Assembly (NCBI RefSeq): GCF_900155365.1
Contig: NZ_LT699742.1
Coordinates: 143,729 to 207,728 of the forward strand
Length of the DNA stretch: 64,000 nucleotides
Origin: Collinsella bouchesdurhonensis
GTDB lineage: Bacteria > Actinomycetota > Coriobacteriia > Coriobacteriales > Coriobacteriaceae
Direction of reading: 5' to 3'
The notes under the pieces are model-generated. The model did not search any database and was not told where the DNA came from. It was given only the letters and a program-made list of their open reading frames with translations. Of the stretch, positions 1 through 64,000 are shown piece after piece; positions within the stretch are counted from its first letter, which is position 1, and each line of letters starts with the position of its first letter. The position numbers and the translations under genes are program-made.

Positions 1-224
1 CGTGTCGCAAAATCGCCGAGCGTTGCGCGGAGCTGGGGTGCGGTATCACCGTTTCTACCGATGCCCATATTTCGCTCGATATCGGTGTGTTCCCTCGCAC
101 GATCTCGCTTCTTGAGGAAATCCATTTCCCCGAGGAACTCATCATGAATCGTGATCGTAAGACCCTCGTAGGCGAAATGGCCGCGGCTGGCGTCTGTGAT
201 TTGACAAGCTGTCTGAGCGAATAG
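1..224 (+). CDS. PHP-domain phosphatase, YcdX-like (C-terminal part only)
   Basis: The gene enters from the left edge; codons read from position 3 to a TAG at 222-224, about 73 residues. The piece contains a Ser-Thr-Asp-Ala-His motif followed by a Gly-Val-Phe segment and the closing helix pattern FPEELIMNRDRKTL, which resembles the last metal-binding strand and C-terminus of YcdX-type PHP hydrolases. Those enzymes are trinuclear-metal phosphatases of the cytoplasm; the physiological substrate is uncertain. The Asp-His of the motif would be metal ligands. The N-terminal two thirds lies outside the window, so the assignment rests on this short segment. Confidence 0.6.
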   Translation, partial: CRKIAERCAELGCGITVSTDAHISLDIGVFPRTISLLEEIHFPEELIMNRDRKTLVGEMAAAGVCDLTSCLSE

Positions 225-260
225 ATCGTGCACTACCTTTCCATACAAAGCAAAGGAGAT

Positions 261-290
261 AAGCCCGGCAGACATCGAGTCGTCGGGCTT
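261..290 (+). terminator. Weak hairpin terminator after the PHP gene
   Basis: AAGCCCG (261-267) pairs with CGGGCTT (284-290), with an inner GAC/GTC pairing around a small loop. It is followed by TTACTT rather than a clean T-run, so it is a weak or factor-assisted terminator at best. Confidence 0.4.
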
Positions 291-365
291 ACTTATGCAA
301 CAAACGTTTCAAAATAGTCCAGTACTGTGCGCAAAGAGCACATATGGGATTTTGGCGAGGGATAG

Positions 366-371
366 TATAAT
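366..371 (+). promoter_or_regulatory. -10 box of the surface-protein gene
   Basis: A perfect TATAAT lies about 90 bases upstream of the start codon at 465. No good -35 box is visible at 16-18 bases. The rest of 225-464 holds the weak hairpin and an untranslated leader with no other recognisable element. Confidence 0.4.
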
Positions 372-464
372 GCTGGGTGGATTAATCTGCCTAGTTTTGG
401 TTTCTCGCCCAGGTGATAGAACGGTTTGCATGCTTGATATGGGTGCATTGGAAAGAGGGAAGAT

Positions 465-2609
465 ATGAGATCGAACAATATGTGGCGCCGCTTTTTTGCC
501 ATGGCGGCTGCAGTTGTGTTTGCGGTAGCCGCTATGGTGCCGGCTGCGGCGATGGCCGACGTTGTTGACGATCTTGCCTCCACGTCGCCGGTGCATGAAA
601 AAACGCTTGAAGACAATGGTGATGGCACGTATGATCTCACCTTATCGGTCTCGGGCGATGCTGAGCAGACCGATAAGGTCAAGCCTGTTGATATCGTGCT
701 GGTTGTCGATGTCTCGACGAGCATGAATCAGAAGATTGACGGCATCGGCTCGAAGACCCGTATGCAGGCTGCACATGACGCCGCTGCCGCACTCGCCAAG
801 GAGCTTCTCACCGCTGAGAATGCCAACCTGTCTCCAGACCAGCAGACCCGGATATCCGTAGTGACCTTTGGCAACAAGGCCTATCTGGAACAGGGATATT
901 CGACGAATGCGGAGGATATCTCCAACGCTGTTCCTACGAAAGCGAAGTATTTTAAGGGGACGAACTGGGAGGCTGCCCTCATTCTCGCAAACGAGCAGCT
1001 TGGCCGTGCGAACGCCGAGAAGCATGTCATTTTCCTTTCCGATGGTGACCCGACTCTTCGCATGAGCGCGGAGGGATATGGCGCGGGCATCGAGTTGCAC
1101 CCCGCCGACGGTAAAAATCCGGATGGTACGTACGGCACGTATGTCAATGATCCTAAAGGCCGCAACCTCTCTGCTGCTACGAAGGTGGCGACGAAACGTC
1201 CCGCTTCGAGCATGTATGTGGTGAATACCTCGAAGAGTGCTGAGAAGATGGGTATCTTCGCAGAGAAGACGGGGGGCTCGCTCCTCGATGGCACTACTGA
1301 AAATAACCTTGCTGCTGCTTTCTCTCAGATTGGTCAGGTTATTAGGAAGTCTGTTAGCTATCAGGACGTTGCGCTTACCGATCAGCTCTCCTCGTGGGTC
1401 GAGTTTGTTTCGGCCGACAATGGCTCTGTCGGAAACATCCGCTATACCAAAAACGGTAACGACTGGATCGGTGCTCCTCCCGCAAAGATCGACGAAGACA
1501 CGCTCACGTGGAATCTTGGCACGCTCGATAAGGGCACAACCTATTCTGTGACCTTTACCATTCGTCCCAACGCTCAGGCTAAAGCCGATGTTGCCTCTAA
1601 GGGTGTCGACACCGGCTACGTGACGAATAATGCCGATACAAGTGGTGTTGCGTACAAGACCGTGGTGAAAACCCTCGAGGAGGGCGATAAAGTCTCCGGT
1701 CTTCAAAAAAGCCCCTTTGAGGAGAAGCCCATCATCACTTTGACCGCTCCTGCCGCTGCTACCGCTACGCTTTCCGGTACCAAAACGCTCGAGGGCCGCA
1801 CCCTCGAGGACGGCGAGTTTAAGTTTAGGATTTCTGTCGCCGAAGGCTCAGATGAGAACACCCCGCTTCCTGATGAGACGTCTGTAACCAATGCCGCCGA
1901 CGGCTCCATTACCTTTGGCACTATCACCTTTTCTAAAACGGGCACTTATCTCTATGACGTCGTTGAGGATACCTCGGTGCTTCCCGAGGGTGTTTCTGCG
2001 GTGACAAGGGATCCCCAGCGTGTTGAGGTCAAGGTGACGCTCGGAGATGACGGCGCCCTTGAGGCGGAGACCGTGGGCGAATTAAAATTCGTGAATACGT
2101 ATAGTGCAAAGCCTGCCTCGGTGAGTCTCAAGGCCACAAAGGTGTTGAAGGGTGCTCAGCTCACTGACGATGCGTTTACTTTCGAGCTTCTGAACAACGA
2201 TGAAGTTATGGACAGCGTTACCAATGACGCTGAGGGCAATATTGCATTTAAGGAGCTTACTCTGGACAAGGCCGGAACCTACACGTTCAAAATCGTGGAG
2301 GTCGCTGGTGACAAGAAGGGCATGACCTACGATGCGACCGAACATACGGTCACGGTGCGGGTTGACGACAATGGCCGGGGCCAGCTGGTCGTCGCTGCGA
2401 TCGAGGGCGATAACCCGACCTTCACGAACACGTATGTGGAACCTACGGCTAAACCGGAGTCTACCGACAAGTCGGGCGCTTCCGGTGCCCCTTCCAATGC
2501 ACAGATTCCCAAGATGGGCGATGCCAATATGGCTTTGCCGACGGTGCTTTGCCTTATCGCCGTTGCTTGCATTGGCGTTGGCGTGATAGTGCGCCGCAAG
2601 AATAAGTAG
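465..2609 (+). CDS. VWA-domain surface protein with pilin-type isopeptide repeats
   Basis: A 714-residue exported protein. Residues 1-31 form a signal peptide (basic start, Ala-rich core, AMA cleavage site). A von Willebrand factor A domain spans about 75-290, with MIDAS motif DVSTS at 82-86 for metal-dependent ligand binding. A fibronectin-like segment follows, then two repeats of the Spy0128/FctA pilin isopeptide-linkage type (about 430-545 and 550-660; each starts SGTKTL/KATKVL and ends FVNTY/FTNTY). The C-terminus has an IPKMGD motif, a hydrophobic helix and RRKNK, the layout of a sortase signal with an unusual motif. The start is supported by an AGAGGGAAG ribosome site. The architecture fits a tip or ancillary pilin/adhesin. 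No sortase or major pilin lies next to it, so its partners are unknown. Confidence 0.8.
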   Translation: MRSNNMWRRFFAMAAAVVFAVAAMVPAAAMADVVDDLASTSPVHEKTLEDNGDGTYDLTLSVSGDAEQTDKVKPVDIVLVVDVSTSMNQKIDGIGSKTRMQAAHDAAAALAKELLTAENANLSPDQQTRISVVTFGNKAYLEQGYSTNAEDISNAVPTKAKYFKGTNWEAALILANEQLGRANAEKHVIFLSDGDPTLRMSAEGYGAGIELHPADGKNPDGTYGTYVNDPKGRNLSAATKVATKRPASSMYVVNTSKSAEKMGIFAEKTGGSLLDGTTENNLAAAFSQIGQVIRKSVSYQDVALTDQLSSWVEFVSADNGSVGNIRYTKNGNDWIGAPPAKIDEDTLTWNLGTLDKGTTYSVTFTIRPNAQAKADVASKGVDTGYVTNNADTSGVAYKTVVKTLEEGDKVSGLQKSPFEEKPIITLTAPAAATATLSGTKTLEGRTLEDGEFKFRISVAEGSDENTPLPDETSVTNAADGSITFGTITFSKTGTYLYDVVEDTSVLPEGVSAVTRDPQRVEVKVTLGDDGALEAETVGELKFVNTYSAKPASVSLKATKVLKGAQLTDDAFTFELLNNDEVMDSVTNDAEGNIAFKELTLDKAGTYTFKIVEVAGDKKGMTYDATEHTVTVRVDDNGRGQLVVAAIEGDNPTFTNTYVEPTAKPESTDKSGASGAPSNAQIPKMGDANMALPTVLCLIAVACIGVGVIVRRKNK

Positions 2610-2637
2610 ATGCGTCTTTTGCGTTTATCGTTTGACT

Positions 2638-2676
2638 AAAACACCCGGCAGCTCAATTTGAACTGCCGGGTGTTTT
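2638..2676. terminator. Bidirectional terminator between convergent genes
   Basis: A 14-base perfect stem (2638-2651 with 2663-2676) has four A's on the left and four T's on the right, so it can end transcription from both the surface protein gene and the methyltransferase gene on the opposite strand. Confidence 0.85.
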
Positions 2677-2702
2677 GCATGGTGCTGAGTTTTGTAGGCA
2701 AG

Positions 2703-3971
2703 CTATCGGGTAAGGACCGCTACCATTTCAACATGGCTGGTGTGGGGGAACATATCGACCGGCGTCATGCGGATCATGCGATAACCGCCTTGGGCAAAAA
2801 GGCGCAGGTCGCGCTCCTGCGTATAGGGGTTGCAGCTGATGTAGACGATACGGCGCGGCGCCATGGCGCAGGCTGCCTCGATAAAGGCGGGTGTGGATCC
2901 GGCGCGCGGCGGGTCAAGCGCGAGGACGTCAACGTGTTCACCGCGACGTGCCGCGTGCTGCAGGTATTCCGTGGCATCGGCTTCAATAAAGCGAGAGCGG
3001 TCGCATAGGTCGTTGACCTCTGCATTGCGCACAGCATCGCGCACGCCAAAATGGTTGCGCTCGATGCCGAGGAGCGTGATATCGACACCGGCCGCTTTGG
3101 CTTCTGCGGCAGCGCACATACCGATAGTGCCGCTTCCGCAATAGGCGTCGAGCAAGACGTCGCCGGGCTTGAGGTCCATGCCGTCGATAGCAAGCTGGTA
3201 CAGCACTTCCGTTTGTTCCGGATTTGTTTGATAAAACGCCGTGGGCGAAATCTCAAACGTGCACGACAACAGGCGGTCGCGCATGCGGGCACGGCCGGCG
3301 AGGATGTGCGATTCTCCGCCCAAAATGGCGTTGGTCATCTTGGGATTGATGTTCTGAGCCACGGTGGTGATGCGTTCGTCGATATTTTGGAGCGCGGTGA
3401 TGAACTGCCGATAATGCGGCATGCGGCGCTCGCGGGTGACGATGGTGAGCATCACCTCGTCGGTGTGGTATCCCATGCGGATGATGGCATAGCGTAAAAG
3501 GCCGCGACACTGGTCTTCCTCATAAGCGGGAATATGGCAAGCTTCTGCGGCGCGTGCAACGCTATTGAGGATGGCGCGAGCGCCGGGGGCTTCGACGCAG
3601 CAATCGGGAACGCCAACGATGCGATGGGTGCCGCGGGCAAAGAAGCCCGAAGCAATATGATTTTTACCGGCGGGCGCAAAGGGAGATGCCGCCTTGTGGC
3701 GAAAACCGCGTGGCGAAGCAATCTTTCCGGTGTCCCCTGCATTGGCTCCCATGCCGCGCACGGGTTCGACCGAACAATCTAGATCGAGTTCGGCGATAAG
3801 GGGACCAAAGAGCTCTTCCATAGCGTGCTGCTTGCGGGTGAGCTGCTTGCGGTAGGGGAGATTGAGCCATTCACAGCCTCCACAGGCTCGCATGACGGGG
3901 CAGGGGCCCTCACAAGAAATTTTGGAAATCGCGTGGTCATGCGTATCGGTGTGCGGCAGGCGTCGGTTCAT
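2703..3971 (-). CDS. 23S rRNA uracil-C5 methyltransferase, RlmD/RumA family
   Basis: A 422-residue class I SAM-dependent RNA methyltransferase. The N-terminus carries the iron-sulfur cysteine cluster CPVMRACGGCEW of RumA-type enzymes. The C-terminal half has the SAM motif LLDAYCGSGTIG, the DPPRAG motif and the ISCNP motif, whose Cys is the nucleophile attacking uracil C6. There is no clear TRAM domain, and the protein is slightly shorter than E. coli RlmD. It should methylate a uridine of 23S rRNA or tRNA; the exact site cannot be read from sequence. It stands alone on the minus strand, divergent from the fatty acid operon. Confidence 0.85.
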   Translation of the reverse strand: MNRRLPHTDTHDHAISKISCEGPCPVMRACGGCEWLNLPYRKQLTRKQHAMEELFGPLIAELDLDCSVEPVRGMGANAGDTGKIASPRGFRHKAASPFAPAGKNHIASGFFARGTHRIVGVPDCCVEAPGARAILNSVARAAEACHIPAYEEDQCRGLLRYAIIRMGYHTDEVMLTIVTRERRMPHYRQFITALQNIDERITTVAQNINPKMTNAILGGESHILAGRARMRDRLLSCTFEISPTAFYQTNPEQTEVLYQLAIDGMDLKPGDVLLDAYCGSGTIGMCAAAEAKAAGVDITLLGIERNHFGVRDAVRNAEVNDLCDRSRFIEADATEYLQHAARRGEHVDVLALDPPRAGSTPAFIEAACAMAPRRIVYISCNPYTQERDLRLFAQGGYRMIRMTPVDMFPHTSHVEMVAVLTR

Positions 3972-4075
3972 GCGGGTCTTTCGTTAGGCGTTGCGGACAC
4001 GCCTATTGTAAGGGTGTAGCTGGGATAAATACGTCTCATGCCCAGGTCTTACCCGTAAACCTATATTTGCTGAAA

Positions 4076-4103
4076 TTGCTTGAACCGTAGGTGCTCAAAG
4101 CAA
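4076..4103. promoter_or_regulatory. TTGA/TCAA inverted repeat upstream of the fatty acid operon
   Basis: TTGCTTGA (4076-4083) and TCAAAGCAA (4095-4103) form an inverted repeat with one bulged base. The TTGA...TCAA half-sites resemble the general look of FabT/MarR operators. The binding protein would plausibly be the MarR-type product encoded at the end of the operon. This is inference from symmetry and context only. Confidence 0.35.
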
Positions 4104-4132
4104 GATAAGAGACACATATTGGAGTTGTGTCG

Positions 4133-4190
4133 TTGATATGAATGAATGTTGACCTATTAACAACTCAAATTACTTAACTAAAATACTTGA
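4133..4190 (+). promoter_or_regulatory. Candidate fab promoter with downstream operator-like repeat
   Basis: TTGATA (4133-4138), a 16-base spacer and TATTAA (4155-4160) form a plausible sigma-70 promoter. Directly after it lies a 26-base imperfect palindrome (4165-4190) bounded by TCAA and TTGA, and ACTT recurs three times between 4172 and 4197. An operator just downstream of a promoter would allow repression of the whole acp-acc-fab operon. The rest of 3972-4238 shows no gene. Confidence 0.4.
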
Positions 4191-4238
4191 ACTACTTACC
4201 AACGCCAACGCGCCGTATGGCGCCGAAGGGACAAAACC

Positions 4239-4469
4239 ATGCTGTTTGATGATGTGCGCGACGTGATTGTAGAGACCGTGGGCTGCGAGGCCGCTGCCGT
4301 TACCCCCGAGGCTCGTCTTAATGAGGACCTTGGTGCCGATTCCCTTGCTGCTATGGAGCTCATCATGGCGCTTGAGGAGAAGCTTGATATCGAGATTGAC
4401 GACGCCGAGCTCGACCAGTTCAAGACCGTGAACGACCTTGTTTCCTACCTGGAGACCAAGGTGCAGTAA
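4239..4469 (+). CDS. acpP: Acyl carrier protein
   Basis: A 76-residue acidic protein with the family's usual length and the phosphopantetheine attachment motif GADSLAAMEL near residue 36 (Ser is the modified residue). It carries the growing acyl chain as a thioester between the fatty acid synthesis enzymes in the cytoplasm. It is the first gene of an operon running to 13789 with very short gaps or overlaps. The start codon follows a GAAGGG ribosome site. No phosphopantetheinyl transferase is present in the window, so the holo form depends on a distant gene. Confidence 0.95.
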   Translation: MLFDDVRDVIVETVGCEAAAVTPEARLNEDLGADSLAAMELIMALEEKLDIEIDDAELDQFKTVNDLVSYLETKVQ

Positions 4470-4497
4470 CGCTGCCACTTTCAGGGAGATGATGCGC

Positions 4498-4944
4498 GTG
4501 GGAATGAAGAACCAAGACGTCTACGATCTGATGGATCGCTTTGAGAAAAGCGGAATCGCTCGCATGAAGTTCGAGAGCGGCGACACCTCGCTTGAGCTCG
4601 AAAAGACGATTGCGGTATCCGGTGCGCCTGCGGTGGCAGCTGCCCCTATGGCTCAGCCAGCGGTTTCTGGCGCGGAAGCCGCTTCTGCCCAAGAGCCCGA
4701 AGCGGGCCTTTTTATCAAGGCCCCGATGGTTGGGACCTTCTACGTTGCCTCTTCGCCAGATGCGCAGCCATATGTGAACCCTGGCGATGCTGTGCACGCC
4801 GGGGATACGGTGTGCATGCTCGAAGCCATGAAGATGATGAGCGAGGTGTCGGCGCCTTGCGATTGCATTATCGAAGAGCTGCTCGTTGCGGATGGCGAGC
4901 TTGTCTCGTTCGATCAGCCTTTGATTCGCTATCGAGAGAGCTAG
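4498..4944 (+). CDS. accB: Acetyl-CoA carboxylase biotin carboxyl carrier protein
   Basis: The C-terminal biotinyl domain contains EAMKMM, whose Lys is biotinylated. The N-terminal helix (QDVYDLMDRFEKSGIARMKF) matches AccB, followed by an Ala/Pro/Gln-rich swinging linker. The protein shuttles carboxybiotin between AccC and AccD/AccA. The start is a choice: GTG at 4498 sits nine bases after GGGAG (4484-4488), the best spacing; ATG at 4492 (too near) and 4504 are in the same frame. The gene lies 28 bases after acpP, and accC begins 12 bases after its stop. Confidence 0.9.
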   Translation: MGMKNQDVYDLMDRFEKSGIARMKFESGDTSLELEKTIAVSGAPAVAAAPMAQPAVSGAEAASAQEPEAGLFIKAPMVGTFYVASSPDAQPYVNPGDAVHAGDTVCMLEAMKMMSEVSAPCDCIIEELLVADGELVSFDQPLIRYRES

Positions 4945-4956
4945 GCTAGGCATCCT

Positions 4957-6339
4957 ATGTTCAAACGATTGTTAATTGCCAACCGCGGCGAGATCGCCCT
5001 GCGCGTGGCTCGTGCCTGCCGCGAGCTCGATATCGATCCGGTGATGGTGTATTCCGAAGCCGATCGAGATGCGTTGCACGTGCAACTTGCCGCGCACGCC
5101 TACTGCATCGGTCCCGCGCCTGCCCAGCAGAGCTATCTTAACGGCGATGCGATTTTGACGGTCGCGAAGGCCGCGGGCTGCGATGCGATTCATCCGGGTT
5201 ACGGCTTTTTATCAGAGAACGCAGCGTTTGCCCAGGAGTGCGTGGACGAGGGCTTTGCCTACGTGGGACCTGCGGCACATGTAATCGCGGCCATGGGAAA
5301 CAAGGCGGCGGCGCGCGAGATGATGAAACGCGCGGGAGTGCCGGTGGTCCCCGGATCGGATGGCTCCGTTGCCAACGCATATGAGGGCGCTCGTATTGCG
5401 AAGGAGATTGGCTATCCGGTGCTCATCAAGGCGGCTGCGGGAGGCGGCGGACGCGGCATGCGTCGCGTATACGATCCCGATCGCTTTGAAGAGCTGTTCG
5501 AGGAGGCTCGTGCCGAATCGCGCGCATGCTTTAACGATGACGAGATGTATCTTGAGAAGCTCATCGTCAATCCGCACCATATCGAGTTTCAGATACTTGC
5601 AGATTCTCAGGGGACTATCGTCCATTTGGGGGATCGCGATTGTTCGATCCAGCGTCGCGGTCAGAAGATGATTGAGGAGACGCCCTCGCGCGTGCTCTCG
5701 GATGAGCTACGTGAGCGTATGGGTGCGGCCGCAGTTGCCGCCGCACGTGCCGCCGGCTATCAAAACGCTGGAACGGTGGAGTTTGTGCTCGACCATACAG
5801 GGGAGTTCTACTTCATCGAGATGAACACGCGCATTCAGGTTGAGCACCCCATTACCGAGATGGTGAGTGACGTGGATCTTGTGCGCGAACAGATTCGCGT
5901 GGCCGCCGGTCTTCCGCTCGGCTTTACCCAGGAGGATATCCATATCAAGGGGCATGCCATCGAGTGCCGCGTGAATGCCGAGGACCCCACGCGCGATTTT
6001 GCGCCGTCGCCCGCGCGCATCGATTTTTTGCATGTGCCAGGCGGTATGGGTGTGCGCGTTGATACGGGCATTTACCAGGGATATACCGTTCCTGCGCAGT
6101 ATGACTCGCTCATTGCCAAGCTCGATGTGTGGGCGCCCACGCGCCTGGAGGCGTTGCGCCGCTGTCGTCGCGCGCTCGAAGAGCTCATCGTCGAGGGGCC
6201 AGCAACCAATATCGACCTGTTGCATCAGGTGATGTATCACCCTCAGTTCATCCACGGCACCTATACGACGTCCTTTATGGATGAGCACCTGCAGGAGATT
6301 CTTGGGTGGGACGCAGAGCAAAAGAAGGTGAGCGCATGA
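4957..6339 (+). CDS. accC: Acetyl-CoA carboxylase biotin carboxylase subunit
   Basis: A 460-residue ATP-grasp enzyme that carboxylates the biotin on AccB using ATP and bicarbonate. The N-terminus FKRLLIANRGEIALRVARA is diagnostic. The ATP-grasp lid has the GGGGRGMR loop, and the catalytic region EMNTRIQVEHPITEMV is intact. Length matches the family. Its stop codon overlaps the accD start (ATGA at 6336-6339), implying translational coupling. Confidence 0.95.
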   Translation: MFKRLLIANRGEIALRVARACRELDIDPVMVYSEADRDALHVQLAAHAYCIGPAPAQQSYLNGDAILTVAKAAGCDAIHPGYGFLSENAAFAQECVDEGFAYVGPAAHVIAAMGNKAAAREMMKRAGVPVVPGSDGSVANAYEGARIAKEIGYPVLIKAAAGGGGRGMRRVYDPDRFEELFEEARAESRACFNDDEMYLEKLIVNPHHIEFQILADSQGTIVHLGDRDCSIQRRGQKMIEETPSRVLSDELRERMGAAAVAAARAAGYQNAGTVEFVLDHTGEFYFIEMNTRIQVEHPITEMVSDVDLVREQIRVAAGLPLGFTQEDIHIKGHAIECRVNAEDPTRDFAPSPARIDFLHVPGGMGVRVDTGIYQGYTVPAQYDSLIAKLDVWAPTRLEALRRCRRALEELIVEGPATNIDLLHQVMYHPQFIHGTYTTSFMDEHLQEILGWDAEQKKVSA

Positions 6340-7211
6340 TAGCTCCATTTGGGAAGCGACGTGAGCGTTTGCTCCAACTGCGTGAGCTTCGCCGAGCAGG
6401 CGAGGGGCCGGCGTCGTTGCCACAGCAGACGTGTCCCGCATGCGAGCACGAACTTGCGCAGGATGAGCTAGTTCACAACCTGCATGTTTGTCCTCATTGT
6501 GGCCATCATTTGCGTATCGGCGCCCATGATCGCCTGGCATCGGTGCTTGACGCTGGGAGCTTTAGGGAGTTTGAGGCAAAGATGGCTTCAAGCGACCCCC
6601 TGGGTTTTCCCGATTACGCAGAAAAGGTCCGTACGCTTCGCAAAAATACGGGCCTGTCCGATGCCTTGGTGTGCGGCTGGGGCTCCATCGACGGTACCCG
6701 CGTAGCGGTGGCCGTGCTCGATACCTCATTTTTAATGGGCAGCATGGGTGCGGTCGTGGGAGAAAAGCTCACGCGTCTTATCGAGCGCGCAGGAAAGAAG
6801 AAGTGCCCGCTTATCGTGTTTTCCGCAAGCGGCGGCGCGCGTATGCAAGAAGGCATTATCTCTTTGATGCAGATGGCAAAGACCTCCGCCGCAATCGAGC
6901 GTTTTTCGGGCGCGGGCGGGCTCTTTATTTCGGTGATGACAAATCCAGCCATGGGCGGGGTGACGGCAAGCTTTGCCTCGCTGGGCGACATCATGCTTGC
7001 CGAGCCGGGGGCGTTGATTGGCTTCGCGGGTCCGCGCGTTATCGAGCAGACCATCGGCGAGTCGCTGCCTAAGGGTTTTCAGCGAGCGGAATTCCAACTC
7101 AGCCATGGGTTCATCGATGCGGTGGTGCCGCGCGGCAGAATGCGCGCTCAACTGTCGCGCTTGCTTATGCTGCACGGTTTTGGAGGTGTTGCGCGTGGCT
7201 CTCAAAAATAA
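6336..7211 (+). CDS. accD: Acetyl-CoA carboxylase carboxyltransferase subunit beta
   Basis: A 291-residue protein with an N-terminal four-cysteine zinc ribbon (CPACEHE and CPHCGHH) and the crotonase-fold carboxyltransferase half (SASGGARMQEG, GGVTASFA, GPRVIEQT). With AccA it transfers the carboxyl group from biotin to acetyl-CoA, making malonyl-CoA. ATG 6336 overlaps the accC stop and follows AAGGTG, so it is preferred over longer upstream in-frame starts. The 3' end overlaps accA by 17 bases. Confidence 0.95.
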   Translation: MIAPFGKRRERLLQLRELRRAGEGPASLPQQTCPACEHELAQDELVHNLHVCPHCGHHLRIGAHDRLASVLDAGSFREFEAKMASSDPLGFPDYAEKVRTLRKNTGLSDALVCGWGSIDGTRVAVAVLDTSFLMGSMGAVVGEKLTRLIERAGKKKCPLIVFSASGGARMQEGIISLMQMAKTSAAIERFSGAGGLFISVMTNPAMGGVTASFASLGDIMLAEPGALIGFAGPRVIEQTIGESLPKGFQRAEFQLSHGFIDAVVPRGRMRAQLSRLLMLHGFGGVARGSQK

Positions 7212-8025
7212 CGCGCGACTCACCGCTGCGGAGCGCGTGGCCCTTGCTCGCATGCCGCATCGTCCGGGTGTCGAGGAGTACGTGGATGCGCTGTTCGAAA
7301 ACGTATTCGAGCAGCGAGGCGACCGAACAGCCTCCGACGACCAGGCAATCATGTGCGCCATCGCCACGTTCCACGGATGCCCGGTGACGGTTGTGGGACA
7401 TCGTAAAGGCTCGACGATCGAGCAGCGTATGGCCTTTAACTTTGGCATGCCATCGCCAGAGGGGTATCGAAAGGCGCAGCGATCCATGCGCGCGGCAGAG
7501 AAGTTTGGCCGTCCCATCATCACATTTGTTGACACACCCGGAGCCTATCCGGGCCTGGAAGCAGAGGAGCACGGCCAGGGCGAGGCAATCGCTCGCAGTA
7601 TCGAGCTCATGAGCGCCTTGAAAGTCCCCGTGATTTGCGTGATCTGTGGCGAAGGAGGGTCGGGCGGCGCGCTGGCGCTTGCCGTGGGAAACCGGGTGCT
7701 CATGCTTGAGAACTCGGTTTATTCGGTGCTTTCGCCAGAAGGTTTCGCCTCGATTCTGTGGAAGGACGCGTCTCGTTCGGAAGAGGCTTGCGAGGTCATG
7801 AAACTCACGGCGCAGGACCTGCTTGACCTGCAGGTTATCGATGCGATTGTTCCCGAGCCCGCAGGTGGTGCCCATGAGGATCCGCAGACCGTATTTCAAA
7901 CGGTCGATTCGTATCTAAGGCGCGCTCTCGATGAGATGCAGGGCATGACGGGCACAGCGCTTGCGCGCGAGCGCTACACGAAGTTCAGGTCCATGGGAAT
8001 GCATGCACAAAGGAGGTGCAGATGA
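7195..8025 (+). CDS. accA: Acetyl-CoA carboxylase carboxyltransferase subunit alpha
   Basis: A 276-residue carboxyltransferase alpha subunit with FVDTPGAYPGLEAEEHGQGEAIARS and the oxyanion-forming glycines in GEGGSGGALALAVG. The GTG at 7195, six bases after TGGAGGTG, is chosen; the longer in-frame extension starting at 7018 lies wholly inside accD and is not AccA-like. It is somewhat shorter than the E. coli protein because the N-terminal helical region is trimmed, as in many Gram-positive enzymes. The stop TGA shares its A with the fabH ATG. Confidence 0.93.
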   Translation: MALKNNARLTAAERVALARMPHRPGVEEYVDALFENVFEQRGDRTASDDQAIMCAIATFHGCPVTVVGHRKGSTIEQRMAFNFGMPSPEGYRKAQRSMRAAEKFGRPIITFVDTPGAYPGLEAEEHGQGEAIARSIELMSALKVPVICVICGEGGSGGALALAVGNRVLMLENSVYSVLSPEGFASILWKDASRSEEACEVMKLTAQDLLDLQVIDAIVPEPAGGAHEDPQTVFQTVDSYLRRALDEMQGMTGTALARERYTKFRSMGMHAQRRCR

Positions 8026-8981
8026 TGGATGGCGTCAAGCTTGTTGGCACGGGTTCGGCTTTGCCCTCGCGCACGGTGACCAATGACGACCTGGCACAGA
8101 TCGTGGACACCTCGGACGAGTGGATTCGAACAAGGACGGGTATCGGCGAGCGCCATTATTGCACCCCCGACGAGACTCATGGGCAGCTTGCGCTCTGCGC
8201 TGCCCAGCGTGCTTTAGGCGACGCCGGTATTCTGGCGCAGGATGTCGGAATTTGTCTGGTTGCCACGTTTACGTCGACAAACGCAACGCCTTCTACCGCA
8301 TGCTTGCTGCAGCGCGACTTAGGCCTTAACGAAGACACGTTGTGCCTGGATTTAAATGCGGCCTGCGCGGGATTTGTCTACGCCCTGCATGTTGCCGAAC
8401 AGCTTTTGCTCGACAGCCCTCGACCCTATGCATTGGTAGTTGGCGTCGATGCGGTGAGCCGCGTGCTCGACTTTACCGACCGTTCGACCTGCGTGTTGTT
8501 TGGCGATGGCGCGGGTGCAGCGGTCCTCAGGGCGCAAGCCGATGCCTCGCCGCTATACGCCGCGTGGGGGTCGCGTGGAGACGACATGTCGCTTTGCGCC
8601 CCGAATGAGGTGGATGGCACTGCGGTGATCCCGCGCCTGCGAATGGACGGGCGCGCGGTGTTTCGCTTTGCGACTGAAATTTTGCCTGCGTGTGCAAAAA
8701 AGGTGCTCGAGCGTGCGGGTATCGAAGCCTCGCAAATCGATCGCTTTGTGTTTCATCAGGCAAACCAGCGCATCGTCGACCTGGCGGTGAAAAAGCTCGG
8801 GGTGGATCCCGCGCGCTGTGCTGGCAACATTGCGCACACCGGCAATACCTCGGCGGCAAGCGTGGCGATTCTTCTGGATGAGCTTTGTCGCACGGGCGCG
8901 CTCGCTTCTGGCGAGAGGGCACTGTGCGTTGGATTTGGCGCGGGCCTTACCTGGGCCGGCGCGTTGTTGGAGCGTGCGTAG
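8025..8981 (+). CDS. fabH: Beta-ketoacyl-ACP synthase III
   Basis: A 318-residue thiolase-fold enzyme that condenses an acyl-CoA primer with malonyl-ACP to start fatty acid synthesis. The catalytic triad is visible: Cys in NAACAGFVYAL, His in FHQANQRI and Asn in HTGNTSAAS. The strong site AAAGGAGG lies just upstream; ATG 8025 (eight bases away, in a TGATG overlap with accA) is preferred to ATG 8022 or GTG 8016. It is encoded inside the elongation operon, as in many Gram-positive fab clusters. Its acyl-CoA preference cannot be read from sequence. Confidence 0.93.
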   Translation: MDGVKLVGTGSALPSRTVTNDDLAQIVDTSDEWIRTRTGIGERHYCTPDETHGQLALCAAQRALGDAGILAQDVGICLVATFTSTNATPSTACLLQRDLGLNEDTLCLDLNAACAGFVYALHVAEQLLLDSPRPYALVVGVDAVSRVLDFTDRSTCVLFGDGAGAAVLRAQADASPLYAAWGSRGDDMSLCAPNEVDGTAVIPRLRMDGRAVFRFATEILPACAKKVLERAGIEASQIDRFVFHQANQRIVDLAVKKLGVDPARCAGNIAHTGNTSAASVAILLDELCRTGALASGERALCVGFGAGLTWAGALLERA

Positions 8982-9020
8982 GGGGAACTTGGTCCCGCAC
9001 GCGGTATGGAAAGGACAGAC

Positions 9021-9947
9021 ATGAAGCTCAACGAGCTTTTGGGAACCGAGTTTCCCCTTATACAGGGAGGTATGGCCAATATCGCTACGGGTGCGTTTGC
9101 TGCAGCATGCTCTAACGCCGGCGCATTGGGCATTGTGGCATCGGGCGGTATGGACGCTCCGGCGTTACGCGAGCAGATTCGCGCGGCACGCGCTTTGACG
9201 GACAAGCCGTTTGGCGTGAATCTCATGCTCATGAACCCGCATGTCGACGAGCTGGCGCAGGTCGTTGTCGAAGAGCATGTGAGCGTTCTTACCACCGGAG
9301 CAGGTAATCCCGGCAAGTATATGGATCAGTGGAAATCCGCTGGAATCAAGGTGTTCCCCGTGGTGGCGGCCCCCGTTTTGGCCCGCCGCCTGGCGCGTTA
9401 TGACATTGACGGCGTGATTGCCGAGGGTACGGAGAGCGGTGGCCATGTGGGCGAGACCACGACCATGGCGCTCGTCCCGCAGGTGGTCGATGCGGTTGAC
9501 GTTCCCGTTATCGCGGCGGGAGGCATTGCAGACGGGCGTCAGCTTGCCGCTGCGCTTGCTCTGGGCGCGGTGGGCGCTCAGGTGGGAACGTGCCTGCTGG
9601 CGAGCGAGGAGTGCCCCATCCACGAGAACTATAAGCAAGCCGTGATCAAGGCGGGCTCCAACGATACGGTGGTGACCGGCCGCTCAAAGGGCGCGCCTGT
9701 GCGCGTGCTCAAAAATAAGATGGCGCGCGAGTATCTCAAGCTCGAACAGGGCAATCCCTCGCGAGATGAGCTGGAGGCATTGACGCTTGGCTCTCTGCGT
9801 CGCGCGGTTGTCGATGGCGATCTTGACAGGGGCAGCTTCATGTCCGGCCAGGTTGCCGCCATGGTGAGGGAAATTCGCCCCGCTCGCGCGATCTTCGAGG
9901 ACCTTATGGCGAGCGCAGAGCGTGCTATCGCGGAGGTGCGCTTGTGA
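9021..9947 (+). CDS. fabK: FMN-dependent enoyl-ACP reductase II
   Basis: A 308-residue TIM-barrel flavoprotein of the FabK/nitronate monooxygenase family. It has the N-terminal PLIQGGMANIATG motif, the ESGGHVGETTTM segment with the family His, and AAGGIADGRQLAAALALGA for FMN phosphate binding. It performs the last reduction of each elongation cycle. The position between fabH and fabD argues for FabK rather than a nitronate monooxygenase. No FabI-type reductase is seen, so this should be the sole enoyl reductase here; FabK enzymes are known to be insensitive to triclosan. ATG 9021 has GGAAAGGAC six bases upstream and is preferred over ATG 9006. Confidence 0.9.
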   Translation: MKLNELLGTEFPLIQGGMANIATGAFAAACSNAGALGIVASGGMDAPALREQIRAARALTDKPFGVNLMLMNPHVDELAQVVVEEHVSVLTTGAGNPGKYMDQWKSAGIKVFPVVAAPVLARRLARYDIDGVIAEGTESGGHVGETTTMALVPQVVDAVDVPVIAAGGIADGRQLAAALALGAVGAQVGTCLLASEECPIHENYKQAVIKAGSNDTVVTGRSKGAPVRVLKNKMAREYLKLEQGNPSRDELEALTLGSLRRAVVDGDLDRGSFMSGQVAAMVREIRPARAIFEDLMASAERAIAEVRL

Positions 9948-10873
9948 GCAAGACGGCTTTCCTGTTTGCTGGCCAGGGGTCGCAGCACGTGGGGATGGGG
10001 CGTGACCTCTATGAGACCTATCCCGTTTTTCGCGAGGTTATCGATGGCACGCATCTCGATTTCGACCTGCGCTCTCTTATGTTCGAGGGACCGGACGAGC
10101 AGCTTTCCCAGACGCGCTATACCCAACCGTGTATGGTTGCGTTTGCGGCGGGCATGACGGCGGTTCTCGATGAGCTGGAAATCAAACCCGATTACGTTGC
10201 GGGCTTGAGCCTGGGCGAGTATTCCGCCTTGGCTGCTGCCGGCGTATTTGAGCCGCAGCAGGCGATACAGCTTGCGGCGTTTCGTGGGAGTGCTATGGCG
10301 CGCGCTTCCGAGGGCCGAGCCTGTGCGATGGTCTCGATTTTGGGCTTAGCGCGTGAGGCGGTTGAATCGGCAGTTGAGCTTGCCGCGGCTGCAGGCCAGG
10401 GGACGGTTGAGGTCTCCAACTACAACTGCCCTGGGCAGACCGTTATCGCCGGAGACGCCTCCGCGGTGGAGCTTGCCGCGGCTGCTGCGCGTGACGCCGG
10501 CGCTCGTAGGTGCATTCCGCTGCATGTGAGCGGGCCGTTCCATACCTCGTTGCTGCACTCTGCGGGCGACGCCCTGCATGAGCGCTTTAAAGAAGAACCC
10601 TTTGGCGAGATGCGCGTTCCGGTGCTGTTTAACTGCTTGGGCCACGAGATGGGTGCGGGCGATAGCATTTCTGCGCTTCTTGAGCGACAGGTTCAGTCTG
10701 CCGTGCGCATGGAAGACACCATCATGCGCCTGGTGGAATTGGGCGTGGACCGTGTAATCGAGGTTGGCCCCGGCAGGGTTCTCTCTGGTTTGGTTCGCCG
10801 TTGCACCAAAGCTATTCACTGCGTATCGATAGAAACACGCGAGGACGTGGAATCGCTTAAGGAGGAGCTGTAA
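9944..10873 (+). CDS. fabD: Malonyl-CoA:ACP transacylase
   Basis: A 309-residue acyltransferase with the N-terminal FLFAGQGSQHVGMG motif, the nucleophile elbow GLSLGEYSAL (catalytic Ser) and the His in VSGPFHTSLLHS. It loads malonyl groups onto ACP. GTG 9944 overlaps the fabK stop (GTGA) and follows a GGAGGTG site. The stop overlaps the fabG ATG by one base, so fabK-fabD-fabG are translationally linked. Confidence 0.95.
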   Translation: MSKTAFLFAGQGSQHVGMGRDLYETYPVFREVIDGTHLDFDLRSLMFEGPDEQLSQTRYTQPCMVAFAAGMTAVLDELEIKPDYVAGLSLGEYSALAAAGVFEPQQAIQLAAFRGSAMARASEGRACAMVSILGLAREAVESAVELAAAAGQGTVEVSNYNCPGQTVIAGDASAVELAAAAARDAGARRCIPLHVSGPFHTSLLHSAGDALHERFKEEPFGEMRVPVLFNCLGHEMGAGDSISALLERQVQSAVRMEDTIMRLVELGVDRVIEVGPGRVLSGLVRRCTKAIHCVSIETREDVESLKEEL

Positions 10874-11628
10874 TGATGGAGGGCCTTTCTTTGGCGGACA
10901 TGTGCGCCGTCGTGACGGGCGGTTCGCGCGGCATCGGTCGCGCTGTTTGTTTGGAGCTTGCGCGCCTGGGAGCGCGGGTGGTGTTCACCTATGCCGGAAA
11001 CGCCGAGGCTGCTCAAAAGACGCTCGAGATGATTGAGGAACAGGGCGGGGTGGCACGTGCAATATGTGCCGACGTGCGCAGTGCAGAAGACGCGACGCGC
11101 GTGATCGATGAGGCGCGTACCGCTTTTGGCAGCGTGGATATCCTTGTCAACAACGCCGGTATCACATGCGACAAGCTTGCTGCGCGTATGAAGCCCGAGG
11201 ATTTCGATGCCGTGGTGGATACGAACCTTAAGGGAGCCTTCCTCTACACCAAGGCGGTGCTACGCCCCATGATGCGCGCTCGCTCGGGCGCGATCGTCAA
11301 CATGGCTTCGGTGGTGGGGCTGCGCGGTAACGCGGGCCAGGCCAATTACGCGGCAAGCAAAGCGGGTCTCATCGGTATGACCAAGTCCATTGCTCGCGAG
11401 GTTGCCGCTTTGGGCATTCGTGTGAACGCCGTGGCCCCCGGTTTCATTGCGACGGATATGACCGACGCGATGCCCGAGGCCGCTCGTGCAGCAACGCTTG
11501 CTTCGATTCCGGCCGGCCGATTGGGCGAGGCATTTGAGGTCGCTCGCGTTGTGGCCTTTTTGGCGAGCGACGCCGCTTCATACGTAACGGGACAAGTTCT
11601 TGCCGTCGACGGCGGCATGGCGATGTAG
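10873..11628 (+). CDS. fabG: 3-oxoacyl-ACP reductase
   Basis: A 251-residue short-chain dehydrogenase. The NADP-binding TGGSRGIGRAV is at the N-terminus, NNAG is mid-protein, and the catalytic residues are the Ser of MASVVG and the Tyr and Lys of YAASKAG. The C-terminal VTGQVLAVDGGMAM is typical of FabG. It reduces 3-oxoacyl-ACP using NADPH. The start lies eight bases after AAGGAGG; a second ATG follows at 10876. Confidence 0.95.
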   Translation: MMEGLSLADMCAVVTGGSRGIGRAVCLELARLGARVVFTYAGNAEAAQKTLEMIEEQGGVARAICADVRSAEDATRVIDEARTAFGSVDILVNNAGITCDKLAARMKPEDFDAVVDTNLKGAFLYTKAVLRPMMRARSGAIVNMASVVGLRGNAGQANYAASKAGLIGMTKSIAREVAALGIRVNAVAPGFIATDMTDAMPEAARAATLASIPAGRLGEAFEVARVVAFLASDAASYVTGQVLAVDGGMAM

Positions 11629-11637
11629 GGGGTCATC

Positions 11638-12879
11638 ATGGCAAAACGCAGGGTTGTCATAACGGGGATGGGCGCTGTTACCCCACTGGGGCACAGCGTT
11701 TCGAAGAGCTGGGAGGCCGTCCGCGCCGGCGAGTGCGGCATCGCCCCCATCTCTCTGTTCGATGCTTCGGATATGAAGGTTTCGCTGGCTGCCGAGGTCA
11801 AGGAGTGGGACCCGGCAGCTACCCTTGGGGCGCGCGAGTCCAAACATCTGGCACGCTTCACGCAGTTTGCCCTGGCGGCCGCTCGCGAGGCGATGGATGA
11901 TTCCGGGCTGGCGCTCGATGCCGATAAAGCCGATCGCGCGGGGGTCATTATCGGAAGCGGTATCGGCGGCGTTGCCGAGACGGAGTCGCAGCAAATGCGC
12001 TGCAGTGCCCGTGGATATGATCGCTGCTCCCCCTACTACATCCCCTCGGGAATTTCCAACATGGCGGCGGGTCAGGTTGCCATTGCCTTTGGCTTCAAAG
12101 GCATGTGCACGTGTCCGGTTACCGCTTGTGCAAGCGGTACGAACGCCGTGGGCGATGCCTTTCGTCAGATTCGCGATGGCTATGCCGATGTCATGCTTGC
12201 GGGCGGAACCGAGGCGGCGATAACGCCTCTTTCCATCGGTGGCTTTACAACCATGCGTGCGCTTCATACAGGGGACGATCCCACGTGCGCATCCATCCCC
12301 TTCGATGCGCGTCGCAGCGGTTTTGTGATGGGCGAGGGCGCAGGCGTGTGTTTGCTCGAGGAGCTGGAGCACGCGCAGGCACGCGGTGCGCATGTCTATG
12401 CCGAGCTTGTGGGCTATGGCGTTACCTGCGATGCGTTCCACATCACGGCTCCCTCAGAAAACGGCGAGGGTGCTGCGCGCGCTATGCAGCTCACACTCGA
12501 GGATGCCGGGGTCGATCCCTCTCGGGTTGGTTACATCAATGCCCACGGTACCTCGACCAAGCTCAACGACGAGCGTGAGACGCAGGCTATTAAAACCGTG
12601 TTCGGCGAGCACGCGCAAGAGCTTGCGGTGAGCTCGACAAAGTCGATGACCGGTCATATGCTGGGCGCCGCAGGCGCCGTCGAGGCCATTTTTACGACGC
12701 TCGCCCTGCGGGATTCCTATCTTCCGGCGACTATCGGCTGCGAAGAGCCCGATTCCGCTTGTGACCTCGACTACGTAACGGGCGAGGGACGCTCGGCATC
12801 GCTTTCCTACGCCATGTCCAATTCGCTTGGCTTTGGCGGCCATAACGCCTGTATTCTCATGAAAGCCTGGGAGGGTTAG
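11638..12879 (+). CDS. fabF: Beta-ketoacyl-ACP synthase II
   Basis: A 413-residue condensing enzyme. The catalytic Cys is in TACASGTNA and the two His are in NAHGTSTKLND and STKSMTGHMLGAAGAVE. It extends acyl-ACP by two carbons from malonyl-ACP. It is the only elongating ketosynthase in the operon; no fabB is present, so unsaturated fatty acid synthesis by the FabA/FabB route is unlikely from this cluster. Length and motif spacing are normal. Confidence 0.95.
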   Translation: MAKRRVVITGMGAVTPLGHSVSKSWEAVRAGECGIAPISLFDASDMKVSLAAEVKEWDPAATLGARESKHLARFTQFALAAAREAMDDSGLALDADKADRAGVIIGSGIGGVAETESQQMRCSARGYDRCSPYYIPSGISNMAAGQVAIAFGFKGMCTCPVTACASGTNAVGDAFRQIRDGYADVMLAGGTEAAITPLSIGGFTTMRALHTGDDPTCASIPFDARRSGFVMGEGAGVCLLEELEHAQARGAHVYAELVGYGVTCDAFHITAPSENGEGAARAMQLTLEDAGVDPSRVGYINAHGTSTKLNDERETQAIKTVFGEHAQELAVSSTKSMTGHMLGAAGAVEAIFTTLALRDSYLPATIGCEEPDSACDLDYVTGEGRSASLSYAMSNSLGFGGHNACILMKAWEG

Positions 12880-12882
12880 ACC

Positions 12883-13329
12883 ATGCAGCTCGATTCCAAT
12901 CAGATTTCGCAGATTTTGCCCCATCGTTATCCGTTTGCGCTTGTCGATCGCATTACCGATGGCGAGGAGGGTTCGTGGGCGCGCGGCATTAAGTGCGTGA
13001 GCGTGCAGGAGCCGGTATTCCAAGGACATTTTCCCACGTATCACGTGCTGCCTGGTGTGATGATTATAGAGGCCCTGGCTCAAGTTGCCGCCGTGGCGAT
13101 GCTTGCCAATCCGGAGCAGCGCGGCAAGATCGGGTTTTTGGGCGCGGTGAAAAACGCACGCTTTAAGCGTCAGGTACGTCCCGGCGACGTGATGGAGATG
13201 GAGAGTCGCATCGTACGTACGCGCGGCAACTTTGCTTTTGTCGAGGGTCGCGCTTCGGTTGACGGCCAGCTTGCCGCAACGGTTGAACTCACGCTGGCGT
13301 TCGGTTCTAATGAAACGAGCGACAAGTAG
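12883..13329 (+). CDS. fabZ: 3-hydroxyacyl-ACP dehydratase
   Basis: A 148-residue hotdog-fold protein. The motif LPHRYPFALVDRI opens it and GHFPTYHVLPGVMIIEALAQ supplies the catalytic His and Glu. It dehydrates 3-hydroxyacyl-ACP to the trans-2-enoyl form. The usual Pro-Val-Met-Pro after GHFP is replaced by Tyr-His-Val-Leu-Pro, a mild deviation next to the active-site tunnel. It begins four bases after fabF ends. Confidence 0.93.
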   Translation: MQLDSNQISQILPHRYPFALVDRITDGEEGSWARGIKCVSVQEPVFQGHFPTYHVLPGVMIIEALAQVAAVAMLANPEQRGKIGFLGAVKNARFKRQVRPGDVMEMESRIVRTRGNFAFVEGRASVDGQLAATVELTLAFGSNETSDK

Positions 13330-13351
13330 GGTGACGTTCGGGGGTTTTGGC

Positions 13352-13789
13352 GTGCTCGAGAAAAAGTTCATTCGGGTATATACCAAATTCAAACTGCATT
13401 TTTATCGGGAGACCTTTGCGCGCTTCCAAAATCGCGAGGCGAGCCTTACTACGGTGGAGAGCTTTGCGATGGAGGCGATCTATGCGCTGGGAAACCCCAC
13501 GGTGCGACAGTTTGCCGAGTTCATGGGCATTTCCTCGTCGAATGCGGCGTACAAGACGGCAAGTTTGGTGCGCAAAGGATATCTAATCAAGGAGCGTTCA
13601 AAGACCGACGCTCGCGAGTACCATCTGGTCCCCACCCAAAAGTACCTGGACTACTACAATGTGAGCGCCGACTACGTACATATCGTTATGGAGCGCATCA
13701 AGAAGCGTTTTTCTGCAGAGGACGTGACAAAGATCGAAGAGGTTCTGAGTGTGATGAGCGAGGAGCTTATGTCCGAGGTTCCGCTGTAG
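13352..13789 (+). CDS. MarR-family regulator, FabT-like
   Basis: A 145-residue winged-helix protein: N-terminal dimerisation helix (LEKKFIRVYTKFKLHFYRE), HTH region around NPTVRQFAEFMGISSSNAAYKTASLVRKGYL, wing with KTDAREYHLVPT and C-terminal helices. It is the last gene of the fatty acid operon, which by analogy with FabT of lactic acid bacteria suggests it senses acyl-ACP and represses the operon. Two in-frame GTG starts exist; 13352 has GGGGG seven bases upstream and is preferred to 13331, which lies two bases after fabZ. The inverted repeats at 4076-4103 and 4165-4190 are its likely targets. Function is inferred from family and position. Confidence 0.75.
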   Translation: MLEKKFIRVYTKFKLHFYRETFARFQNREASLTTVESFAMEAIYALGNPTVRQFAEFMGISSSNAAYKTASLVRKGYLIKERSKTDAREYHLVPTQKYLDYYNVSADYVHIVMERIKKRFSAEDVTKIEEVLSVMSEELMSEVPL

Positions 13790-13816
13790 CAGTTTGGTTT
13801 CATTGAGTATTCCGTT

Positions 13817-13855
13817 AAGCGGCGAGCGCGTTTGTTGTTCTGCTCGCCGCTTTTC
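13817..13855 (+). terminator. Terminator of the fatty acid operon
   Basis: An 11-base stem AAGCGGCGAGC (13817-13827) pairs with GCTCGCCGCTT (13842-13852), followed by further T's. Confidence 0.85.
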
Positions 13856-13921
13856 CCTCTAGGGGAGAAAAACCCGCGTATGCCGAAATGGGCGCATGAT
13901 TACGTATAGGCACGGGTAGGC

Positions 13922-13992
13922 TTGAGCCAACGGTTAATTAACCTCGGCGCGCATCCCGCCGGGATGCCTCGCCGGGTTTTGGCTCAGGGAGG
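13922..13992 (+). promoter_or_regulatory. Structured leader of the EF-G-like gene
   Basis: Three nested symmetries precede the start codon at 13998. TGAGCCAA (13923-13930) pairs with TTGGCTCA (13979-13986); GGTTAATTAACC (13932-13943) is a perfect palindrome; GCATCCC (13951-13957) pairs with GGGATGC (13961-13967) around a three-base loop, flanked by GGCG/CGCC. The outer arm ends exactly where the AGGGAGG ribosome site (13986-13992) begins. The layout suggests translational control or protein binding; the ligand is unknown. Confidence 0.45.
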
Positions 13993-13997
13993 TTACC

Positions 13998-16064
13998 ATG
14001 GGTGCGCCTAAAACCGATAATGTGAGGAATGTGGTTCTCGTAGGCCAAGGCGGGGTGGGCAAGACCTCGCTCGCGGAGGCCATGCTCCACCTATCTGGGA
14101 AAACAGCCCGTCTGGGCGGCCACGACGGCACCAAGCCAACGCTTGATTACGATGCCGAAGAGGTTAAACGCGAGTTTTCCATCTCCACGTCTATCGCCCC
14201 CATCGACTGGAAGGGCTCACGCATCAACGTATTGGATGCACCCTGCTATCCCGATTTTATTGGCGATGCCTACGCCGCGATGAGCGTATGCGAATCTGCG
14301 CTGTTTGTTGTCGATGCTGCGGCGGGCCCGCAACCTACGACCGTCAAGCTGTGGTATGCGGCAGAGGATCTGCGCCTGGCGCGCGCCGTTTTTGTCAATC
14401 GAATCGATAAGGAAAATGCCAATTTCGAGACCTGCTTGGGCCTGTTGCGTGAGCGCTTTGGTACGCGCTTGGGCGCTGTGACCCTTCCCTGGGGCCAGGG
14501 TGAGGACTTTGGCGGCGTGATCGACCTGGTGCGCATGAAGGCACGCCATTGCAACGGAACCGAGCAGACGGAGTGCGAGATTCCCGAGGAGTATCGTGCT
14601 CAGGCCGAGGCCGCGCACGAGACGTTGTGCGAGCTCGTTGCCGAGGCCGACGATGACCTGATGGAAAAGTATCTCGAGGGCGAGACCCTTACGCAGGAAG
14701 AGATCGAGGGCCTGCTTTCGCGTGCCATCGCAAAGCGTCTTTTCGTCCCCGTTTTTGTGGGAAGCTGTATCAAAGAGCAGGGCGTCAATTCCCTGATGGA
14801 CGATATCGCCACGTACTTCCCTGCGCCTACCGATTACGGCGAGATGCCGCTTATCGATGGCGACTCCCTTAAGATTTCTTCCGAGGACGATCGCCCCGTG
14901 GTTTTTGTCTTCAAGACCTTGAACGATCCTTCCCAGGGTCGCATCTCGTTTATCAAGGTGCTCACGGGCACAATCGAGCCGGGCATGGAGCTGGTCAACG
15001 CGCGCACGCGTAAGAGCGAGCGCATGGCGCATCTCTATGTGATGTGCGGCCGCGAGATGACCGAGGTCGGTCATGCCTATGCCGGCGATATCGTGGTGGT
15101 TCCCAAACTCGCGGCAGAGACGGGCGATACGCTTTCGGTATCCGGCAAGATCGAGGCTGCGGCGTTCAAATTCCCCAACTCCCAGTATCGCATTGCCATC
15201 GAGGCTGAGAATCGCGGCGACGAGGAGAAACTCTTTACCTTTATCGACCGCGCCTGTGAGGCAGACCCCACCATGCGCATCGAGCGTGACGAGGAGACGG
15301 GTCAGACCATCATCTCCGCTGTGGGCGAGGCCCAAGTATCCGTGCTCCTCAATCGTCTGGAGGAACGCACGAAGGTCGAGGCTCGCACGGTGCCCATTCG
15401 CATCCCGTATCGCGAGACCATTCGTCGCGTCGCAAGCGCTCAAGGTCGTCATAAGAAGCAGACCGGCGGTGCTGGCCAGTTTGGCGATTGCTATCTGCGC
15501 GTGGAGCCTTTGCTTGATGGTACCGATTACGAGTTTGTTGACGAGGTTGTAGGCGGTCACATTCCGCGTGCGCTGATTCCTGCGGTCGATAAGGGCGTTC
15601 AGGAGACCATGAAGGACGGCGTTATTGCTGGTTATCCGCTGACCGGTATACGTGTTGCCTGCTACGACGGTTCGTATCATCCCGTCGATTCCAACGAGAT
15701 GGCATTCCGTACCGCCGCTCGCATTGCTCTTAAGAAGGCTTGCGAGGATGCCGACCCGGTGGTGCTCGAGCCGATGGAGAACATTACCGTCACGATCCCG
15801 GAGAGCTACGCCGGCGCCGTGATGGGCGATGTATCCGGTTCGCGCGGCCGCGTGACTGGCATGGATACAAACAATCGCGGCGAGACCGTAGTTACGGCAA
15901 CCGTCCCGTATGCGGAGCTTGTCGACTACGCAACGCGTCTGCGCTCTCTTACGCGTGGAACCGGTGACTTTACCATGGAGCCTGCGGGCTATGAACAGGT
16001 GCCTTACGATGTCCAGAAGCATCTGGTTGAGTTCTACGAGGAGTCTCGCGCTCAGGGTAGATAG
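13998..16064 (+). CDS. EF-G-like translational GTPase with atypical switch regions
   Basis: A 688-residue protein with the full EF-G domain order: G domain with P-loop GQGGVGKT (16-23) and NRID (134-137, an NKxD variant), domain II from about 300, domain III, domain IV containing GAGQFGDCYLRVEPL, and domain V. It differs from canonical EF-G: the switch I RGIT-type motif is replaced by REFSIST (59-65), and DTPGH of switch II is DAPCY (80-84), so the catalytic His is Tyr. Similar paralogues are known as EF-G-like/EF-G2 proteins, with poorly defined roles. No ribosomal protein genes are nearby. It is a single-gene unit with its own leader and terminator. Confidence 0.85.
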   Translation: MGAPKTDNVRNVVLVGQGGVGKTSLAEAMLHLSGKTARLGGHDGTKPTLDYDAEEVKREFSISTSIAPIDWKGSRINVLDAPCYPDFIGDAYAAMSVCESALFVVDAAAGPQPTTVKLWYAAEDLRLARAVFVNRIDKENANFETCLGLLRERFGTRLGAVTLPWGQGEDFGGVIDLVRMKARHCNGTEQTECEIPEEYRAQAEAAHETLCELVAEADDDLMEKYLEGETLTQEEIEGLLSRAIAKRLFVPVFVGSCIKEQGVNSLMDDIATYFPAPTDYGEMPLIDGDSLKISSEDDRPVVFVFKTLNDPSQGRISFIKVLTGTIEPGMELVNARTRKSERMAHLYVMCGREMTEVGHAYAGDIVVVPKLAAETGDTLSVSGKIEAAAFKFPNSQYRIAIEAENRGDEEKLFTFIDRACEADPTMRIERDEETGQTIISAVGEAQVSVLLNRLEERTKVEARTVPIRIPYRETIRRVASAQGRHKKQTGGAGQFGDCYLRVEPLLDGTDYEFVDEVVGGHIPRALIPAVDKGVQETMKDGVIAGYPLTGIRVACYDGSYHPVDSNEMAFRTAARIALKKACEDADPVVLEPMENITVTIPESYAGAVMGDVSGSRGRVTGMDTNNRGETVVTATVPYAELVDYATRLRSLTRGTGDFTMEPAGYEQVPYDVQKHLVEFYEESRAQGR

Positions 16065-16105
16065 CAAATGCCTTGCTGATAATCAAAACGATTTGCCCGC
16101 TTTGG

Positions 16106-16140
16106 AACGACCCCGTTATTGCAACGGGGTCGTTTTTCTT
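16106..16140 (+). terminator. Terminator of the EF-G-like gene
   Basis: A perfect 12-base stem (16106-16117 with 16123-16134) has a five-base loop and ends in TTTTTCTT. Confidence 0.92.
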
Positions 16141-16324
16141 CTCTTTTAACTGTCGGTTCTAGAAGATGTCCGAGCCGAAGATGTTCGTGGCGTGGGGATT
16201 ATTAAATAGAGAGAGGGGTCGTTAATTATATGCTACCCAGATATACCCAATACGGTGGTATTATTTGAACCCACAAAGTGACGCGTGGCATCAATCCGCA
16301 TCAAAGGAGACCTGATCGATTTAC

Positions 16325-16708
16325 ATGACAGACTTTATGCATGGAGCTAAGTACGATACAAAAACTCGTCACCGTGCCGCAAAGATATTGGCGACCGGCG
16401 TGGGGCACCGTGCACTTGCGACTCAGCTAGGAATTCCCGAAGCGACGGCTCGTCAATGGTCTCGTGCCTATGCAGTGGGGGGTCAATCTGCCGTGATGAA
16501 CGCTGGTGCAAAACACCGCATTTATCCGTTTGAGCTTAAGCTTTCCGTGGTCAAAGACCGTTTGGAAAAGGGTCTATCTGTGCGCGATGTCATGGTTAAA
16601 CACGGTGTGCCCAGCGAATCTTCAGTCAAGACGTGGTGCCGTCAATTTCGTGAGGGTGGCGAAGCCGCCCTGGTTGATAAGCCACGCGGACGCAAACCTA
16701 AACAATAG
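16325..16708 (+). CDS. Small double helix-turn-helix protein, transposase-OrfA-like
   Basis: A 127-residue basic protein with two HTH units: ATQLGIPEATARQWSRAY (about 34-51) and VRDVMVKHGVPSESSVKTW (about 82-100), the second followed by FREGGEAALVDKPRGRK. This layout resembles the DNA-binding half of IS3/IS150-type transposase OrfA, but there is no leucine-zipper tail and no OrfB catalytic gene after it. It could be a domesticated transposase DNA-binding protein, a remnant, or a regulator. The AAAGGAG site (16303-16309) is about 15 bases from ATG 16325; an in-frame ATT at 16319 and ATG at 16337 are alternatives. Overlapping short inverted repeats (ATACC/GGTAT and AATAC/GTATT, 16240-16262) precede it. 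Confidence 0.55.
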   Translation: MTDFMHGAKYDTKTRHRAAKILATGVGHRALATQLGIPEATARQWSRAYAVGGQSAVMNAGAKHRIYPFELKLSVVKDRLEKGLSVRDVMVKHGVPSESSVKTWCRQFREGGEAALVDKPRGRKPKQ

Positions 16709-16718
16709 ACTCTATTAA

Positions 16719-16940
16719 ATTGGCGCTGGCATAGGGTTTGATTTTCTATGCAAAGAGGCATGGGCACGAACTCGCTGGGGCGACTATGTGGTTTCGCATC
16801 CCTCTCGCTGTCGGAGACGTTTGTCTAACAAACGCCCTGATTGGGGTGATTGTTCCCGTTTGTGCCAAATAGCCGCGTTGGGGAGTTTGAGCGCGCATGC
16901 TGGCATTAAACGAGAATTAGCAGTGCTGGGACCGAGATAG
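16719..16940 (+). other. Open frame of unrecognised coding-like sequence, possibly a gene remnant
   Basis: After the HTH gene, codons 16719-16940 stay open for 73 triplets with no ATG, GTG or TTG near the left end. The frame begins just after a TAA and reads as a basic, Trp-rich peptide (ARTRWGDYV...SHPSR...RRRLSNKRPDW). I do not recognise it. It lies between the HTH gene and the permease fragment and may be the tail of a decayed gene. The remainder of 16941-17122 shows nothing I can name. Confidence 0.25.
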
Positions 16941-17122
16941 GGGCCTTGCAAGAATAGGGCCCAAAGGGAATCTGCCTAGGATTGGCTGTAGATCGAGGCT
17001 CGGCGTTGTTTTAGCACGACGGCACCGCAGCTGCGGTTTAGCGCGTCGCCCAGAGCGGTGCCGCCACTGCAGAGTGTCCCATCGAAAAAGGACTGCCTGC
17101 GGGCCCCCTTATTCTCAAGTAT

Positions 17123-17290
17123 ATGCAGAAGGTACTGGGCGGCTTGATGATCATGCCGGCGGTTATCGCTGCCAGCGTCAATACTATCTGGCCGGAAGCT
17201 CTTCGGATTGGCGGTCCCACTACGGGCTCGTTCTCCACCGGCGCTATGACCACCATCGGCATCGAGCGCTTCGATTTAATGGCTCCTTAG
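17123..17290 (+). pseudogene. N-terminal fragment of a KdgT-like 2-keto-3-deoxygluconate permease
   Basis: Fifty-five residues are readable before a TAG at 17288. The segment QKVLGGLMIMPAVIAASVNT, then PEALRIGGPTTGSFSTGAM, strongly resembles the first transmembrane region of 2-keto-3-deoxygluconate permeases (family pattern IPGGLMxxPLxxGAxxNTFFPxALxIGGFT). Similarity fades after about residue 45, and the other roughly 270 residues are absent, so this is a truncated relic. Its presence directly upstream of genes for keto-deoxy-phosphogluconate metabolism suggests an older sugar-acid locus replaced by the PTS. The call rests on remembered family patterns. Confidence 0.5.
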
Positions 17291-17492
17291 AAGAGATGAA
17301 CTGTATCGATAAGGCGGAATGCATACCGGTACAATATCCGCTCACGGATAAAAATACACCGTTCATGCGCTTTAGTTTGCTACGAAATAGCACCTCTATT
17401 TCAAATCAATTACGAAGAAAAATAGCAATCTACCAGCAGGAGTAATGCTGAAGAAACAGTTTGGTAAGCATTTAGAATTAAACCGGAACAAT

Positions 17493-17524
17493 TTGACAAT
17501 AAGTACCGCTGAGAATAGATTCTC
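17493..17524 (+). promoter_or_regulatory. PTS operon promoter with palindromic operator over the -10
   Basis: TTGACA (17493-17498), a 17-base spacer and TAGATT (17516-17521) make a good sigma-70 promoter. The 14-base perfect palindrome GAGAATAGATTCTC (17511-17524) covers the -10 box, the classic position for a repressor. A related GAAT-N3-ATTC palindrome lies over the -10 upstream of the GntR gene (22157-22167), suggesting the same regulator binds both. Confidence 0.6.
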
Positions 17525-17583
17525 ACTTGTAATCAGCCTGGGCAAACAGGTTCGGGCACGGCGATTGTCGAAGGAGAATCAGC

Positions 17584-17988
17584 GTGGACAAAGAGACCAA
17601 AATCGTGCTTCTCACGCATGGCGGATGGGGTTCGAATCTTGTTTCGAGCATCGAGATGATTGCGGGCAAGATCGAGTGCGTGCATGAAATCGCCCTCAAG
17701 CCGGCCTACACGCTTCCGGAGTACATGACGATGGTTCGCGAGTACACCGATACCATCTCTTCGGATTCGATTATCATGGTCGATCTGTTTGGCGGTACGC
17801 CCTCCAACGTGGCGGCGGCGATTGGCAATCAGACCGGCATGCACGTGTTTGCCGGACTCAATGCTCCCATGTTGCTCGAGGCATGCCTGGAGCTGCAAAA
17901 CACGGGTTCGCTTGATTACGACGCGATCCTTAACGCAGGTAGCGCTGCCTGCATGGATGTTGTGGCAACCGTAAAGAAAAACATGTAA
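17584..17988 (+). CDS. PTS mannose/sorbose-family EIIA component
   Basis: A 134-residue cytoplasmic phosphocarrier. The phosphorylated His is residue 12 in LLTHGGWGSNL, and VDLFGGTPSNVAA is the family hallmark. It receives phosphate from HPr and passes it to EIIB. GTG start at 17584 with AAGGAG (17571-17576). It is first in an operon with EIIB, the membrane component and, after a strong hairpin, two catabolic genes. Family subtype (glucosaminate rather than mannose) is inferred from those genes. Confidence 0.9.
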   Translation: MDKETKIVLLTHGGWGSNLVSSIEMIAGKIECVHEIALKPAYTLPEYMTMVREYTDTISSDSIIMVDLFGGTPSNVAAAIGNQTGMHVFAGLNAPMLLEACLELQNTGSLDYDAILNAGSAACMDVVATVKKNM

Positions 17989-18005
17989 GGAAAGGGGGAA
18001 AGAGC

Positions 18006-18497
18006 ATGGGTAATCTCGTTCTTACGCGTATCGACTCGCGCCTTATTCACGGTCAGGTCATGACTAAATGGGTTAATCAGGTGCAGGCGAACAAGATCAT
18101 CGTTGTGAGCGACGAGCTCGCGAACGATGAGTTCATGAGGAGCATCTACCTCATGTCGGCGCCGGCGGGCATCGAGGTCGTCTGTCTCACCGAGGCACAG
18201 GCTGTCGAGGAGTACCAGAAGGACGTTTTTGGCAACGGCAACGTATTGTTGCTGCTTCCGAGCCTTGCTGCACTGAAGAACATCTACGACGCTGGCGTCA
18301 AGGTAACGTCTGCGCAGGTGGGCGGCCTTGGCGGCGGTCCTGAGCGCAAGGTCGTGTTCCAAAACATCACGCTTGATGATGCTGATGCCGAGATTTTGGA
18401 GCACCTGGCTGGCGATGGCATGGACATCATCTTCCAGACCATCCCCGAGGACGCACCGCAGAAGGTCGACTCGATTCTTAAGAAATATCGCGCTTAG
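18006..18497 (+). CDS. PTS mannose/sorbose-family EIIB component
   Basis: A 163-residue protein opening with LTRIDSRLIHGQVMTKW; His15 is the phosphorylation site that passes phosphate to the incoming sugar. The rest is the compact Rossmann-like EIIB fold, and length matches the family. Seventeen bases separate it from EIIA, with GGAAAGGGGG upstream. Separate EIIA and EIIB polypeptides, rather than the fused ManX form, are typical of sugar-acid and amino-sugar systems. Confidence 0.9.
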   Translation: MGNLVLTRIDSRLIHGQVMTKWVNQVQANKIIVVSDELANDEFMRSIYLMSAPAGIEVVCLTEAQAVEEYQKDVFGNGNVLLLLPSLAALKNIYDAGVKVTSAQVGGLGGGPERKVVFQNITLDDADAEILEHLAGDGMDIIFQTIPEDAPQKVDSILKKYRA

Positions 18498-18530
18498 CAA
18501 CGTTATGAATCACTGTTTTAGGAGGTCAGC

Positions 18531-20129
18531 ATGAGTACTCTCGGTATTGCCATTTGCATGGGCATCTATTACTGGATTGCCCGCCTGCGTTTTGGCTACA
18601 CCATTTCTAGTGCCCTGCTCCAGCCCGCGACGATCGGCGTGTTCGTCGGTCTGATTACCGGCCAGATGGTCACCGCTATGGAGATCGGCGCTGCTTTGCA
18701 GCTCGTCTACCTGGGTGTTACGTCCACCCCTGGCGGCAATGTTCCTAACGATCCCGCTCTTGCCGGCTGCATCGCCATCCCCCTGGGCGTCATGTCCGGC
18801 ATGTCCCCCGAGCTCGCCGTTGCCCTGGCTGTGCCCTTCGGCATCATTGGCGTGTTCGTTGACCAGCTGCGTCGTACCACCAACGCCTTCTGGGTTCACC
18901 TGGCAGACAAGTATGCCGAGGACGCCAACACCGCTGGCATCTATCGCTGCGCTTACCTGTATCCGGCGCTCATGGGCTTCGTGATCCGCTTCCCGTTCGT
19001 CTTCGCTATCGACTTTTTGGGTGCCGATTGGGCACAGGGCCTCATCAACGCCCTTCCCGCTGTCCTCACCCATTCCTTCGAGGTCATGGGCGGCATCCTT
19101 CCCGCCCTCGGCTTTGCCCTGACCATCATGGTTATCGGCAAGAAGGAGCTCATCCCCTTCTTCTTCCTGGGCTACTTTGCCGTTGCTTACCTGGGCATCC
19201 CTGTCATGGGTATGGCTATCTTCGGCCTGATCATCGCTCTCGTGCTCCGCATGATCATGTTCCCCGAGGCTGCTAACGCAAAGGTGACCGCTACCTCCGA
19301 GGAAGACGTGAAGGAAAAGAGCGGCCTTCTCAACAAGCAGGATGTTACCAAGTCGTTCTGGCTGTACTACTTTGGCTGCGAGGAGTCCAACTCCTACGAG
19401 CGTCTGCAGAGCCTTGTGTACTGCGCTTCCATGATTCCCTGCCTGAAGAAGCTCTATCCCAAGAAGGAGGACCTGTCCGAGGCTCTCAAGCGTCACCTGG
19501 CCTTCTTTAACACCGAGGGTACGCTTGGCGGCGTGATCCAGGGCATCTCCATCGCCATGGAGGAAGAGGCTGCAACCGAGGGCACCGTTCCTGGCTCCGC
19601 CATCACCTCCATCAAGACCGGCCTCATGGGCCCCATTGCAGGCATGGGCGACGGTATCGTTTGGGCTGTTGTTATGCCCATCATCTACGGCGTCTTCATC
19701 CCGTATGCTTCCCAGGGCAGCGCTCTTGGCGGCATCATGCCCCTGATTCTGTGGCCTGGCATTACGATCTTCATCCAGTACTTCATGACGCATCGTGGCT
19801 ACAAGCTTGGCCGCCAGTCCATCACCGGCATCCTTCAGTCCGGCATGATGCAGTCCATCATCTTTGCTGCTAACGTGCTTGGTCTGATCATGATGGGCGC
19901 CCTTTCCAGCTCCTACATCGCGATCAGCACTCCGTTCCAGATCACCATGGGCGCTGGCAACACCCTCGTGTTCCAGGAAATCCTGGACGCTGTCGTCCCC
20001 GGTATCCTGCCGCTCGTGGCTGTGTTCGGCATCTACTTCTACATGCAGAAGAAGGGCCCGCGCTACAACGTCATCCTGCTGTCGATTATCGTCATCAGTG
20101 TTGTGTGCGCTCTCCTTGGCATCCTCTAA
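18531..20129 (+). CDS. Fused PTS mannose-family EIIC-EIID membrane component
   Basis: A 532-residue protein joining two normally separate subunits. Residues 1 to about 255 are EIIC: multiple membrane helices, and the motifs GYTISSALLQPATIGVFVGL and GVTSTPGGNVPNDPALA. After an acidic/Lys linker (about 256-280), residues 285-532 are EIID: NKQDVTKSFWLYYFGCEESNSYERLQSL, FFNTEGTLGGVIQGISIAMEEE and IKTGLMGPIAGMGDG. Together they form the channel that brings the sugar across the membrane for phosphorylation. The frame is continuous, so the fusion is in the sequence as given. AGGAGG lies eight bases before the ATG. Confidence 0.88.
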   Translation: MSTLGIAICMGIYYWIARLRFGYTISSALLQPATIGVFVGLITGQMVTAMEIGAALQLVYLGVTSTPGGNVPNDPALAGCIAIPLGVMSGMSPELAVALAVPFGIIGVFVDQLRRTTNAFWVHLADKYAEDANTAGIYRCAYLYPALMGFVIRFPFVFAIDFLGADWAQGLINALPAVLTHSFEVMGGILPALGFALTIMVIGKKELIPFFFLGYFAVAYLGIPVMGMAIFGLIIALVLRMIMFPEAANAKVTATSEEDVKEKSGLLNKQDVTKSFWLYYFGCEESNSYERLQSLVYCASMIPCLKKLYPKKEDLSEALKRHLAFFNTEGTLGGVIQGISIAMEEEAATEGTVPGSAITSIKTGLMGPIAGMGDGIVWAVVMPIIYGVFIPYASQGSALGGIMPLILWPGITIFIQYFMTHRGYKLGRQSITGILQSGMMQSIIFAANVLGLIMMGALSSSYIAISTPFQITMGAGNTLVFQEILDAVVPGILPLVAVFGIYFYMQKKGPRYNVILLSIIVISVVCALLGIL

Positions 20130-20148
20130 TAGCCAATCTGGCGCCAAC

Positions 20149-20194
20149 GCCGCTGGCAGCGCAAGGCTCCTCTTGGCGCTGCCAGCGGCTTTAC
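20149..20194 (+). terminator. Strong hairpin after the PTS genes
   Basis: A perfect 14-base stem (20149-20162 with 20176-20189) is followed by TTTACT. It probably lowers but may not abolish read-through into the two catabolic genes, letting transporter and enzyme levels differ. Confidence 0.75.
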
Positions 20195-20232
20195 TGTATC
20201 TATGGATTCATTGATATATGAGAGGATTGACC

Positions 20233-21342
20233 TTGAGCATCTATCAAAACATCGGTTTGAAGCGTGTAGTCAACGCATCTGGTCGCGTGACCAAGCTTGG
20301 CGTTTCGACCATTAGCGACAAGGTTGCTGCAGCTGCGGTTGAGGGTGCAAGCTCCTATGTTGTGATCGACGACCTTATTGATCGCGCGGGCGAGCTGATC
20401 GCGGAGCATACCGGAGCCGAGGGCGCTTGCGTGACGTCTTGCGCTTCGGCGGCGCTGGCTCTGTCCATCGCCGGCTTGGTGACGCGCGGTCAGTGGACCG
20501 CAGTCTACAAGCTTCCCGATCCCTGCGGGGCGCCAAACGAGGTGGTTCTTCAGAAGGGCCATTCGATCGACTTTGGCGCGCCCATCCAGACCATGATTCG
20601 TCTTGGCGGCGGTTGCCCTGTCGAGTGTGGCCAGGCAAACGAGGTACACCCCGAGGATATCGAGGAGGCCATCACCGATAAAACCGTATGCCTGCTCTAC
20701 GTGAAGAGCCACCATTGCGTGCAAAAGGGCATGGTTGATATCGAGACGATGCGTGACATCGCTCACGTCCATAACCTCCCCTTTGTGATGGACTGCGCCG
20801 CCGAGGAGGATTTCCGCAAGTACATCGCCCTGGGCGCCGATATCGTTTGCTACTCGGGCGCAAAGGCGCTTGAGGCTACGACCTCGGGATTTATGTGCGG
20901 CAAGCGCGAGTATGCCGAATGGGCAAAGCGCCAATATCACGGTGTGGGACGCGCCATGAAAGTGGGCAAGGAGCAGATCATGGGTCTTCTTGCCGCGCTC
21001 GATCAGTACGAGGCGCGCGATCATGCCGCCGAAGTTGAGGTCAACGTGGCGAAGATCGATTGGCTTGTCAACGAGATTAATCAGATTCGCGGTTTGCATG
21101 CTGAGAAGATTCAGGACGAGGCGGGACGTGCGATTTTCCGCTGTCGCATCACGTTCGATTCCGAGGCCCCTGCGGGGCTCACCATGGAGCAGGTCAACGA
21201 GAAACTTGTTTCGGGCGATCCGATTGTGTGGGCTCGTACGGAGTTTTTGAACCTTGGGAAGATCGATTTCGACCCGCGTCCGATGCTCGAGGGCGATAAG
21301 GAACTTATTGTCGAAGTGCTCAAACAGATTATGGAGGGCTAA
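20233..21342 (+). CDS. dgaE: PLP-dependent D-glucosaminate-6-phosphate ammonia lyase, DgaE-like
   Basis: A 369-residue fold type I PLP enzyme of the SelA-like group. It opens with IYQNIGLKRVVNASGRVTKLGVS, a DgaE signature. MDCAAEEDF holds the PLP-ring Asp and CYSGAKALEATTSGF the PLP-binding Lys. DgaE converts glucosaminate-6-phosphate to 2-keto-3-deoxygluconate-6-phosphate and ammonia. TTG 20233 lies six bases after AGAGGA and gives the usual N-terminus; ATG 20218 would add five residues but has no ribosome site. The DgaF-like gene follows four bases later. The substrate is inferred from family and the neighbouring aldolase and PTS. Confidence 0.78.
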   Translation: MSIYQNIGLKRVVNASGRVTKLGVSTISDKVAAAAVEGASSYVVIDDLIDRAGELIAEHTGAEGACVTSCASAALALSIAGLVTRGQWTAVYKLPDPCGAPNEVVLQKGHSIDFGAPIQTMIRLGGGCPVECGQANEVHPEDIEEAITDKTVCLLYVKSHHCVQKGMVDIETMRDIAHVHNLPFVMDCAAEEDFRKYIALGADIVCYSGAKALEATTSGFMCGKREYAEWAKRQYHGVGRAMKVGKEQIMGLLAALDQYEARDHAAEVEVNVAKIDWLVNEINQIRGLHAEKIQDEAGRAIFRCRITFDSEAPAGLTMEQVNEKLVSGDPIVWARTEFLNLGKIDFDPRPMLEGDKELIVEVLKQIMEG

Positions 21343-21345
21343 ATT

Positions 21346-22080
21346 ATGCCGATTAACTACTACAACGACCGTGTTTGCCTGAATGTTCTGGGCGGATCGC
21401 TGCAGAATGCCGCCGATATCTACAAGGCTGCCGAGAGCCATGTTGAAGTTGGCGTTCTTACCGCCGATTACGAGACTGTCGAGGCTGCTATCGAGGACAT
21501 GAGCAAGTACATGGATGTCCTTGAGGGCAATCTTTCGGTTGGTCTGGGTGGCGGCAATCCCAATCAGTGGCGCGCCGTGGCCGAGGTCGCAAAGGAGATC
21601 AAGGCCAATCACTTCAACCAGGCCTTCTGCGCTGTCTCTGCCACCCGTGCAAACGTGGGTAACGATGAGTGCCACATTAACGCCATGGTTGGCCCTTCCG
21701 GAACTCCCGGTCTGGTTAAGATCTCGACGGGTCCGCTTTCCCGCGAGTGTGCCGAGCCCGCGCTGGTTCCCGCCGATACTCTGATCGCCATCGTGAAGGA
21801 GATGGGCGGCAACTCGCTCAAGTTCTTCCCCATGGGCGGCCTCAAGGTCAAAGAGGAGCTCAAGGCGGTTTCCGAGGCTTGTGCACGCCAGGACTTCATC
21901 TTGGAGCCGACGGGCGGCATCGACCTGGAGAACTTCGAGGAGATTATGCATATCATCCTGGACGCCGGTGTGCCTAAGGTGATCCCGCATGTCTATAGCT
22001 CGATTATCGATAAGGCTACGGGCAATACGCGCATCGAGGATGTTGAGCGTCTCCTTGCTATGGTCAAGGCTATGGTGTAG
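21346..22080 (+). CDS. dgaF: 2-keto-3-deoxy-6-phosphogluconate aldolase, DgaF-like
   Basis: A 244-residue class I aldolase of the DgaF/KDGP aldolase family. GNSLKFFPMGGLK carries the likely Schiff-base Lys, and FILEPTGGIDLENF forms the phosphate-binding end of the barrel. It should split 2-keto-3-deoxygluconate-6-phosphate into pyruvate and glyceraldehyde-3-phosphate, finishing the pathway begun by the PTS and DgaE. The protein is longer than Eda, as DgaF proteins are. The gene begins just after the dgaE stop with GGAGGG upstream, so the two are co-translated. Confidence 0.8.
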   Translation: MPINYYNDRVCLNVLGGSLQNAADIYKAAESHVEVGVLTADYETVEAAIEDMSKYMDVLEGNLSVGLGGGNPNQWRAVAEVAKEIKANHFNQAFCAVSATRANVGNDECHINAMVGPSGTPGLVKISTGPLSRECAEPALVPADTLIAIVKEMGGNSLKFFPMGGLKVKEELKAVSEACARQDFILEPTGGIDLENFEEIMHIILDAGVPKVIPHVYSSIIDKATGNTRIEDVERLLAMVKAMV

Positions 22081-22156
22081 GCATCGTTAGTGCAGTAATA
22101 CGGTGTAGATGTTCCCATGGCGGGGTCTTATCGTAAAAATTGGCCCTTGCCTGTGG

Positions 22157-22170
22157 GAATATAATTCTAG
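22157..22170 (+). promoter_or_regulatory. -10 box and palindrome upstream of the GntR gene
   Basis: TATAAT (22160-22165) lies within the palindrome GAATATAATTC (22157-22167), which overlaps a second one, ATTCTAGAAT (22164-22173). No strong -35 is seen. The GAAT/ATTC half-sites match those over the PTS promoter at 17511-17524, consistent with autoregulation. Confidence 0.45.
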
Positions 22171-22250
22171 AATGCATTGAGTCGGGTTCCGATACGCTTG
22201 GGATCCGATTCGACTTACTTGACATGTCTAGCATGGTGGTTTGAGGGTTA

Positions 22251-22973
22251 GTGGCAAAATACAAGGACATCGTTAAAGATATCGAGGGCTGTATTCGAAG
22301 AGGTGATCTGCAGCCTTACGATCAGCTGCCTACGGTTGTAGAGATGACCAAGGCGTATCACGTGAGCCGCACGACAATCGAGCAGGTTATGGATGAACTC
22401 GAGAAGCGCGGTCTCGTTTCGCGCAAGCGCGGATCGGGCGTATACGTGAAGAAAGTTGCGACGCAGTCCTTCGACAAGCCGCTCAACACCATTTCCCTCA
22501 CCGACGATATCGATGTCAATCTTGCCAAGCACCCGAGCTGCACGGTCCACGAGTTCACCGTGGTCAAACCCGATGAGCACGTGCGCCACGAGCTTGGCTT
22601 GCATGAGTTTAGCTTTACGTTCTATATCGAACGCTCGCATCTGCATAACGGGCAGGCAATTGATGTGCAGTACCTCTATTATCCGGTCGAGATTTTTAGG
22701 GATATTCGCCTGACGTCTGCCGAGACATCTATTCGTCAATGGATTGATGAGAATTACGATGTCACGCCCGATAGCTTCCATAAGACGCTACGAGCGGTGA
22801 CGGCGTCGGAGCACGAGTGCGAGATCTTGGATATTCCCGAGGGTTCGCCCCTGCTTGAGGTCGAGCAGATCGGCTATCTGGATGATGGCCGTCCTTTCGA
22901 GAGCCTGGTAGCCCGATTCCCCGGAGACCGCTCTGAGTATCAGACCATCGACTCCGATTCATTGCCCGTTTAA
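22251..22973 (+). CDS. GntR-family regulator with UTRA ligand domain
   Basis: A 240-residue HutC/GntR-type repressor. The winged HTH is residues 1-70 (IRRGDLQPYDQLPTVVEMTKAYHVSRTTIEQVMDELEKRGLVSRKRGSGVYV) and the UTRA effector domain is about 90-235 (SPLLEVEQIGYLDDGRPFESLVARFPGD). UTRA domains usually bind phosphorylated sugars or sugar acids, fitting control of the adjacent PTS and DgaE/DgaF genes by a pathway intermediate. GTG start at 22251 after GAGGG. The gene is about 170 bases from dgaF with its own promoter. Confidence 0.82.
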   Translation: MAKYKDIVKDIEGCIRRGDLQPYDQLPTVVEMTKAYHVSRTTIEQVMDELEKRGLVSRKRGSGVYVKKVATQSFDKPLNTISLTDDIDVNLAKHPSCTVHEFTVVKPDEHVRHELGLHEFSFTFYIERSHLHNGQAIDVQYLYYPVEIFRDIRLTSAETSIRQWIDENYDVTPDSFHKTLRAVTASEHECEILDIPEGSPLLEVEQIGYLDDGRPFESLVARFPGDRSEYQTIDSDSLPV

Positions 22974-23003
22974 TTTGCTCGTTTTCAACGTGCCCAGCAC
23001 AAC

Positions 23004-23039
23004 GAAGGCCTCCCTGTTCATGCGAACGGGGAGGCCTTC
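23004..23039. terminator. Hairpin between convergent genes
   Basis: A 16-base near-perfect stem (23004-23019 with 23024-23039, one mismatch) has a four-base loop and sits between the convergent regulator and ABC transporter genes. T-tracts are poor on both strands. Confidence 0.6.
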
Positions 23040-23065
23040 AAGCGTTACTGCGTTTTCGATGCAGG

Positions 23066-25858
23066 TTATCGCGCGTCGCTGCCGCCTGCGGCGAGTTTCT
23101 TTTCGATCTTGCCCACAAAGTGGATCAGCGGGATGGTGACGACCAAGTAATAAAGCGCGGCGCAGATGTAGGGTGTGATGTTGCCCGTGGTTGCCGTGAG
23201 GTTCTTGGAGAACATCATCAGCTCCATGACGCCCACGCTCGAAAGGAGCGAGGTGTCCTTATAGAGCATGACAAACTCGCTGGTCATGGTGGGTATCACG
23301 CGGCGGATGGACTGCGGGATGATAATGAGTCCCATGGTTTGGAACCAGTTCATGCCCAGCGCGGTTGCAGCCTCGTGCTGGCCCTTGCTGATAGATTCGA
23401 TGCCCGCGCGGAAGATTTCGGCAAGATAGGCCGAGCAGTTGATGGCGAGCACGGCCACGCCGAGCGGCAGGTTGGGCAAGTTGAGGCCAATCATCGGCAG
23501 GCCAAAGAAAGCGATGTAAATCTGTAAGAAGAGCGGCGTTCCGCGCAGGAAGTTGATGTAGCAGATGGCAATGCCACGCAGGTAGCGACGGCGGCTCATC
23601 TTCATAAAGGCAAAGAGCAAACCGACGGGGATGGCAAGCGGGAAGCCGATGGCGGTGACGAGCAGTGCGATGCCCCAGCCTTGGAAAAGCGAAGCAATCG
23701 ACGTCACCACATACTGCGGCTTGAAGAACATGCCCAGGAAGGGGTTGGCATTCCATGCGTCGACCCAGGCTTGGTCATCGAGCCAGCGGACGATATTTTG
23801 CACAACCGTGCTCTCGGTTACGGCGATGGTGGGGCTGGTGGGAAGATCTCGCTTGCCTCCATCGGCAAGCTCATAGGTGCCGTCAACGGCATAGGCGCCA
23901 GCAGAGCTGGGGAACACGACGCCCTCGACTTCGATGCGCACGTTGCTGCCGGCGGCTAGGGGCGCGGCGAAAGAAATTACCAGGTTCGATTTCTCAACTT
24001 TGGCCGTCGCCTCGACATCGGTGCGGTCAAGACCGTTGAGCACGGTTACCGTAGCGCTGGAGTCTTCGAATGAGCCTCCTTCGGGCAAGGCGAGCGTGAC
24101 CTTGCTGACGCTCTCCTCGGTGCCGGTTGTCGCTTCCCAGGTCAGGCGCGTGGCAATGCCGCCAAGCACATTGGTGCCACCATCTTCGTTGGAGCGTGCG
24201 GTGGCTTTTGTAACCTGCAACGTGGATGAGGAACCCCCGCTCGCACCGGCATTGCCGTCGGCGTCGGTAGCGGAAGTCCCATCGCTGCTGCTGGGCGTAG
24301 AGCCAAAGAACTTTTCGTACAGCTCATCGTATTCGCCGGATTCCTTGAGCTCGGCCAACGCCTGGTTGATGGCAGCGGTGAGCTTGGGGTTGTCCTTAGA
24401 CACCGCGATGCCAAACTGCTCTCCGGTGGGAATCTCTTTGATGATGGTCATGTTGGTAAAGGAGCTCTTGACCATCCATTGCTCGACGGGAAGGTCGCAG
24501 ATGACCGCCTGGCACTGGTCACTCATCACGGCGGTGAACGCGGCGGTCCAGTCGTCGAAGGTCACGACTGTTGCACGGGGCAGATTTTCGGTCGCCCATT
24601 CCTCGGATGTGGTGCCGGACTGCGCGGCGATTTTCACACCCTCGACATTGAGGCTGTCGAGCGAGTCGTACTGGGAACCCGTGACCGTGGCGATGCCCTG
24701 GTTCGAATCCATATAGGGATCGGTGAAGTCGATTTCTTTTTTACGCGCGTCGTTGATCGTGATGTTGCAGGCGCCTACATCGGTCTTCACGCCCTGTTTG
24801 ACCATCGGGATGATGTTGTCGAACTTCTGGGCGGGAAGGTAGTTGAGCTCGAGGCCCAGCTTGTTGGCGATCTTACCCATCAGCTCGAAGGTGAATCCCT
24901 GGTCGTTGCCCGAGTCGTCCACGTACTCGAACGGCGGGGTGGCGAGGTCGCTCGCGACGGTGAGCTTGCCGTCCTCGACAAGGCTATAGCCTTCCGTGTC
25001 CGTGGCCGAACTGGAGCTGCTGCTCGGCTTGGTGCCAAAGTATTTCTCGTAGAGTTCGTCGTAGCGGCCGTCGGCGCGAATCTGCTTAAGGGCAGCGTTG
25101 ATAGCGGCGGTGAGCTCGGGGTTGTCCTTGGAAACCGCGATGCCAAACTGCTCGCCGGTGGGAACTTCCTCGATGATTTCCATATCTGTGAACGAACTGT
25201 TGACCATCCACTGCTCGACGGGAAGGTCGCACACAACCGCCTGGCACTGGCCGCTCATCACGGCGGTGAAGGCGGCGGTCCAGTCATCGAAGTTGACGGT
25301 GGTTGCGCGGGGCAGATTTTCTTGCGCCCATTCCTCGGAGGTGGTGCCCGACTGGACAGCGATTTTTACGCCAGCGGCATTGAGCGAATCGGTATCGGCG
25401 TAGCCCGAGTTCTTAGCGACGGCGACGCCCTGGTTGGAATCCATGTAGGGGTCGGTGAAGTCGACCTCTTTCTTGCGCGCGTCGTTGATGGTGATGTTGC
25501 ATGCCGAGACGTCGGTCTTCACGGCTTGCTTGGCCATCGGGATGATGTTGTCGAACTTCTGGGCGGGCAGGTAGTTGAGCTCGAGCCCCATCTCCTGGGC
25601 AATCATATCCATGAGCTCCACAGTAAAGCCCTGGTCGTTGCCCGAGTCGTCCACGTACTCGAACGGCGGGGTGGCGAGGTCGCTCGCGACGGTGAGCTTG
25701 CCGTTCTCGACAAGTTTGTAGCTGCCTCCTTGCGCAGATCCGCTTGATGACGCGGCACCGCAGCCGGTAAGAGCGAGCGCTACGGCGATAAGCGATGCCA
25801 AGCATAAAGCAAGAGACGTGCGGCGGGCAGATTGGGCAAAACGGTAAAGTGTGCGCAT
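23066..25858 (-). CDS. Amino acid ABC transporter: two fused binding domains plus permease
   Basis: A 930-residue lipoprotein-permease fusion. The signal peptide ends in lipobox LALTGC (Cys33). Two type II solute-binding domains follow (about 47-285 and 291-530), almost copies of each other (TVASDLATPPFEYVDDSG, ITINDARKKE, VDFTDPYMDSNQG). A beta-rich linker (about 545-690) precedes a HisM/GlnP-like permease with the EAATALGMNWFQTM coupling-loop motif. It should import an amino acid, probably polar, in the manner of GlnP. No ATPase gene is adjacent. ATG at 25858 gives the signal peptide directly; a longer in-frame extension to 26095 would spoil it. Confidence 0.88.
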   Translation of the reverse strand: MRTLYRFAQSARRTSLALCLASLIAVALALTGCGAASSSGSAQGGSYKLVENGKLTVASDLATPPFEYVDDSGNDQGFTVELMDMIAQEMGLELNYLPAQKFDNIIPMAKQAVKTDVSACNITINDARKKEVDFTDPYMDSNQGVAVAKNSGYADTDSLNAAGVKIAVQSGTTSEEWAQENLPRATTVNFDDWTAAFTAVMSGQCQAVVCDLPVEQWMVNSSFTDMEIIEEVPTGEQFGIAVSKDNPELTAAINAALKQIRADGRYDELYEKYFGTKPSSSSSSATDTEGYSLVEDGKLTVASDLATPPFEYVDDSGNDQGFTFELMGKIANKLGLELNYLPAQKFDNIIPMVKQGVKTDVGACNITINDARKKEIDFTDPYMDSNQGIATVTGSQYDSLDSLNVEGVKIAAQSGTTSEEWATENLPRATVVTFDDWTAAFTAVMSDQCQAVICDLPVEQWMVKSSFTNMTIIKEIPTGEQFGIAVSKDNPKLTAAINQALAELKESGEYDELYEKFFGSTPSSSDGTSATDADGNAGASGGSSSTLQVTKATARSNEDGGTNVLGGIATRLTWEATTGTEESVSKVTLALPEGGSFEDSSATVTVLNGLDRTDVEATAKVEKSNLVISFAAPLAAGSNVRIEVEGVVFPSSAGAYAVDGTYELADGGKRDLPTSPTIAVTESTVVQNIVRWLDDQAWVDAWNANPFLGMFFKPQYVVTSIASLFQGWGIALLVTAIGFPLAIPVGLLFAFMKMSRRRYLRGIAICYINFLRGTPLFLQIYIAFFGLPMIGLNLPNLPLGVAVLAINCSAYLAEIFRAGIESISKGQHEAATALGMNWFQTMGLIIIPQSIRRVIPTMTSEFVMLYKDTSLLSSVGVMELMMFSKNLTATTGNITPYICAALYYLVVTIPLIHFVGKIEKKLAAGGSDAR
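24311..24987 (-). repeat. Direct repeat copy B (second binding domain)
   Basis: This segment matches 25043-25719 at an offset of 732 bases (244 codons), with long identical blocks such as the one starting at 24901 and 25633. It encodes the second solute-binding domain and reflects in-frame tandem duplication with limited divergence. Edges are approximate. Confidence 0.75.
25043..25719 (-). repeat. Direct repeat copy A (first binding domain)
   Basis: Partner of the 24311-24987 copy, offset 732 bases. It encodes the first solute-binding domain. Differences cluster around the ends and a few surface helices, so ligand pockets may be nearly identical. Edges are approximate. Confidence 0.75.
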
Positions 25859-26030
25859 ATGGTTCTTTCTGCCGATTGAGTGGATGAGGTGCGTTTGTGC
25901 AGGCAAAAAGCATAACACTTGGATGTCTTGACCCCGATTCCTCCATGCGTCTTTATATAACAATTTATAATGCAGGTGCGTTTGATTTATACGGGGCGCT
26001 TTTGCCCGCCGGGATAAGGAGAGCCAATCT

Positions 26031-27560
26031 ATGCAAGAAACCACGCAGACCGCGCATGCCCTGGGTGCGCTTGTCGAAGCGCTCAGAGTTGCCAATGTCT
26101 TTGTTCGCGCCGACGATTATGATGCCGATGCACGTATCGAATTCGCTACCGACAACTCCCAGCTGAGCCGCGCGGCTACGCTTTTTGTTTGCAAGGGCGC
26201 AAGCTTTAAGCGCGAGTATCTACTGCAGGCGATTGAGACGGGAGCCGTTGCCTACGTTTCCGAAATCGATTACGGGGTCGATATTCCCTGCATCATCGTC
26301 AGCGATATCCGCCGTACGCTGGGCTGCCTGGCAGACATGGCCTACGGCCACCCCAGCGGAAAGGTTGGGGTGTGTGCCTTCACGGGTACCAAGGGCAAGA
26401 CCACAAGCGCTTACTATCTCAAGGGCGTGCTCGACGCGCATGCGCGCCTTGCGGGTTGCCATACATCGGCTCTGTTTTCGAGCGTCGAGTTTGACGATGG
26501 CGTCGAATCGGGCATTTCCAAGCTCACGACGCCCGAGTCCTTTGAGCTCGAGCGTCGGCTTTCGAATGCGGTTGTAAGTGGCTGCGAGCACGTGATCATG
26601 GAGGCCTCGAGCCAGGCACTCAAGTATGAGCGCACCTATGGCGTCGACTTTGCAGTGGGGGCGTTTACCAATATCGGCGAGGACCATATTTCGCCCATCG
26701 AGCATCCAACATTTGAGGACTACTTTGCCTCTAAGCTCAAGATCTTCAAGCAGAGCCGTGCGGCTGTGGTCAATTTGGATATGGACCACGTGGACAAGGT
26801 GCTCGAGGCGGCTCACGTTTGCGAGCGCGTAGTGACGTACTCGCTTTCCAATACCGATGCCGACGTCTATACCACGAACCTCGTCCATGGCCCTCGCGGT
26901 ATCGTTGCTTCGGTGGTGACCCCGCGCTTTTCGCGCGACGTGCTGGTGCCTACGCCCGTTAAGTTCAATATCTCCAATGTGCTTGGTGCTATCGCCTGCG
27001 CCGAGGCCTTGGGCATTGAGGAAGAGGCTATCGTTCGCGGTTTCGAGCAGGTTCGCGTTCCCGGCCGTATGGAGATGTATCCCACCGAGTCTGGAACCAT
27101 TGTGGGCGTAGTCGACTTTGCGCACAACGGTATGAGTCTCGAAACCATGCTTCGCGACCTGCGCGAGAACTACCCCGATCGCGAGCTTGCCGTGGCGTTT
27201 GGCGCTACGGGCGGCAAAGGTGTCGACCGTCGCGAGACCATGGGCATAGCTGCGGGTAAGTACGCCGATCGCATCGTGATTACCGAGGACGATCCGGGTC
27301 CCGAGGACGCGCAGGATATCTGCCAGGCCATCGCTCATTTTGTGGAAGAGCAGGGCAACCATAATTGGCAGATCGTAGTCGATCGCGAGCAGGCTATTCG
27401 CACGCTGGTGCGCGAGACCACGCGCCCGGCAGTGGTAATCGTGACGGGCAAGGGTTGCGAGACGCGCATGCTGCGCAAGAATGGCCCGGAACCCTGCCGC
27501 GCCGATGGCCCCACGTTGCAGGAGGCGCTCGAAGCATTTGAGGCGGGTAATCCTTTGTAA
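26031..27560 (+). CDS. murE: MurE-type UDP-MurNAc-tripeptide ligase
   Basis: A 509-residue Mur ligase: N-terminal UDP-binding domain (TDNSQLSRAATLFVCKGASFKRE), ATPase domain with P-loop TGTKGKTT (118-125), and C-terminal domain. It adds the third residue of the peptidoglycan stem to UDP-MurNAc-L-Ala-D-Glu. The amino-acid pocket motif reads DDPGPED, not the DNPR of diaminopimelate enzymes; D(D/N)P(N/A) motifs mark lysine-type ligases, so a lysine- or ornithine-type wall is more likely. The TGTKGKTT P-loop is also seen in lysine-type enzymes. It is isolated from other mur genes, so a cell-wall paralogue is possible. AAGGAGA precedes the ATG. Confidence 0.82.
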   Translation: MQETTQTAHALGALVEALRVANVFVRADDYDADARIEFATDNSQLSRAATLFVCKGASFKREYLLQAIETGAVAYVSEIDYGVDIPCIIVSDIRRTLGCLADMAYGHPSGKVGVCAFTGTKGKTTSAYYLKGVLDAHARLAGCHTSALFSSVEFDDGVESGISKLTTPESFELERRLSNAVVSGCEHVIMEASSQALKYERTYGVDFAVGAFTNIGEDHISPIEHPTFEDYFASKLKIFKQSRAAVVNLDMDHVDKVLEAAHVCERVVTYSLSNTDADVYTTNLVHGPRGIVASVVTPRFSRDVLVPTPVKFNISNVLGAIACAEALGIEEEAIVRGFEQVRVPGRMEMYPTESGTIVGVVDFAHNGMSLETMLRDLRENYPDRELAVAFGATGGKGVDRRETMGIAAGKYADRIVITEDDPGPEDAQDICQAIAHFVEEQGNHNWQIVVDREQAIRTLVRETTRPAVVIVTGKGCETRMLRKNGPEPCRADGPTLQEALEAFEAGNPL

Positions 27561-27619
27561 GAGCTTGAGTGCCGGGGGATTTACTCAACCATACGTACAC
27601 CAAGAAAAGAGGGGCAGCC

Positions 27620-28813
27620 ATGACAACCGATTCTGCCAAGGTCTATTTCACCAACTTGCGCACCTATGGCCGCGAAAGCCAGCTCGATAAACTCAAGCGC
27701 CTGATGTATCGCGCGGGAATCGACCAGATTGATTTTGAGAATAAGTTTGTTGCCATCAAGATTCACTTTGGCGAGCTGGGAAACCTCAGCTTCTTGCGTC
27801 CCAACTACGCGCGCGCCGTTGCCGACGTCGTCAAGGAGTTGGGTGGCAAGCCCTTCCTCACCGACTGCAATACGCTGTACGTGGGCAGTCGCAAAAACGC
27901 CCTTGAGCATATCGACACCGCATATCAAAACGGCTTCACGCCGTATGCAACCGGCTGCCAGGTGATCATTGCAGATGGTATCAAAGGTACCGACGAGACG
28001 CTTGTGCCGGTCAAGAACGGTGAATACGTAAAAGAGGCCAAGATCGGCCATGCGCTCATGGATGCCGATATCGTGATTAGCCTTACGCATTTTAAGGGTC
28101 ATGAGCAGGCTGGCTTCGGTGGGGCTATGAAGAACATCGGCATGGGAGGGGGCTCTCGTGCGGGCAAGATGGAGCAGCACGCTGCCGGCAAGCCCAGTGT
28201 CAATGTCGAGCGCTGCATCGGCTGCCACGCGTGTGAAAAGATCTGCGCGCACGGCGCCTTTAGTTTCGACGAAGTGCGCGAACATACCACGGCAAGCGGA
28301 AAGACCCGCGAGGTTCACGTGGCAACCATCGACCATGATCGCTGCGTGGGCTGCGGCCGCTGCATCGGCGTGTGCAATCAGGATGCGATTTGTCCCGATT
28401 GCAGTGCAGCCGCCGATGTGCTCAACTGCAAGATTGCCGAGTATACGCAGGCCATTGTGCAGGACCGTCCGAGCTTCCATATTTCGCTTGCAATGGATAT
28501 TAGCCCCAACTGCGACTGCCATCCTGAAAACGATACGCCGATCATTAACGACATCGGCATGTTTGCGAGCTTCGACCCCGTGGCCATAGACCAGGCTTGT
28601 GCCGACGCGGCAATGGCTCAGACCCCGCTTCCTAACACCGTGCTTACTGAGAGCGCGGAGAAGATGGGGCATAAACACGAGCACCTGCACGGTGATCAAG
28701 CTTGTGATCCCTTCTGCATCGCGCACCCCGATACCGATTGGCGTACCTGCATCGCTCACGCCGAAAAGATCGGTCTCGGTACCAGCAAATATGAGCTCAT
28801 CGAGGTCAAATAG
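27620..28813 (+). CDS. DUF362 protein with two 4Fe-4S clusters
   Basis: A 397-residue protein of the DUF362 family. The N-terminal half has KVYFTNLRTYG, IKIHFGELGN and SLTHFKGHEQAGFGGAMKNIGMGGGSRAGK; a ferredoxin insert follows with CIGCHACEKIC and CVGCGRCIGVC, each with a distant fourth Cys. The C-terminal part has ISPNCDCHPENDTPIINDIGMFAS and an unusual His/Cys-rich stretch (GHKHEHLHGDQACDPFC). It is common in anaerobes, but no activity is established; an electron-transfer or metal-dependent redox role is likely. ATG 27620 with GAGGGG upstream is chosen over an in-frame start at 27569. Confidence 0.8.
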   Translation: MTTDSAKVYFTNLRTYGRESQLDKLKRLMYRAGIDQIDFENKFVAIKIHFGELGNLSFLRPNYARAVADVVKELGGKPFLTDCNTLYVGSRKNALEHIDTAYQNGFTPYATGCQVIIADGIKGTDETLVPVKNGEYVKEAKIGHALMDADIVISLTHFKGHEQAGFGGAMKNIGMGGGSRAGKMEQHAAGKPSVNVERCIGCHACEKICAHGAFSFDEVREHTTASGKTREVHVATIDHDRCVGCGRCIGVCNQDAICPDCSAAADVLNCKIAEYTQAIVQDRPSFHISLAMDISPNCDCHPENDTPIINDIGMFASFDPVAIDQACADAAMAQTPLPNTVLTESAEKMGHKHEHLHGDQACDPFCIAHPDTDWRTCIAHAEKIGLGTSKYELIEVK

Positions 28814-28831
28814 TAAAACTGGCCCGGCATC

Positions 28832-28869
28832 AGATGGGGGATGGGCGCAAATGCGTCTATCCCCCATCT
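28832..28869 (+). terminator. Hairpin after the DUF362 gene
   Basis: AGATGGGGGAT (28832-28842) pairs perfectly with ATCCCCCATCT (28859-28869). There is no T-run, so termination efficiency is doubtful. Confidence 0.5.
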
Positions 28870-28971
28870 TGCGCTATGTGGCAAAACAGCAGGATATGCG
28901 TGTAGAACTCGCGCGTTTACCTGCCGTTTGCTATAGTATTGAGAACTATTTCCTTGGAGGACGCATCTACT

Positions 28972-29655
28972 ATGTCTGATACAAGCGGCAGTCCTAAGCC
29001 GCGGCCCGATACCGCGGCGATTCCGCACTACACCCTGGGCGAGGAGATCATGAACTCCGTCACCCATGGTGTTGGATGCCTGCTGGGCATTGCCGGCTTG
29101 GTGCTTTTGATCGTCAAGGCCGCTTTGGGCGGTGCGCACCCGGCCTCGTTGGTTGCTGCCATCGTTTACGGCGTCTCCATCATCCTCGAGTATCTTGCAT
29201 CGACGCTGTACCACGCTATTCAGCCGCGAGCTGCCAAGCGCGTGTTCCGCATTATCGATCACAGCTGCATCTACCTGCTCATCGCGGGCAGCTATACGCC
29301 GTTTTGCCTCATTACACTCGAGAACGATGGCGGTATCGTGCTCTTCGTTATCGTGTGGGTCTTGGCATTTGCGGGAATTGCGTTTGAGGCCATCATGCGC
29401 GAGCGTCAGCCTCGCTGGCTCACGGGCGTGATCTACCTGGTCATGGGATGGCTCGTGGCGTTTCGTCTGCCGCAGTTGGTTGGCTTGCTCGAGCCGCTCG
29501 CGCTGGCTCTGCTCGCCATTGGCGGCGTTTGCTACACCATCGGCGTTCCGTTTTACATTGCCAAGAAGATTCGTTATATGCACAGCGTATTTCACCTGTG
29601 GGTCCTTGCCGGCAGCATTTTCCAGTTTATGGCGGTGATCCTCTTCGTGATCTGA
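28972..29655 (+). CDS. Hemolysin III / PAQR-family membrane protein
   Basis: A 227-residue integral membrane protein with seven predicted helices. Family residues are present: EEIMNSVTHGVGCLLG, the SxxxH in YLASTLYHAI, the Asp and His in RIIDHSCIYLLIAGSYTPF and the HSVFHLWVLAGS motif near the C-terminus, which together form a metal-binding site in PAQR proteins. The bacterial role is not firmly known; membrane homeostasis or hydrolase activity has been suggested. ATG 28972 lies ten bases after GGAGGA; TATAGT at 28933-28938 is a possible -10 box. Confidence 0.82.
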   Translation: MSDTSGSPKPRPDTAAIPHYTLGEEIMNSVTHGVGCLLGIAGLVLLIVKAALGGAHPASLVAAIVYGVSIILEYLASTLYHAIQPRAAKRVFRIIDHSCIYLLIAGSYTPFCLITLENDGGIVLFVIVWVLAFAGIAFEAIMRERQPRWLTGVIYLVMGWLVAFRLPQLVGLLEPLALALLAIGGVCYTIGVPFYIAKKIRYMHSVFHLWVLAGSIFQFMAVILFVI

Positions 29656-29724
29656 TAGCGCCTGCGGCTCACTGCCGTTTGCTGTTTACCGTTCCCACCC
29701 CCTTGGAGGTTTGAAACCGTCCCT

Positions 29725-31062
29725 ATGGACATAACCATCAGCATTATCACCACGCTGCTTCTTACAATCGTGAACGGCTTCTTCTCGATGTCCGAGATGG
29801 CGCTGACCACGGCAAAACGTACGGTGCTCGAGCACGAGGCGGAGCAGGGCGACCGTCGTGCTGCCAAGGCCGCAGAGCTCGCCGCTGATTCCGATGAATT
29901 CTTGGCGACCATTCAGGTTGCTATCACGCTCGTGGGTTTTGCGTCTTCGGCTGTTGCCTCGACGAGTCTTTCCGACCCTTTGGCACACTGGCTCAGCGGG
30001 TTTGGCATCGCTCCGCTCACCGCTATCGCGCGGGGTCTTGCGCCGGTGCTCATCACTATCGTTGTATCTTTTATCTCGGTTGTTGTCGGCGAGCTTGTGC
30101 CCAAGCGCATTGGCCTTGCTAACGCCGAGGGCGTGTCCAAGCAGGTTGTGGGACCGCTCTCTGTTTTCCAAAAGATCGCCCGTCCTGCCGTGTGGCTCAC
30201 CGGAGCCTGCGCCGACGGCCTCGCACGCCTGCTGCGCATCAAGAGCGCCGACGATCGCCAAAACGTCTCCGAAGAGGAAATCAAATACATGATCAACGAG
30301 CAGGACACGCTGCTCGATGAGGAAAAGCGCATCATCCACGAGGTTTTTGACCTGGGCGACTCGGTTGCCCGCGAGGTTATGGTCCCGCGTGTCGATATCA
30401 CCATGTGCGAGGATACCGACAAGGTGGAAGAGGTCATGGCGGTTATGCGCCGTACGGGATTCTCCCGCCTTCCGATTTTCCACGAGGATCAGGATAACGT
30501 GGTGGGTATCGCCCATATTAAGGACCTTCTTGCGCCCATGACGTCAGGCGATGAGGACGATCGCGTTAAAAAATACATGCGCGATGCGACATTTGTTCCC
30601 GATACCAAAGATATCTTGCCGCTGCTTTCCGAGATGCAAAACGCGCACGAGCAGATTGTTGTGGTGGTGGACGAATACGGCGGTACCGCCGGCATCATCA
30701 CTATCGAGGATATCGTCGAGGAGATTGTGGGCGAGATCGAGGACGAGTTCGATCCGGACAATAAGTACCTCACGCGCCTTTCGCGTCGCGAGTGGCTGGT
30801 GGATGGCCGTTTTCCGTGCGATGACGCGGTTGACCTGGGCTGGCCTATCGAGGAGAGCGACGACTACGAGACGGTTGCCGGATGGATTTTGGATCTGTGC
30901 GATTCTGTTCCGGATATCGGCGAGGTCTTTGAAGTTAGCGGGTACAAGTTTAAAGTTCAATCAATGCGCGGTCAGCGCATCTCGCTGATTCGCGTGACAG
31001 CACCTGCGCCTGACGAGCCTGCTCCTCAAAATGAGGAAGCACAAGTTACCGAGCACGAGTAG
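29725..31062 (+). CDS. CNNM/CorC-type membrane protein with CBS pair
   Basis: A 445-residue protein: DUF21 transmembrane domain (1 to about 185, including NGFFSMSEMAL and GELVPKRIGL), two CBS domains (about 215-335, with MVPRVDITMCEDTDK and VVVDEYGGTAGIITIEDIVEEIVGEIEDE) and a C-terminal CorC/HlyC transport-associated domain. Proteins of this type act in magnesium efflux or sodium/magnesium exchange, with CBS domains sensing ATP-Mg. It begins a co-directional run to 36039. GGAGG is 14 bases from the ATG, a long spacing. Confidence 0.85.
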   Translation: MDITISIITTLLLTIVNGFFSMSEMALTTAKRTVLEHEAEQGDRRAAKAAELAADSDEFLATIQVAITLVGFASSAVASTSLSDPLAHWLSGFGIAPLTAIARGLAPVLITIVVSFISVVVGELVPKRIGLANAEGVSKQVVGPLSVFQKIARPAVWLTGACADGLARLLRIKSADDRQNVSEEEIKYMINEQDTLLDEEKRIIHEVFDLGDSVAREVMVPRVDITMCEDTDKVEEVMAVMRRTGFSRLPIFHEDQDNVVGIAHIKDLLAPMTSGDEDDRVKKYMRDATFVPDTKDILPLLSEMQNAHEQIVVVVDEYGGTAGIITIEDIVEEIVGEIEDEFDPDNKYLTRLSRREWLVDGRFPCDDAVDLGWPIEESDDYETVAGWILDLCDSVPDIGEVFEVSGYKFKVQSMRGQRISLIRVTAPAPDEPAPQNEEAQVTEHE

Positions 31063-31074
31063 GAGGAGCGGCAT

Positions 31075-31725
31075 ATGTCTGAGCTGTTCAATATAGAGAA
31101 GATCATGGTGGGCGCCGAGAAGCTTACGGCGCGCATTGCCGTGAACGAGGGCTTGCCGACCATGACTTCGGAAGATATCGAGGCGACTGCGCGCGTCTAC
31201 TATCTTGCTCCCGAGATTGCCCATCACTTGTGCCTGGGTGATGCAGGCCGTGAGTTTCAGGATTGCATGCATGAGACCGAGGTTGCCCACCTGCTGGAGC
31301 ACCTGAGTGTCGAGATCATGCGCGAGACCGGTCTTGCCGGTGACATCTCCTGCGGCCGTACGCGTCGCGTTTCGGGTGAGGACCGCACGTTTGAGGTTGA
31401 GCTTTCCTGCCCCGACGACACTTTGACGATCGGCGCTCTTTCGTCTGCCACATTCATGATGGACTGGGCGTTTTTGCATGGCAATGCCCCCGCCCCCGAT
31501 TTCCCGGGCACCGTTGCGGCGCTTCGCAATTTGGTTCTTACTGTGCGTGGCGAGCAGCCGGATGCATCTGAGGCGAAGGACGAAAGCGAGGTCCCTGCGG
31601 TTATCGACACCGAGGGAGTTGCGCCGGACGCCTCCTCTGCACATGTGGACGCCGTGTTTGGTGGGGCTGCTGCCGAGGGATCTTGCGCCTCGCATGAGGA
31701 CGTGGACCCAACGCCTCTCGGCTAG
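31075..31725 (+). CDS. Stand-alone cyanophycin-synthetase-like N-terminal domain protein
   Basis: A 216-residue acidic protein. The segment HHLCLGDAGREFQDCMHETEVAHLLEHLSVEIMRETGLAGDISCGRTRRV, about residues 45-95, resembles the N-terminal domain of cyanophycin synthetases (pattern GxxGGF..RL..GT..GHVxEHIALELQ..AG....GRTR), followed by a FEVEL strand. The ATP-grasp and Mur-ligase domains of CphA are absent; the last 65 residues are low-complexity and acidic. In CphA this domain binds primer or substrate, so the protein might bind a peptide or amino acid, but that is inference. It follows the CNNM gene by 12 bases. Confidence 0.5.
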   Translation: MSELFNIEKIMVGAEKLTARIAVNEGLPTMTSEDIEATARVYYLAPEIAHHLCLGDAGREFQDCMHETEVAHLLEHLSVEIMRETGLAGDISCGRTRRVSGEDRTFEVELSCPDDTLTIGALSSATFMMDWAFLHGNAPAPDFPGTVAALRNLVLTVRGEQPDASEAKDESEVPAVIDTEGVAPDASSAHVDAVFGGAAAEGSCASHEDVDPTPLG

Positions 31726-31823
31726 GCGTCGCTAATAGCCGATCGGTCACATTGTCGCGCCCAAGCGACAGGTGGGTATAATGGAACAACATTCGATGGA
31801 GTCTCTCCTTGGGAGGAAACGAC

Positions 31824-32213
31824 ATGGGTAAAGCATTTAACTTCGCAGCGGGCGCTTTCTTCGGTGCTGCCGCAGGCACGATTGCCGGCATCATGCTCGC
31901 TCCGCGCTCTGGCGCCGAGACGCGCGCGATGGCAGCCGATATTGCCAACGACGCGTGGGATAACGCCCGCGACGCCTACGAGCAGGGCGTTGACCAGGCT
32001 CGTACTGCCGCAACCGATTTCGGCCCCATGGTTGACGCCAAGACCGATGAGCTTCGCGCCAAGGTCGATCTTGCTCGTGAGCGCATGGACCAGCTGCGCG
32101 AGCAGCTCAACGATGCTATTGCCGGCGGTACGGTGACCCCTGCTGCCGACGTGGTTGTCGAGACGGTTGAGGATGAACCCGCCGTCGATACCGAGGCAGC
32201 TTCCGAGGCATAA
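31824..32213 (+). CDS. YtxH-like membrane-anchored protein
   Basis: A 129-residue protein. Residues 5-27 form a Gly/Ala-rich membrane helix with the YtxH signature FFGAAAGTIAGIMLAPRSGAETR, followed by an amphipathic coiled region (ADIANDAWDNARDAYEQGVDQAR, then LRAKVDLARERMDQLREQLND) and an acidic tail. YtxH proteins are stress-related envelope proteins of unknown mechanism. ATG 31824 follows GGGAGGA. The PRC-barrel gene starts immediately after the stop. Confidence 0.75.
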   Translation: MGKAFNFAAGAFFGAAAGTIAGIMLAPRSGAETRAMAADIANDAWDNARDAYEQGVDQARTAATDFGPMVDAKTDELRAKVDLARERMDQLREQLNDAIAGGTVTPAADVVVETVEDEPAVDTEAASEA

Positions 32214-32975
32214 ATGCTGGTAGCTGATATCCAGGGAAAGCGTATCTATCGCATTCCCGCACCTGATAAACGGCTGGATAAAAACGGTGCACCCAAAGAG
32301 CCCAAAAAGCTCGGAAGGGTGCACTTTCCCGTGTTTACGCCCAATGGGACACGCGTTGTTGGCTTTATGATCAAGTTGCCCGATATCGTGGGCATGGTCA
32401 AACAACCCGATAAGTTTGTTCCCCTCGATGCCCTCGAGATGTATGAAGGCGTGCCGTGCGTGGTCGACACAAAAGAGAATTTCGATGCGCCGGCTGCAAA
32501 GCGACTGGGTATCGACCTCGATCGTTGCCTTATTTGGACAGGCATGGACGTGCGTACCAAATCGGGCAAGTCCGTTGGGTATTGCGCAGAGGCCGCCTTT
32601 GATTCAAAGACCGGTGAGGTTGACCATTTCCAGCTTACGGGCGGTATGGCTTCGAGTGCGCTTCTGGGTGATATCCAGATGCCGGCGTCTTACCTCAAGG
32701 GGTATCGTGACGGCGCGATGATTGTGGCCGACGAGGTTCTCGACCTTAGCTTCTCCGGCGGCGCTGCGGCGCATGCCGCCGAGGCGAGCGTGGCTGTGTC
32801 TACCAAGGTCAAGGCGGGGGCAAAGGTTCTGGACGACAAGGGCTCGGTTGCCCTCGATCGGGGCTCGAAGGCATTGGGCAAACAGTTGGGCCGCACCAAG
32901 GGCATGTTTAAATCGTTCGCAGCCGAATATAAGAAGGCAGCGGGCACACCGGCAAAAAAGAAGCGCGCAAAGTAA
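32214..32975 (+). CDS. PRC-barrel domain protein
   Basis: A 253-residue soluble protein. Residues about 1-90 form one PRC-like unit (KKLGRVHFPVFTPNGTRVVGFMIK) and 105-185 a second, clearer PRC-barrel (GMDVRTKSGKSVGYCAEAAFDSKTGEVDHFQLTGG...LLGDIQMPASYLKGYRDGAMIVADEV). The C-terminus is Lys/Ala-rich and basic, suiting contact with membrane or nucleic acid. PRC barrels are protein-interaction modules in envelope and RNA contexts. The ATG abuts the YtxH stop, indicating coupled translation. Function unknown. Confidence 0.65.
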   Translation: MLVADIQGKRIYRIPAPDKRLDKNGAPKEPKKLGRVHFPVFTPNGTRVVGFMIKLPDIVGMVKQPDKFVPLDALEMYEGVPCVVDTKENFDAPAAKRLGIDLDRCLIWTGMDVRTKSGKSVGYCAEAAFDSKTGEVDHFQLTGGMASSALLGDIQMPASYLKGYRDGAMIVADEVLDLSFSGGAAAHAAEASVAVSTKVKAGAKVLDDKGSVALDRGSKALGKQLGRTKGMFKSFAAEYKKAAGTPAKKKRAK

Positions 32976-33015
32976 CGTCGATCGCGGATCGCGAAAGAAG
33001 GGGAGGGGATACGCA

Positions 33016-34404
33016 TTGCCTCAATACACCACGTCCTACTCCACGCATAAAAAACGACCCACCTATCGGCATGCGCCCGTAGGTCAGCAGCTTCCGTCTT
33101 CGGCACGTCGCCGTGCTAAGAAGCCGGGGGCTACGTATCTGCACCATACACAGGGATTTGGACGCAGCAATCGACGCCGCAACATGCGTCCCAACAAGCG
33201 CAACCCATACGCATTTATTGCAGTGGGCTGTGCGTTCCTGCTGTTTGTTGCCGCTGTTATCGGCTACACCAATCGCACGGTCGACGTGGAGCTCAATGGT
33301 TCGACGGTTCAAGTGCGTATCAATTCGACGATCGAGCAGCTCATCGATAGCCAGAACATCGAGGTTCGCGCTGGCAATTTGCTGGCGGTGGACGATTCTG
33401 TGCTCACCAAGCGCGGCGGCGAGAAGATTTCGGTCAAACTGGGCAAGAAACAGATCGAGAACAGCAAGCTTTCTTCGATTAAGCTTACTGGCGGCGAGAA
33501 ACTTACCATCGCAAATGGTCGCGACACGTACGAGGAGCACGATATCAAGGCGACCACCATCCAACCGACCATTTCCTTTGAGGGGTCGGGAGCCATCCAG
33601 TACGTGAAAACTTGGGGCGAGGCTGGTCGTAGTGAGGTTTGGACCGGTAAGACTTCTGGCAAGACGCAAGACCGTGGCGCGGTGAAAAAGCCGGTAAATG
33701 CCGTGGTGGCTTGCGCATCGGTTAAACCAAAGTCCGGAAAGTACGTGGCCCTTACCTTTAACAGTGCGCCGAGCAAATATACCGATCAGATTCTCGAGGT
33801 TCTTAAAGAGAAAGGCGTTACCGCAACCTTTTTCTTGAGTTCGGATAACGCTTCTACCTATGCGGGCAAGGCGCGCGCTATCGCGGATGCTGGTTGTGAA
33901 GTGGGCCTGTATGCCTCATTGGGCGACAAGACGGGCGATTCGCTTCGCAATGCCTTGGCAAAGGGGCTCGACGCAGTGAGTTCTGCAACGGGTACCAAGA
34001 CGGCTCTTGTTCGTTCGGCCGATGGCCGCATGAGCGAAGAGCAGTGGGCGACGACTATGGATCTGATGGGCGCTGCCGTGTCTTGGAGCTTTGACTCGGG
34101 CGATTGGCTGCGTCCGGGTGTCGACAGCGTTGTCGAGACCGTTACCGGCTCGGTTTCGAATGGCAACATCGTGTCCATGACGGATAACGATGAGACGTCG
34201 GCCCAGACTGTCGAGGCGCTGCCGCAGATTATCGATAAGCTTTTGGCAGATGGTTATACGTTCGTGACGCTTGACGACCTGATTGCCACCGACAAAGACC
34301 TCAAGGGTGCAATCGACCTGTCGCAGGCATCGATGCCCGAGGGCGCCACCCTTCCCGCGCTGCCTGCGCAGTCCGATGATGATGCGGATGCGACGACCGA
34401 ATAG
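33016..34404 (+). CDS. Polysaccharide-deacetylase-like protein lacking catalytic residues
   Basis: A 462-residue type II membrane protein: basic cytoplasmic segment 1-64, membrane helix about 66-83, an extracellular beta domain (about 88-225) and a C-terminal NodB fold. Every catalytic motif of its neighbour is changed: TFDDGP is TFNSAP (247-252), the HTxxH metal site is missing (GCEVGLYASLGDKT), and RAPYG is RSADG. It should therefore not deacetylate, but may bind glycan or partner the next gene's product. TTG 33016 lies eight bases after GGGAGGGG; an upstream frame from 32722 overlaps the PRC gene in another frame and is an artefact. Confidence 0.8.
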   Translation: MPQYTTSYSTHKKRPTYRHAPVGQQLPSSARRRAKKPGATYLHHTQGFGRSNRRRNMRPNKRNPYAFIAVGCAFLLFVAAVIGYTNRTVDVELNGSTVQVRINSTIEQLIDSQNIEVRAGNLLAVDDSVLTKRGGEKISVKLGKKQIENSKLSSIKLTGGEKLTIANGRDTYEEHDIKATTIQPTISFEGSGAIQYVKTWGEAGRSEVWTGKTSGKTQDRGAVKKPVNAVVACASVKPKSGKYVALTFNSAPSKYTDQILEVLKEKGVTATFFLSSDNASTYAGKARAIADAGCEVGLYASLGDKTGDSLRNALAKGLDAVSSATGTKTALVRSADGRMSEEQWATTMDLMGAAVSWSFDSGDWLRPGVDSVVETVTGSVSNGNIVSMTDNDETSAQTVEALPQIIDKLLADGYTFVTLDDLIATDKDLKGAIDLSQASMPEGATLPALPAQSDDDADATTE

Positions 34405-34536
34405 ACCATCCGCATCGTGTGGTGCCTTTCCGTACTGTTAGATGACGAATTTGTAACTGTCGTGCCAACCTATGCGCTGCTACACTCATGCCAAAAAAGC
34501 ATGATGGGGCGTTTGACATGGTAAGGGCGAGGCAAC

Positions 34537-36039
34537 ATGACCCAGGATATTCGGGGACAAAAGCATACCGATAAGAGCGGGGCGCCTCAGGCGAAGCCGC
34601 AGATGCATCATGGACCCGCGGCTCCGTCTTGGCCGCATGCGTCGGGCCATGAACCCCGGCGCTATAAAGCGGCGGGCACCGCTCGCGTATACGGCGTTCC
34701 CGGCAAATCTACGCAAACGCATCGGAAAGATGCGGGCGCCTCTAGGCCGGCGAAGCTTCATGTGCCCTTGCCCGTTGGTAGCTCGAAAGCAAGCGCCGTT
34801 GCCTCTCTCAAGAAATCGAAGTTTACGGTTTCCTCGGGCGGTCACACCGACCGCAGCCGTATTCCCCTCGTCGTGCTTTGCGTCCTTGTGGTCTTGATTG
34901 GCGCCGGAGTGGGCTGGATGTGGTTTCTTCGTCCCGTGCACATTACAGTAAATGACCAGGCAAAACAGGTCCGCATCGGAACGTCGCTCGACAAGTACCT
35001 AGCCGACAACAACTACTTTGATGCGCAGCCGGGCAAACTGCTTTCGGTGGGTGGAAACGTGATTGACGAGCGCGGGGGCGATCGCTGCGCGGTGAGCTTG
35101 AACGGCCGGGAGGTCAAACTCTCCGATGCCTCTTCGCTCAAACTTGAGGATGGAAATACCGTCACGGTGGGCAATGGCGCGGATGCGACAGAAGAGCACT
35201 CCGAGGAGACGGTGACGATGGCTCCCGGCATCCAGATGGAGAAGGGCGGGGCTATTCAGTTTGTCTCCCAATGGGGAAAAGCCGGGAAAAAGAAGGTGTG
35301 GCACGGTAAGACTTCCGGCGAGACGGTGGATAAGGAAGTGGTGCAGGAGGCAACCGATATGAAGATCGCTTCGCTCACGCCCAAGCCTTCTGATGGCGGT
35401 AAATACATCGCCTTGACTTTTGACGATGGTCCTTCGTCCTATACTCAGCAAATTCTCGACATCCTGGCGCAAAAGGGTGTGCATGCCACTTTCTACAACC
35501 TTGGTAATCAGGCGGGCAAAAGCCCTTCTCTCACAAAAGCCGTGCTTGACGGGGGTCATGAGCTGGCAAGCCATACTAATCAACATCAAAATCTTCCAAC
35601 GCTGGGCAAAGATGATCTTCGTTCCGAGATCACGAGCGCATTTGATGTTCTCGAGAAGGCTTCGGGCAAACGCCAGCAGATGATTCGCGCACCTTATGGA
35701 GCATTCACGGATACGGAATGGGCGCGCTCGGCAGATCTGATTAGCTGCAACGTGCTGTGGAACATCGATACGCTGGACTGGAAGCGCCCAGGCGCCGCTG
35801 CCATTACCGATATGGTCCTTTCCCATGCGTTCAATGGGTCTATCGTGCTCATGCACGACGGCGGGGGTGACCGTTCCCAGGATATCGAGGCGCTGCCCCA
35901 TATCATCGATAAACTCAAGGCGCAAGGCTATACGTTCCTTACGGTCTCGGAGCTCATGGCAAAAGACGGCCGTTTCCCTAAGGACGTGGTGAAGGGGACG
36001 GTTTCGATGCCCAAAGATGCTGTCTTGCCCGAAAAATAA
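34537..36039 (+). CDS. Membrane-anchored polysaccharide deacetylase
   Basis: A 500-residue type II membrane protein paralogous to the preceding one: basic Pro/His-rich cytoplasmic region 1-108, membrane helix 109-130, a matching extracellular domain about 134-285 and a NodB domain about 288-480. Catalytic motifs are intact: TFDDGP (294-299, base and metal Asp), HTNQH (346-350, metal His pair), RAPYG (384-388), WNIDTLDW and LMHDGG. It likely removes acetyl groups from peptidoglycan or another surface glycan, a common way to resist lysozyme. The intact/degenerate tandem arrangement suggests duplication and specialisation. Confidence 0.87.
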   Translation: MTQDIRGQKHTDKSGAPQAKPQMHHGPAAPSWPHASGHEPRRYKAAGTARVYGVPGKSTQTHRKDAGASRPAKLHVPLPVGSSKASAVASLKKSKFTVSSGGHTDRSRIPLVVLCVLVVLIGAGVGWMWFLRPVHITVNDQAKQVRIGTSLDKYLADNNYFDAQPGKLLSVGGNVIDERGGDRCAVSLNGREVKLSDASSLKLEDGNTVTVGNGADATEEHSEETVTMAPGIQMEKGGAIQFVSQWGKAGKKKVWHGKTSGETVDKEVVQEATDMKIASLTPKPSDGGKYIALTFDDGPSSYTQQILDILAQKGVHATFYNLGNQAGKSPSLTKAVLDGGHELASHTNQHQNLPTLGKDDLRSEITSAFDVLEKASGKRQQMIRAPYGAFTDTEWARSADLISCNVLWNIDTLDWKRPGAAAITDMVLSHAFNGSIVLMHDGGGDRSQDIEALPHIIDKLKAQGYTFLTVSELMAKDGRFPKDVVKGTVSMPKDAVLPEK

Positions 36040-36128
36040 CAAGCTGGGTTTTGTTATGCGCGCGTTATCGTTTGGTATAGCGCACGTCTGTATGAAAGAA
36101 TGTTGCTTCCCGGTGCATTTTGGATGCT

Positions 36129-36431
36129 ATAGTTAGAGCGCTCATGGCCTTTTGCCGGTGCGAAATGTCCTTCTTGGCGAAGGTCCTTTTGTGCCTGGCG
36201 GCATGCCATGAATTTGATCGTAGGGTTAGAAGAAAGGCAACAGGTGAAATCTAAACCCCGACCACACAGTAGCTAACCCCTGCGAGTGCTCTTTGGTAGC
36301 TGGGCTGCACAGAAGACGCGCGCATGGGGTGACTTGCGCCGCACTTTAGCGTATGGCCGACAGCTGCATATATGCATCATCCGTTCCCTGGGCGTTTTGC
36401 GCCGTAAGGACCGAACAAGCATAGGAGCACT
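36129..36431 (+). ncRNA. Long structured leader RNA of the magnesium transport genes
   Basis: TATAGT (36130-36135) starts a roughly 290-base leader to ATG 36432, with no gene in 36040-36431. Residues 36218-36229 (TCGTAGGGTTAG) can pair with 36273-36285 in a 12-pair helix with one bulge, enclosing GGTGAAATC and CCCGACC. The same GGGTTAG (36223-36229) can instead pair with CTAAACCC (36251-36258), freeing AGCTAACC (36271-36278) to pair with GGTAGCT (36295-36301). These exclusive pairings look like a switch. A perfect palindrome TGCATATATGCA (36365-36376) lies near the start. Metal transporter context suggests a cation sensor; it does not match my memory of the M-box core. Confidence 0.5.
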
Positions 36432-38282
36432 ATGAACTATCTCTCCGAAATGCTCAAACTGCCCGTTATCGACTCGACGGGTGAAAAAATGGGTGTCGTC
36501 AACGACCTGGGCATCGCCACGGGCGAGGTCTTCCCACGCGTTACGTCGTTGGCCTTCCAGGGCCCGTCCAAGACGCCCTTCATGATCTCTTGGCGTAAAT
36601 ACGTCGACCATTTTGACGATGACGGCGTGTATCTCAAATATCCCTCGACCGACATTCGCTTCTCCTACTTGCAGCCCGATGAGGTGCTGTTGGCGCGCGA
36701 CATCATGAACAAACAGATCGTGGACACGCAGGGCATGAAGGTCGTGCGCGTAAACGATATCAAGCTTTCCGCTTCGGGCGAAAACCAGCTGCGTTTGCTG
36801 GGCGCCGAAGTGGGGGCTCGCGGACTGCTGCGAGCATTGCATCCCGCCATCGAGCGCGCGGTTTCTGCTGTGGCAAAGGCCTTGGGCAAGCCGCTGCCCG
36901 AGGATATCATTGCCTGGTCGTATATGGATCTGCTGGAGCGCAGTACACAGCAGATAAAGCTCTCCGTTTCGCATAAGACTCTTGGCGAGCTGCACCCGGC
37001 AGATATCGCCGACATTATCGAGCAGCTCGACCCGCGCCTGCGCAGCCAGGTTTTTGCACAGCTCGATACGTCTCAGGCTGCCGAGGCCATTACAGAGCTT
37101 GATGACGACGAGCTGGTTGCCGAGATGCTCGAGGGTCTTTCCGATCGCGATGCATCCTCGATGCTCGCCATGATGGACCCGGACGACGCTGCCGCCTTGA
37201 TTGACGAGCTGGATTACGAGAAGGCCGAAAAGCTTCTGCGCTTGATGGGCGTCAAGGAGGAGAAGGCCATTCGAACCCTTTTGGGTTACGAGGACGATAC
37301 CGCCGGCCGTATCATGACCTCCGAGTTCGTGGCGCTTCCCGGAACGGCCACCGTGGCCGATGCCGTCAATGCCCTTAAGCGCTTGGATGAAGACTTCGAG
37401 AGCGTCTACTACCTGTACACTACCGATGCCGACGGTGTTCTTTCCGGCGTTCTTTCCATGCGCGCCTTGGTGATTGCCGAGTCGGATGAGCTTTTGCGCG
37501 ACCTTGCCTATCGCGACGTGGTTTATGTCGAGCCCGATCGCGACCAGGAGGAAGTAGCCGAGGAGATGTCAAAGTACAACCTTGCTGCCATTCCTGTTTG
37601 CGATGAGAATCGTCACATCTTGGGCATCGTCACCGTTGACGATGCAATGGACGTCATGACCGAGGAGCACCAGGAAGACCTGCAGATCGCCGGTGTTTCT
37701 GCCAGTGGTGAAAACACGACGGGCGAGACCTCGCATGCCATAGCGTGGTTTGTGCAGCGCCAGTACTGGATTGTGGTGTGGGCTGTGTGCTCCGTCATCA
37801 TGGCCTCGGTGCTCAATACCCTTTGCGATAACTCGATGCTGTTTATTTTCCCCATGTGCGCGATGCCGGTGGTGCTTCTCGCTGCGACGCGTATGGTTGC
37901 GTTTGTGAAGAACTTCTTCCTCGAAAACGACGACGGCGATGACGAGAAACGCCCCTACCTGTGGTTCTGGCTGCAAAACACGGTGACTGGCTTAATCCTT
38001 GCCCTGGTCGTGTATCTGTGCGGCCAGCTTGTTGCCACCGCGGCGTTCACCGATATCACGGTCTGGAAGGCACAGCTGTTCATTTCGTGCTTTAACGTTG
38101 CCGCACTCGTGACGCTGCTTTCGTCCATGAGCTCTGTTATCTATCTCAAGGTGCTGTATTGGTGCGATGAGCACGATAAGGCCGTTTCGGGCACGGCGAT
38201 GCAGCTTACTTCGGTGCTTATCTCAGCAGTTCTTTTCTCTGCGCTTGCCGTACTGGCGATAGTTAGCATCATGGGGGCGTAA
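36432..38282 (+). CDS. MgtE-like protein: PRC barrels, MgtE N domain, CBS pair, atypical membrane domain
   Basis: A 616-residue protein. N-terminal PRC-barrel units (about 1-75 and 85-125) precede an MgtE N superhelix (about 185-290: LHPADIADIIEQLDPRLRSQVF, LSDRDASSMLAMMDPDDAAALIDEL), two CBS domains (about 295-425) and five predicted membrane helices from about 445. The GGNAG motif that lines the MgtE magnesium pore is absent; that position reads FPMCAMPVVLLAATRM. It may be a magnesium sensor or regulator of the transporter encoded next, rather than a channel. AGGAG precedes the ATG, and the stop overlaps the next start. Confidence 0.78.
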   Translation: MNYLSEMLKLPVIDSTGEKMGVVNDLGIATGEVFPRVTSLAFQGPSKTPFMISWRKYVDHFDDDGVYLKYPSTDIRFSYLQPDEVLLARDIMNKQIVDTQGMKVVRVNDIKLSASGENQLRLLGAEVGARGLLRALHPAIERAVSAVAKALGKPLPEDIIAWSYMDLLERSTQQIKLSVSHKTLGELHPADIADIIEQLDPRLRSQVFAQLDTSQAAEAITELDDDELVAEMLEGLSDRDASSMLAMMDPDDAAALIDELDYEKAEKLLRLMGVKEEKAIRTLLGYEDDTAGRIMTSEFVALPGTATVADAVNALKRLDEDFESVYYLYTTDADGVLSGVLSMRALVIAESDELLRDLAYRDVVYVEPDRDQEEVAEEMSKYNLAAIPVCDENRHILGIVTVDDAMDVMTEEHQEDLQIAGVSASGENTTGETSHAIAWFVQRQYWIVVWAVCSVIMASVLNTLCDNSMLFIFPMCAMPVVLLAATRMVAFVKNFFLENDDGDDEKRPYLWFWLQNTVTGLILALVVYLCGQLVATAAFTDITVWKAQLFISCFNVAALVTLLSSMSSVIYLKVLYWCDEHDKAVSGTAMQLTSVLISAVLFSALAVLAIVSIMGA

Positions 38283-39523
38283 TGCGCGAAGAGACCAAGA
38301 AAAAACTAACGCTGGCGGCCATCCTGGGCGCTATGGGCCCAGGCCTGCTCGCGGCGCTTTCTGGCAATGATGCTGGCGGTATCGCTACCTATTCCAGCGC
38401 GGGCGCATCGTATGGCTACCAGATGCTTTGGATGCTTCCTGTGATGACGATTCTGTTGATCGTAACGCAAGAGACGGCCGCGCGTTGCGGATGCGTGACC
38501 GGCAAGGGTTTGGCATCCCTTATTCGCGAACGCTTTGGCGTGCGCAAGAGCGTGCTCGCAATGGCCGCCCTGCTGATTGCAAACACCGCTGTCACCATTT
38601 CTGAGTTCGCGGGTATCGCGAGCGGTCTTGCTCTATTTGGTATTCCTGCGAGTATCTCGGTGCCGCTGGTCGCCCTTCTTATCTGGCTGCTTACCATGTC
38701 GGGCAGTTTTCAGCGCATCGAGAAGATTTTGCTGTTGGTGAGCTGCGTCTTCATTGCCTATGTGGTGGCCGCCTTTATGGCTGGCCCCAACTGGGGCGAG
38801 GTTGCCTATGCGACGGTCGTGCCTTCTGTTTCGAGTGATCCCTCGTATGTCTCGCTCGTGGTGGCAACGATCGGTACCACTATCGCCCCGTGGATGATCT
38901 TTCTGGCGCAGAGCAATGTTGTTGACAAGCACGCTACTGAGGAAGATTTGACTCTTCAACGCATCGATGCCGTGAGCGGTTCTGTCACAGCAGACATCAT
39001 TGCTTGGTTCATCATCATCACGACGGGAACCGTGCTGTTCCCGGCGGGCATCAAGATCGCCGACGCGGCGGACGCGGCGCTCGCCCTCGAGCCTATTGCC
39101 GGCGAGTTTTCGACGGTACTGTTTGCTTCGGGCCTCGTTGCTGCGAGCTTCCTTGCAGCATGCGTGCTGCCGGGCGTCACCTCAAGCGCCATTTGCGAGG
39201 CATTTGGCTGGGAGCGCGGTGCCGACCGCACCTGGGAGGAGGCGCCGGTCTATCGAGGTCTTATTACCGGTATCGTCGCGGTATCTGCGGTGCTCGTTCT
39301 GCTGCCGGGCGTCGACCTGTTCCAGATTATGATGATCTCGCAGGTGATCAACGGCGTGCTGCTTCCTGTCGTGCTGGTATTTTTGGTATTTATCGCACAG
39401 GACAAGCACATCATGGGGCGTTATCGCAACGGTCGTGCATGGAACGCTCTTACCTGGGCGGCTATTGGCATTATTACGGTGCTCACGGTGGTTATGTTTG
39501 TGCTCCAGGCACTTGGATATTGA
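38282..39523 (+). CDS. Nramp-related transporter, magnesium-type (NRMT-like)
   Basis: A 413-residue membrane protein with about 11 helices and the Nramp/LeuT-like layout. Helix 1 reads GPGLLAALSGNDAGGIATY, aligning to GPG...DPGN of Nramp: the Asp (30) is kept but Asn is Gly. Helix 6 reads GTTIAPWMIFLAQS, aligning to the MPH region: the metal-selecting Met is Ala (202) and His is Trp. Loss of this Met is a known feature of Nramp-related magnesium transporters, so magnesium is a likelier substrate than manganese or iron. ATG shares an A with the preceding stop (TAATG), tying it to the MgtE-like sensor. Confidence 0.8.
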   Translation: MREETKKKLTLAAILGAMGPGLLAALSGNDAGGIATYSSAGASYGYQMLWMLPVMTILLIVTQETAARCGCVTGKGLASLIRERFGVRKSVLAMAALLIANTAVTISEFAGIASGLALFGIPASISVPLVALLIWLLTMSGSFQRIEKILLLVSCVFIAYVVAAFMAGPNWGEVAYATVVPSVSSDPSYVSLVVATIGTTIAPWMIFLAQSNVVDKHATEEDLTLQRIDAVSGSVTADIIAWFIIITTGTVLFPAGIKIADAADAALALEPIAGEFSTVLFASGLVAASFLAACVLPGVTSSAICEAFGWERGADRTWEEAPVYRGLITGIVAVSAVLVLLPGVDLFQIMMISQVINGVLLPVVLVFLVFIAQDKHIMGRYRNGRAWNALTWAAIGIITVLTVVMFVLQALGY

Positions 39524-39555
39524 CGCGCGAGCTTTCGAATTCATAAGTTTGATGC

Positions 39556-39585
39556 AACGCGGCAGGGGATACCCTGCCGCGTTTT
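39556..39585 (+). terminator. Terminator of the magnesium transport operon
   Basis: A perfect 12-base stem (39556-39567 with 39572-39583) with a four-base GATA loop is followed by T's. Confidence 0.9.
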
Positions 39586-39720
39586 GCTATTTTCGTATGC
39601 TTACGGAGACTTTCGCAACGTTTATCGATAATAAGGTTGTTATCTGCACTTCTCTCTTATACTAGACAAGATGCAAAAAATACCCAGTTGAGAAACGTTG
39701 CATCGATCGGAGGCATGCGT

Positions 39721-40533
39721 ATGTGGGAGACTGCGCCAAGAGAAAATCGAAAGATATCGATTGACGAACGTCGTGCAATGATCGTTGAAGAGGTCAATAG
39801 GCGCTCTTCGATTCAGGTTTCGGATATCTGCGAGCAATTTGGCGTTTCGGAGGTTACCGCGCGCAATGACCTGGCAACGCTGGAGAGCGGTGGTGCGCTT
39901 CGCCGCACGCACGGCGGCGCTGTTTCCATCAAGCGCACCATTACGGTCACCTATCCTGATCAGCGTCTAAATAAGAATGTCGAGGCTAAGCGCGGTGTCG
40001 CCGAGCAAGCGGCGCTGTTTGTTAAGGACGGCGATTCGATTCTGGTCGATACCGGCACTACCACGTTTGAGTTTGTGTGCTGTCTGACCGAGTTCCACAA
40101 CATCACGATCGTGACGCACGATTTGTCGATTGCCACCTTTGCCGGCGCGAATCTTCCTAATGCAGAAGTGCTGCTTTTGGGCGGTGTGCTTCGTCGTGAT
40201 CGTCAGTATGCGACGGGATTCATCACCAACGACATTCTGGATAAGGTTTATGTCGATAAAGCGTTCCTTGCTACCGATTCCTTCCACCCCGATTACGGCT
40301 TCACGGCCGACAACTCGGGCAATGCCGAGGTTAAAACGCTGATGCTTGAGCATTCGCGCGAGCACTATATGCTTATGGACGCCAGTAAGGTCCGTCGTCC
40401 CGATTTTATTCGTTATGCCGGTGTAAACGACTTCGACGCGATTCTTACCGATTACGATCCGGGCACGGCTCTTGCCAGCAGCATCCGCGACATGGATGCA
40501 AAGACCAAGCTCATCACCACTGACGACGACTAA
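39721..40533 (+). CDS. DeoR-family transcriptional regulator
   Basis: A 270-residue repressor. The N-terminal winged HTH (ERRAMIVEEVNRRSSIQVSDICEQFGVSEVTARNDLATLESGGALRRTHGGAV) is diagnostic; the C-terminal DeoRC sensor domain has VDTGTTTFEF for the sugar phosphate and ILTDYDPG at the end. Such proteins usually control sugar or polyol operons and respond to phosphorylated sugars. ATG 39721 lies seven bases after CGGAGG (39708-39713); longer starts lack ribosome sites. No sugar operon is adjacent, so its targets are not evident. Confidence 0.85.
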   Translation: MWETAPRENRKISIDERRAMIVEEVNRRSSIQVSDICEQFGVSEVTARNDLATLESGGALRRTHGGAVSIKRTITVTYPDQRLNKNVEAKRGVAEQAALFVKDGDSILVDTGTTTFEFVCCLTEFHNITIVTHDLSIATFAGANLPNAEVLLLGGVLRRDRQYATGFITNDILDKVYVDKAFLATDSFHPDYGFTADNSGNAEVKTLMLEHSREHYMLMDASKVRRPDFIRYAGVNDFDAILTDYDPGTALASSIRDMDAKTKLITTDDD

Positions 40534-40569
40534 TTCGTAGCCGTGCTTGTGGGGCAACGGGTAGATAAA

Positions 40570-40601
40570 ACGCCCGCCTCTCTTGTCGAGGGGCGGGCGT
40601 C
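40570..40601. terminator. Hairpin between convergent DeoR and lemA genes
   Basis: ACGCCCGCCTCTC pairs with GAGGGGCGGGCGT around TTGTC with one mismatch. Four A's on the left serve the minus-strand gene as a T-run, so it most likely terminates lemA. Confidence 0.7.
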
Positions 40602-40626
40602 GTGCATGTTACATGTGAAACAATGG

Positions 40627-41178
40627 CTAGAACTGAACCTTCGGAGCCTGACGGGACTCGTTGCTGGCTTCAAAGCCCGTGCGGGGCTTGAACTGGAAGA
40701 TGCCGGCAAAGATGACGCCGGGGAACGTTTGGATGGCGTTGTTGTAGTTGAGAACGCAGTCGTTGTAGCCCTGGCGCGCGTAGCTCACCTTGTTCTCGGT
40801 GTCCTCAAGCGTGGCCTGCAGGTGTGCGAAGTTGGCGTTTGCCTTGAGGTCGGGATAGGACTCGGCCACGGCGAAGAGCTGACGCAGGGCGCCGGAAAGA
40901 GCGTTATTGGCTTCCATCTTTTTGTCGGGAGAGTCTGCGGAGACGGTGGCATTGCGGGCGGAGATAACGGCCTCGAGGGTCTCTTTCTCGTGCTTGGCGT
41001 AGCCCTTGACCGTCTCGACCAGATTTGCAATCAGATCGCAGCGGCGCTGGAGTTGCGTGTCGATGTTTTGCCAAGCGTTATCGATGCGATTGCGCAGCGT
41101 AACGAGGTTATTGTAGACGCCAACTATCGCGCAAACGATAGCGATGACGATGATGATGCCAATGACGACCGGAATCAT
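40627..41178 (-). CDS. lemA: LemA-family protein
   Basis: A 183-residue membrane-anchored protein. An N-terminal hydrophobic helix (residues 1-22) precedes the LemA helical bundle, with conserved YNNLVTLRNRIDNAWQNIDTQLQRRCDLIANLVETVKGY and the C-terminal YNNAIQTFPGVIFAGIFQFKPRTGFEA. The family is widespread and its function is unclear. ATG at 41178 (minus strand) follows GGAG by five bases; a longer frame reaching 41337 adds unrelated basic sequence and is rejected. It is a single-gene unit. Confidence 0.85.
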   Translation of the reverse strand: MIPVVIGIIIVIAIVCAIVGVYNNLVTLRNRIDNAWQNIDTQLQRRCDLIANLVETVKGYAKHEKETLEAVISARNATVSADSPDKKMEANNALSGALRQLFAVAESYPDLKANANFAHLQATLEDTENKVSYARQGYNDCVLNYNNAIQTFPGVIFAGIFQFKPRTGFEASNESRQAPKVQF

Positions 41179-41389
41179 GAGTGCTCCGTTTCTGTAATGC
41201 GGCACGGCGAGAAGCATACGATATTGCCGCGCATGACACCCACAGTATACCCGTCGTACAAGTTGAAGCATGCGGCGTTGGCACGTGGCTTTTGTTCGAA
41301 AAAGAGGGGACGCTTGCAAAATCAACGACATGCGCAATTTATCTTACGTGCATAATGGGACCGTAAGCGTTTTTGAAAGGCTGGATCTT

Positions 41390-41962
41390 ATGGATCTTCG
41401 TGTGCAAAAAACCTATCGGGCACTGTTCGCCGCTTTCACCGAATTGCTCGAAGAGCATCGGTTTGAAGACGTTACCGTTGCGATGCTGTGCGATCGGGCT
41501 ATGATTCGCCGCACGACGTTCTATAAGCACTTTGCGGATAAAACGGCCTATTTCTCATTTTATGTCGATAGCCTGTGCTCGAATTTTGTGGAGCGCGTAA
41601 CACGGGAGCAGGCCGCAAAGGCGGCGTCGGTGGACGAACGCCAGGCAATCTTCCAGATGCTGATTGACTTTTTCTTGGAGCACGAGAAGCTTATGGATAA
41701 CGTGCTCACGAGTTCGGTGAGCGCGATGCTCACCTTCAAGATCTGCGAGACGGTTTCGGGCTTGATACGCAGCCGCTATGCTTCTGAGCTCTCTGCCGGC
41801 GAGGATCAACTTGATCTTTTGGACCCCGCCTCCGATTTCATTGCGGGCGGCATCATGCGTCTGATTCGCATGTGGTGGGCAAGTGACGACCGCCGCGAAA
41901 ACGAGGACCATTTCGTGCGCGTCTCTAACGTGCTGGTCACGAGGGTGCTCGAGAATAAATAG
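41390..41962 (+). CDS. TetR-family transcriptional regulator
   Basis: A 190-residue protein. The N-terminal HTH reads KTYRALFAAFTELLEEHRFEDVTVAMLCDRAMIRRTTFYKHFADKTAYF, matching TetR DNA-binding domains of the DhaS/AcrR sort. The C-terminal ligand domain (FLEHEKLMDNVLTSSVSAML...) resembles TetR C-terminal domains found in Firmicutes and Actinobacteria. ATG 41390 lies nine bases after GAAAGG; CATAAT at 41351-41356 is a possible -10 box. Targets are unknown; LemA is divergent and no transporter is adjacent. Confidence 0.8.
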   Translation: MDLRVQKTYRALFAAFTELLEEHRFEDVTVAMLCDRAMIRRTTFYKHFADKTAYFSFYVDSLCSNFVERVTREQAAKAASVDERQAIFQMLIDFFLEHEKLMDNVLTSSVSAMLTFKICETVSGLIRSRYASELSAGEDQLDLLDPASDFIAGGIMRLIRMWWASDDRRENEDHFVRVSNVLVTRVLENK

Positions 41963-42091
41963 GGGGCGTGTTGGCGAGTGTTTGCTGTGGGGCGAGGTGG
42001 CTGTTGGCGAAGGCCGGCGGCCGCTCGGACTGCGTTGTCTGTTGAGTCAAGAATCAAGATGGAAGGCATGCTTGGGGGACGGGGGATGTCT

Positions 42092-42175
42092 AAATTTTGA
42101 GCTGCGCTCAAAATTTACCCGGTCGGCGGCAAGCGCCGACTGCGCTTCGCTAAAAACGCGCCACCGGCGCGTTTT
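42092..42175. repeat. Run of three short perfect hairpins
   Basis: Three compact inverted repeats follow each other: 42092-42102 with 42106-42116 (11 pairs, 3-base loop), 42122-42128 with 42134-42140 (7 pairs) and 42153-42162 with 42166-42175 (10 pairs ending in TTTT). The third looks like a terminator and may serve the TetR gene. Otherwise 41963-42191 contains no gene I can support. Confidence 0.6.
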
Positions 42176-42190
42176 CTTAACGCTGCGCGC

Positions 42191-42222
42191 CCTGTCGGGT
42201 TCGAATCCCCCTCTCCCCGCCA
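42191..42222 (+). repeat. Inverted partial copy of a serine tRNA 3' end
   Basis: On the plus strand this piece holds a T-arm (GGGTTCGAATCCC) and an acceptor end finishing CCGCCA. The last 26 bases (42197-42222) match the 3' end of the adjacent tRNA-Ser on the minus strand (42287-42312) with one mismatch. There is no D-arm or anticodon arm upstream, so it is a fragment, not a tRNA. Such 3' ends are typical integrase attachment remnants. Confidence 0.75.
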
Positions 42223-42286
42223 GCACGTGGTGGTGAGGGGCTTCGTTGGGCAATTATTCTGTTGTTGGAGATTAAAAATAAATGAA

Positions 42287-42377
42287 TGGCGGAGAGAGGG
42301 GGATTCGAACCCCCGGAGCGCTCATCACGCTCAACGGTTTTCAAGACCGCCGCATTAAACCGCTCTGCCATCTCTCC
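42287..42377 (-). tRNA. tRNA-Ser (anticodon UGA)
   Basis: On the minus strand the 91-base sequence begins GGAGAGATGGCAGAGCGG and ends CTCTCTCCGCCA with CCA encoded. The acceptor stem GGAGAGA/TCTCTCC is complete; the anticodon TGA is at 42341-42343; a long variable arm with a GAGCG/CGCTC stem is present, as in serine tRNAs; and the T-arm GGGGGTTCGAATCCCCC is perfect. It lies between an inverted copy of its own 3' end and the tadA fusion gene. Confidence 0.95.
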
Positions 42378-42429
42378 GTAAGGCTTAATGATAGCATCGA
42401 ATTGGGTGGATATCGGCGAAGGGTTCATA

Positions 42430-44175
42430 ATGGCACAGCGACATGAAGATGAGCGTTTTATGCGCGTGGCGCTTGATGAGGCTGCACTTGCTGCCCAGGC
42501 GGGCGAAGTGCCCATTGGGGCGGCGGTGGTCTTTGAGGGGCGCGTAATCGCTAGGGCGCATAATCGGCGCGAACTCGACAAAGACCCTTCCGCCCATGCG
42601 GAGTTCCTCGCGTTGCTTGAGGCGGCGCGCGTCCTTGGGCGATGGCGCCTTACGGGTTGTACCGTCTACGTGACACTTGAGCCGTGCCTTATGTGCGCAG
42701 GGCTTATGGTCAATTCTCGCATCGATCGTTGCGTCTTTAGCGCGCCCGATCCCAAGGGCGGCGCCGTGGGGAGCTTGTATGACCTAAGTCGCGACAATCG
42801 TCTCAATCATGGCTTTGAAGTGACATCGGGCGTGCTTCAGGATGAGTGTTCCAAGCTGCTGCAGGGCTTTTTTTCTCAGCTGCGTGACGGCACGCGTGCC
42901 AGCGCATTGAGTCGCGAGGAGGCTCCGCTGCCGTGCTGCTGCTCGAATGCCGATGAGGCACAGCTGGGACCGCGCGTGCTCCTTGCAATCGATTCCTTTA
43001 AAGGCTGCGCCACAAGCGCGCAGATTGAAGACTGGGTTGAGGAGGGCGTTCTCCATGCCGCTCCGGGTGCGCAGGTAGAGAAGATTGCCATAGCCGACGG
43101 CGGCGAGGGAACGTGCGAGGCTGCCCATCGTTCTTTTGGCGGTGAATTGGTAGAGACTAAGGTCGAGGGCCCCCTGGGTTCTTTGTGCCAGGCTCGCTAC
43201 CTCTTTGTCGATGATGGGGGCACGACAGGACCGTTTGCTGTGATTGAGCTGGCCCAGGCAGATGGCATTACGCAATCTTCTTGCACATACGATGCTGCCC
43301 TCGACGCCTCTACTTTTGGCGTGGGGCAGTTGATTGTCCACGCTCTGGACCGTGGCGCAACGTCTCTCTACATCGGTTTAGGGGGGAGCGCCTCTACCGA
43401 TGGCGGTGCGGGCCTGCTCATGGCTCTTGGAGCGCGCCTGTTCGACGAAGCCGGCGGGCAAATTGGCCGCGGGCTTCATGGCCTTGAGAACTTGGCTTCA
43501 ATCGATCTTTCGCCGGCACTTGAGCGCCTGAGGAATGTCTCGGTATCGATATTGAATGACGTGACGAACCCGCTGGTGGGGGCTCGTGGCGCGGCGCGAA
43601 TCTTTGGGCCGCAGAAAGGCTTATGCGCGCAGGGCGCTCCTGCCGATGCCCTCGATCTGGCAGATGCCAATCTGGTCCGCTACGGCAGGCTTCTCACGCA
43701 GGCGCGTGATGCGCACGATGGTGGCGCCCTGCAGGTGGGCGAGCCGGGCGCTCGTCCTCGCTCGCTCATGGCGGTTCCCGGTGCGGGTGCTGCCGGTGGC
43801 ACAGGCGCCGCGCTTCTCGCGCTGGGCGCGCGCATGTCCTCGGGTATCGAGACGATGCTCGACCTTGTTGGGTTTGATGAAGCGGCGGCTCATGCCAATT
43901 TGATCATCACCGGAGAGGGCAACCTGGACAACCAGACGGCTGCCGGGAAGGCTCCTGTCGGCGTGGCCAAGCGAGCTAAAGCGGCAGGAAAGCCTGTAGT
44001 CGCGATTGTTGGAGGTAGGGCCAACGACATCGATGAGGTATATCGCGCCGGTATCGACCTCGTAGTTCCTCTTGTGCCCCGTCCGCTTGCGCTGGAGTGT
44101 GCCCTCGACCCTGCTGTTGCTCGCGAGAATGCGCGCATCGCAGGCGACGCCGCTATTCGCGCTTATCTGTTGTAG
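42430..44175 (+). CDS. tRNA adenosine deaminase fused to glycerate kinase
   Basis: A 581-residue two-domain protein. Residues 1-152 are TadA: HAE at 56-58 (zinc His and catalytic Glu) and PCLMC at 85-89 (zinc Cys pair), which should convert A34 of tRNA-Arg to inosine. A linker (153-181, with three Cys in a row) leads to a complete glycerate 2-kinase of the GlxK/GarK family (182-581): LLAIDSFKG, IADGGEGT, YIGLGGSASTDGGAGLLMALG and ITGEGNLDNQT. The two activities are unrelated. The frame is unbroken with GAAGGG six bases before ATG 42430. An assembly error removing a stop is possible but unlikely. Confidence 0.85.
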   Translation: MAQRHEDERFMRVALDEAALAAQAGEVPIGAAVVFEGRVIARAHNRRELDKDPSAHAEFLALLEAARVLGRWRLTGCTVYVTLEPCLMCAGLMVNSRIDRCVFSAPDPKGGAVGSLYDLSRDNRLNHGFEVTSGVLQDECSKLLQGFFSQLRDGTRASALSREEAPLPCCCSNADEAQLGPRVLLAIDSFKGCATSAQIEDWVEEGVLHAAPGAQVEKIAIADGGEGTCEAAHRSFGGELVETKVEGPLGSLCQARYLFVDDGGTTGPFAVIELAQADGITQSSCTYDAALDASTFGVGQLIVHALDRGATSLYIGLGGSASTDGGAGLLMALGARLFDEAGGQIGRGLHGLENLASIDLSPALERLRNVSVSILNDVTNPLVGARGAARIFGPQKGLCAQGAPADALDLADANLVRYGRLLTQARDAHDGGALQVGEPGARPRSLMAVPGAGAAGGTGAALLALGARMSSGIETMLDLVGFDEAAAHANLIITGEGNLDNQTAAGKAPVGVAKRAKAAGKPVVAIVGGRANDIDEVYRAGIDLVVPLVPRPLALECALDPAVARENARIAGDAAIRAYLL

Positions 44176-44261
44176 CCTGCCTGTCGTCTGCATTTGCGAC
44201 GGCGCAGCGCGTCCGAGGTGCTACGATGCATGTCATTTGATGAGCAGAAGAAAGGTTCAGC

Positions 44262-45506
44262 ATGTCTTCTCAGCATGTTACATATGATTTCGATCGCCCG
44301 ATTGACCGTCGCCACGACGCTTGTAGCTATTCGCAAAAGTGGAGCTGTGCCGAAGCTCTTGCTCAGCGTCTGGGCGTCAAAGAGATTACCGACAATCATA
44401 TCGCCCTCTTTACGGCAGATATGGACCTGCGCTGTGCGCAGCCCATCCTCGATGCCCTGCACGCTACCGTAGACCATGGCATTTTTGGCTACTCCACCCT
44501 TGACGGCTGCAGCGCATACACGGATGCCATTCACGGCTGGTTTGAGCGCCATGACAGGTGGGACGTTGACTGTGATCTTATGTCGCTCAGCGCGGGCACC
44601 GTTAAGGCGCTCGACGTTTGCGTCCAGGCGTTCACAAAGCCTGGCGATGGGATTATCATTCAGCGTCCGGTCTACCCGCCGTTCATGCATGTTGTCGAGG
44701 ACAACGACCGCATGATTTTGAACAACCAGCTCATTCGCCATACCGCCAAGGATCCTGAGGGCGACCTTTACTACTCTATCGATTTCGACAATCTGGAGGA
44801 GCTCGCCGCGCGTCCCGAAGCAAAGATGTTTATCCTTTGCAACCCGCATAATCCGGTCGGCCGCGTGTGGTCTGTCGAAGAACTCGAGCGTATGGCCCAG
44901 ATCTGCATGAAGCACGATGTGCTGATTGTTGCCGACGAAATTCATGGCGACCTAGTGTGCGAGGGCATAACGATGCATCACATGGCGCAGGTGGCGCCTG
45001 AGGCTCGCGTGATAACCTGCACGGCGGTGAACAAGACATTCAACCTTGCCGGCCTTGCCGCAACCAATGTGTTTTTTAGCAATGCACAGGACAAGGCATG
45101 TTTTGAGGAGACTCGCGGCTTTGTTGAGCCGAACCCCTTTGCCATTAGTGCGGTAATCGCGGCGTACAACGAGGGCGACGACTGGTATGAGCAGGTAAAA
45201 GCCTATATCGAGGCCAACTTTGATACCGTGATCGCATACTTTGCCGACCATCTTCCCGACGTTGGCGTGCGTCGTCCCGAGGGCACCTATATCCTTTGGT
45301 TCGATTTTGAGGCCCGCTGCCGCAAGCTTGGTATCGATGGCACCGAGCTACACCGTCGCATCTACGACGAAGCCCAAGTGCTACTGCAGGATGGAGGCAA
45401 TTTTGATCCCGACGGTGGCGAGTTCTTCCAGCGCATGTGCGTTCCCACGCCACGCACCATGTTGCTCGATGCCTGCGAGCGCATTGCGCGCGTGCTTGCG
45501 GAGTAA
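44262..45506 (+). CDS. PatB/MalY-type PLP-dependent C-S lyase or aminotransferase
   Basis: A 414-residue fold type I enzyme. Landmarks: ADMDLRCAQPILDALHATVDHGIFGYST at the N-terminus, CNPHNPVGRVWSVEEL, VADEIHGDLV (PLP Asp) and TAVNKTFNLAGL (PLP Lys). The MDF-type ADMD motif and the EIHGDL segment mark the MalY/PatB subgroup, which cleaves cystathionine or cysteine to release thiols, pyruvate and ammonia. GAAAGG precedes the ATG. The neighbours do not narrow the substrate, so an aminotransferase role is not excluded. Confidence 0.82.
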   Translation: MSSQHVTYDFDRPIDRRHDACSYSQKWSCAEALAQRLGVKEITDNHIALFTADMDLRCAQPILDALHATVDHGIFGYSTLDGCSAYTDAIHGWFERHDRWDVDCDLMSLSAGTVKALDVCVQAFTKPGDGIIIQRPVYPPFMHVVEDNDRMILNNQLIRHTAKDPEGDLYYSIDFDNLEELAARPEAKMFILCNPHNPVGRVWSVEELERMAQICMKHDVLIVADEIHGDLVCEGITMHHMAQVAPEARVITCTAVNKTFNLAGLAATNVFFSNAQDKACFEETRGFVEPNPFAISAVIAAYNEGDDWYEQVKAYIEANFDTVIAYFADHLPDVGVRRPEGTYILWFDFEARCRKLGIDGTELHRRIYDEAQVLLQDGGNFDPDGGEFFQRMCVPTPRTMLLDACERIARVLAE

Positions 45507-45582
45507 CTTTTTCTTCCGTCTCGCGTGCCTCTCGTGAAGATATGGACGCGAGGCGGGGGAGCGGCTACTATATAACAACAGC

Positions 45583-45702
45583 GCCGTGCGCGCTCGATGG
45601 GTTCGGATGACGATATGTTCCGAATCTGGTCAGGTCCGGGAGGAAGCAGCCATAAGGAGCCTCTGACGGGCATCCGGATCCATCGAGCGCATACGGCTTT
45701 TT
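45583..45702 (+). ncRNA. ffs: Signal recognition particle RNA, small bacterial type
   Basis: The apical conserved core GGTCAGGTCCGGGAGGAAGC followed by AGCCATAAGGAG (45628-45659) is the SRP RNA tetraloop and symmetric-loop region that binds Ffh. A long closing helix pairs 45583-45600 with 45680-45697 (GCGCTCGATGG with CCATCGAGCGC). Transcription likely begins near 45580 after TATA-rich sequence at 45567-45574 and ends at the T-run 45698-45703. The remainder of 45703-45883 shows no gene. Confidence 0.93.
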
Positions 45703-45883
45703 TCATGCCGAGAGGCCCTTTTTCGCAAGCGGCATAAGGCACATCTTTCTTTACCGCCGGTTTACCTAATTGTTCTATCATGACCTCGTGAGCCATCGCG
45801 CAAGTCCGCAGCGCTGTTGGTGTTCGCTGCTTGCCGCATGTCGGCGGGCCATGTTGTCGTGAAACGAAAGGGAAGCGCTGCGC

Positions 45884-47674
45884 ATGCTTGAGCTGCTTAG
45901 ACGTTATTCCGGGCCGTATCGAAAGTACTTTGTCGTTGGCCCTGCCTGCAAGTTGATCGAAGTCTTGTTCGATCTGTTAACGCCTCTTGTCATCGCCCGC
46001 ATGATCGATCGCGGCGTGGGCGCGCGCGACGTTCACGTTGTGGTCATGTACGGTTTGCTGCTGGTTGCAATGGCTGCCTTGGGTATTCTGTTCACACTTG
46101 TATGCCAGAAGATGGCCGCGCTCGCGTCGCAGGGTATGGGAACGGCGATTCGCGGAGAGCTTTACGAGCATATCAACGAACTCTCCTACGCCGAGCTCGA
46201 TCGCTTTGGCACGCCCTCGCTCATCACGCGTATTACCAACGACGTTAACCAAGTGCAGCTTGCCGTGGCCTTGGGCGTGCGCCAGCTGATTCGCTGGCCG
46301 TTTTTGGCAATTGGCTCCATGGTCGCAGCGCTGCTTATCGACGTGAAGCTCGGGGCTATCTTCCTTGTTTCCACGCCGCTCATTGGTATTGTCTTTTGGG
46401 TTGTGATGGCGCGTTGCGTGCCGTATTTCAAGCAGATGCAGCAAAAACTCGACCGCATTGCGCTTATCTGTCGTGAAGGGCTTTCGGGCGCGCGCGTGGT
46501 ACGAGCTTTTGTACGCGAGGAGCACGAACGCAAGCGCTTTCATGAGGCTGCTGCCGATCAGGCGCACACGGCGATTGCTGTGGGGCGCCTGTCCTCGACG
46601 CTTAACCCCGTGACGTTTTTGGTGATGAACCTGGCTGTTTGCGCCATCCTGTGGGCTGGCGGTGTCCAGGTGAACGTGGGAAATCTCTCACAGGGCCAAG
46701 TCATCGCCTTCGTAAACTACATGACGCAGACGCTGCTCTCCATCGTATATGTGGCAAATCTCGTGGTGGTCTTCACCAAAGCGAGCGCTTCGGCTTCCCG
46801 CGTCAATGAGGTGCTCCATGCGTGCCCGAGCATTACCGATGCGGGCAATGAGTTGGTGGAGCTGCCCTGCGCATCCGAGGCGGCGGGCATGCCGGCTCTA
46901 GAATTCGATCAGGCGTCATTTGCTTTTGGTGAGGGCGCTGCTGCCGCCGTGGACGGCGTGACACTTGGCCTGCCGATCGGCGGGACGCTTGGCATTATCG
47001 GCGGTACGGGTTCGGGCAAATCGACCATGGTCTCGCTTGTGCCGCGTCTGTACGACACGACTACGGGCGCTGTGCGCGTAATGGGCAAGGATGTACGCGC
47101 ATGGCCGCTTGAGCAATTGCGCCATGTGGTGGGCGTTGTTCCGCAGCGCGCTTCGCTTGTTACGGGAACCATTCGTTCCAATTTGCAGTGGCGCGATGCC
47201 AAGGCTTCGGATGAGGGTCTATGGCAGGCGCTCGAGGTAGCGCAGGCAGCCGAGTTTGTGCGCAAACTGCCCCAAGGGCTCGATAGTCCGGTGGAGGCGG
47301 GTGGCAAGAACTTCTCGGGCGGTCAGCGCCAGCGTTTGACCATTGCTCGCGCCCTTGTGGGCAACCCGCTCATTCTCATCATGGACGATTCCGCTTCGGC
47401 GCTTGATTTTAAGACCGATGCTGCCTTGCGCCGTGCGGTGAAGCGTCGCAGCGAGGAGGGGCGTGCGAGCGGAGGGTTGCCACTCACGACGGTTATCGTT
47501 TCGCAGCGCGTTTCCACGGTGCGTGGCGCCGACATGATCTGCGTGCTGAGTCACGGTGCCGTGGCGGGCTTGGGTACGCACGACGAGCTGTTCGAAACCT
47601 GTGAACTCTATCGCGAGATCTGCCTTTCGCAGTTCAAGCACGACGAATCCGCATCCGTAAAGGGGGTGTGTTAG
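45884..47674 (+). CDS. ABC exporter subunit with degenerate catalytic site
   Basis: A 596-residue half-transporter: six-helix type I exporter domain (1 to about 310) and ATPase domain. Walker A is GGTGSGKST and the signature FSGGQRQRL is normal, but Walker B ends in IMDDSASAL (Asp replaces the catalytic Glu) and the H-loop reads SQR instead of AHR. This is the usual picture for the non-hydrolysing half of heterodimeric exporters, with the partner encoded immediately after. Substrate unknown; drugs, lipids or peptides are typical. The stop TAG is directly followed by the next ATG. Confidence 0.88.
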   Translation: MLELLRRYSGPYRKYFVVGPACKLIEVLFDLLTPLVIARMIDRGVGARDVHVVVMYGLLLVAMAALGILFTLVCQKMAALASQGMGTAIRGELYEHINELSYAELDRFGTPSLITRITNDVNQVQLAVALGVRQLIRWPFLAIGSMVAALLIDVKLGAIFLVSTPLIGIVFWVVMARCVPYFKQMQQKLDRIALICREGLSGARVVRAFVREEHERKRFHEAAADQAHTAIAVGRLSSTLNPVTFLVMNLAVCAILWAGGVQVNVGNLSQGQVIAFVNYMTQTLLSIVYVANLVVVFTKASASASRVNEVLHACPSITDAGNELVELPCASEAAGMPALEFDQASFAFGEGAAAAVDGVTLGLPIGGTLGIIGGTGSGKSTMVSLVPRLYDTTTGAVRVMGKDVRAWPLEQLRHVVGVVPQRASLVTGTIRSNLQWRDAKASDEGLWQALEVAQAAEFVRKLPQGLDSPVEAGGKNFSGGQRQRLTIARALVGNPLILIMDDSASALDFKTDAALRRAVKRRSEEGRASGGLPLTTVIVSQRVSTVRGADMICVLSHGAVAGLGTHDELFETCELYREICLSQFKHDESASVKGVC

Positions 47675-49531
47675 ATGAATCCTTATGCATCTACCGGTTC
47701 GGTCGCGACGGTGACCGCGAGCGTTTCGGGCAACGACAATCTCAATAATCTGGGAGGGCCCAAGCGCAACGTCCCTCTCATGCCGGCGGGCAAGGTTACG
47801 CGTCGCTTGCTTTCCTATGTGCGCCCTCACATGGCGTCGTTTATCATCTCGTTTGTATCGGCGGCCATCTCCGTGACGCTGCAGCTCTATACACCTATCC
47901 TGATCGGCCAGGGTATCGACTGTATCGTAGGCGCGGGCAAGGTGGACTTTGCCGCGCTCGCCCCAATCATCGTTAAGCTTGCCATCGTGGTGGTGCTCGC
48001 TGCTGTTTTCCAGTGGATCCAAGGTTATTGCGTAAATCGCCTTTCCTACGAAACGGTGCGCGACATGCGTATGGAGGCGTCCGATAAGCTTTCGCACATG
48101 CCTCTTTCGTTCATCGATTCGCATGCACATGGTGACCTTATCAGCCGTGTGGTAAACGACGTTGACCAGGTGGGCGACGGTCTGCTCCAAGGTTTTACCC
48201 AGCTGTTTACCGGCGTGGTGACTATTGTGGGCACCCTGGTGTTTATGCTATCCATCTCGGTTCCCATGGCCATCGTGGTAGTGCTCGTGACACCGTTGTC
48301 CATTTTTGCGGCGGGGCTTATCGCCAAACTTTCCAACAAGAGCTTTGCAGCTCAGCAGAGCATCCAGGGCCAGCTTGGCGGACATATCGAGGAGTATGTG
48401 GGCGAGCAAAAGCTGGTAGACGCATTTGCCTATGGCTCGCATGCAAAACAGCGCTTTGATGAGCTTAACGCGCGGCTGTATACGGCGGGCGAGCACGCAC
48501 AGTTTATGAGTTCGCTTTCGAACCCTGGGACGCGTTTCATCAACAACATCATCTATGCGGTGGTGGCGGTAATTGGTTGCGCGGGCGTTATCACCGGCGT
48601 GCCGGCGCGGCTGACGGTGGGCCAGGTTCAGACATTTTTGAGCTATGCGAACCAGTACACGAAGCCGTTCAACGAAGTGACGAGTGTCATTACGCAGATC
48701 CAGACGGCATATGCCTCCGCGCGTCGTGTGTTTTCGCTGCTTGATGCTGGCGAGGAGATACCGGATGCTGCCGGTGTCGCAGAGCTTGTGGAGCCGCGCG
48801 GTGAAGTCCAATTCAAGCATGTCGACTTTTCCTACGTACCCGACCGCAAGCTCTTGCAGGACATTTGCATCGATGCCCAGCCCGGACGTCGCTTTGCTTT
48901 GGTCGGTCCCACGGGATGCGGCAAGACGACGCTTATCAACTTGTTGCTGCGCTTTTACGATATCGACGCTGGCGAGATTGCTGTGGACGGGCGTTCTTCG
49001 CGCGAGTATACACGCGCGAGCCTGCGTCGCAGCTTTGGCATGGTCTTGCAGGATAGCTGGCTATTTGAGGGGACGGTACACGAGAACATCGCGTACGGTC
49101 GTGCAGATGCCACACGCGAGCAGGTGATCGAGGCGGCACGTCGAGCGCATGCCGACAAGTTTATCCGACAGCTGCCGCAAGGGTATGACACCATGATCGG
49201 TGAGGATGGCGGCACGTTTAGCCAAGGCCAAAAGCAGCTTTTGTGCATCGCGCGCGTGATGCTCACCAATCCGGCGATTCTCTTGTTGGACGAGGCGACC
49301 TCGAGTATCGATACCCGTACCGAGCTGCAGGTTCAGGAGGCGTTTGATGAGCTTATGGCCGGGCGCACCAGCTTTGTGGTTGCGCATCGTTTGAGTACCA
49401 TCCGTAACGCGGACTGCATTCTTGTTATGCGCGATGGCCAGATTATCGAGCGCGGCACGCACGAGGAGCTGCTTGCCGCCGATGGATTCTATGCCGGCCT
49501 GTATAACAGTCAGTGGGCCGTGGAGGAGTAA
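47675..49531 (+). CDS. ABC exporter subunit, catalytically intact partner
   Basis: A 618-residue half-transporter with a short N-terminal extension, six membrane helices and an ATPase domain: Walker A GPTGCGKTT, signature FSQGQKQLL, Walker B LLLDEATSS with catalytic Glu, and H-loop AHRLSTI. In a heterodimer with the preceding product it would supply the one fully active ATP site. The FSQGQ signature paired with an FSGGQ partner is typical of YfiBC/LmrCD-like pairs. The two genes abut with no gap and are co-translated. Confidence 0.9.
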   Translation: MNPYASTGSVATVTASVSGNDNLNNLGGPKRNVPLMPAGKVTRRLLSYVRPHMASFIISFVSAAISVTLQLYTPILIGQGIDCIVGAGKVDFAALAPIIVKLAIVVVLAAVFQWIQGYCVNRLSYETVRDMRMEASDKLSHMPLSFIDSHAHGDLISRVVNDVDQVGDGLLQGFTQLFTGVVTIVGTLVFMLSISVPMAIVVVLVTPLSIFAAGLIAKLSNKSFAAQQSIQGQLGGHIEEYVGEQKLVDAFAYGSHAKQRFDELNARLYTAGEHAQFMSSLSNPGTRFINNIIYAVVAVIGCAGVITGVPARLTVGQVQTFLSYANQYTKPFNEVTSVITQIQTAYASARRVFSLLDAGEEIPDAAGVAELVEPRGEVQFKHVDFSYVPDRKLLQDICIDAQPGRRFALVGPTGCGKTTLINLLLRFYDIDAGEIAVDGRSSREYTRASLRRSFGMVLQDSWLFEGTVHENIAYGRADATREQVIEAARRAHADKFIRQLPQGYDTMIGEDGGTFSQGQKQLLCIARVMLTNPAILLLDEATSSIDTRTELQVQEAFDELMAGRTSFVVAHRLSTIRNADCILVMRDGQIIERGTHEELLAADGFYAGLYNSQWAVEE

Positions 49532-49563
49532 GGGAAGGGCTACGGGGCAACATCTAAGTTTGC

Positions 49564-49585
49564 TATACTTGTATTACGTAATACA
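49564..49585 (+). promoter_or_regulatory. Toxin-antitoxin promoter with 16-base palindrome
   Basis: TATACT (49564-49569) is a -10 box, immediately followed by the perfect palindrome TGTATTACGTAATACA (49570-49585). An operator at the transcription start fits autoregulation by the ribbon-helix-helix antitoxin encoded at 49604. Confidence 0.65.
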
Positions 49586-49603
49586 TGTTGACGGGAGACT
49601 GCG

Positions 49604-49918
49604 ATGATGGCAACGGTGACTGCCCGTGTTCCGGCCGAGATACGCCGCCAAGGGAATGCGGTTCTTGAACAGCTGAACGCAACGCCAACGGAGCTCATTC
49701 GAGCTGCATATGAATATGTTTTAGCGACAGGGCAGATACCCGTCGCTCAAGACAGCGCAGGGCGGGATGCGTCTGAACTTCCTGTTGAAAAGCAACGGAA
49801 GCTTGCAGAAATGATTGCAGAGATGACGTTCGATGTCTCTCCTTCTTTGCTTGATTTCGATTCCTATAAACAGATTCGCGCTCAAGGGTTGGCTGAGAAA
49901 TATGAAGCTCTTGGTTGA
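49604..49918 (+). CDS. RelB/DinJ-family antitoxin
   Basis: A 104-residue protein. The N-terminus (TVTARVPAEIRRQGNAVLEQLNATPTELIRAAYEYVLATGQIP) is the ribbon-helix-helix DNA-binding domain of RelB/DinJ antitoxins; the C-terminal helices (FDVSPSLLDFDSYKQIRAQGLAEKYEALG) would wrap the toxin. GGGAG precedes the ATG; a second ATG follows at once. The 3' end overlaps the toxin gene by 17 bases, the coupling usual in toxin-antitoxin operons. Codon use is more AT-rich than the neighbours, suggesting transfer. Confidence 0.82.
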   Translation: MMATVTARVPAEIRRQGNAVLEQLNATPTELIRAAYEYVLATGQIPVAQDSAGRDASELPVEKQRKLAEMIAEMTFDVSPSLLDFDSYKQIRAQGLAEKYEALG

Positions 49919-50402
49919 TGCGAATTTCTTAATTGACTACTATGCTCGCCGCGATGAGTTCTTTGATTCGTGCACAACTCTGCTCGTTGCTGAGTCGTTT
50001 CACGACGTTGAGCTATGGGCGCCAGCAAAATCGTTTACCGACGTGTTTTATGTGTTGAATCAACGCCTCAAAGTGGCGAGCCCACTCGTACAGAGAGCAT
50101 TTCTCAAGAGCTTTGATTTCATCAAATTGGTTTCCCTTGAACCTGTCGACGTTAAGGAGGCCGCGCGCCGCGCTTGGGATGATTTCGAAGATTGCCTGGT
50201 TGCGGTAGCGGCGGAGAAAATCGGTGCAGATTTTATTATCACGCGCGATGCAAAGGGGTTTTCTCAATCAAAAATCAAGGCTTTGGATGCCGATGCATTT
50301 TTGGGATGGATGAGACAAAAGCGAGGACGGTCTTATGCGGAGATGAGAGTAACGCGAGAGATGATTGAGGAGGCTTGTCGACGGGCTTCTTTTGACGCCT
50401 GA
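49902..50402 (+). CDS. PIN-domain toxin
   Basis: A 166-residue PIN ribonuclease-type protein. Acidic site residues are visible: Asp in LLVDANFLIDYY near the N-terminus, the Asp/Glu cluster in AWDDFEDCLVAVAA and Asp in FIITRDAKGF. PIN toxins cleave tRNA or rRNA. ATG 49902 lies inside the antitoxin's 3' end; a longer frame from 49833 adds non-PIN residues and is rejected. VapC-type toxins usually pair with VapB-like antitoxins, so a RelB-like partner is somewhat unusual. A basic tail (MRQKRGRSYAEMRVTREM) extends past the domain. Confidence 0.82.
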   Translation: MKLLVDANFLIDYYARRDEFFDSCTTLLVAESFHDVELWAPAKSFTDVFYVLNQRLKVASPLVQRAFLKSFDFIKLVSLEPVDVKEAARRAWDDFEDCLVAVAAEKIGADFIITRDAKGFSQSKIKALDADAFLGWMRQKRGRSYAEMRVTREMIEEACRRASFDA

Positions 50403-50500
50403 TTTCAGTGTCGCCCCGTAAATATCTCCTTGCTTTCGCTCGAATGTTGGGTACAACCTAGCAGGTCAAACAAAACCGGCATCGACGTTTGGGGAAGAGT

Positions 50501-51049
50501 ATGAACATCGCTGTGATTACCAATAGCAAGAGCGGCAACACGGTGCAGCTGGCGCGGGCGTTGCGCGAGGGGTTTGCTGTGTCGGGGTCTGCGCCTATTT
50601 GCGATATCGAGCTGCCCGACGCCCCTGATGTCTCCCAGCTTGAAGATGCTGTCAGTCGAGTCCTTGCGGCGGACGCCGTGTGCGTTGGTTTTTGGTGCGA
50701 TAAGGGCTCTTGTACCGGGGGCGTGGCCAAGCTGCTTGAGCGCATGGACGGAAAGCGTGTCTTCCTTTTTGGTACCTGTGGTTTTGGCGGAAGCCAAGAA
50801 TACTTTGATCAGATTATTGAGCGTGTAAAGGAGCATCTGCCGCAGACGGCCGAGCTTGTGGGTGCGTTTATGTGCCAGGGCAAGATGGGCCCTGGCGTTC
50901 GCGCACGCTACGAGGCCATGCTTGCCAAGAATCCGGATGACGCTCGCATGCAGGCGCTCATCGACAACTTTGATTCGGCTTTGGCGCATCCCAACGTTGA
51001 CGATCTAGATGCCGTAGTGTCCTCGGCTGCTCGGGCTTTAGGCCTCTAG
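50501..51049 (+). CDS. Flavodoxin-family protein
   Basis: A 182-residue protein beginning MNIAVITNSKSGNTVQLARAL, the FMN phosphate-binding loop of flavodoxins. FWCDKGSCTGGVAKLLERM and FLFGTCGFGGSQEYF match the remaining flavin-contacting loops of the flavodoxin-like group that lacks a classical redox partner. It probably carries electrons or reduces quinones in the cytoplasm. ATG 50501 after GGGGAAGAG is preferred to an upstream in-frame start at 50489. It is monocistronic, ending at the hairpin 51072-51112. Confidence 0.82.
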   Translation: MNIAVITNSKSGNTVQLARALREGFAVSGSAPICDIELPDAPDVSQLEDAVSRVLAADAVCVGFWCDKGSCTGGVAKLLERMDGKRVFLFGTCGFGGSQEYFDQIIERVKEHLPQTAELVGAFMCQGKMGPGVRARYEAMLAKNPDDARMQALIDNFDSALAHPNVDDLDAVVSSAARALGL

Positions 51050-51071
51050 GCAGTAAACATCATCGTTTTTT

Positions 51072-51112
51072 AGAAAGCTCTCCTTTGAATCGAATCAAAA
51101 GGGGAGCTTTCT
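51072..51112 (+). terminator. Hairpin after the flavodoxin gene
   Basis: AGAAAGCTCTCCTTT pairs with AAAGGGGAGCTTTCT (one G-T pair) around a 12-base loop. The following T-run is short. Confidence 0.65.
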
Positions 51113-51240
51113 ATTGTGGCGAAAACTTGTTCAAATAATCATGTACAAGTAGACGCCCATCTCGGCTACTATAGAGCTAGTTCGTATGGTTAGTTTGACG
51201 CTGGGACACTCTGGCGCCGCACTTGAAAGGAATGTGCACC

Positions 51241-52110
51241 ATGCTCGTTAACCTTCGTGACATCACCGCTATTGCAGAGCAGAACAACATGGCAATCGGC
51301 GCCTTCAACTCGCCGAGCCTCGAGTCTGCCCGTGCCGCAATTGATACGGCCGAGAAGCTGGGTTACCCCGTTATCATCGATCACGCTCAGGGTCACGAGG
51401 AGATCACCCCGCTCGACGTCATGGGCCCGGTGCTGATTGCTCTTGCCGAGCGCTCCACTGCTCCTGTCTGCGTGCACCTCGATCACTGCGAGGACCTGTC
51501 CTATATGCGTCGCGCACTGGAGATGGGCTTTAACGGCGCCATGTTCGACGGCTCGTTCCTGCCGTACGAGCGCAACTGCGAGCTCGGTCACCGCGCTGCC
51601 GAGATGTGCCACAGCTTCGACTGCGGTCTTGAGTGCGAGCTTGGCTCCATGGGTAGCCGCGAGGCCGGTGCAAAGGTCGAGGGCGGCACTGCCGAGGAGG
51701 CTGGCGCTATCTACACCGATCCCGATCAGGCCAACGAGTTCATTGCGGCAACCGGTTGCGACATCCTGGCTGCTTCCTTCGGCACGGTTCACGGCCTGTA
51801 CAAGGGCGAGCCGCACCTCTCCTTTGATGTGCTTAATCAGATTCGCGAGCGCACCCTCACCCCGCTTGTCATGCACGGCGGTTCGGGCGTTTCCGATGAG
51901 GATTACGCTAAGGCCATCGATGCCGGCATCCGCAAGATCAATTACTTCACCTACGGTTCCAAGGCCGCAGGCGAGGCAGTGGCTGCCGATCTCAAGAACG
52001 AGGAGGTCCCGTACTATCACAAGATGACGATGACCGCCTACGATGCGTTCTGCAAGGATTACGAGCACGTCATGAAGGTCTTCGCCAACGGCGCCAAGCC
52101 CATCGCGTAA
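51241..52110 (+). CDS. Class II fructose/tagatose-bisphosphate aldolase
   Basis: A 289-residue zinc aldolase: the first metal and substrate loop CVHLDHCED, the glycine-rich FGTVHGLYKGEPHLSF containing a zinc His, and HGGSGVSDEDY with the last zinc His and phosphate-binding residues. It reversibly splits a ketose-1,6-bisphosphate into dihydroxyacetone phosphate and glyceraldehyde-3-phosphate. Length and motif order suit the shorter GatY/KbaY/Fba-like branch, so fructose and tagatose substrates cannot be told apart. ATG 51241 follows GAAAGGAA; CTATAG near 51170 may be part of the -10. Confidence 0.87.
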   Translation: MLVNLRDITAIAEQNNMAIGAFNSPSLESARAAIDTAEKLGYPVIIDHAQGHEEITPLDVMGPVLIALAERSTAPVCVHLDHCEDLSYMRRALEMGFNGAMFDGSFLPYERNCELGHRAAEMCHSFDCGLECELGSMGSREAGAKVEGGTAEEAGAIYTDPDQANEFIAATGCDILAASFGTVHGLYKGEPHLSFDVLNQIRERTLTPLVMHGGSGVSDEDYAKAIDAGIRKINYFTYGSKAAGEAVAADLKNEEVPYYHKMTMTAYDAFCKDYEHVMKVFANGAKPIA

Positions 52111-52181
52111 TCATCTGCTCTAAAGATTAAATCCGAGAGACGACAGCCCCCTTCCTTCCCGTCGCCTCCCCTCTACCAAAA

Positions 52182-52221
52182 GTGCCCGGCACGGTTTAGA
52201 CCGCGCCGGGCACACTTTTTT
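52182..52221 (+). terminator. Terminator of the aldolase gene
   Basis: GTGCCCGGC (52182-52190) pairs with GCCGGGCAC (52205-52213), extended by an inner GGT/ACC pairing, and is followed by a six-T run. Confidence 0.88.
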
Positions 52222-52288
52222 AATCCCCGCATCCGGAACCGCCGAAACAGACGCCGGGCATAGCGGCTAGTGGCTTCTGGTGGGATGA

Positions 52289-52397
52289 GGCCGGGGCCCT
52301 TTCGCTCGAGACAAGTTCCGCACAAATGAGAAAAGCGCCAGCGGCGCTTTTCTCATTTGGAGGACTGTTTGCAGGCTCGAGCGAAAGGGCCCCGGCC
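52289..52397. repeat. Nested perfect inverted repeats forming one long hairpin
   Basis: Outer arms of 22 bases (52289-52310 and 52376-52397) are perfect inverted copies. Inside them, AAATGAGAAAAGCGCC (52324-52339) and GGCGCTTTTCTCATTT (52343-52358) form a second perfect 16-pair stem with an AGC loop. The spacers (13 and 17 bases) are not complementary. It sits between the aldolase terminator and the LTA-synthase-like gene, occupying most of 52111-52416. Confidence 0.9.
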
Positions 52398-52416
52398 GAT
52401 CATTCGGGATAGAACT

Positions 52417-54654
52417 CTACTTGATCTTAGTGGTGCCCGGCGCCAGGTTCGGGTCCGTCTCGTTTGCGGCGTCCTGATAGTGCTTGGTGTAGATGTCCTT
52501 GCCGTCGCCAAACATCATGTAGTACTGCATTGCATGGTAATCGGAGCGTGCTTTCTCGCAGGCCGCAGCGATGGTGTCGTTATATGCCTCATCGCTCTTT
52601 GAGCTGGAGAGCAGCCAGCGATCCTGAGAATCCTCGTAGCCTACGGAGTTCAAAGCGGGCAGCGACTGGCGCAGCGTGAGGTGGGCCTTCTGGTAGTCGG
52701 TGAGGGGCGCGCCGATAAGCTTCATGAGCTCAGAGCTTAAGTAGTTGGAAGAAAGGTCTTCCTCGTGGCTCGTCTGGGAATTGCCTGCTACGTCGTAGTT
52801 GGCCCAGATGATGTAGCTGGTCTGCCATAGGCGTTCCTGGTGCGTGGCGTCGTCCTCGTTAGTGAACCAGCGGTCGTTATACGTATCGGGGAAGAACGGC
52901 TGATGGTCGCCCCAGAACACTACGACAACCTTGCGATCGAGCTTGCTCAGCTTATTGAGGAAGTACTTAAGTGCCTCGTCGGACTGCTGAATGAGCGAGA
53001 CATACTCGTTGACGTTGGAGTTGAACTCGCCGTCGATATTCAGACTCATCTGCTTGTCGTAGGGGATGAGGCCGGTGTCATAACCGGAGTGGTTTTGCAT
53101 GGTTACGTCAAAGATGAACTGCGGGTTGCTGTTGGTGTCCAGCAGCTCAAGAATCTTGTCGTACGTAGCCCTATCGGTCACCATGCCGCGCAGCGTCTCG
53201 GCATTCTGGAAGTCGTTGATGGTGAGGAATTGGTCAAAGCCAAAGTCCTTATAGACGTTCTCGCGGTTCCAGTTGGTGCCATGGTTGGGGTGCATGGCGG
53301 TGGTGTAGTAACCAAGCGACTTGAACTGCGCGGCGAGGTTCTCGGTGTCGGTGAGGTCGTATGTGGTGTACGGATACACGCCGCTGCCCAAATAAGCCAT
53401 GGAGTTGCCCGTCAGGAACTCAAACTCGGTGTTGGCAGTGCCGCCGCCATAGGCGGAGACGTAGAGGCGCCCGCGCGAGAGGCAATCGTCGATGCTCTTA
53501 AAGTACGTGGGTCCCTGATAGTCGGCATGCATGTTCTGGTAGATGGAGAGATCCGAGAAGGTCTCGTTCATGACGGCGATGACCGTGGGCTTTTCTTCAT
53601 CAAACTGCTTCGTGGCCTCAAGTCGCGTCGCAGAAGAGCCGCCCGTCTGGTTGTTGCCGTCATACTCCTTCGCGTACTCGGAGATGAGCTTTTTTGCGCC
53701 AGAGACCGTGTAGTCCTCGGGCTTGGAAGGCTTGATAGTCTGTGCGCCTGAGATGAATGACGGCAGGAAGCCCTGACGGTAGTAGCTCTCAAGCGGGCGC
53801 CAGGAGTACACCTGAATATAGAGGGTGTGGTAGTAGTCAAGCAGCGTGGTGTGTGCAGCGATGCCGCCCAGGCAGACGATGGCAATCAGCAGGTTGAGCA
53901 CCAGGCCGCGCCAGGAACCTTTTTGGCGTTTGGGTGCAACCTGTGCCGCGAGAGTGCAAATCTGGATAGCGATAACCGTAAAGGCGAGGCTCAGCATGCA
54001 AAAGCTGGTAATCGTGTATGTGAAGCCCGTGCCAGCAACGGCGGCGGCGGTGGAGAGGGCCGTCAAATCGCCGGGGGAGATGGGCATGGACTTAAACAGG
54101 ATGACAAAGTACTCGGCAAGGCCCAGGACATAGAGGGCGACAGCAAGCACGACGGCACCGCCGCAGCGACGCTGGAACAGGAAGAAAAGTCCCAGCATGG
54201 CGAATGCGACGAGCGCCCACTCGAGCAGCAGGCACAGGGGATACATCCAAGTGAGATCGTGGTTAGAAGAGAATTCGAGTCCCAGCGTGGCAAAGACGCC
54301 GGCAAGAAGAATCATGATCGAGGCGGCAAGCAGCGGATGGGCAAACTTTCCCTCTGCGCCAAGGAGCGCCTGCAGGCGCTCGAGCACGCGATCACGGTGG
54401 ATATTGAAATAGGCGCAGCCGCACAGGAGTGCGTGCGCAACAATCGCTACGACAACCGCCATGGGGTCTGCACAGTCCACGAGGCCTATGGCGGACCAGA
54501 CGGTGAAGAACAGCTGGATCAGCAGGATGAGGCCGCAGCGGACAAAGAGCGTGCGGCTCGGGGTGTCTCCCGTGCTTTTGCAAGCCTTGAGGTGCTTGAG
54601 CACGAGCAGTACCGTGCCTGCGGCGCCAACGAGCGAAACGAGGGCAGCGAACAT
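52417..54654 (-). CDS. LTA synthase/phosphoglycerol transferase-like membrane sulfatase-fold enzyme
   Basis: A 745-residue protein. The N-terminal third has about eight membrane helices (to about 285). The extracellular domain has sulfatase-fold metal and catalytic sites: Glu in VMNETFSDLS, the nucleophile Thr in GGGTANTEFEFLTG, and VVFWGDHQPF with the late Asp-His pair. LtaS-type enzymes transfer phosphoglycerol from phosphatidylglycerol to build or decorate surface polymers. The extra helices beyond the five of LtaS place it in the wider LTA-synthase-like family, so the polymer is uncertain. AAGGAG lies eight bases before the minus-strand ATG. Confidence 0.85.
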   Translation of the reverse strand: MFAALVSLVGAAGTVLLVLKHLKACKSTGDTPSRTLFVRCGLILLIQLFFTVWSAIGLVDCADPMAVVVAIVAHALLCGCAYFNIHRDRVLERLQALLGAEGKFAHPLLAASIMILLAGVFATLGLEFSSNHDLTWMYPLCLLLEWALVAFAMLGLFFLFQRRCGGAVVLAVALYVLGLAEYFVILFKSMPISPGDLTALSTAAAVAGTGFTYTITSFCMLSLAFTVIAIQICTLAAQVAPKRQKGSWRGLVLNLLIAIVCLGGIAAHTTLLDYYHTLYIQVYSWRPLESYYRQGFLPSFISGAQTIKPSKPEDYTVSGAKKLISEYAKEYDGNNQTGGSSATRLEATKQFDEEKPTVIAVMNETFSDLSIYQNMHADYQGPTYFKSIDDCLSRGRLYVSAYGGGTANTEFEFLTGNSMAYLGSGVYPYTTYDLTDTENLAAQFKSLGYYTTAMHPNHGTNWNRENVYKDFGFDQFLTINDFQNAETLRGMVTDRATYDKILELLDTNSNPQFIFDVTMQNHSGYDTGLIPYDKQMSLNIDGEFNSNVNEYVSLIQQSDEALKYFLNKLSKLDRKVVVVFWGDHQPFFPDTYNDRWFTNEDDATHQERLWQTSYIIWANYDVAGNSQTSHEEDLSSNYLSSELMKLIGAPLTDYQKAHLTLRQSLPALNSVGYEDSQDRWLLSSSKSDEAYNDTIAAACEKARSDYHAMQYYMMFGDGKDIYTKHYQDAANETDPNLAPGTTKIK

Positions 54655-54927
54655 ATGGTGGGGCTCCTTTGCGGATTATCTGGCGTATACACGGACGTGG
54701 GAGTCCGTGCCTATGCTTCGCGTTTTGCAAGCAACCATAGTACCGTGGGAATGTTGAGATTTCGTATCGATGCACGAAAACGCCCCTATCTGTGGAATTT
54801 CGTCACGAAGTCAACAGAGGGTTACCTTGAAAAAGCGGGCAATTCCAATGACGGTGCAAGCTAAGTGACATATCGGTTTTCTCCGAGGCGCGTCGCGAGG
54901 GCTTTCCTTTCGATTTTCGGCCACGTT

Positions 54928-54949
54928 CGGCGGTTCTCCGCCGTTTCTC
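54928..54949 (+). terminator. Small hairpin before the nitroreductase gene
   Basis: CGGCGG (54928-54933) and CCGCCG (54938-54943) form a tight stem with a TTCT loop followed by TTTCTC. It lies about 55 bases upstream of the nitroreductase start and could be a weak terminator or attenuator. Confidence 0.35.
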
Positions 54950-54998
54950 ATGCGTCGCGTGGCATGATGGAGCAACGCGAATAGAAGGGATTCAACTC

Positions 54999-55817
54999 AT
55001 GGCAGACGAGCTAACCATCGATACCATTCCCGCAGCGTATGCAGATGATGCCACGCTCGGGCTCATCGATGCGCGTTCTTCGACTCGTTCTTTTAGCGAG
55101 GGGGTCGATATCACCGACGAACAGCGTGCTGCGATTTTGCATGCAGCAAGCCGTGCACCCTCTGCGGGCGCCATGATGATGTATTCCATCATCGACGTGC
55201 GTTCTCAAAAGACGCGCGACCGCCTGGCGGTTCTGTGCGACAACCAGCCTATGATCGCAAAGGCGCCTTGGGCATTGGTGTTTGTTGTCGACTACGCTAA
55301 GTGGATCGACCTGTTTGAACATGCGGGCTGCTTTACACCCGAGTTTGCAAAGCGCACGGGTAAGAGCCCGCGCGTCGCGCCCGGTTTGGGCGAGTTTGCC
55401 ATCGCGGCACAGGACGCCGTGATCGCGGCTCAGAATGCAACCATCGCGGCAGAGGCCGTAGGGCTTGGCAGCTGCTATATCGGCGATATCATTGAATGCC
55501 AGGAAGAAGTGCGCAAGCTGCTTGACCTTCCGGCCTACACCGTGCCGCTTTCGATGCTCATTATCGGAGAGCCCAAAAAACGCCGCCCTGCAACGCCGCA
55601 TCCCGTCTGCAACTTGGTGATGCGCGAGCGCTACCAGCGCGCCGACGTGGCAGTTCTCGATAAGCAGATTGCCGAGATGGACGCGATGTTTCGCCCGCAT
55701 GCCACCGAGCCTGCCTCGCGCGTACACGATATCTATACGCGTAAGCACACGAGCGATTTTATGGTCGAAATGTGCCGTTCGATGCAGCTATGGCTCAACA
55801 ACTGGCAGGGTAAATAA
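54999..55817 (+). CDS. Nitroreductase-family flavoprotein
   Basis: A 272-residue FMN protein. DARSSTRSFSEGVDITDEQRAAILHAASRAPSAGAMMMY is the N-terminal FMN-binding region; AAQNATIAAEAVGLGSCYIGDI and PLSMLIIGEPKKRRP are the later family motifs. Enzymes of this type reduce nitro compounds, quinones or flavins with NAD(P)H; the true substrate is unknown. The adenine deaminase gene follows after 36 bases, so the two may share a transcript without obvious functional connection. GAAGGG precedes the ATG. Confidence 0.87.
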   Translation: MADELTIDTIPAAYADDATLGLIDARSSTRSFSEGVDITDEQRAAILHAASRAPSAGAMMMYSIIDVRSQKTRDRLAVLCDNQPMIAKAPWALVFVVDYAKWIDLFEHAGCFTPEFAKRTGKSPRVAPGLGEFAIAAQDAVIAAQNATIAAEAVGLGSCYIGDIIECQEEVRKLLDLPAYTVPLSMLIIGEPKKRRPATPHPVCNLVMRERYQRADVAVLDKQIAEMDAMFRPHATEPASRVHDIYTRKHTSDFMVEMCRSMQLWLNNWQGK

Positions 55818-55853
55818 CAAACCGTCGCGCGAAAACGAAGAAAGGACATCTAC

Positions 55854-57668
55854 ATGATCAACCATTTTTGCAAGACTCCGCTTTGGGAGTGCAATGACAA
55901 GCTCGTGCGCGTAGCGCAGGGCCAGGAGCCGGCAGACCTCGTGATTCGTCATGCCAACTTGGTGAGCGTAACCACGCACGAGATTTTGGAAGACACTGAT
56001 ATCGCCGTGTCCTGTGGGCGCATCGCCTATTTGGGCATGGGCGAGTACACCGCGGAGCATTGCATTGGTGAGAACACGACGGTAGTGGACGCTACGGGCA
56101 AGTACGTAGCTCCGGGCTATATCGATTCTCACATTCATGTCGAGTCGGCTATGATCGGCTGTGCCGAGTACGCCAAGGTTGTGGTCCCGCGCGGCACCAC
56201 TGCGATCTTTGCCGATCCGCATGAATGCTGCAACGTTGTAGGCCTCGATGGCGTGCGCGTGATGTTTGACGATGCCAAGCGCGCCCCGCTCAAAGCGATG
56301 CTCACCACGCCTTCGTGCGTGCCCGCCGTGACCGGCTTTGACGACAGCGGCTCTTACGTGGATGCGGCACAGGTTGCCGAGACCATGAAGTGGGATGACG
56401 TTGTAGGCCTGGGCGAGATGATGAACTTCCCCGGCATCCTGGGTGGTGAGGAGAATGCCCAGCATGAGGTGGGGGAGACCCTCAAGGCCGGCAAGTGCGT
56501 GACGGGCCACTACTCCATCTCCGAGACCGATCGCGGCCTCAACGCATACATCGCTTCGGGCGTCCGCGCTTGTCACGAGTGCATTACGTCCGACGACGTG
56601 ATGGCCAAGCTGCGCATGGGCATGTACGTGCAGGCGCGCTATGGCTCGGCATGGCTTTCGCTTCCCAATTACCTCCCGCAGGTGCTTGAGAGCGGCGTCG
56701 ACACGCGTTTGATTATCCTGTGCACCGATGACAACCATCCCAACACGCTTGTCAGCGAGGGCGGCATGGACCGCGCTCTGCGCGCCGTGCTCGAGTGCGG
56801 ATGTGACCCTGTGACAGCTTTGCAGTTTGCGACCATCAACGCCGCGCAGTGCCTGGGCGTGGACCAGGATATGGGTTCTATCACCCCGGGCAAGTGCGCC
56901 GACATGGTGGTCCTGCCCAATCTGGAGACCTTCATTCCCGAGCAGGTTTATATCGACGGCGACTTGGTGGCTCAAGACGGGAAGGCCACGTTCGACCACG
57001 ACCTCTTTGAGTGGCCCGAGTTTATGACGCATACCATGAACGTTGGCCGCACCTTTACCGCTGCGGATTTCGAGATTCCCGTGGACCGTCCCGACGGTAT
57101 GTGCCGCGTGCGCGCCATTGGCGGTGTAGGTGGCTCGACCATTACCGAGGATGCGGTAATCGAGGTTCCCGTTGTGGACGGAAAGCTGCAGGCGAACCCC
57201 GCGATCGATGCGCTCAAGATGGCCGTGTTCGACCGCCATCACGGCGCCGAGGGTACTCATTCGTTTGGCTTCTGCACGGGCTTTGGCGTCCACGGTGCGC
57301 TGGCACAGACTGTTGCGCACGACTCCCACAACCTGCTTGTTGTGGGCGATAACGACGAGGACATGGCGCTTGCTGCCCAGACGCTCGTGGAGTGCGGCGG
57401 TGGCGAGGTCGCGGTTCAGGACGGCCGCGTGCTCGCTTTGGTGGAACTGCCGGTTTGCGGCCTCATGAGTGACAAGCATGTCGAGGAAGTTGCCCAGGAG
57501 GTGGCTGCCATCGAGCAGGCTTGGGCCGATATGGGTTGCAAGATGCCCTCGCCCTTCATGACCATGGGCATCCTTTCGCTGCCTTGCGTGCCGGTGCTTC
57601 GCCTTACTAATCGCGGTTATGTGAACTGCCTCACCTTCCAGTTCGAGGACCTGCTCATCGAAGACTAA
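55854..57668 (+). CDS. ade: Adenine deaminase
   Basis: A 604-residue amidohydrolase that converts adenine to hypoxanthine for purine salvage. Metal-binding motifs are DSHIHVESAM and the downstream HECC...CTDDNHPNTLVSEGG region; the C-terminal domain carries VRAIGGVGGSTITEDAVIEV and AVFDRHHGAEGTHSFGFCTGFGVHGALAQTVAHDSHNLLVVG, characteristic of the bacterial Ade/AdeC enzyme. Length fits the family. GAAGAAAGGA precedes the ATG. Xanthine phosphoribosyltransferase at 63399 is another purine salvage gene in the window, but not in the same operon. Confidence 0.92.
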   Translation: MINHFCKTPLWECNDKLVRVAQGQEPADLVIRHANLVSVTTHEILEDTDIAVSCGRIAYLGMGEYTAEHCIGENTTVVDATGKYVAPGYIDSHIHVESAMIGCAEYAKVVVPRGTTAIFADPHECCNVVGLDGVRVMFDDAKRAPLKAMLTTPSCVPAVTGFDDSGSYVDAAQVAETMKWDDVVGLGEMMNFPGILGGEENAQHEVGETLKAGKCVTGHYSISETDRGLNAYIASGVRACHECITSDDVMAKLRMGMYVQARYGSAWLSLPNYLPQVLESGVDTRLIILCTDDNHPNTLVSEGGMDRALRAVLECGCDPVTALQFATINAAQCLGVDQDMGSITPGKCADMVVLPNLETFIPEQVYIDGDLVAQDGKATFDHDLFEWPEFMTHTMNVGRTFTAADFEIPVDRPDGMCRVRAIGGVGGSTITEDAVIEVPVVDGKLQANPAIDALKMAVFDRHHGAEGTHSFGFCTGFGVHGALAQTVAHDSHNLLVVGDNDEDMALAAQTLVECGGGEVAVQDGRVLALVELPVCGLMSDKHVEEVAQEVAAIEQAWADMGCKMPSPFMTMGILSLPCVPVLRLTNRGYVNCLTFQFEDLLIED

Positions 57669-57676
57669 CCCTCCCC

Positions 57677-57715
57677 ATATGACAAAAGTCCACGGGTTTG
57701 TTTTGTCATATTTTT
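57677..57715 (+). terminator. Terminator of the adenine deaminase gene
   Basis: ATATGACAAAA (57677-57687) pairs with TTTTGTCATAT (57701-57711), followed by five T's. Confidence 0.85.
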
Positions 57716-57735
57716 GATCGGACCTGATTGGACAA

Positions 57736-57775
57736 AAAATATGCCCCGCATCTCATGGGAGGTGCGGGGCATTTT
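57736..57775. terminator. Second hairpin, facing kup
   Basis: ATGCCCCGCA (57741-57750) pairs with TGCGGGGCAT (57763-57772), flanked by A's on the left and T's on the right. It can terminate both strands and probably ends the kup transcript. Confidence 0.85.
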
Positions 57776-57824
57776 CGGTGCGCATGGGAATGCGTCGAGC
57801 TAAACGAACGACGGGGGTGCGAAA

Positions 57825-59864
57825 CTAGGGGCGCTCGTCTGGGGCGATGCGCTGCATCTTGTCGACGCTCTTGAACTTGGTGAACAGCGGCACATATTCG
57901 AACGTGACGTTGGAGTTCTCCAGGCCGTACCAGCGTGCCGGGTTGCCGGCGGCGCGGCGAATGAGGTACTTGAGGACAATAGCCGTGCGCTCGGTGCTGT
58001 CCACATCGGATTCGGGTGCAAGAAGCTTTCGCAGCATGATGAACTGGAACGAACCGATGGGGCTCGGCTTCTTATAGACCGAATACTCGTGGGTCTGGTC
58101 GGGGAGCTCGCCGGATGCGGACAGGTCGGAGACCACCTGGCGCAGATAGGCGTTCACGCGCTGGTTGACCTTATAACCCAAGAACAGGTGCACGCGGAAG
58201 ACGTAATCGGTGCCAAAGGTCTCAACGGAATAGGCGAACGTATGGGGCTCGTCCATGGTCTCGACGTTAATGAACCAGTAGGCACGAGCACGCTTGGGGT
58301 GCTTGTCGAGGATCGAGTAGATCACGTCGCGATCGATGTAATCGGTGTTGCTGTCCTTGGTAAGGTAGACGATGTTGTCGCTCATCAGCTCGTAGGTCTC
58401 GTCGTTGCGCAGACGATCGAGCTGTGGCAGGTAGGTGCGCAGCGGCAGCAGCGTTGCCTGGCGGCGTTCGACGGCGGTGCCGTTGAACCAGCTCACCATG
58501 ATGCCCATGATGAGCGCTGCCATCAAAATGGTGAAATAGCCGCCGTGGAAGAATTTGGTGAGCGAGGAACCAAAGAAGAAGCCCTCGAGCGCCAGGAAGA
58601 ACACGATAAAGACCCAGGGGAAGACCTTGATCTTGCGGTCGCTATGCAGGTAGAAGAAGAGCAGCAGCGTGGTGCACATCATGGTGATGGTGATGGCCAG
58701 GCCGTATGCCGCTTCCATGTGAGCGGAGGACTGGAAGAGCAAGACCACGATGACGCAGCCCACGAGCATGACGTTGTTCACCATGGGGATATAGAGTTGG
58801 CCCTTGGTCTCTGCCGGGTAGAAGACCTGCATGTGCGGCATGAGGTCCAGACGGCTTGCCTCGGATACCAGTGAGAATGCGCCGGTGATGAGCGCCTGCG
58901 AGGCGATGATGGCGGCAAGCGTGGAGAGGATCACGGCAAACGGGCGAACGTTGCTGTTGAGCATCTCAAAGAACGGGTTGAGGTCATGGATGCCCACAAG
59001 CGAGGGGTTGCTGGCGTTGGCAAGCAACCAAGCTCCTTGACCAAGGTAGGAAAGCAGCAGACAGACCTTAACGAACGGCCAGGTGGCGTAGATGTTTCCG
59101 CGACCCACATGGCCCATGTCGGAATAGAGGGCCTCGGCGCCGGTGGTGGCAAGGAAGCAGCTGCCCAAGATCATGATGCCCGCATGGTTGTGAGGCGAGA
59201 GCAAGAACGAGATGCCTTCAAACGGGTTGAACGCGAGCAAAACGATGGGGTTGCCCAGGACAAAGAACAAGCCGGTGCCGCCCAGGAACAGGAACCACAG
59301 GGTCATGATGGGGCCAAAGGCGCGGCCGATTTTGGCGGTACCCACGTGCTGAATCAAGAACAGCGCGATGATGATTGCAAGCGTGATGATGACCACGTGG
59401 GTCTGCCCTGGACCGATGATCGACTCCATGGCAGGGATGGTTCGCAGACCTTCGACAGCGGTGGTAACGGTCACCGCGGGAGTGAGGATACCGTCGGCCA
59501 AAAGTGCGGCGCCGCCCAGCATGGCAGGGATGATGAGCCACTTGCCAAAGCGACGTACCAAGCTATAGAGGGCGAAGATGCCACCTTCGCCGTGGTTGTC
59601 GGCCTTCATGCAGATCAGCACATATTTAATGGTGGTAAGCAGCGTGACTGTCCAGATCACAAGCGAAAGGGCGCCCAGGATAAATTCCTGGTTTACCGAG
59701 GTAATGCCACCGTTGCCGGCAACGAGCGCCTTGGTGACGTACATCGGGGACGTTCCGATGTCTCCGTACACCACGCCAAGCGTGACGAGCATGGCGGAGA
59801 GGCTGATAGGGATTGCGTGCGCATCAGCGTTGCTCACGGTTGCGGATTGAGCCTTTTTGCCCAT
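57825..59864 (-). CDS. kup: Kup-family potassium uptake protein
   Basis: A 679-residue membrane protein with about 12 helices (to about 455) and a C-terminal cytoplasmic domain. Diagnostic segments are LGVVYGDIGTSPMYV at helix 1, KADNHGEGGIFALYSLVRR, ADGILTPAVTVTTAVEGL and GAEALYSDMGHVGR. Kup proteins carry potassium with protons, often under acid or low-potassium conditions and under cyclic di-AMP control. The minus-strand ATG follows AAAGGAGGAA. The leader contains an 8-pair hairpin (59892-59899 with 59924-59931). Confidence 0.92.
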   Translation of the reverse strand: MGKKAQSATVSNADAHAIPISLSAMLVTLGVVYGDIGTSPMYVTKALVAGNGGITSVNQEFILGALSLVIWTVTLLTTIKYVLICMKADNHGEGGIFALYSLVRRFGKWLIIPAMLGGAALLADGILTPAVTVTTAVEGLRTIPAMESIIGPGQTHVVIITLAIIIALFLIQHVGTAKIGRAFGPIMTLWFLFLGGTGLFFVLGNPIVLLAFNPFEGISFLLSPHNHAGIMILGSCFLATTGAEALYSDMGHVGRGNIYATWPFVKVCLLLSYLGQGAWLLANASNPSLVGIHDLNPFFEMLNSNVRPFAVILSTLAAIIASQALITGAFSLVSEASRLDLMPHMQVFYPAETKGQLYIPMVNNVMLVGCVIVVLLFQSSAHMEAAYGLAITITMMCTTLLLFFYLHSDRKIKVFPWVFIVFFLALEGFFFGSSLTKFFHGGYFTILMAALIMGIMVSWFNGTAVERRQATLLPLRTYLPQLDRLRNDETYELMSDNIVYLTKDSNTDYIDRDVIYSILDKHPKRARAYWFINVETMDEPHTFAYSVETFGTDYVFRVHLFLGYKVNQRVNAYLRQVVSDLSASGELPDQTHEYSVYKKPSPIGSFQFIMLRKLLAPESDVDSTERTAIVLKYLIRRAAGNPARWYGLENSNVTFEYVPLFTKFKSVDKMQRIAPDERP

Positions 59865-59891
59865 GTCGCGTCGTTCCTCCTTTTACCATCT

Positions 59892-59931
59892 CAGCCGCCT
59901 TACCAGGTAGATATCCCGATAGGGGCGGCTG
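59892..59931 (-). promoter_or_regulatory. Hairpin in the kup leader
   Basis: CAGCCGCC (59892-59899) and GGCGGCTG (59924-59931) pair around a 24-base loop, 28 bases from the kup start codon. A minus-strand TATACT at about 59964-59969 may be the -10 box, which would place this hairpin in the 5' leader. I could not match it to the ydaO cyclic di-AMP riboswitch; the leader looks too short. Confidence 0.4.
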
Positions 59932-60090
59932 TTGGAAAACGGGTGCCTAATCCTCAAAAGTATAGCCATGCGCGCGATTCTGTGCGCGACAATTTGCGAA
60001 AACGCCTGCGCAGTCGAGGAATTGGACCACAGGAGCGCGTGGTCTGTGGAGAATCGTGTCCCGGGCGCATGCGGGGCGGATTCGCTCTTT

Positions 60091-62514
60091 CTATTTTTCC
60101 GAGCTGCCTGCCCGTCCGTGGTCGCGCTCGTGTTCGCGTAGCTCCGCCTGACGTGCGCTGATGGCGGCATCATCCATACCAGCCAGGCGCATGGCGTCTT
60201 CGATGCGGCAGCGCTTGACGATATAGCAGTGATGGATGCGCTTGTTGCGCGAGAAGTCCTCGGGGATGGTTTGCTCGGTGATGTCGGTAAGCACTACGCC
60301 GGCTCGTGCCAGGGCTTCTGTATCCGGTTTGAACGTGCGGAGATTGCACGAGAAGATGGCTTCGCCTTCACGCGTGAGCAGGCGTGAGATGCCTACGATA
60401 AGATCCACATGGTCGCGCTGCACATCCCAGGTGCGGCGGCCCATCTTCGAGGAATTGGAGAACGTGGGCGGATCGCAGAAGATCAAGTCCCAGCGGTTGT
60501 CGGTCTGGCGCTGGTCGCGAATCCATGCCAGCACGTCATCGCGTACAAAGTAGTGGTTGGAGCCGGTAAAGCCGTTTTGGCGCATGTTGCGCTCGGCCCA
60601 GTCCAGATAGGTGTTGGAAAGGTCGACAGTAACGGTTTCTTCCACGCCTGCGTCGGCGGCATAGCAGGTGGCGGTGCCGGTGTAGGCAAACAGGTTGAGG
60701 AACCAGCGCGCCTTCTTGGCGTGCTCTCGCACCAGGCCACGCGTAACGCGGTGGTCAAGAAAGATGCCGGTATCGAGGTAATCGTCAAAGTTGACCGTAA
60801 AGGTGAGGCCGCCCTCTTGGATATTGGGAAGCGTCGGGTCGTTGAGCATGTCGCGCTTGGGCGCGCTTGCGCCCTTGCTGCCCTTCTTGCCGCGCGGCCC
60901 CTGGGCATACTGCGAGCCGCCGCGCGAGCGCGTGCGAGCGCGGGTGGCCACATGATTGGCAGGGACATCGAGCACGGCGGGAGCGACGGCGAGGATATCC
61001 ATCATGCGTGCCTGAGCGAGCTCGGGGTCGACGCTTTTAGGGGCGGCATATTCGGCCACGACGAGCCAGCGGCCAGGGGTATCCGGCGTTCCTTCGTAGA
61101 GGTCGATGGCTGCAGCGTAGTCGGGAAGATCGGCGTCGTAGACGCGATAGCAGGTGACACCCTCGCGCGCGGCCCAACGGCGACGCTGCTTTGCTACCTT
61201 GCGCAAGCGGGCAGCAAACTGGTCGGATTCGGGGATAAGCACGGGGATGCGCACACCGTCGCCCACTTCAACGGTTGCCTGATTCGCATCGGCCTCTTCG
61301 CTCTGTGCGCGCGTGGCGGGATCGAAGTACATGAGAGAGGCGTCTTCGTTGTTGGGTTTGATGGCGAGCGTGCGAGCGGGGGAGAGGCCCAGGCTGCGGC
61401 AAACGATCGTGTCGCGCGCGAGCACCACGCAGGGTAGGTGCTCTAGCAGCTCATCGCGCGTGACGTTATCGAGCAGTTTGAGGGCGCGCGAGGTATCGGT
61501 TGGGACAATGTCGGTGGTGTCGGCCACGACCATGCCTCGGGCGGGAAGCGGTGCGCGGCGGATTCCGAGCTTTGCCACGATTTTCTGTGCGTTGGGAGGC
61601 ATGGTGGCTACGTATTGGGAGAGACCGGCGGCAGCGAGGACGCGCTGTGTGGCCGAGACAGCGGCGGCGTCTACATCGGTGGCGATGACACGGCAACGGC
61701 GTTCGCTTGCGCGTTCGGCGCGACCGTCGGCTTCGTCCAGAAGCGCTTCCCAGGTTTGCTCGTCATGCAGGCGCCAGCCCATAAAGCCCCAGTGTTCACG
61801 CAAGAGTCCCGGGGCACGGTCGAGAAGCTGCTGAGTCGCCTCGAGCACCAGGCCGCCGCCTGCACAGCAGACGTCAACAAAGACGAGCGGGGCCGCGCTC
61901 TCGGCGCCCTCGTCCTCACCGGGGGTTTCGGCGCACAGCAGGGGCCATCCTCCCTGCGCGAGGGCAAGGGCGGCGTAGTCGGGACGAAGCACATGATGGG
62001 CGGCATCGCCGTGGGTTGCCTCGCGGGGGAGGCGGCGGAACAGCGCGTCTCCCGAGAGGTCGAGATGCAGGCTTGCGCGATTGTTGCGAATGGAAAGGGC
62101 GATGCGCGCGTCGGGGTTTTCGGTATCGACGTTAGGACGCGCTCCGGTTGCCTCAAGCATGTGGTCGCAGATGGCGTCTTTTACGCGCAGGGCGCTAAAG
62201 CGGGTGTTTCGCAAGTTGTCATTGGTGCCACGAGCGGTGACGGCGATGGTGGCGCCTTCGGCCAGGATCTCTTCCCAGGCAATCTCGCGTGTGCCGGCGT
62301 AGAGGGCATCGGCGTTGCGGGCGTCAAAGCGATCGATGACCACCAGAATACGGCTCGCCAGGCGTGACCACAGGCAGGCGCGCTCGCCATCGATGACCTG
62401 GCCTGTAAACGAAACGCGGCCCTTGAGCTTGCGTACTTGTGCTAGGCCGAGGGCATTGAGCTCATCGGCAAGGGCGTCCTCAAAACCGGTGGGACAGCTG
62501 GCAAAGAATTCCAT
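60091..62514 (-). CDS. RlmKL-type 23S rRNA methyltransferase with altered RlmL half
   Basis: An 807-residue protein. The N-terminal half is RlmL-like (MEFFASCPTGFEDALADELNAL, THUMP region to about 160, then a Rossmann domain), but SAM motif I is VDVCCAGGGLVLEA and the NPPY catalytic motif is replaced by VVADTTDIVPTD, so N2-guanine methylation looks lost. The C-terminal half (about 425-780) is RlmK-like and intact: FLDHRVTRGLV, LFAYTGTATCYAADAG and IFCDPPTFSNSSKM, which should make 7-methylguanosine in 23S rRNA. A basic linker with Ser-Arg-Gly repeats separates them. ATG 62514 gives the family N-terminus; an upstream TTG at 62532 is weaker. Confidence 0.82.
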   Translation of the reverse strand: MEFFASCPTGFEDALADELNALGLAQVRKLKGRVSFTGQVIDGERACLWSRLASRILVVIDRFDARNADALYAGTREIAWEEILAEGATIAVTARGTNDNLRNTRFSALRVKDAICDHMLEATGARPNVDTENPDARIALSIRNNRASLHLDLSGDALFRRLPREATHGDAAHHVLRPDYAALALAQGGWPLLCAETPGEDEGAESAAPLVFVDVCCAGGGLVLEATQQLLDRAPGLLREHWGFMGWRLHDEQTWEALLDEADGRAERASERRCRVIATDVDAAAVSATQRVLAAAGLSQYVATMPPNAQKIVAKLGIRRAPLPARGMVVADTTDIVPTDTSRALKLLDNVTRDELLEHLPCVVLARDTIVCRSLGLSPARTLAIKPNNEDASLMYFDPATRAQSEEADANQATVEVGDGVRIPVLIPESDQFAARLRKVAKQRRRWAAREGVTCYRVYDADLPDYAAAIDLYEGTPDTPGRWLVVAEYAAPKSVDPELAQARMMDILAVAPAVLDVPANHVATRARTRSRGGSQYAQGPRGKKGSKGASAPKRDMLNDPTLPNIQEGGLTFTVNFDDYLDTGIFLDHRVTRGLVREHAKKARWFLNLFAYTGTATCYAADAGVEETVTVDLSNTYLDWAERNMRQNGFTGSNHYFVRDDVLAWIRDQRQTDNRWDLIFCDPPTFSNSSKMGRRTWDVQRDHVDLIVGISRLLTREGEAIFSCNLRTFKPDTEALARAGVVLTDITEQTIPEDFSRNKRIHHCYIVKRCRIEDAMRLAGMDDAAISARQAELREHERDHGRAGSSEK

Positions 62515-62637
62515 GGCATGCGCCTTTCGCAATCAGTATGTTCCGGCACATTATCGCATGGATGGCCGGCGGGATAGGTCGGTGCGCAAAGGCTGCACCG
62601 CAGTCCTCTCATATGAAATAGGTCTGCCGATTGCTCG

Positions 62638-62673
62638 GCTATCTTATAAAAAAGTCAATTTCTATAAGATAGC
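62638..62673 (+). promoter_or_regulatory. 11-base inverted repeat upstream of the flavin reductase gene
   Basis: GCTATCTTATA (62638-62648) and TATAAGATAGC (62663-62673) are perfect inverted copies separated by 14 bases, about 130 bases before the start codon. The AT-rich arms stand out from the surroundings and could be a regulator site in the promoter. Confidence 0.5.
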
Positions 62674-62800
62674 GGCCTTCAAGTGAGGTCTAAAGATGAA
62701 AAGTGACCCTTGCGGCCATTCTGCTTCTTACGATTGCAGACACTTGCATGCGGGTATAAGAGTTCTACATAGCAAGCTCTGTACGAGGAGGTTGGCGCGT

Positions 62801-63304
62801 ATGGATAAGACAGCGTTTTTTACGATGACGAGTGGTCTGTATGTGGTGAGTGCCGCGGCAGGCGATCGCAAGGCAGGCTGCGTGGTCAACACGGCGGTGC
62901 AGGTGACGTCCAGCCCTGCGCGCATTTCGGTTGCGGTGAACAAGGAGAACTTCACCGCAGGAGTGATTGCCGATGCCGGCGCCTTTGCCGTGACGGTTAT
63001 CGATCAGACGGCAGACATGATCTACATCGGCAATTTTGGTTTCCGTACCTCGGCGAACTTCGATAAGTTCGAACGCTATGAGGAGCGCCAGACTGCTCTT
63101 GGTGCGCCTTATGTGCCCGAGCATGCGACGGCGCTGTTCTCGTGCCGTTTGGTGGAAACCCTCGACGTGGGCACGCACCTGCTTTTTATTGGCGAGGTTG
63201 AGGATGCGCAAAAGCTGTCTGATGAAGTTCCGCTTACCTATGACTACTATCACAAAGTCCTCAAGGGAAAGACACCGCCCAAGGCATCTTCGTATATCGA
63301 GTAG
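62801..63304 (+). CDS. Flavin reductase-domain protein
   Basis: A 167-residue FMN-binding split-barrel protein. TSGLYVVSAAAGDRKAGCVVNTAVQVTSSPARISVAVNKENFT is the flavin-binding core of the flavin reductase-like family, and the C-terminal TPPKASSYIE matches small clostridial and actinobacterial members near rubredoxin or ferredoxin-type redox proteins. It likely reduces flavin or an acceptor in the cytoplasm. ATG 62801 lies nine bases after AGGAGG (62786-62791); an upstream frame start at 62696 lacks a site and adds non-family sequence. Confidence 0.85.
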   Translation: MDKTAFFTMTSGLYVVSAAAGDRKAGCVVNTAVQVTSSPARISVAVNKENFTAGVIADAGAFAVTVIDQTADMIYIGNFGFRTSANFDKFERYEERQTALGAPYVPEHATALFSCRLVETLDVGTHLLFIGEVEDAQKLSDEVPLTYDYYHKVLKGKTPPKASSYIE

Positions 63305-63330
63305 AGATTGGGGCAACATGACGTAAACAA

Positions 63331-63367
63331 CATCGGCCCGCACGCCGTCAAAGCGTGCGGGCCGATG
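63331..63367. terminator. Terminator between flavin reductase and xpt
   Basis: A perfect 15-base stem (63331-63345 with 63353-63367) with a seven-base loop lies between convergent genes. T-tracts are modest on both sides. Confidence 0.75.
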
Positions 63368-63398
63368 CCGTTATCGCAGGGGTTCTTGGTGCAGTGCG

Positions 63399-63977
63399 CT
63401 ATGCGAACACGATGTTGCCGGTCTCGGGGTCCATGCTGTCGACGATAGCGAGGGACTCCACCTGGTAGCCGCGCTCGCGAAGCTCTTTGCCGCCGGGCTG
63501 GAAGCCCTTTTCGATGGCAATGCCGATACCTTCGACGACAACGCCGGCCTCGTCGCAAATCTCCAGAAGACCATTGAGGGCGCAGCCCATGGCCAGGAAG
63601 TCGTCGATGATGATGACATGCTCACCGGGGTTGAGGAAACGCTTGGCAACAATAACGTTGTAAACGCGATTCTTGGTGAAGCTCCTAATCTCCGTGCGGT
63701 ACTGCTCGCCGTCGAGGTTCGTGGACTCGGTCTTGCGCGCAAAGACCACAGGCACGCTGCCAAAATGCTGGGAAGCGACACAGGCAATGCCGATGCCGGA
63801 CGTCTCGATCGTCAAGATTTTGTCGATGCGCTTGCCCTCAAACAGGCGTGCCCATTCGGCACCCATCTGGTCGTATAACGACACGTCGCACTGGTGGTTG
63901 AGGAAGTTGTCGACTTTCAGGACGTTGCCCTCACGGACGATGCCGTCCTTGCGAATGCGGTCTTCGAGCTCCTTCAT
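63399..63977 (-). CDS. xpt: Xanthine phosphoribosyltransferase
   Basis: A 192-residue type I phosphoribosyltransferase. It starts [31 protein letters not shown], a clear Xpt N-terminus, and contains the PRPP-binding motif [16 protein letters not shown]. It converts xanthine and PRPP to XMP in purine salvage. GGAGGA lies six bases before the minus-strand ATG at 63977. In many Gram-positives xpt is controlled by a guanine riboswitch, but only 23 bases of upstream sequence are in the window, so this cannot be checked. Confidence 0.93.
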
Positions 63978-64000
63978 GTATGTCCTCCAGATGACGAACG

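Follow-up and report, generated by a model that had tools for sequence, protein, structure and literature searches.

Genes and promoter of the locus

The analysed window, a stretch of 64,000 nucleotides of Collinsella bouchesdurhonensis DNA, contains an MgtE-like gene (36432-38282, forward strand) and, second in the same operon and overlapping its end, an Nramp-family, NRMT-like gene (38282-39523, forward strand). Both assignments, already made in the original prediction, were confirmed by Pfam, which finds PRC barrel, MgtE_N and CBS domains in the first product and PF01566 (E 3.7e-90) in the second. The pairing of an Nramp-type gene with an MgtE N-domain protein in one operon is already known (PMC4072509). 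The membrane-domain family of MgtE has no Pfam match in the window protein, and its orthologous frame in family f2 spans no more than about 450 amino acids; judging by its domains, the MgtE-like protein may serve the Nramp-type transporter as a regulatory partner and not itself be a channel. The MgtE-like gene follows the leader (36129-36431 in the window) described below in nearly all loci checked and is regarded as its regulated target. Elsewhere in the window a small bacterial SRP RNA gene (45594-45689) and a tRNA (42290-42377, minus strand) were found.

The leader is probably transcribed from an extended -10-like element, TGCTATAGT (36125-36133, forward strand), recognised by its consensus; in relatives TATAGT or a similar element is mostly found 45-100 nt upstream of the leader ORF, and a complete two-hexamer promoter was not detected by a sigma-70 scan. 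The window species carries an extra strong hairpin (36142-36211) between this element and the ORF, to which nothing evidently corresponds in the other aligned Collinsella leaders. The only candidate for an intrinsic terminator (36169-36183) is of chance-level quality and lies upstream of the ORF, so that a terminator after the ORF was rejected.

A short open reading frame in the conserved core

The original prediction described this leader as untranslated and as a likely cation-sensing riboswitch with GGTGAAATC and CCCGACC in its core. Both of these motifs are codons of a leader ORF of ten codons and a TAA stop (36244-36276, forward strand), GTG AAA TCT AAA CCC CGA CCA CAC AGT AGC TAA, encoding MKSKPRPHSS. 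An SD-like GAAAGG (36232-36237, forward strand) lies 6 nt before the start, and SD-like motifs precede the ORF in 45 of 47 representative leaders. A blastn search with the leader against 58 relatives gave exactly one match in each of 33, nearly all of them of the same genus. Except in the window's own genome, the match spans only about 36222-36298, which indicates that a short core is conserved, and this core lies upstream of mgtE at every locus that could be oriented. A covariance model of the core (R1) with E up to 0.1 detected it in 171 of the 395 genomes of the order and in 40 of its 123 genera, one match (L145) being discarded as a repeat-rich false positive. The conserved letters were recognised as codons by reading 80 of these loci; the core pattern is in frame at 112 of 114 loci examined, and L034 has a variant of it.

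Several features of the 112 core-pattern leaders point to translation. Starts are GTG (55), ATG (55) or TTG (2), and stops are TGA (87), TAG (15) or TAA (10); length differences are whole codons in every case, and wobble positions vary in the codons for Pro, Lys, Ser and His. Codon changes relative to the consensus show a synonymous excess, with synonymous to nonsynonymous ratios of 43:16 in the 10-codon group and 17:8 in the 8-codon group and an expected synonymous fraction of 0.24; these occurrences are not independent, and when unique variants are counted significance is kept in the 10-codon group alone (p 0.005 vs 0.10). The excess is absent in the 11-codon group of family f2. The family f5 ORF, ATG AAA CCT CGA CCT CAC AGT CGA TGA, encodes MKPRPHSR. 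The KPRPY/HS motif may resemble proline-rich antimicrobial peptides (drosocin).

Two codons, Arg CGA (36259-36261) and Ser AGT (36268-36270), are invariant in all 112 core-pattern leaders, and practically so in families f1 and f5; the search pattern itself demanded them, and a looser pattern (113 leaders) agrees except for L034. Since each makes up only about 5% of the Arg or Ser codons in neighbouring genes of the window, their invariance suggests an additional constraint, acting on the nucleotides themselves or on the speed of decoding, for which slow decoding or RNA structure may be the reason. Constrained nucleotides, like the magnesium transport genes downstream, would also be expected of a metal-binding aptamer in which the ORF is accidental. 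That reading is very improbable: the whole-codon length changes, the interchangeable starts and three stops and the synonymous excess speak against it, no Rfam family matches, and in the deepest lineages the core shrinks to a six-codon ORF (MKPHSP, MKPHSI) inside the P1 helix, leaving little room for a binding pocket. On the evidence of these sequence comparisons, the conserved core is a leader ORF and not a metal-binding aptamer. What stands of the riboswitch proposal is that the magnesium transport genes are preceded by a conserved leader, regulatory in cis, whose helices exclude one another, and cation sensing by this leader, through translation of the ORF, is plausible. Where conserved 'aptamer cores' are met in leaders, short ORFs should be looked for.

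Distribution in Coriobacteriia and relation to the M-box

Related ORFs precede mgtE throughout the class: 146 leaders were collected, with 46 distinct peptides of 6-14 amino acids, which nearly always end in P-H-S-x-stop (40 of the 46 have P at -4, and 41 have S at -2). The peptides are mostly basic, acidic residues being limited to a few f4, f6 and f9 peptides and one f5 peptide. Elsewhere in the order the peptides include MKVRKSKPHSK/M (f2), MKPHPHSI (f7), MKPHKPHST (f10), MKPHQPRSK and MKPREPHIS (f9) and MSGLDHPHSC/Y (f6), and one deviant peptide of family f4, MDDFSHSH (L159), has no proline. In families f12, f15 and f17, outside the order but within the class, ORFs no longer than MKPHSP, MKPHSI, MIPHSP or MRPFSR occur. 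When named genomes were scanned with the pattern, each of the 84 records obtained was titled as Collinsella, Enorma, Olsenella, Atopobium, Lancefieldella, Parafannyhessea, Olegusella, Tractidigestivibacter or an uncultured relative, or had no clear genus.

No leader ORF is recognisable at five mgtE loci of the class (L149, L150, L152, L166, L167); at L150, mgtE directly follows an upstream gene resembling the deacetylase. No ORF of this kind was found upstream of mgtE relatives at 13 loci from other classes of the phylum (L191-L203), two of which begin with an M-box-like sequence, as judged by eye.

The original prediction could not match the leader to the M-box, Mn, FMN or cobalamin riboswitches, and the Rfam covariance models likewise give no match; a diverged member of these or of another Rfam family was rejected. 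With E up to 10, the search of the leader returned no family apart from a retron msr match (16.5 bits, E 4.8), which was dismissed as chance. The M-box model (RF00380) has no match at the window leader and none in the sampled genomes of its own genus, is absent from most of the order and is present in 3 of the 58 relatives. Nine loci of families f9, f10, f12, f15 and f17 (L205, L178, L176, L182, L180, L153, L181, L154 and L157) have an M-box that exceeds the gathering score, followed by the leader ORF and mgtE. At L034 the M-box (756-964) is followed by a hairpin with a T run that resembles a terminator, then by the ORF and by mgtE at about 1240. The simplest reading of this distribution would be an ancestral tandem of M-box and ORF from which the M-box was later lost. 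In several deep lineages of the class the upstream M-box would add a second control, which Collinsella, having no M-box, would lack.

Mutually exclusive helices in the leader

Three helices, all on the forward strand, can be formed around the ORF. P1 pairs GGGTTAG (36223-36229), which adjoins the ribosome site of the leader ORF, with CTAACCC (36273-36279), which overlaps the stop codon and the first bases of P3. P3 is a CCCC...GGGG hairpin (36277-36329) that starts with the first base after the stop codon; in 38 of the 47 representatives the distance from the stop to its first paired base is 0 or 1 nt. P4 joins an anti-SD sequence, AGTGCTCTT (36285-36293), located within P3, to the SD region of mgtE, AGGAGCACT (36423-36431), which abuts the mgtE ATG, by nine pairs. 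P3 shares 36277-36279 with P1 and 36285-36293 with P4, and therefore excludes both, P1 and P4 being mutually compatible.

These helices were examined by a swap test, in which duplex energies of matched strands were compared with those of strands swapped between species, for 47 mutually dissimilar leaders and with 20,000 permutations. All three show strong covariation: the z values were -7.0 for P1 (control 0.4), -9.4 for P3 (control 0.9) and -10.1 for P4 (control 0.1), values that overstate independence because the representatives are related; a smaller leader set ranked the helices in the same way. In the 32-sequence alignment of family f5, P1 has 85.5% standard pairs and five pairs changed on both sides. 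Its covariation score, 0.193 vs 0.132 in shuffles, was reached by 0 of 500 shuffles, and the number of doubly changed pairs by 66 of 500. All slid registers of P1 score lower than the actual one; in L003 and L084 its 5' strand is broken at the Collinsella position. The leader is no more stable than shuffled sequences (z -0.86 for the 303 nt and +0.83 for the core), so that the fold alone is no evidence. An inner GGU-GAA-AYC hairpin, seen by eye in the Collinsella cores, was set aside as it is not kept in other families.

The original prediction had placed GGGTTAG, CTAAACCC (36251-36258) and CTAACCC at the right positions and had let the first pair with either of the other two. Comparison of orthologous leaders separates the options. 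The second, which is P1, carries the covariation given above, and the 12-pair helix that it forms around the core appears in the minimum free energy folds of both the isolated 101 nt and the whole leader. The first, which involves codons of the ORF, shows none (z -0.2 in the 47 leaders, +0.7 in the other set); it arises solely from the GGGTTAG of the window species, most others having GGGTCA at this place. A further proposed pairing, of AGCTAACC with GGTAGCT, requires a bulge, and the GGTAGCT segment lies within a species-variable stretch. P4, the helix relevant to the output, was missing from that proposal.

Proposed mechanism of regulation

The leader is probably a leader-peptide translational attenuator, in which P1 and P4 keep mgtE off and a ribosome slowed at proline at low Mg2+ allows P3 to form and turns mgtE on. 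With no ribosome on the ORF, or after normal termination, P1 and P4 would form and translation of mgtE-nrmT would be off. At low Mg2+, ribosomes would slow at the conserved proline. In standard footprints the leading edge of a ribosome is some 15 nt away from where the P-site codon begins. A ribosome with Pro(-4) in the P site would thus extend approximately to the final base of the stop codon, so that P1 would open and P3 would stay free, and a ribosome at the last codon would cover the base of P3. P3, once formed, would trap the anti-SD and translation of mgtE would be on.

Equilibrium folding with ribosome masks, averaged over 41 leaders, gives P1 and P4 as the ribosome-free default. When the ribosome stands at the last codon, P3 disappears and P4 increases, and a ribosome at Pro(-4) opens P1, with SD access somewhat above that of the terminating ribosome (p 0.007). 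Mean SD access in the Pro-stalled state is not above the ribosome-free state (0.31 vs 0.32). The layout of the switch is well supported; its direction is suggested more weakly, by logic, by the co-transcriptional order and by the need for Mg2+ import at low Mg2+.

The weak thermodynamic difference between ribosome states would also agree with an ORF that serves only for translational coupling or for protection of the mRNA, for example against Rho, and senses nothing, as would the fact that the ORF is not universal. Such a role would hardly need the P-H-S-x-stop end, the exact position of P3 and three covarying helices of which one excludes two, and we regard it as quite unlikely.

As for the signal, we infer that it is Mg2+ from the target genes, the tandem with the M-box and the parallels in Enterobacteria; stalling would occur at the conserved proline. 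An attenuator that senses an amino acid or a charged tRNA (Pro, Arg or His) instead of Mg2+ might explain the conserved Pro and His and the rare CGA codons. A leader ORF of the mgtCBRU operon in Salmonella does respond to charged tRNA-Pro (PMC8092293), and the tRNA-Arg(ACG) gene upstream in family f2 might be counted on the same side. Any one amino acid has only one to three codons in the ORF, the target is a magnesium transport operon, and in other lineages an M-box precedes the same ORF, all of which makes amino acid sensing unlikely. At f2 loci including L171, L172 and L183, this tRNA gene, whose product reads CGA, lies no more than a few hundred bases from the CGA-containing leader ORF.

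If the signal is Mg2+, the sensor is probably the ribosome itself. It is possible, and suggested here tentatively, that the peptides form a class-wide P-H-S-x-stop arrest-peptide family with the ribosome as Mg2+ sensor, which arose beside the M-box in the ancestor of Coriobacteriia, outlived it and replaced the metal-binding riboswitch in the gut families. The position of the ribosome at Pro, four codons before the stop, would then decide between P3 and P1/P4.

Comparison with known systems

Short leader ORFs, some of them proline-rich, precede Mg2+ transporter genes in Salmonella and E. coli (mgtL, mgtM/mgtP) and act on transcription elongation, via Rho or an attenuator. The window ORF differs in that no terminator-like site was detected behind it and its helices point to translation initiation of mgtE. 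In ermC, a stall in the leader ORF induced by a macrolide swaps helices 1:2 and 3:4 for 2:3 and frees the SD. The Coriobacteriia leader shares this layout, with the target SD paired to a strand that a hairpin further upstream, P3, can take over, whereas peptide, gene and signal differ.

In other bacteria the M-box (ykoK, RF00380) regulates mgtE and also mgtE-nramp operons (PMC4072509). The type of target is thus common to both, and the two stand in tandem in several Coriobacteriia; the window leader has no M-box match. The 'mgtE motif' SRC-65-1 likewise lies upstream of mgtE and has the SD in a stem; it is a riboswitch candidate reported only in Thioalkalivibrio (PMC11109978), and identity with it was rejected on account of the different taxon.

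The closest system is mgtQ of Salmonella, an 8-codon ORF before mgtB, where stem-loops 1:2 and 3:4 compete with 2:3 and slow or aborted translation of the ORF favours 2:3 and frees the SD (PMC8092293). As in the mgtQ/mgtL type, a short conserved ORF with its own SD precedes a Mg2+ transport gene in Coriobacteriia and is surrounded by exclusive helices (1:2/3:4 vs 2:3), the SD of the transporter being hidden in 3:4. The peptides are unrelated: Asp2 and Glu5 act in mgtQ, whereas those of Coriobacteriia have basic residues and the P-H-S-x-stop end, and among the peptides listed here neither homology to the mgtQ/mgtL peptides nor Asp/Glu ribosome-destabilising codons were found. Moreover, mgtQ sits between operon genes in Enterobacteria, while the Coriobacteriia ORF lies in the 5' leader of mgtE-nrmT in Actinomycetota.

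To our knowledge, leader-peptide control of Mg2+ transport is known only from Enterobacteria, and a leader peptide linked with mgtE in Coriobacteriia was not found in the literature searched, mostly freely accessible papers. The kind of regulation, a leader-peptide attenuator of Mg2+ transport, is therefore known, while the peptide family, its class-wide conservation, the P-H-S-x-stop end, the fixed geometry and the association in tandem with the M-box seem to be new. An unrelated peptide family apparently does the same job across a class with genera common in gut and mouth, among them Collinsella, Olsenella, Atopobium and Lancefieldella. The fixed peptide end, the fixed distance to the hairpin and the M-box tandem make ribosomal Mg2+ sensing through a P-H-S-x-stop nascent chain directly testable, and with it the question of whether, in the course of evolution, a metal riboswitch can give way to a peptide sensor.
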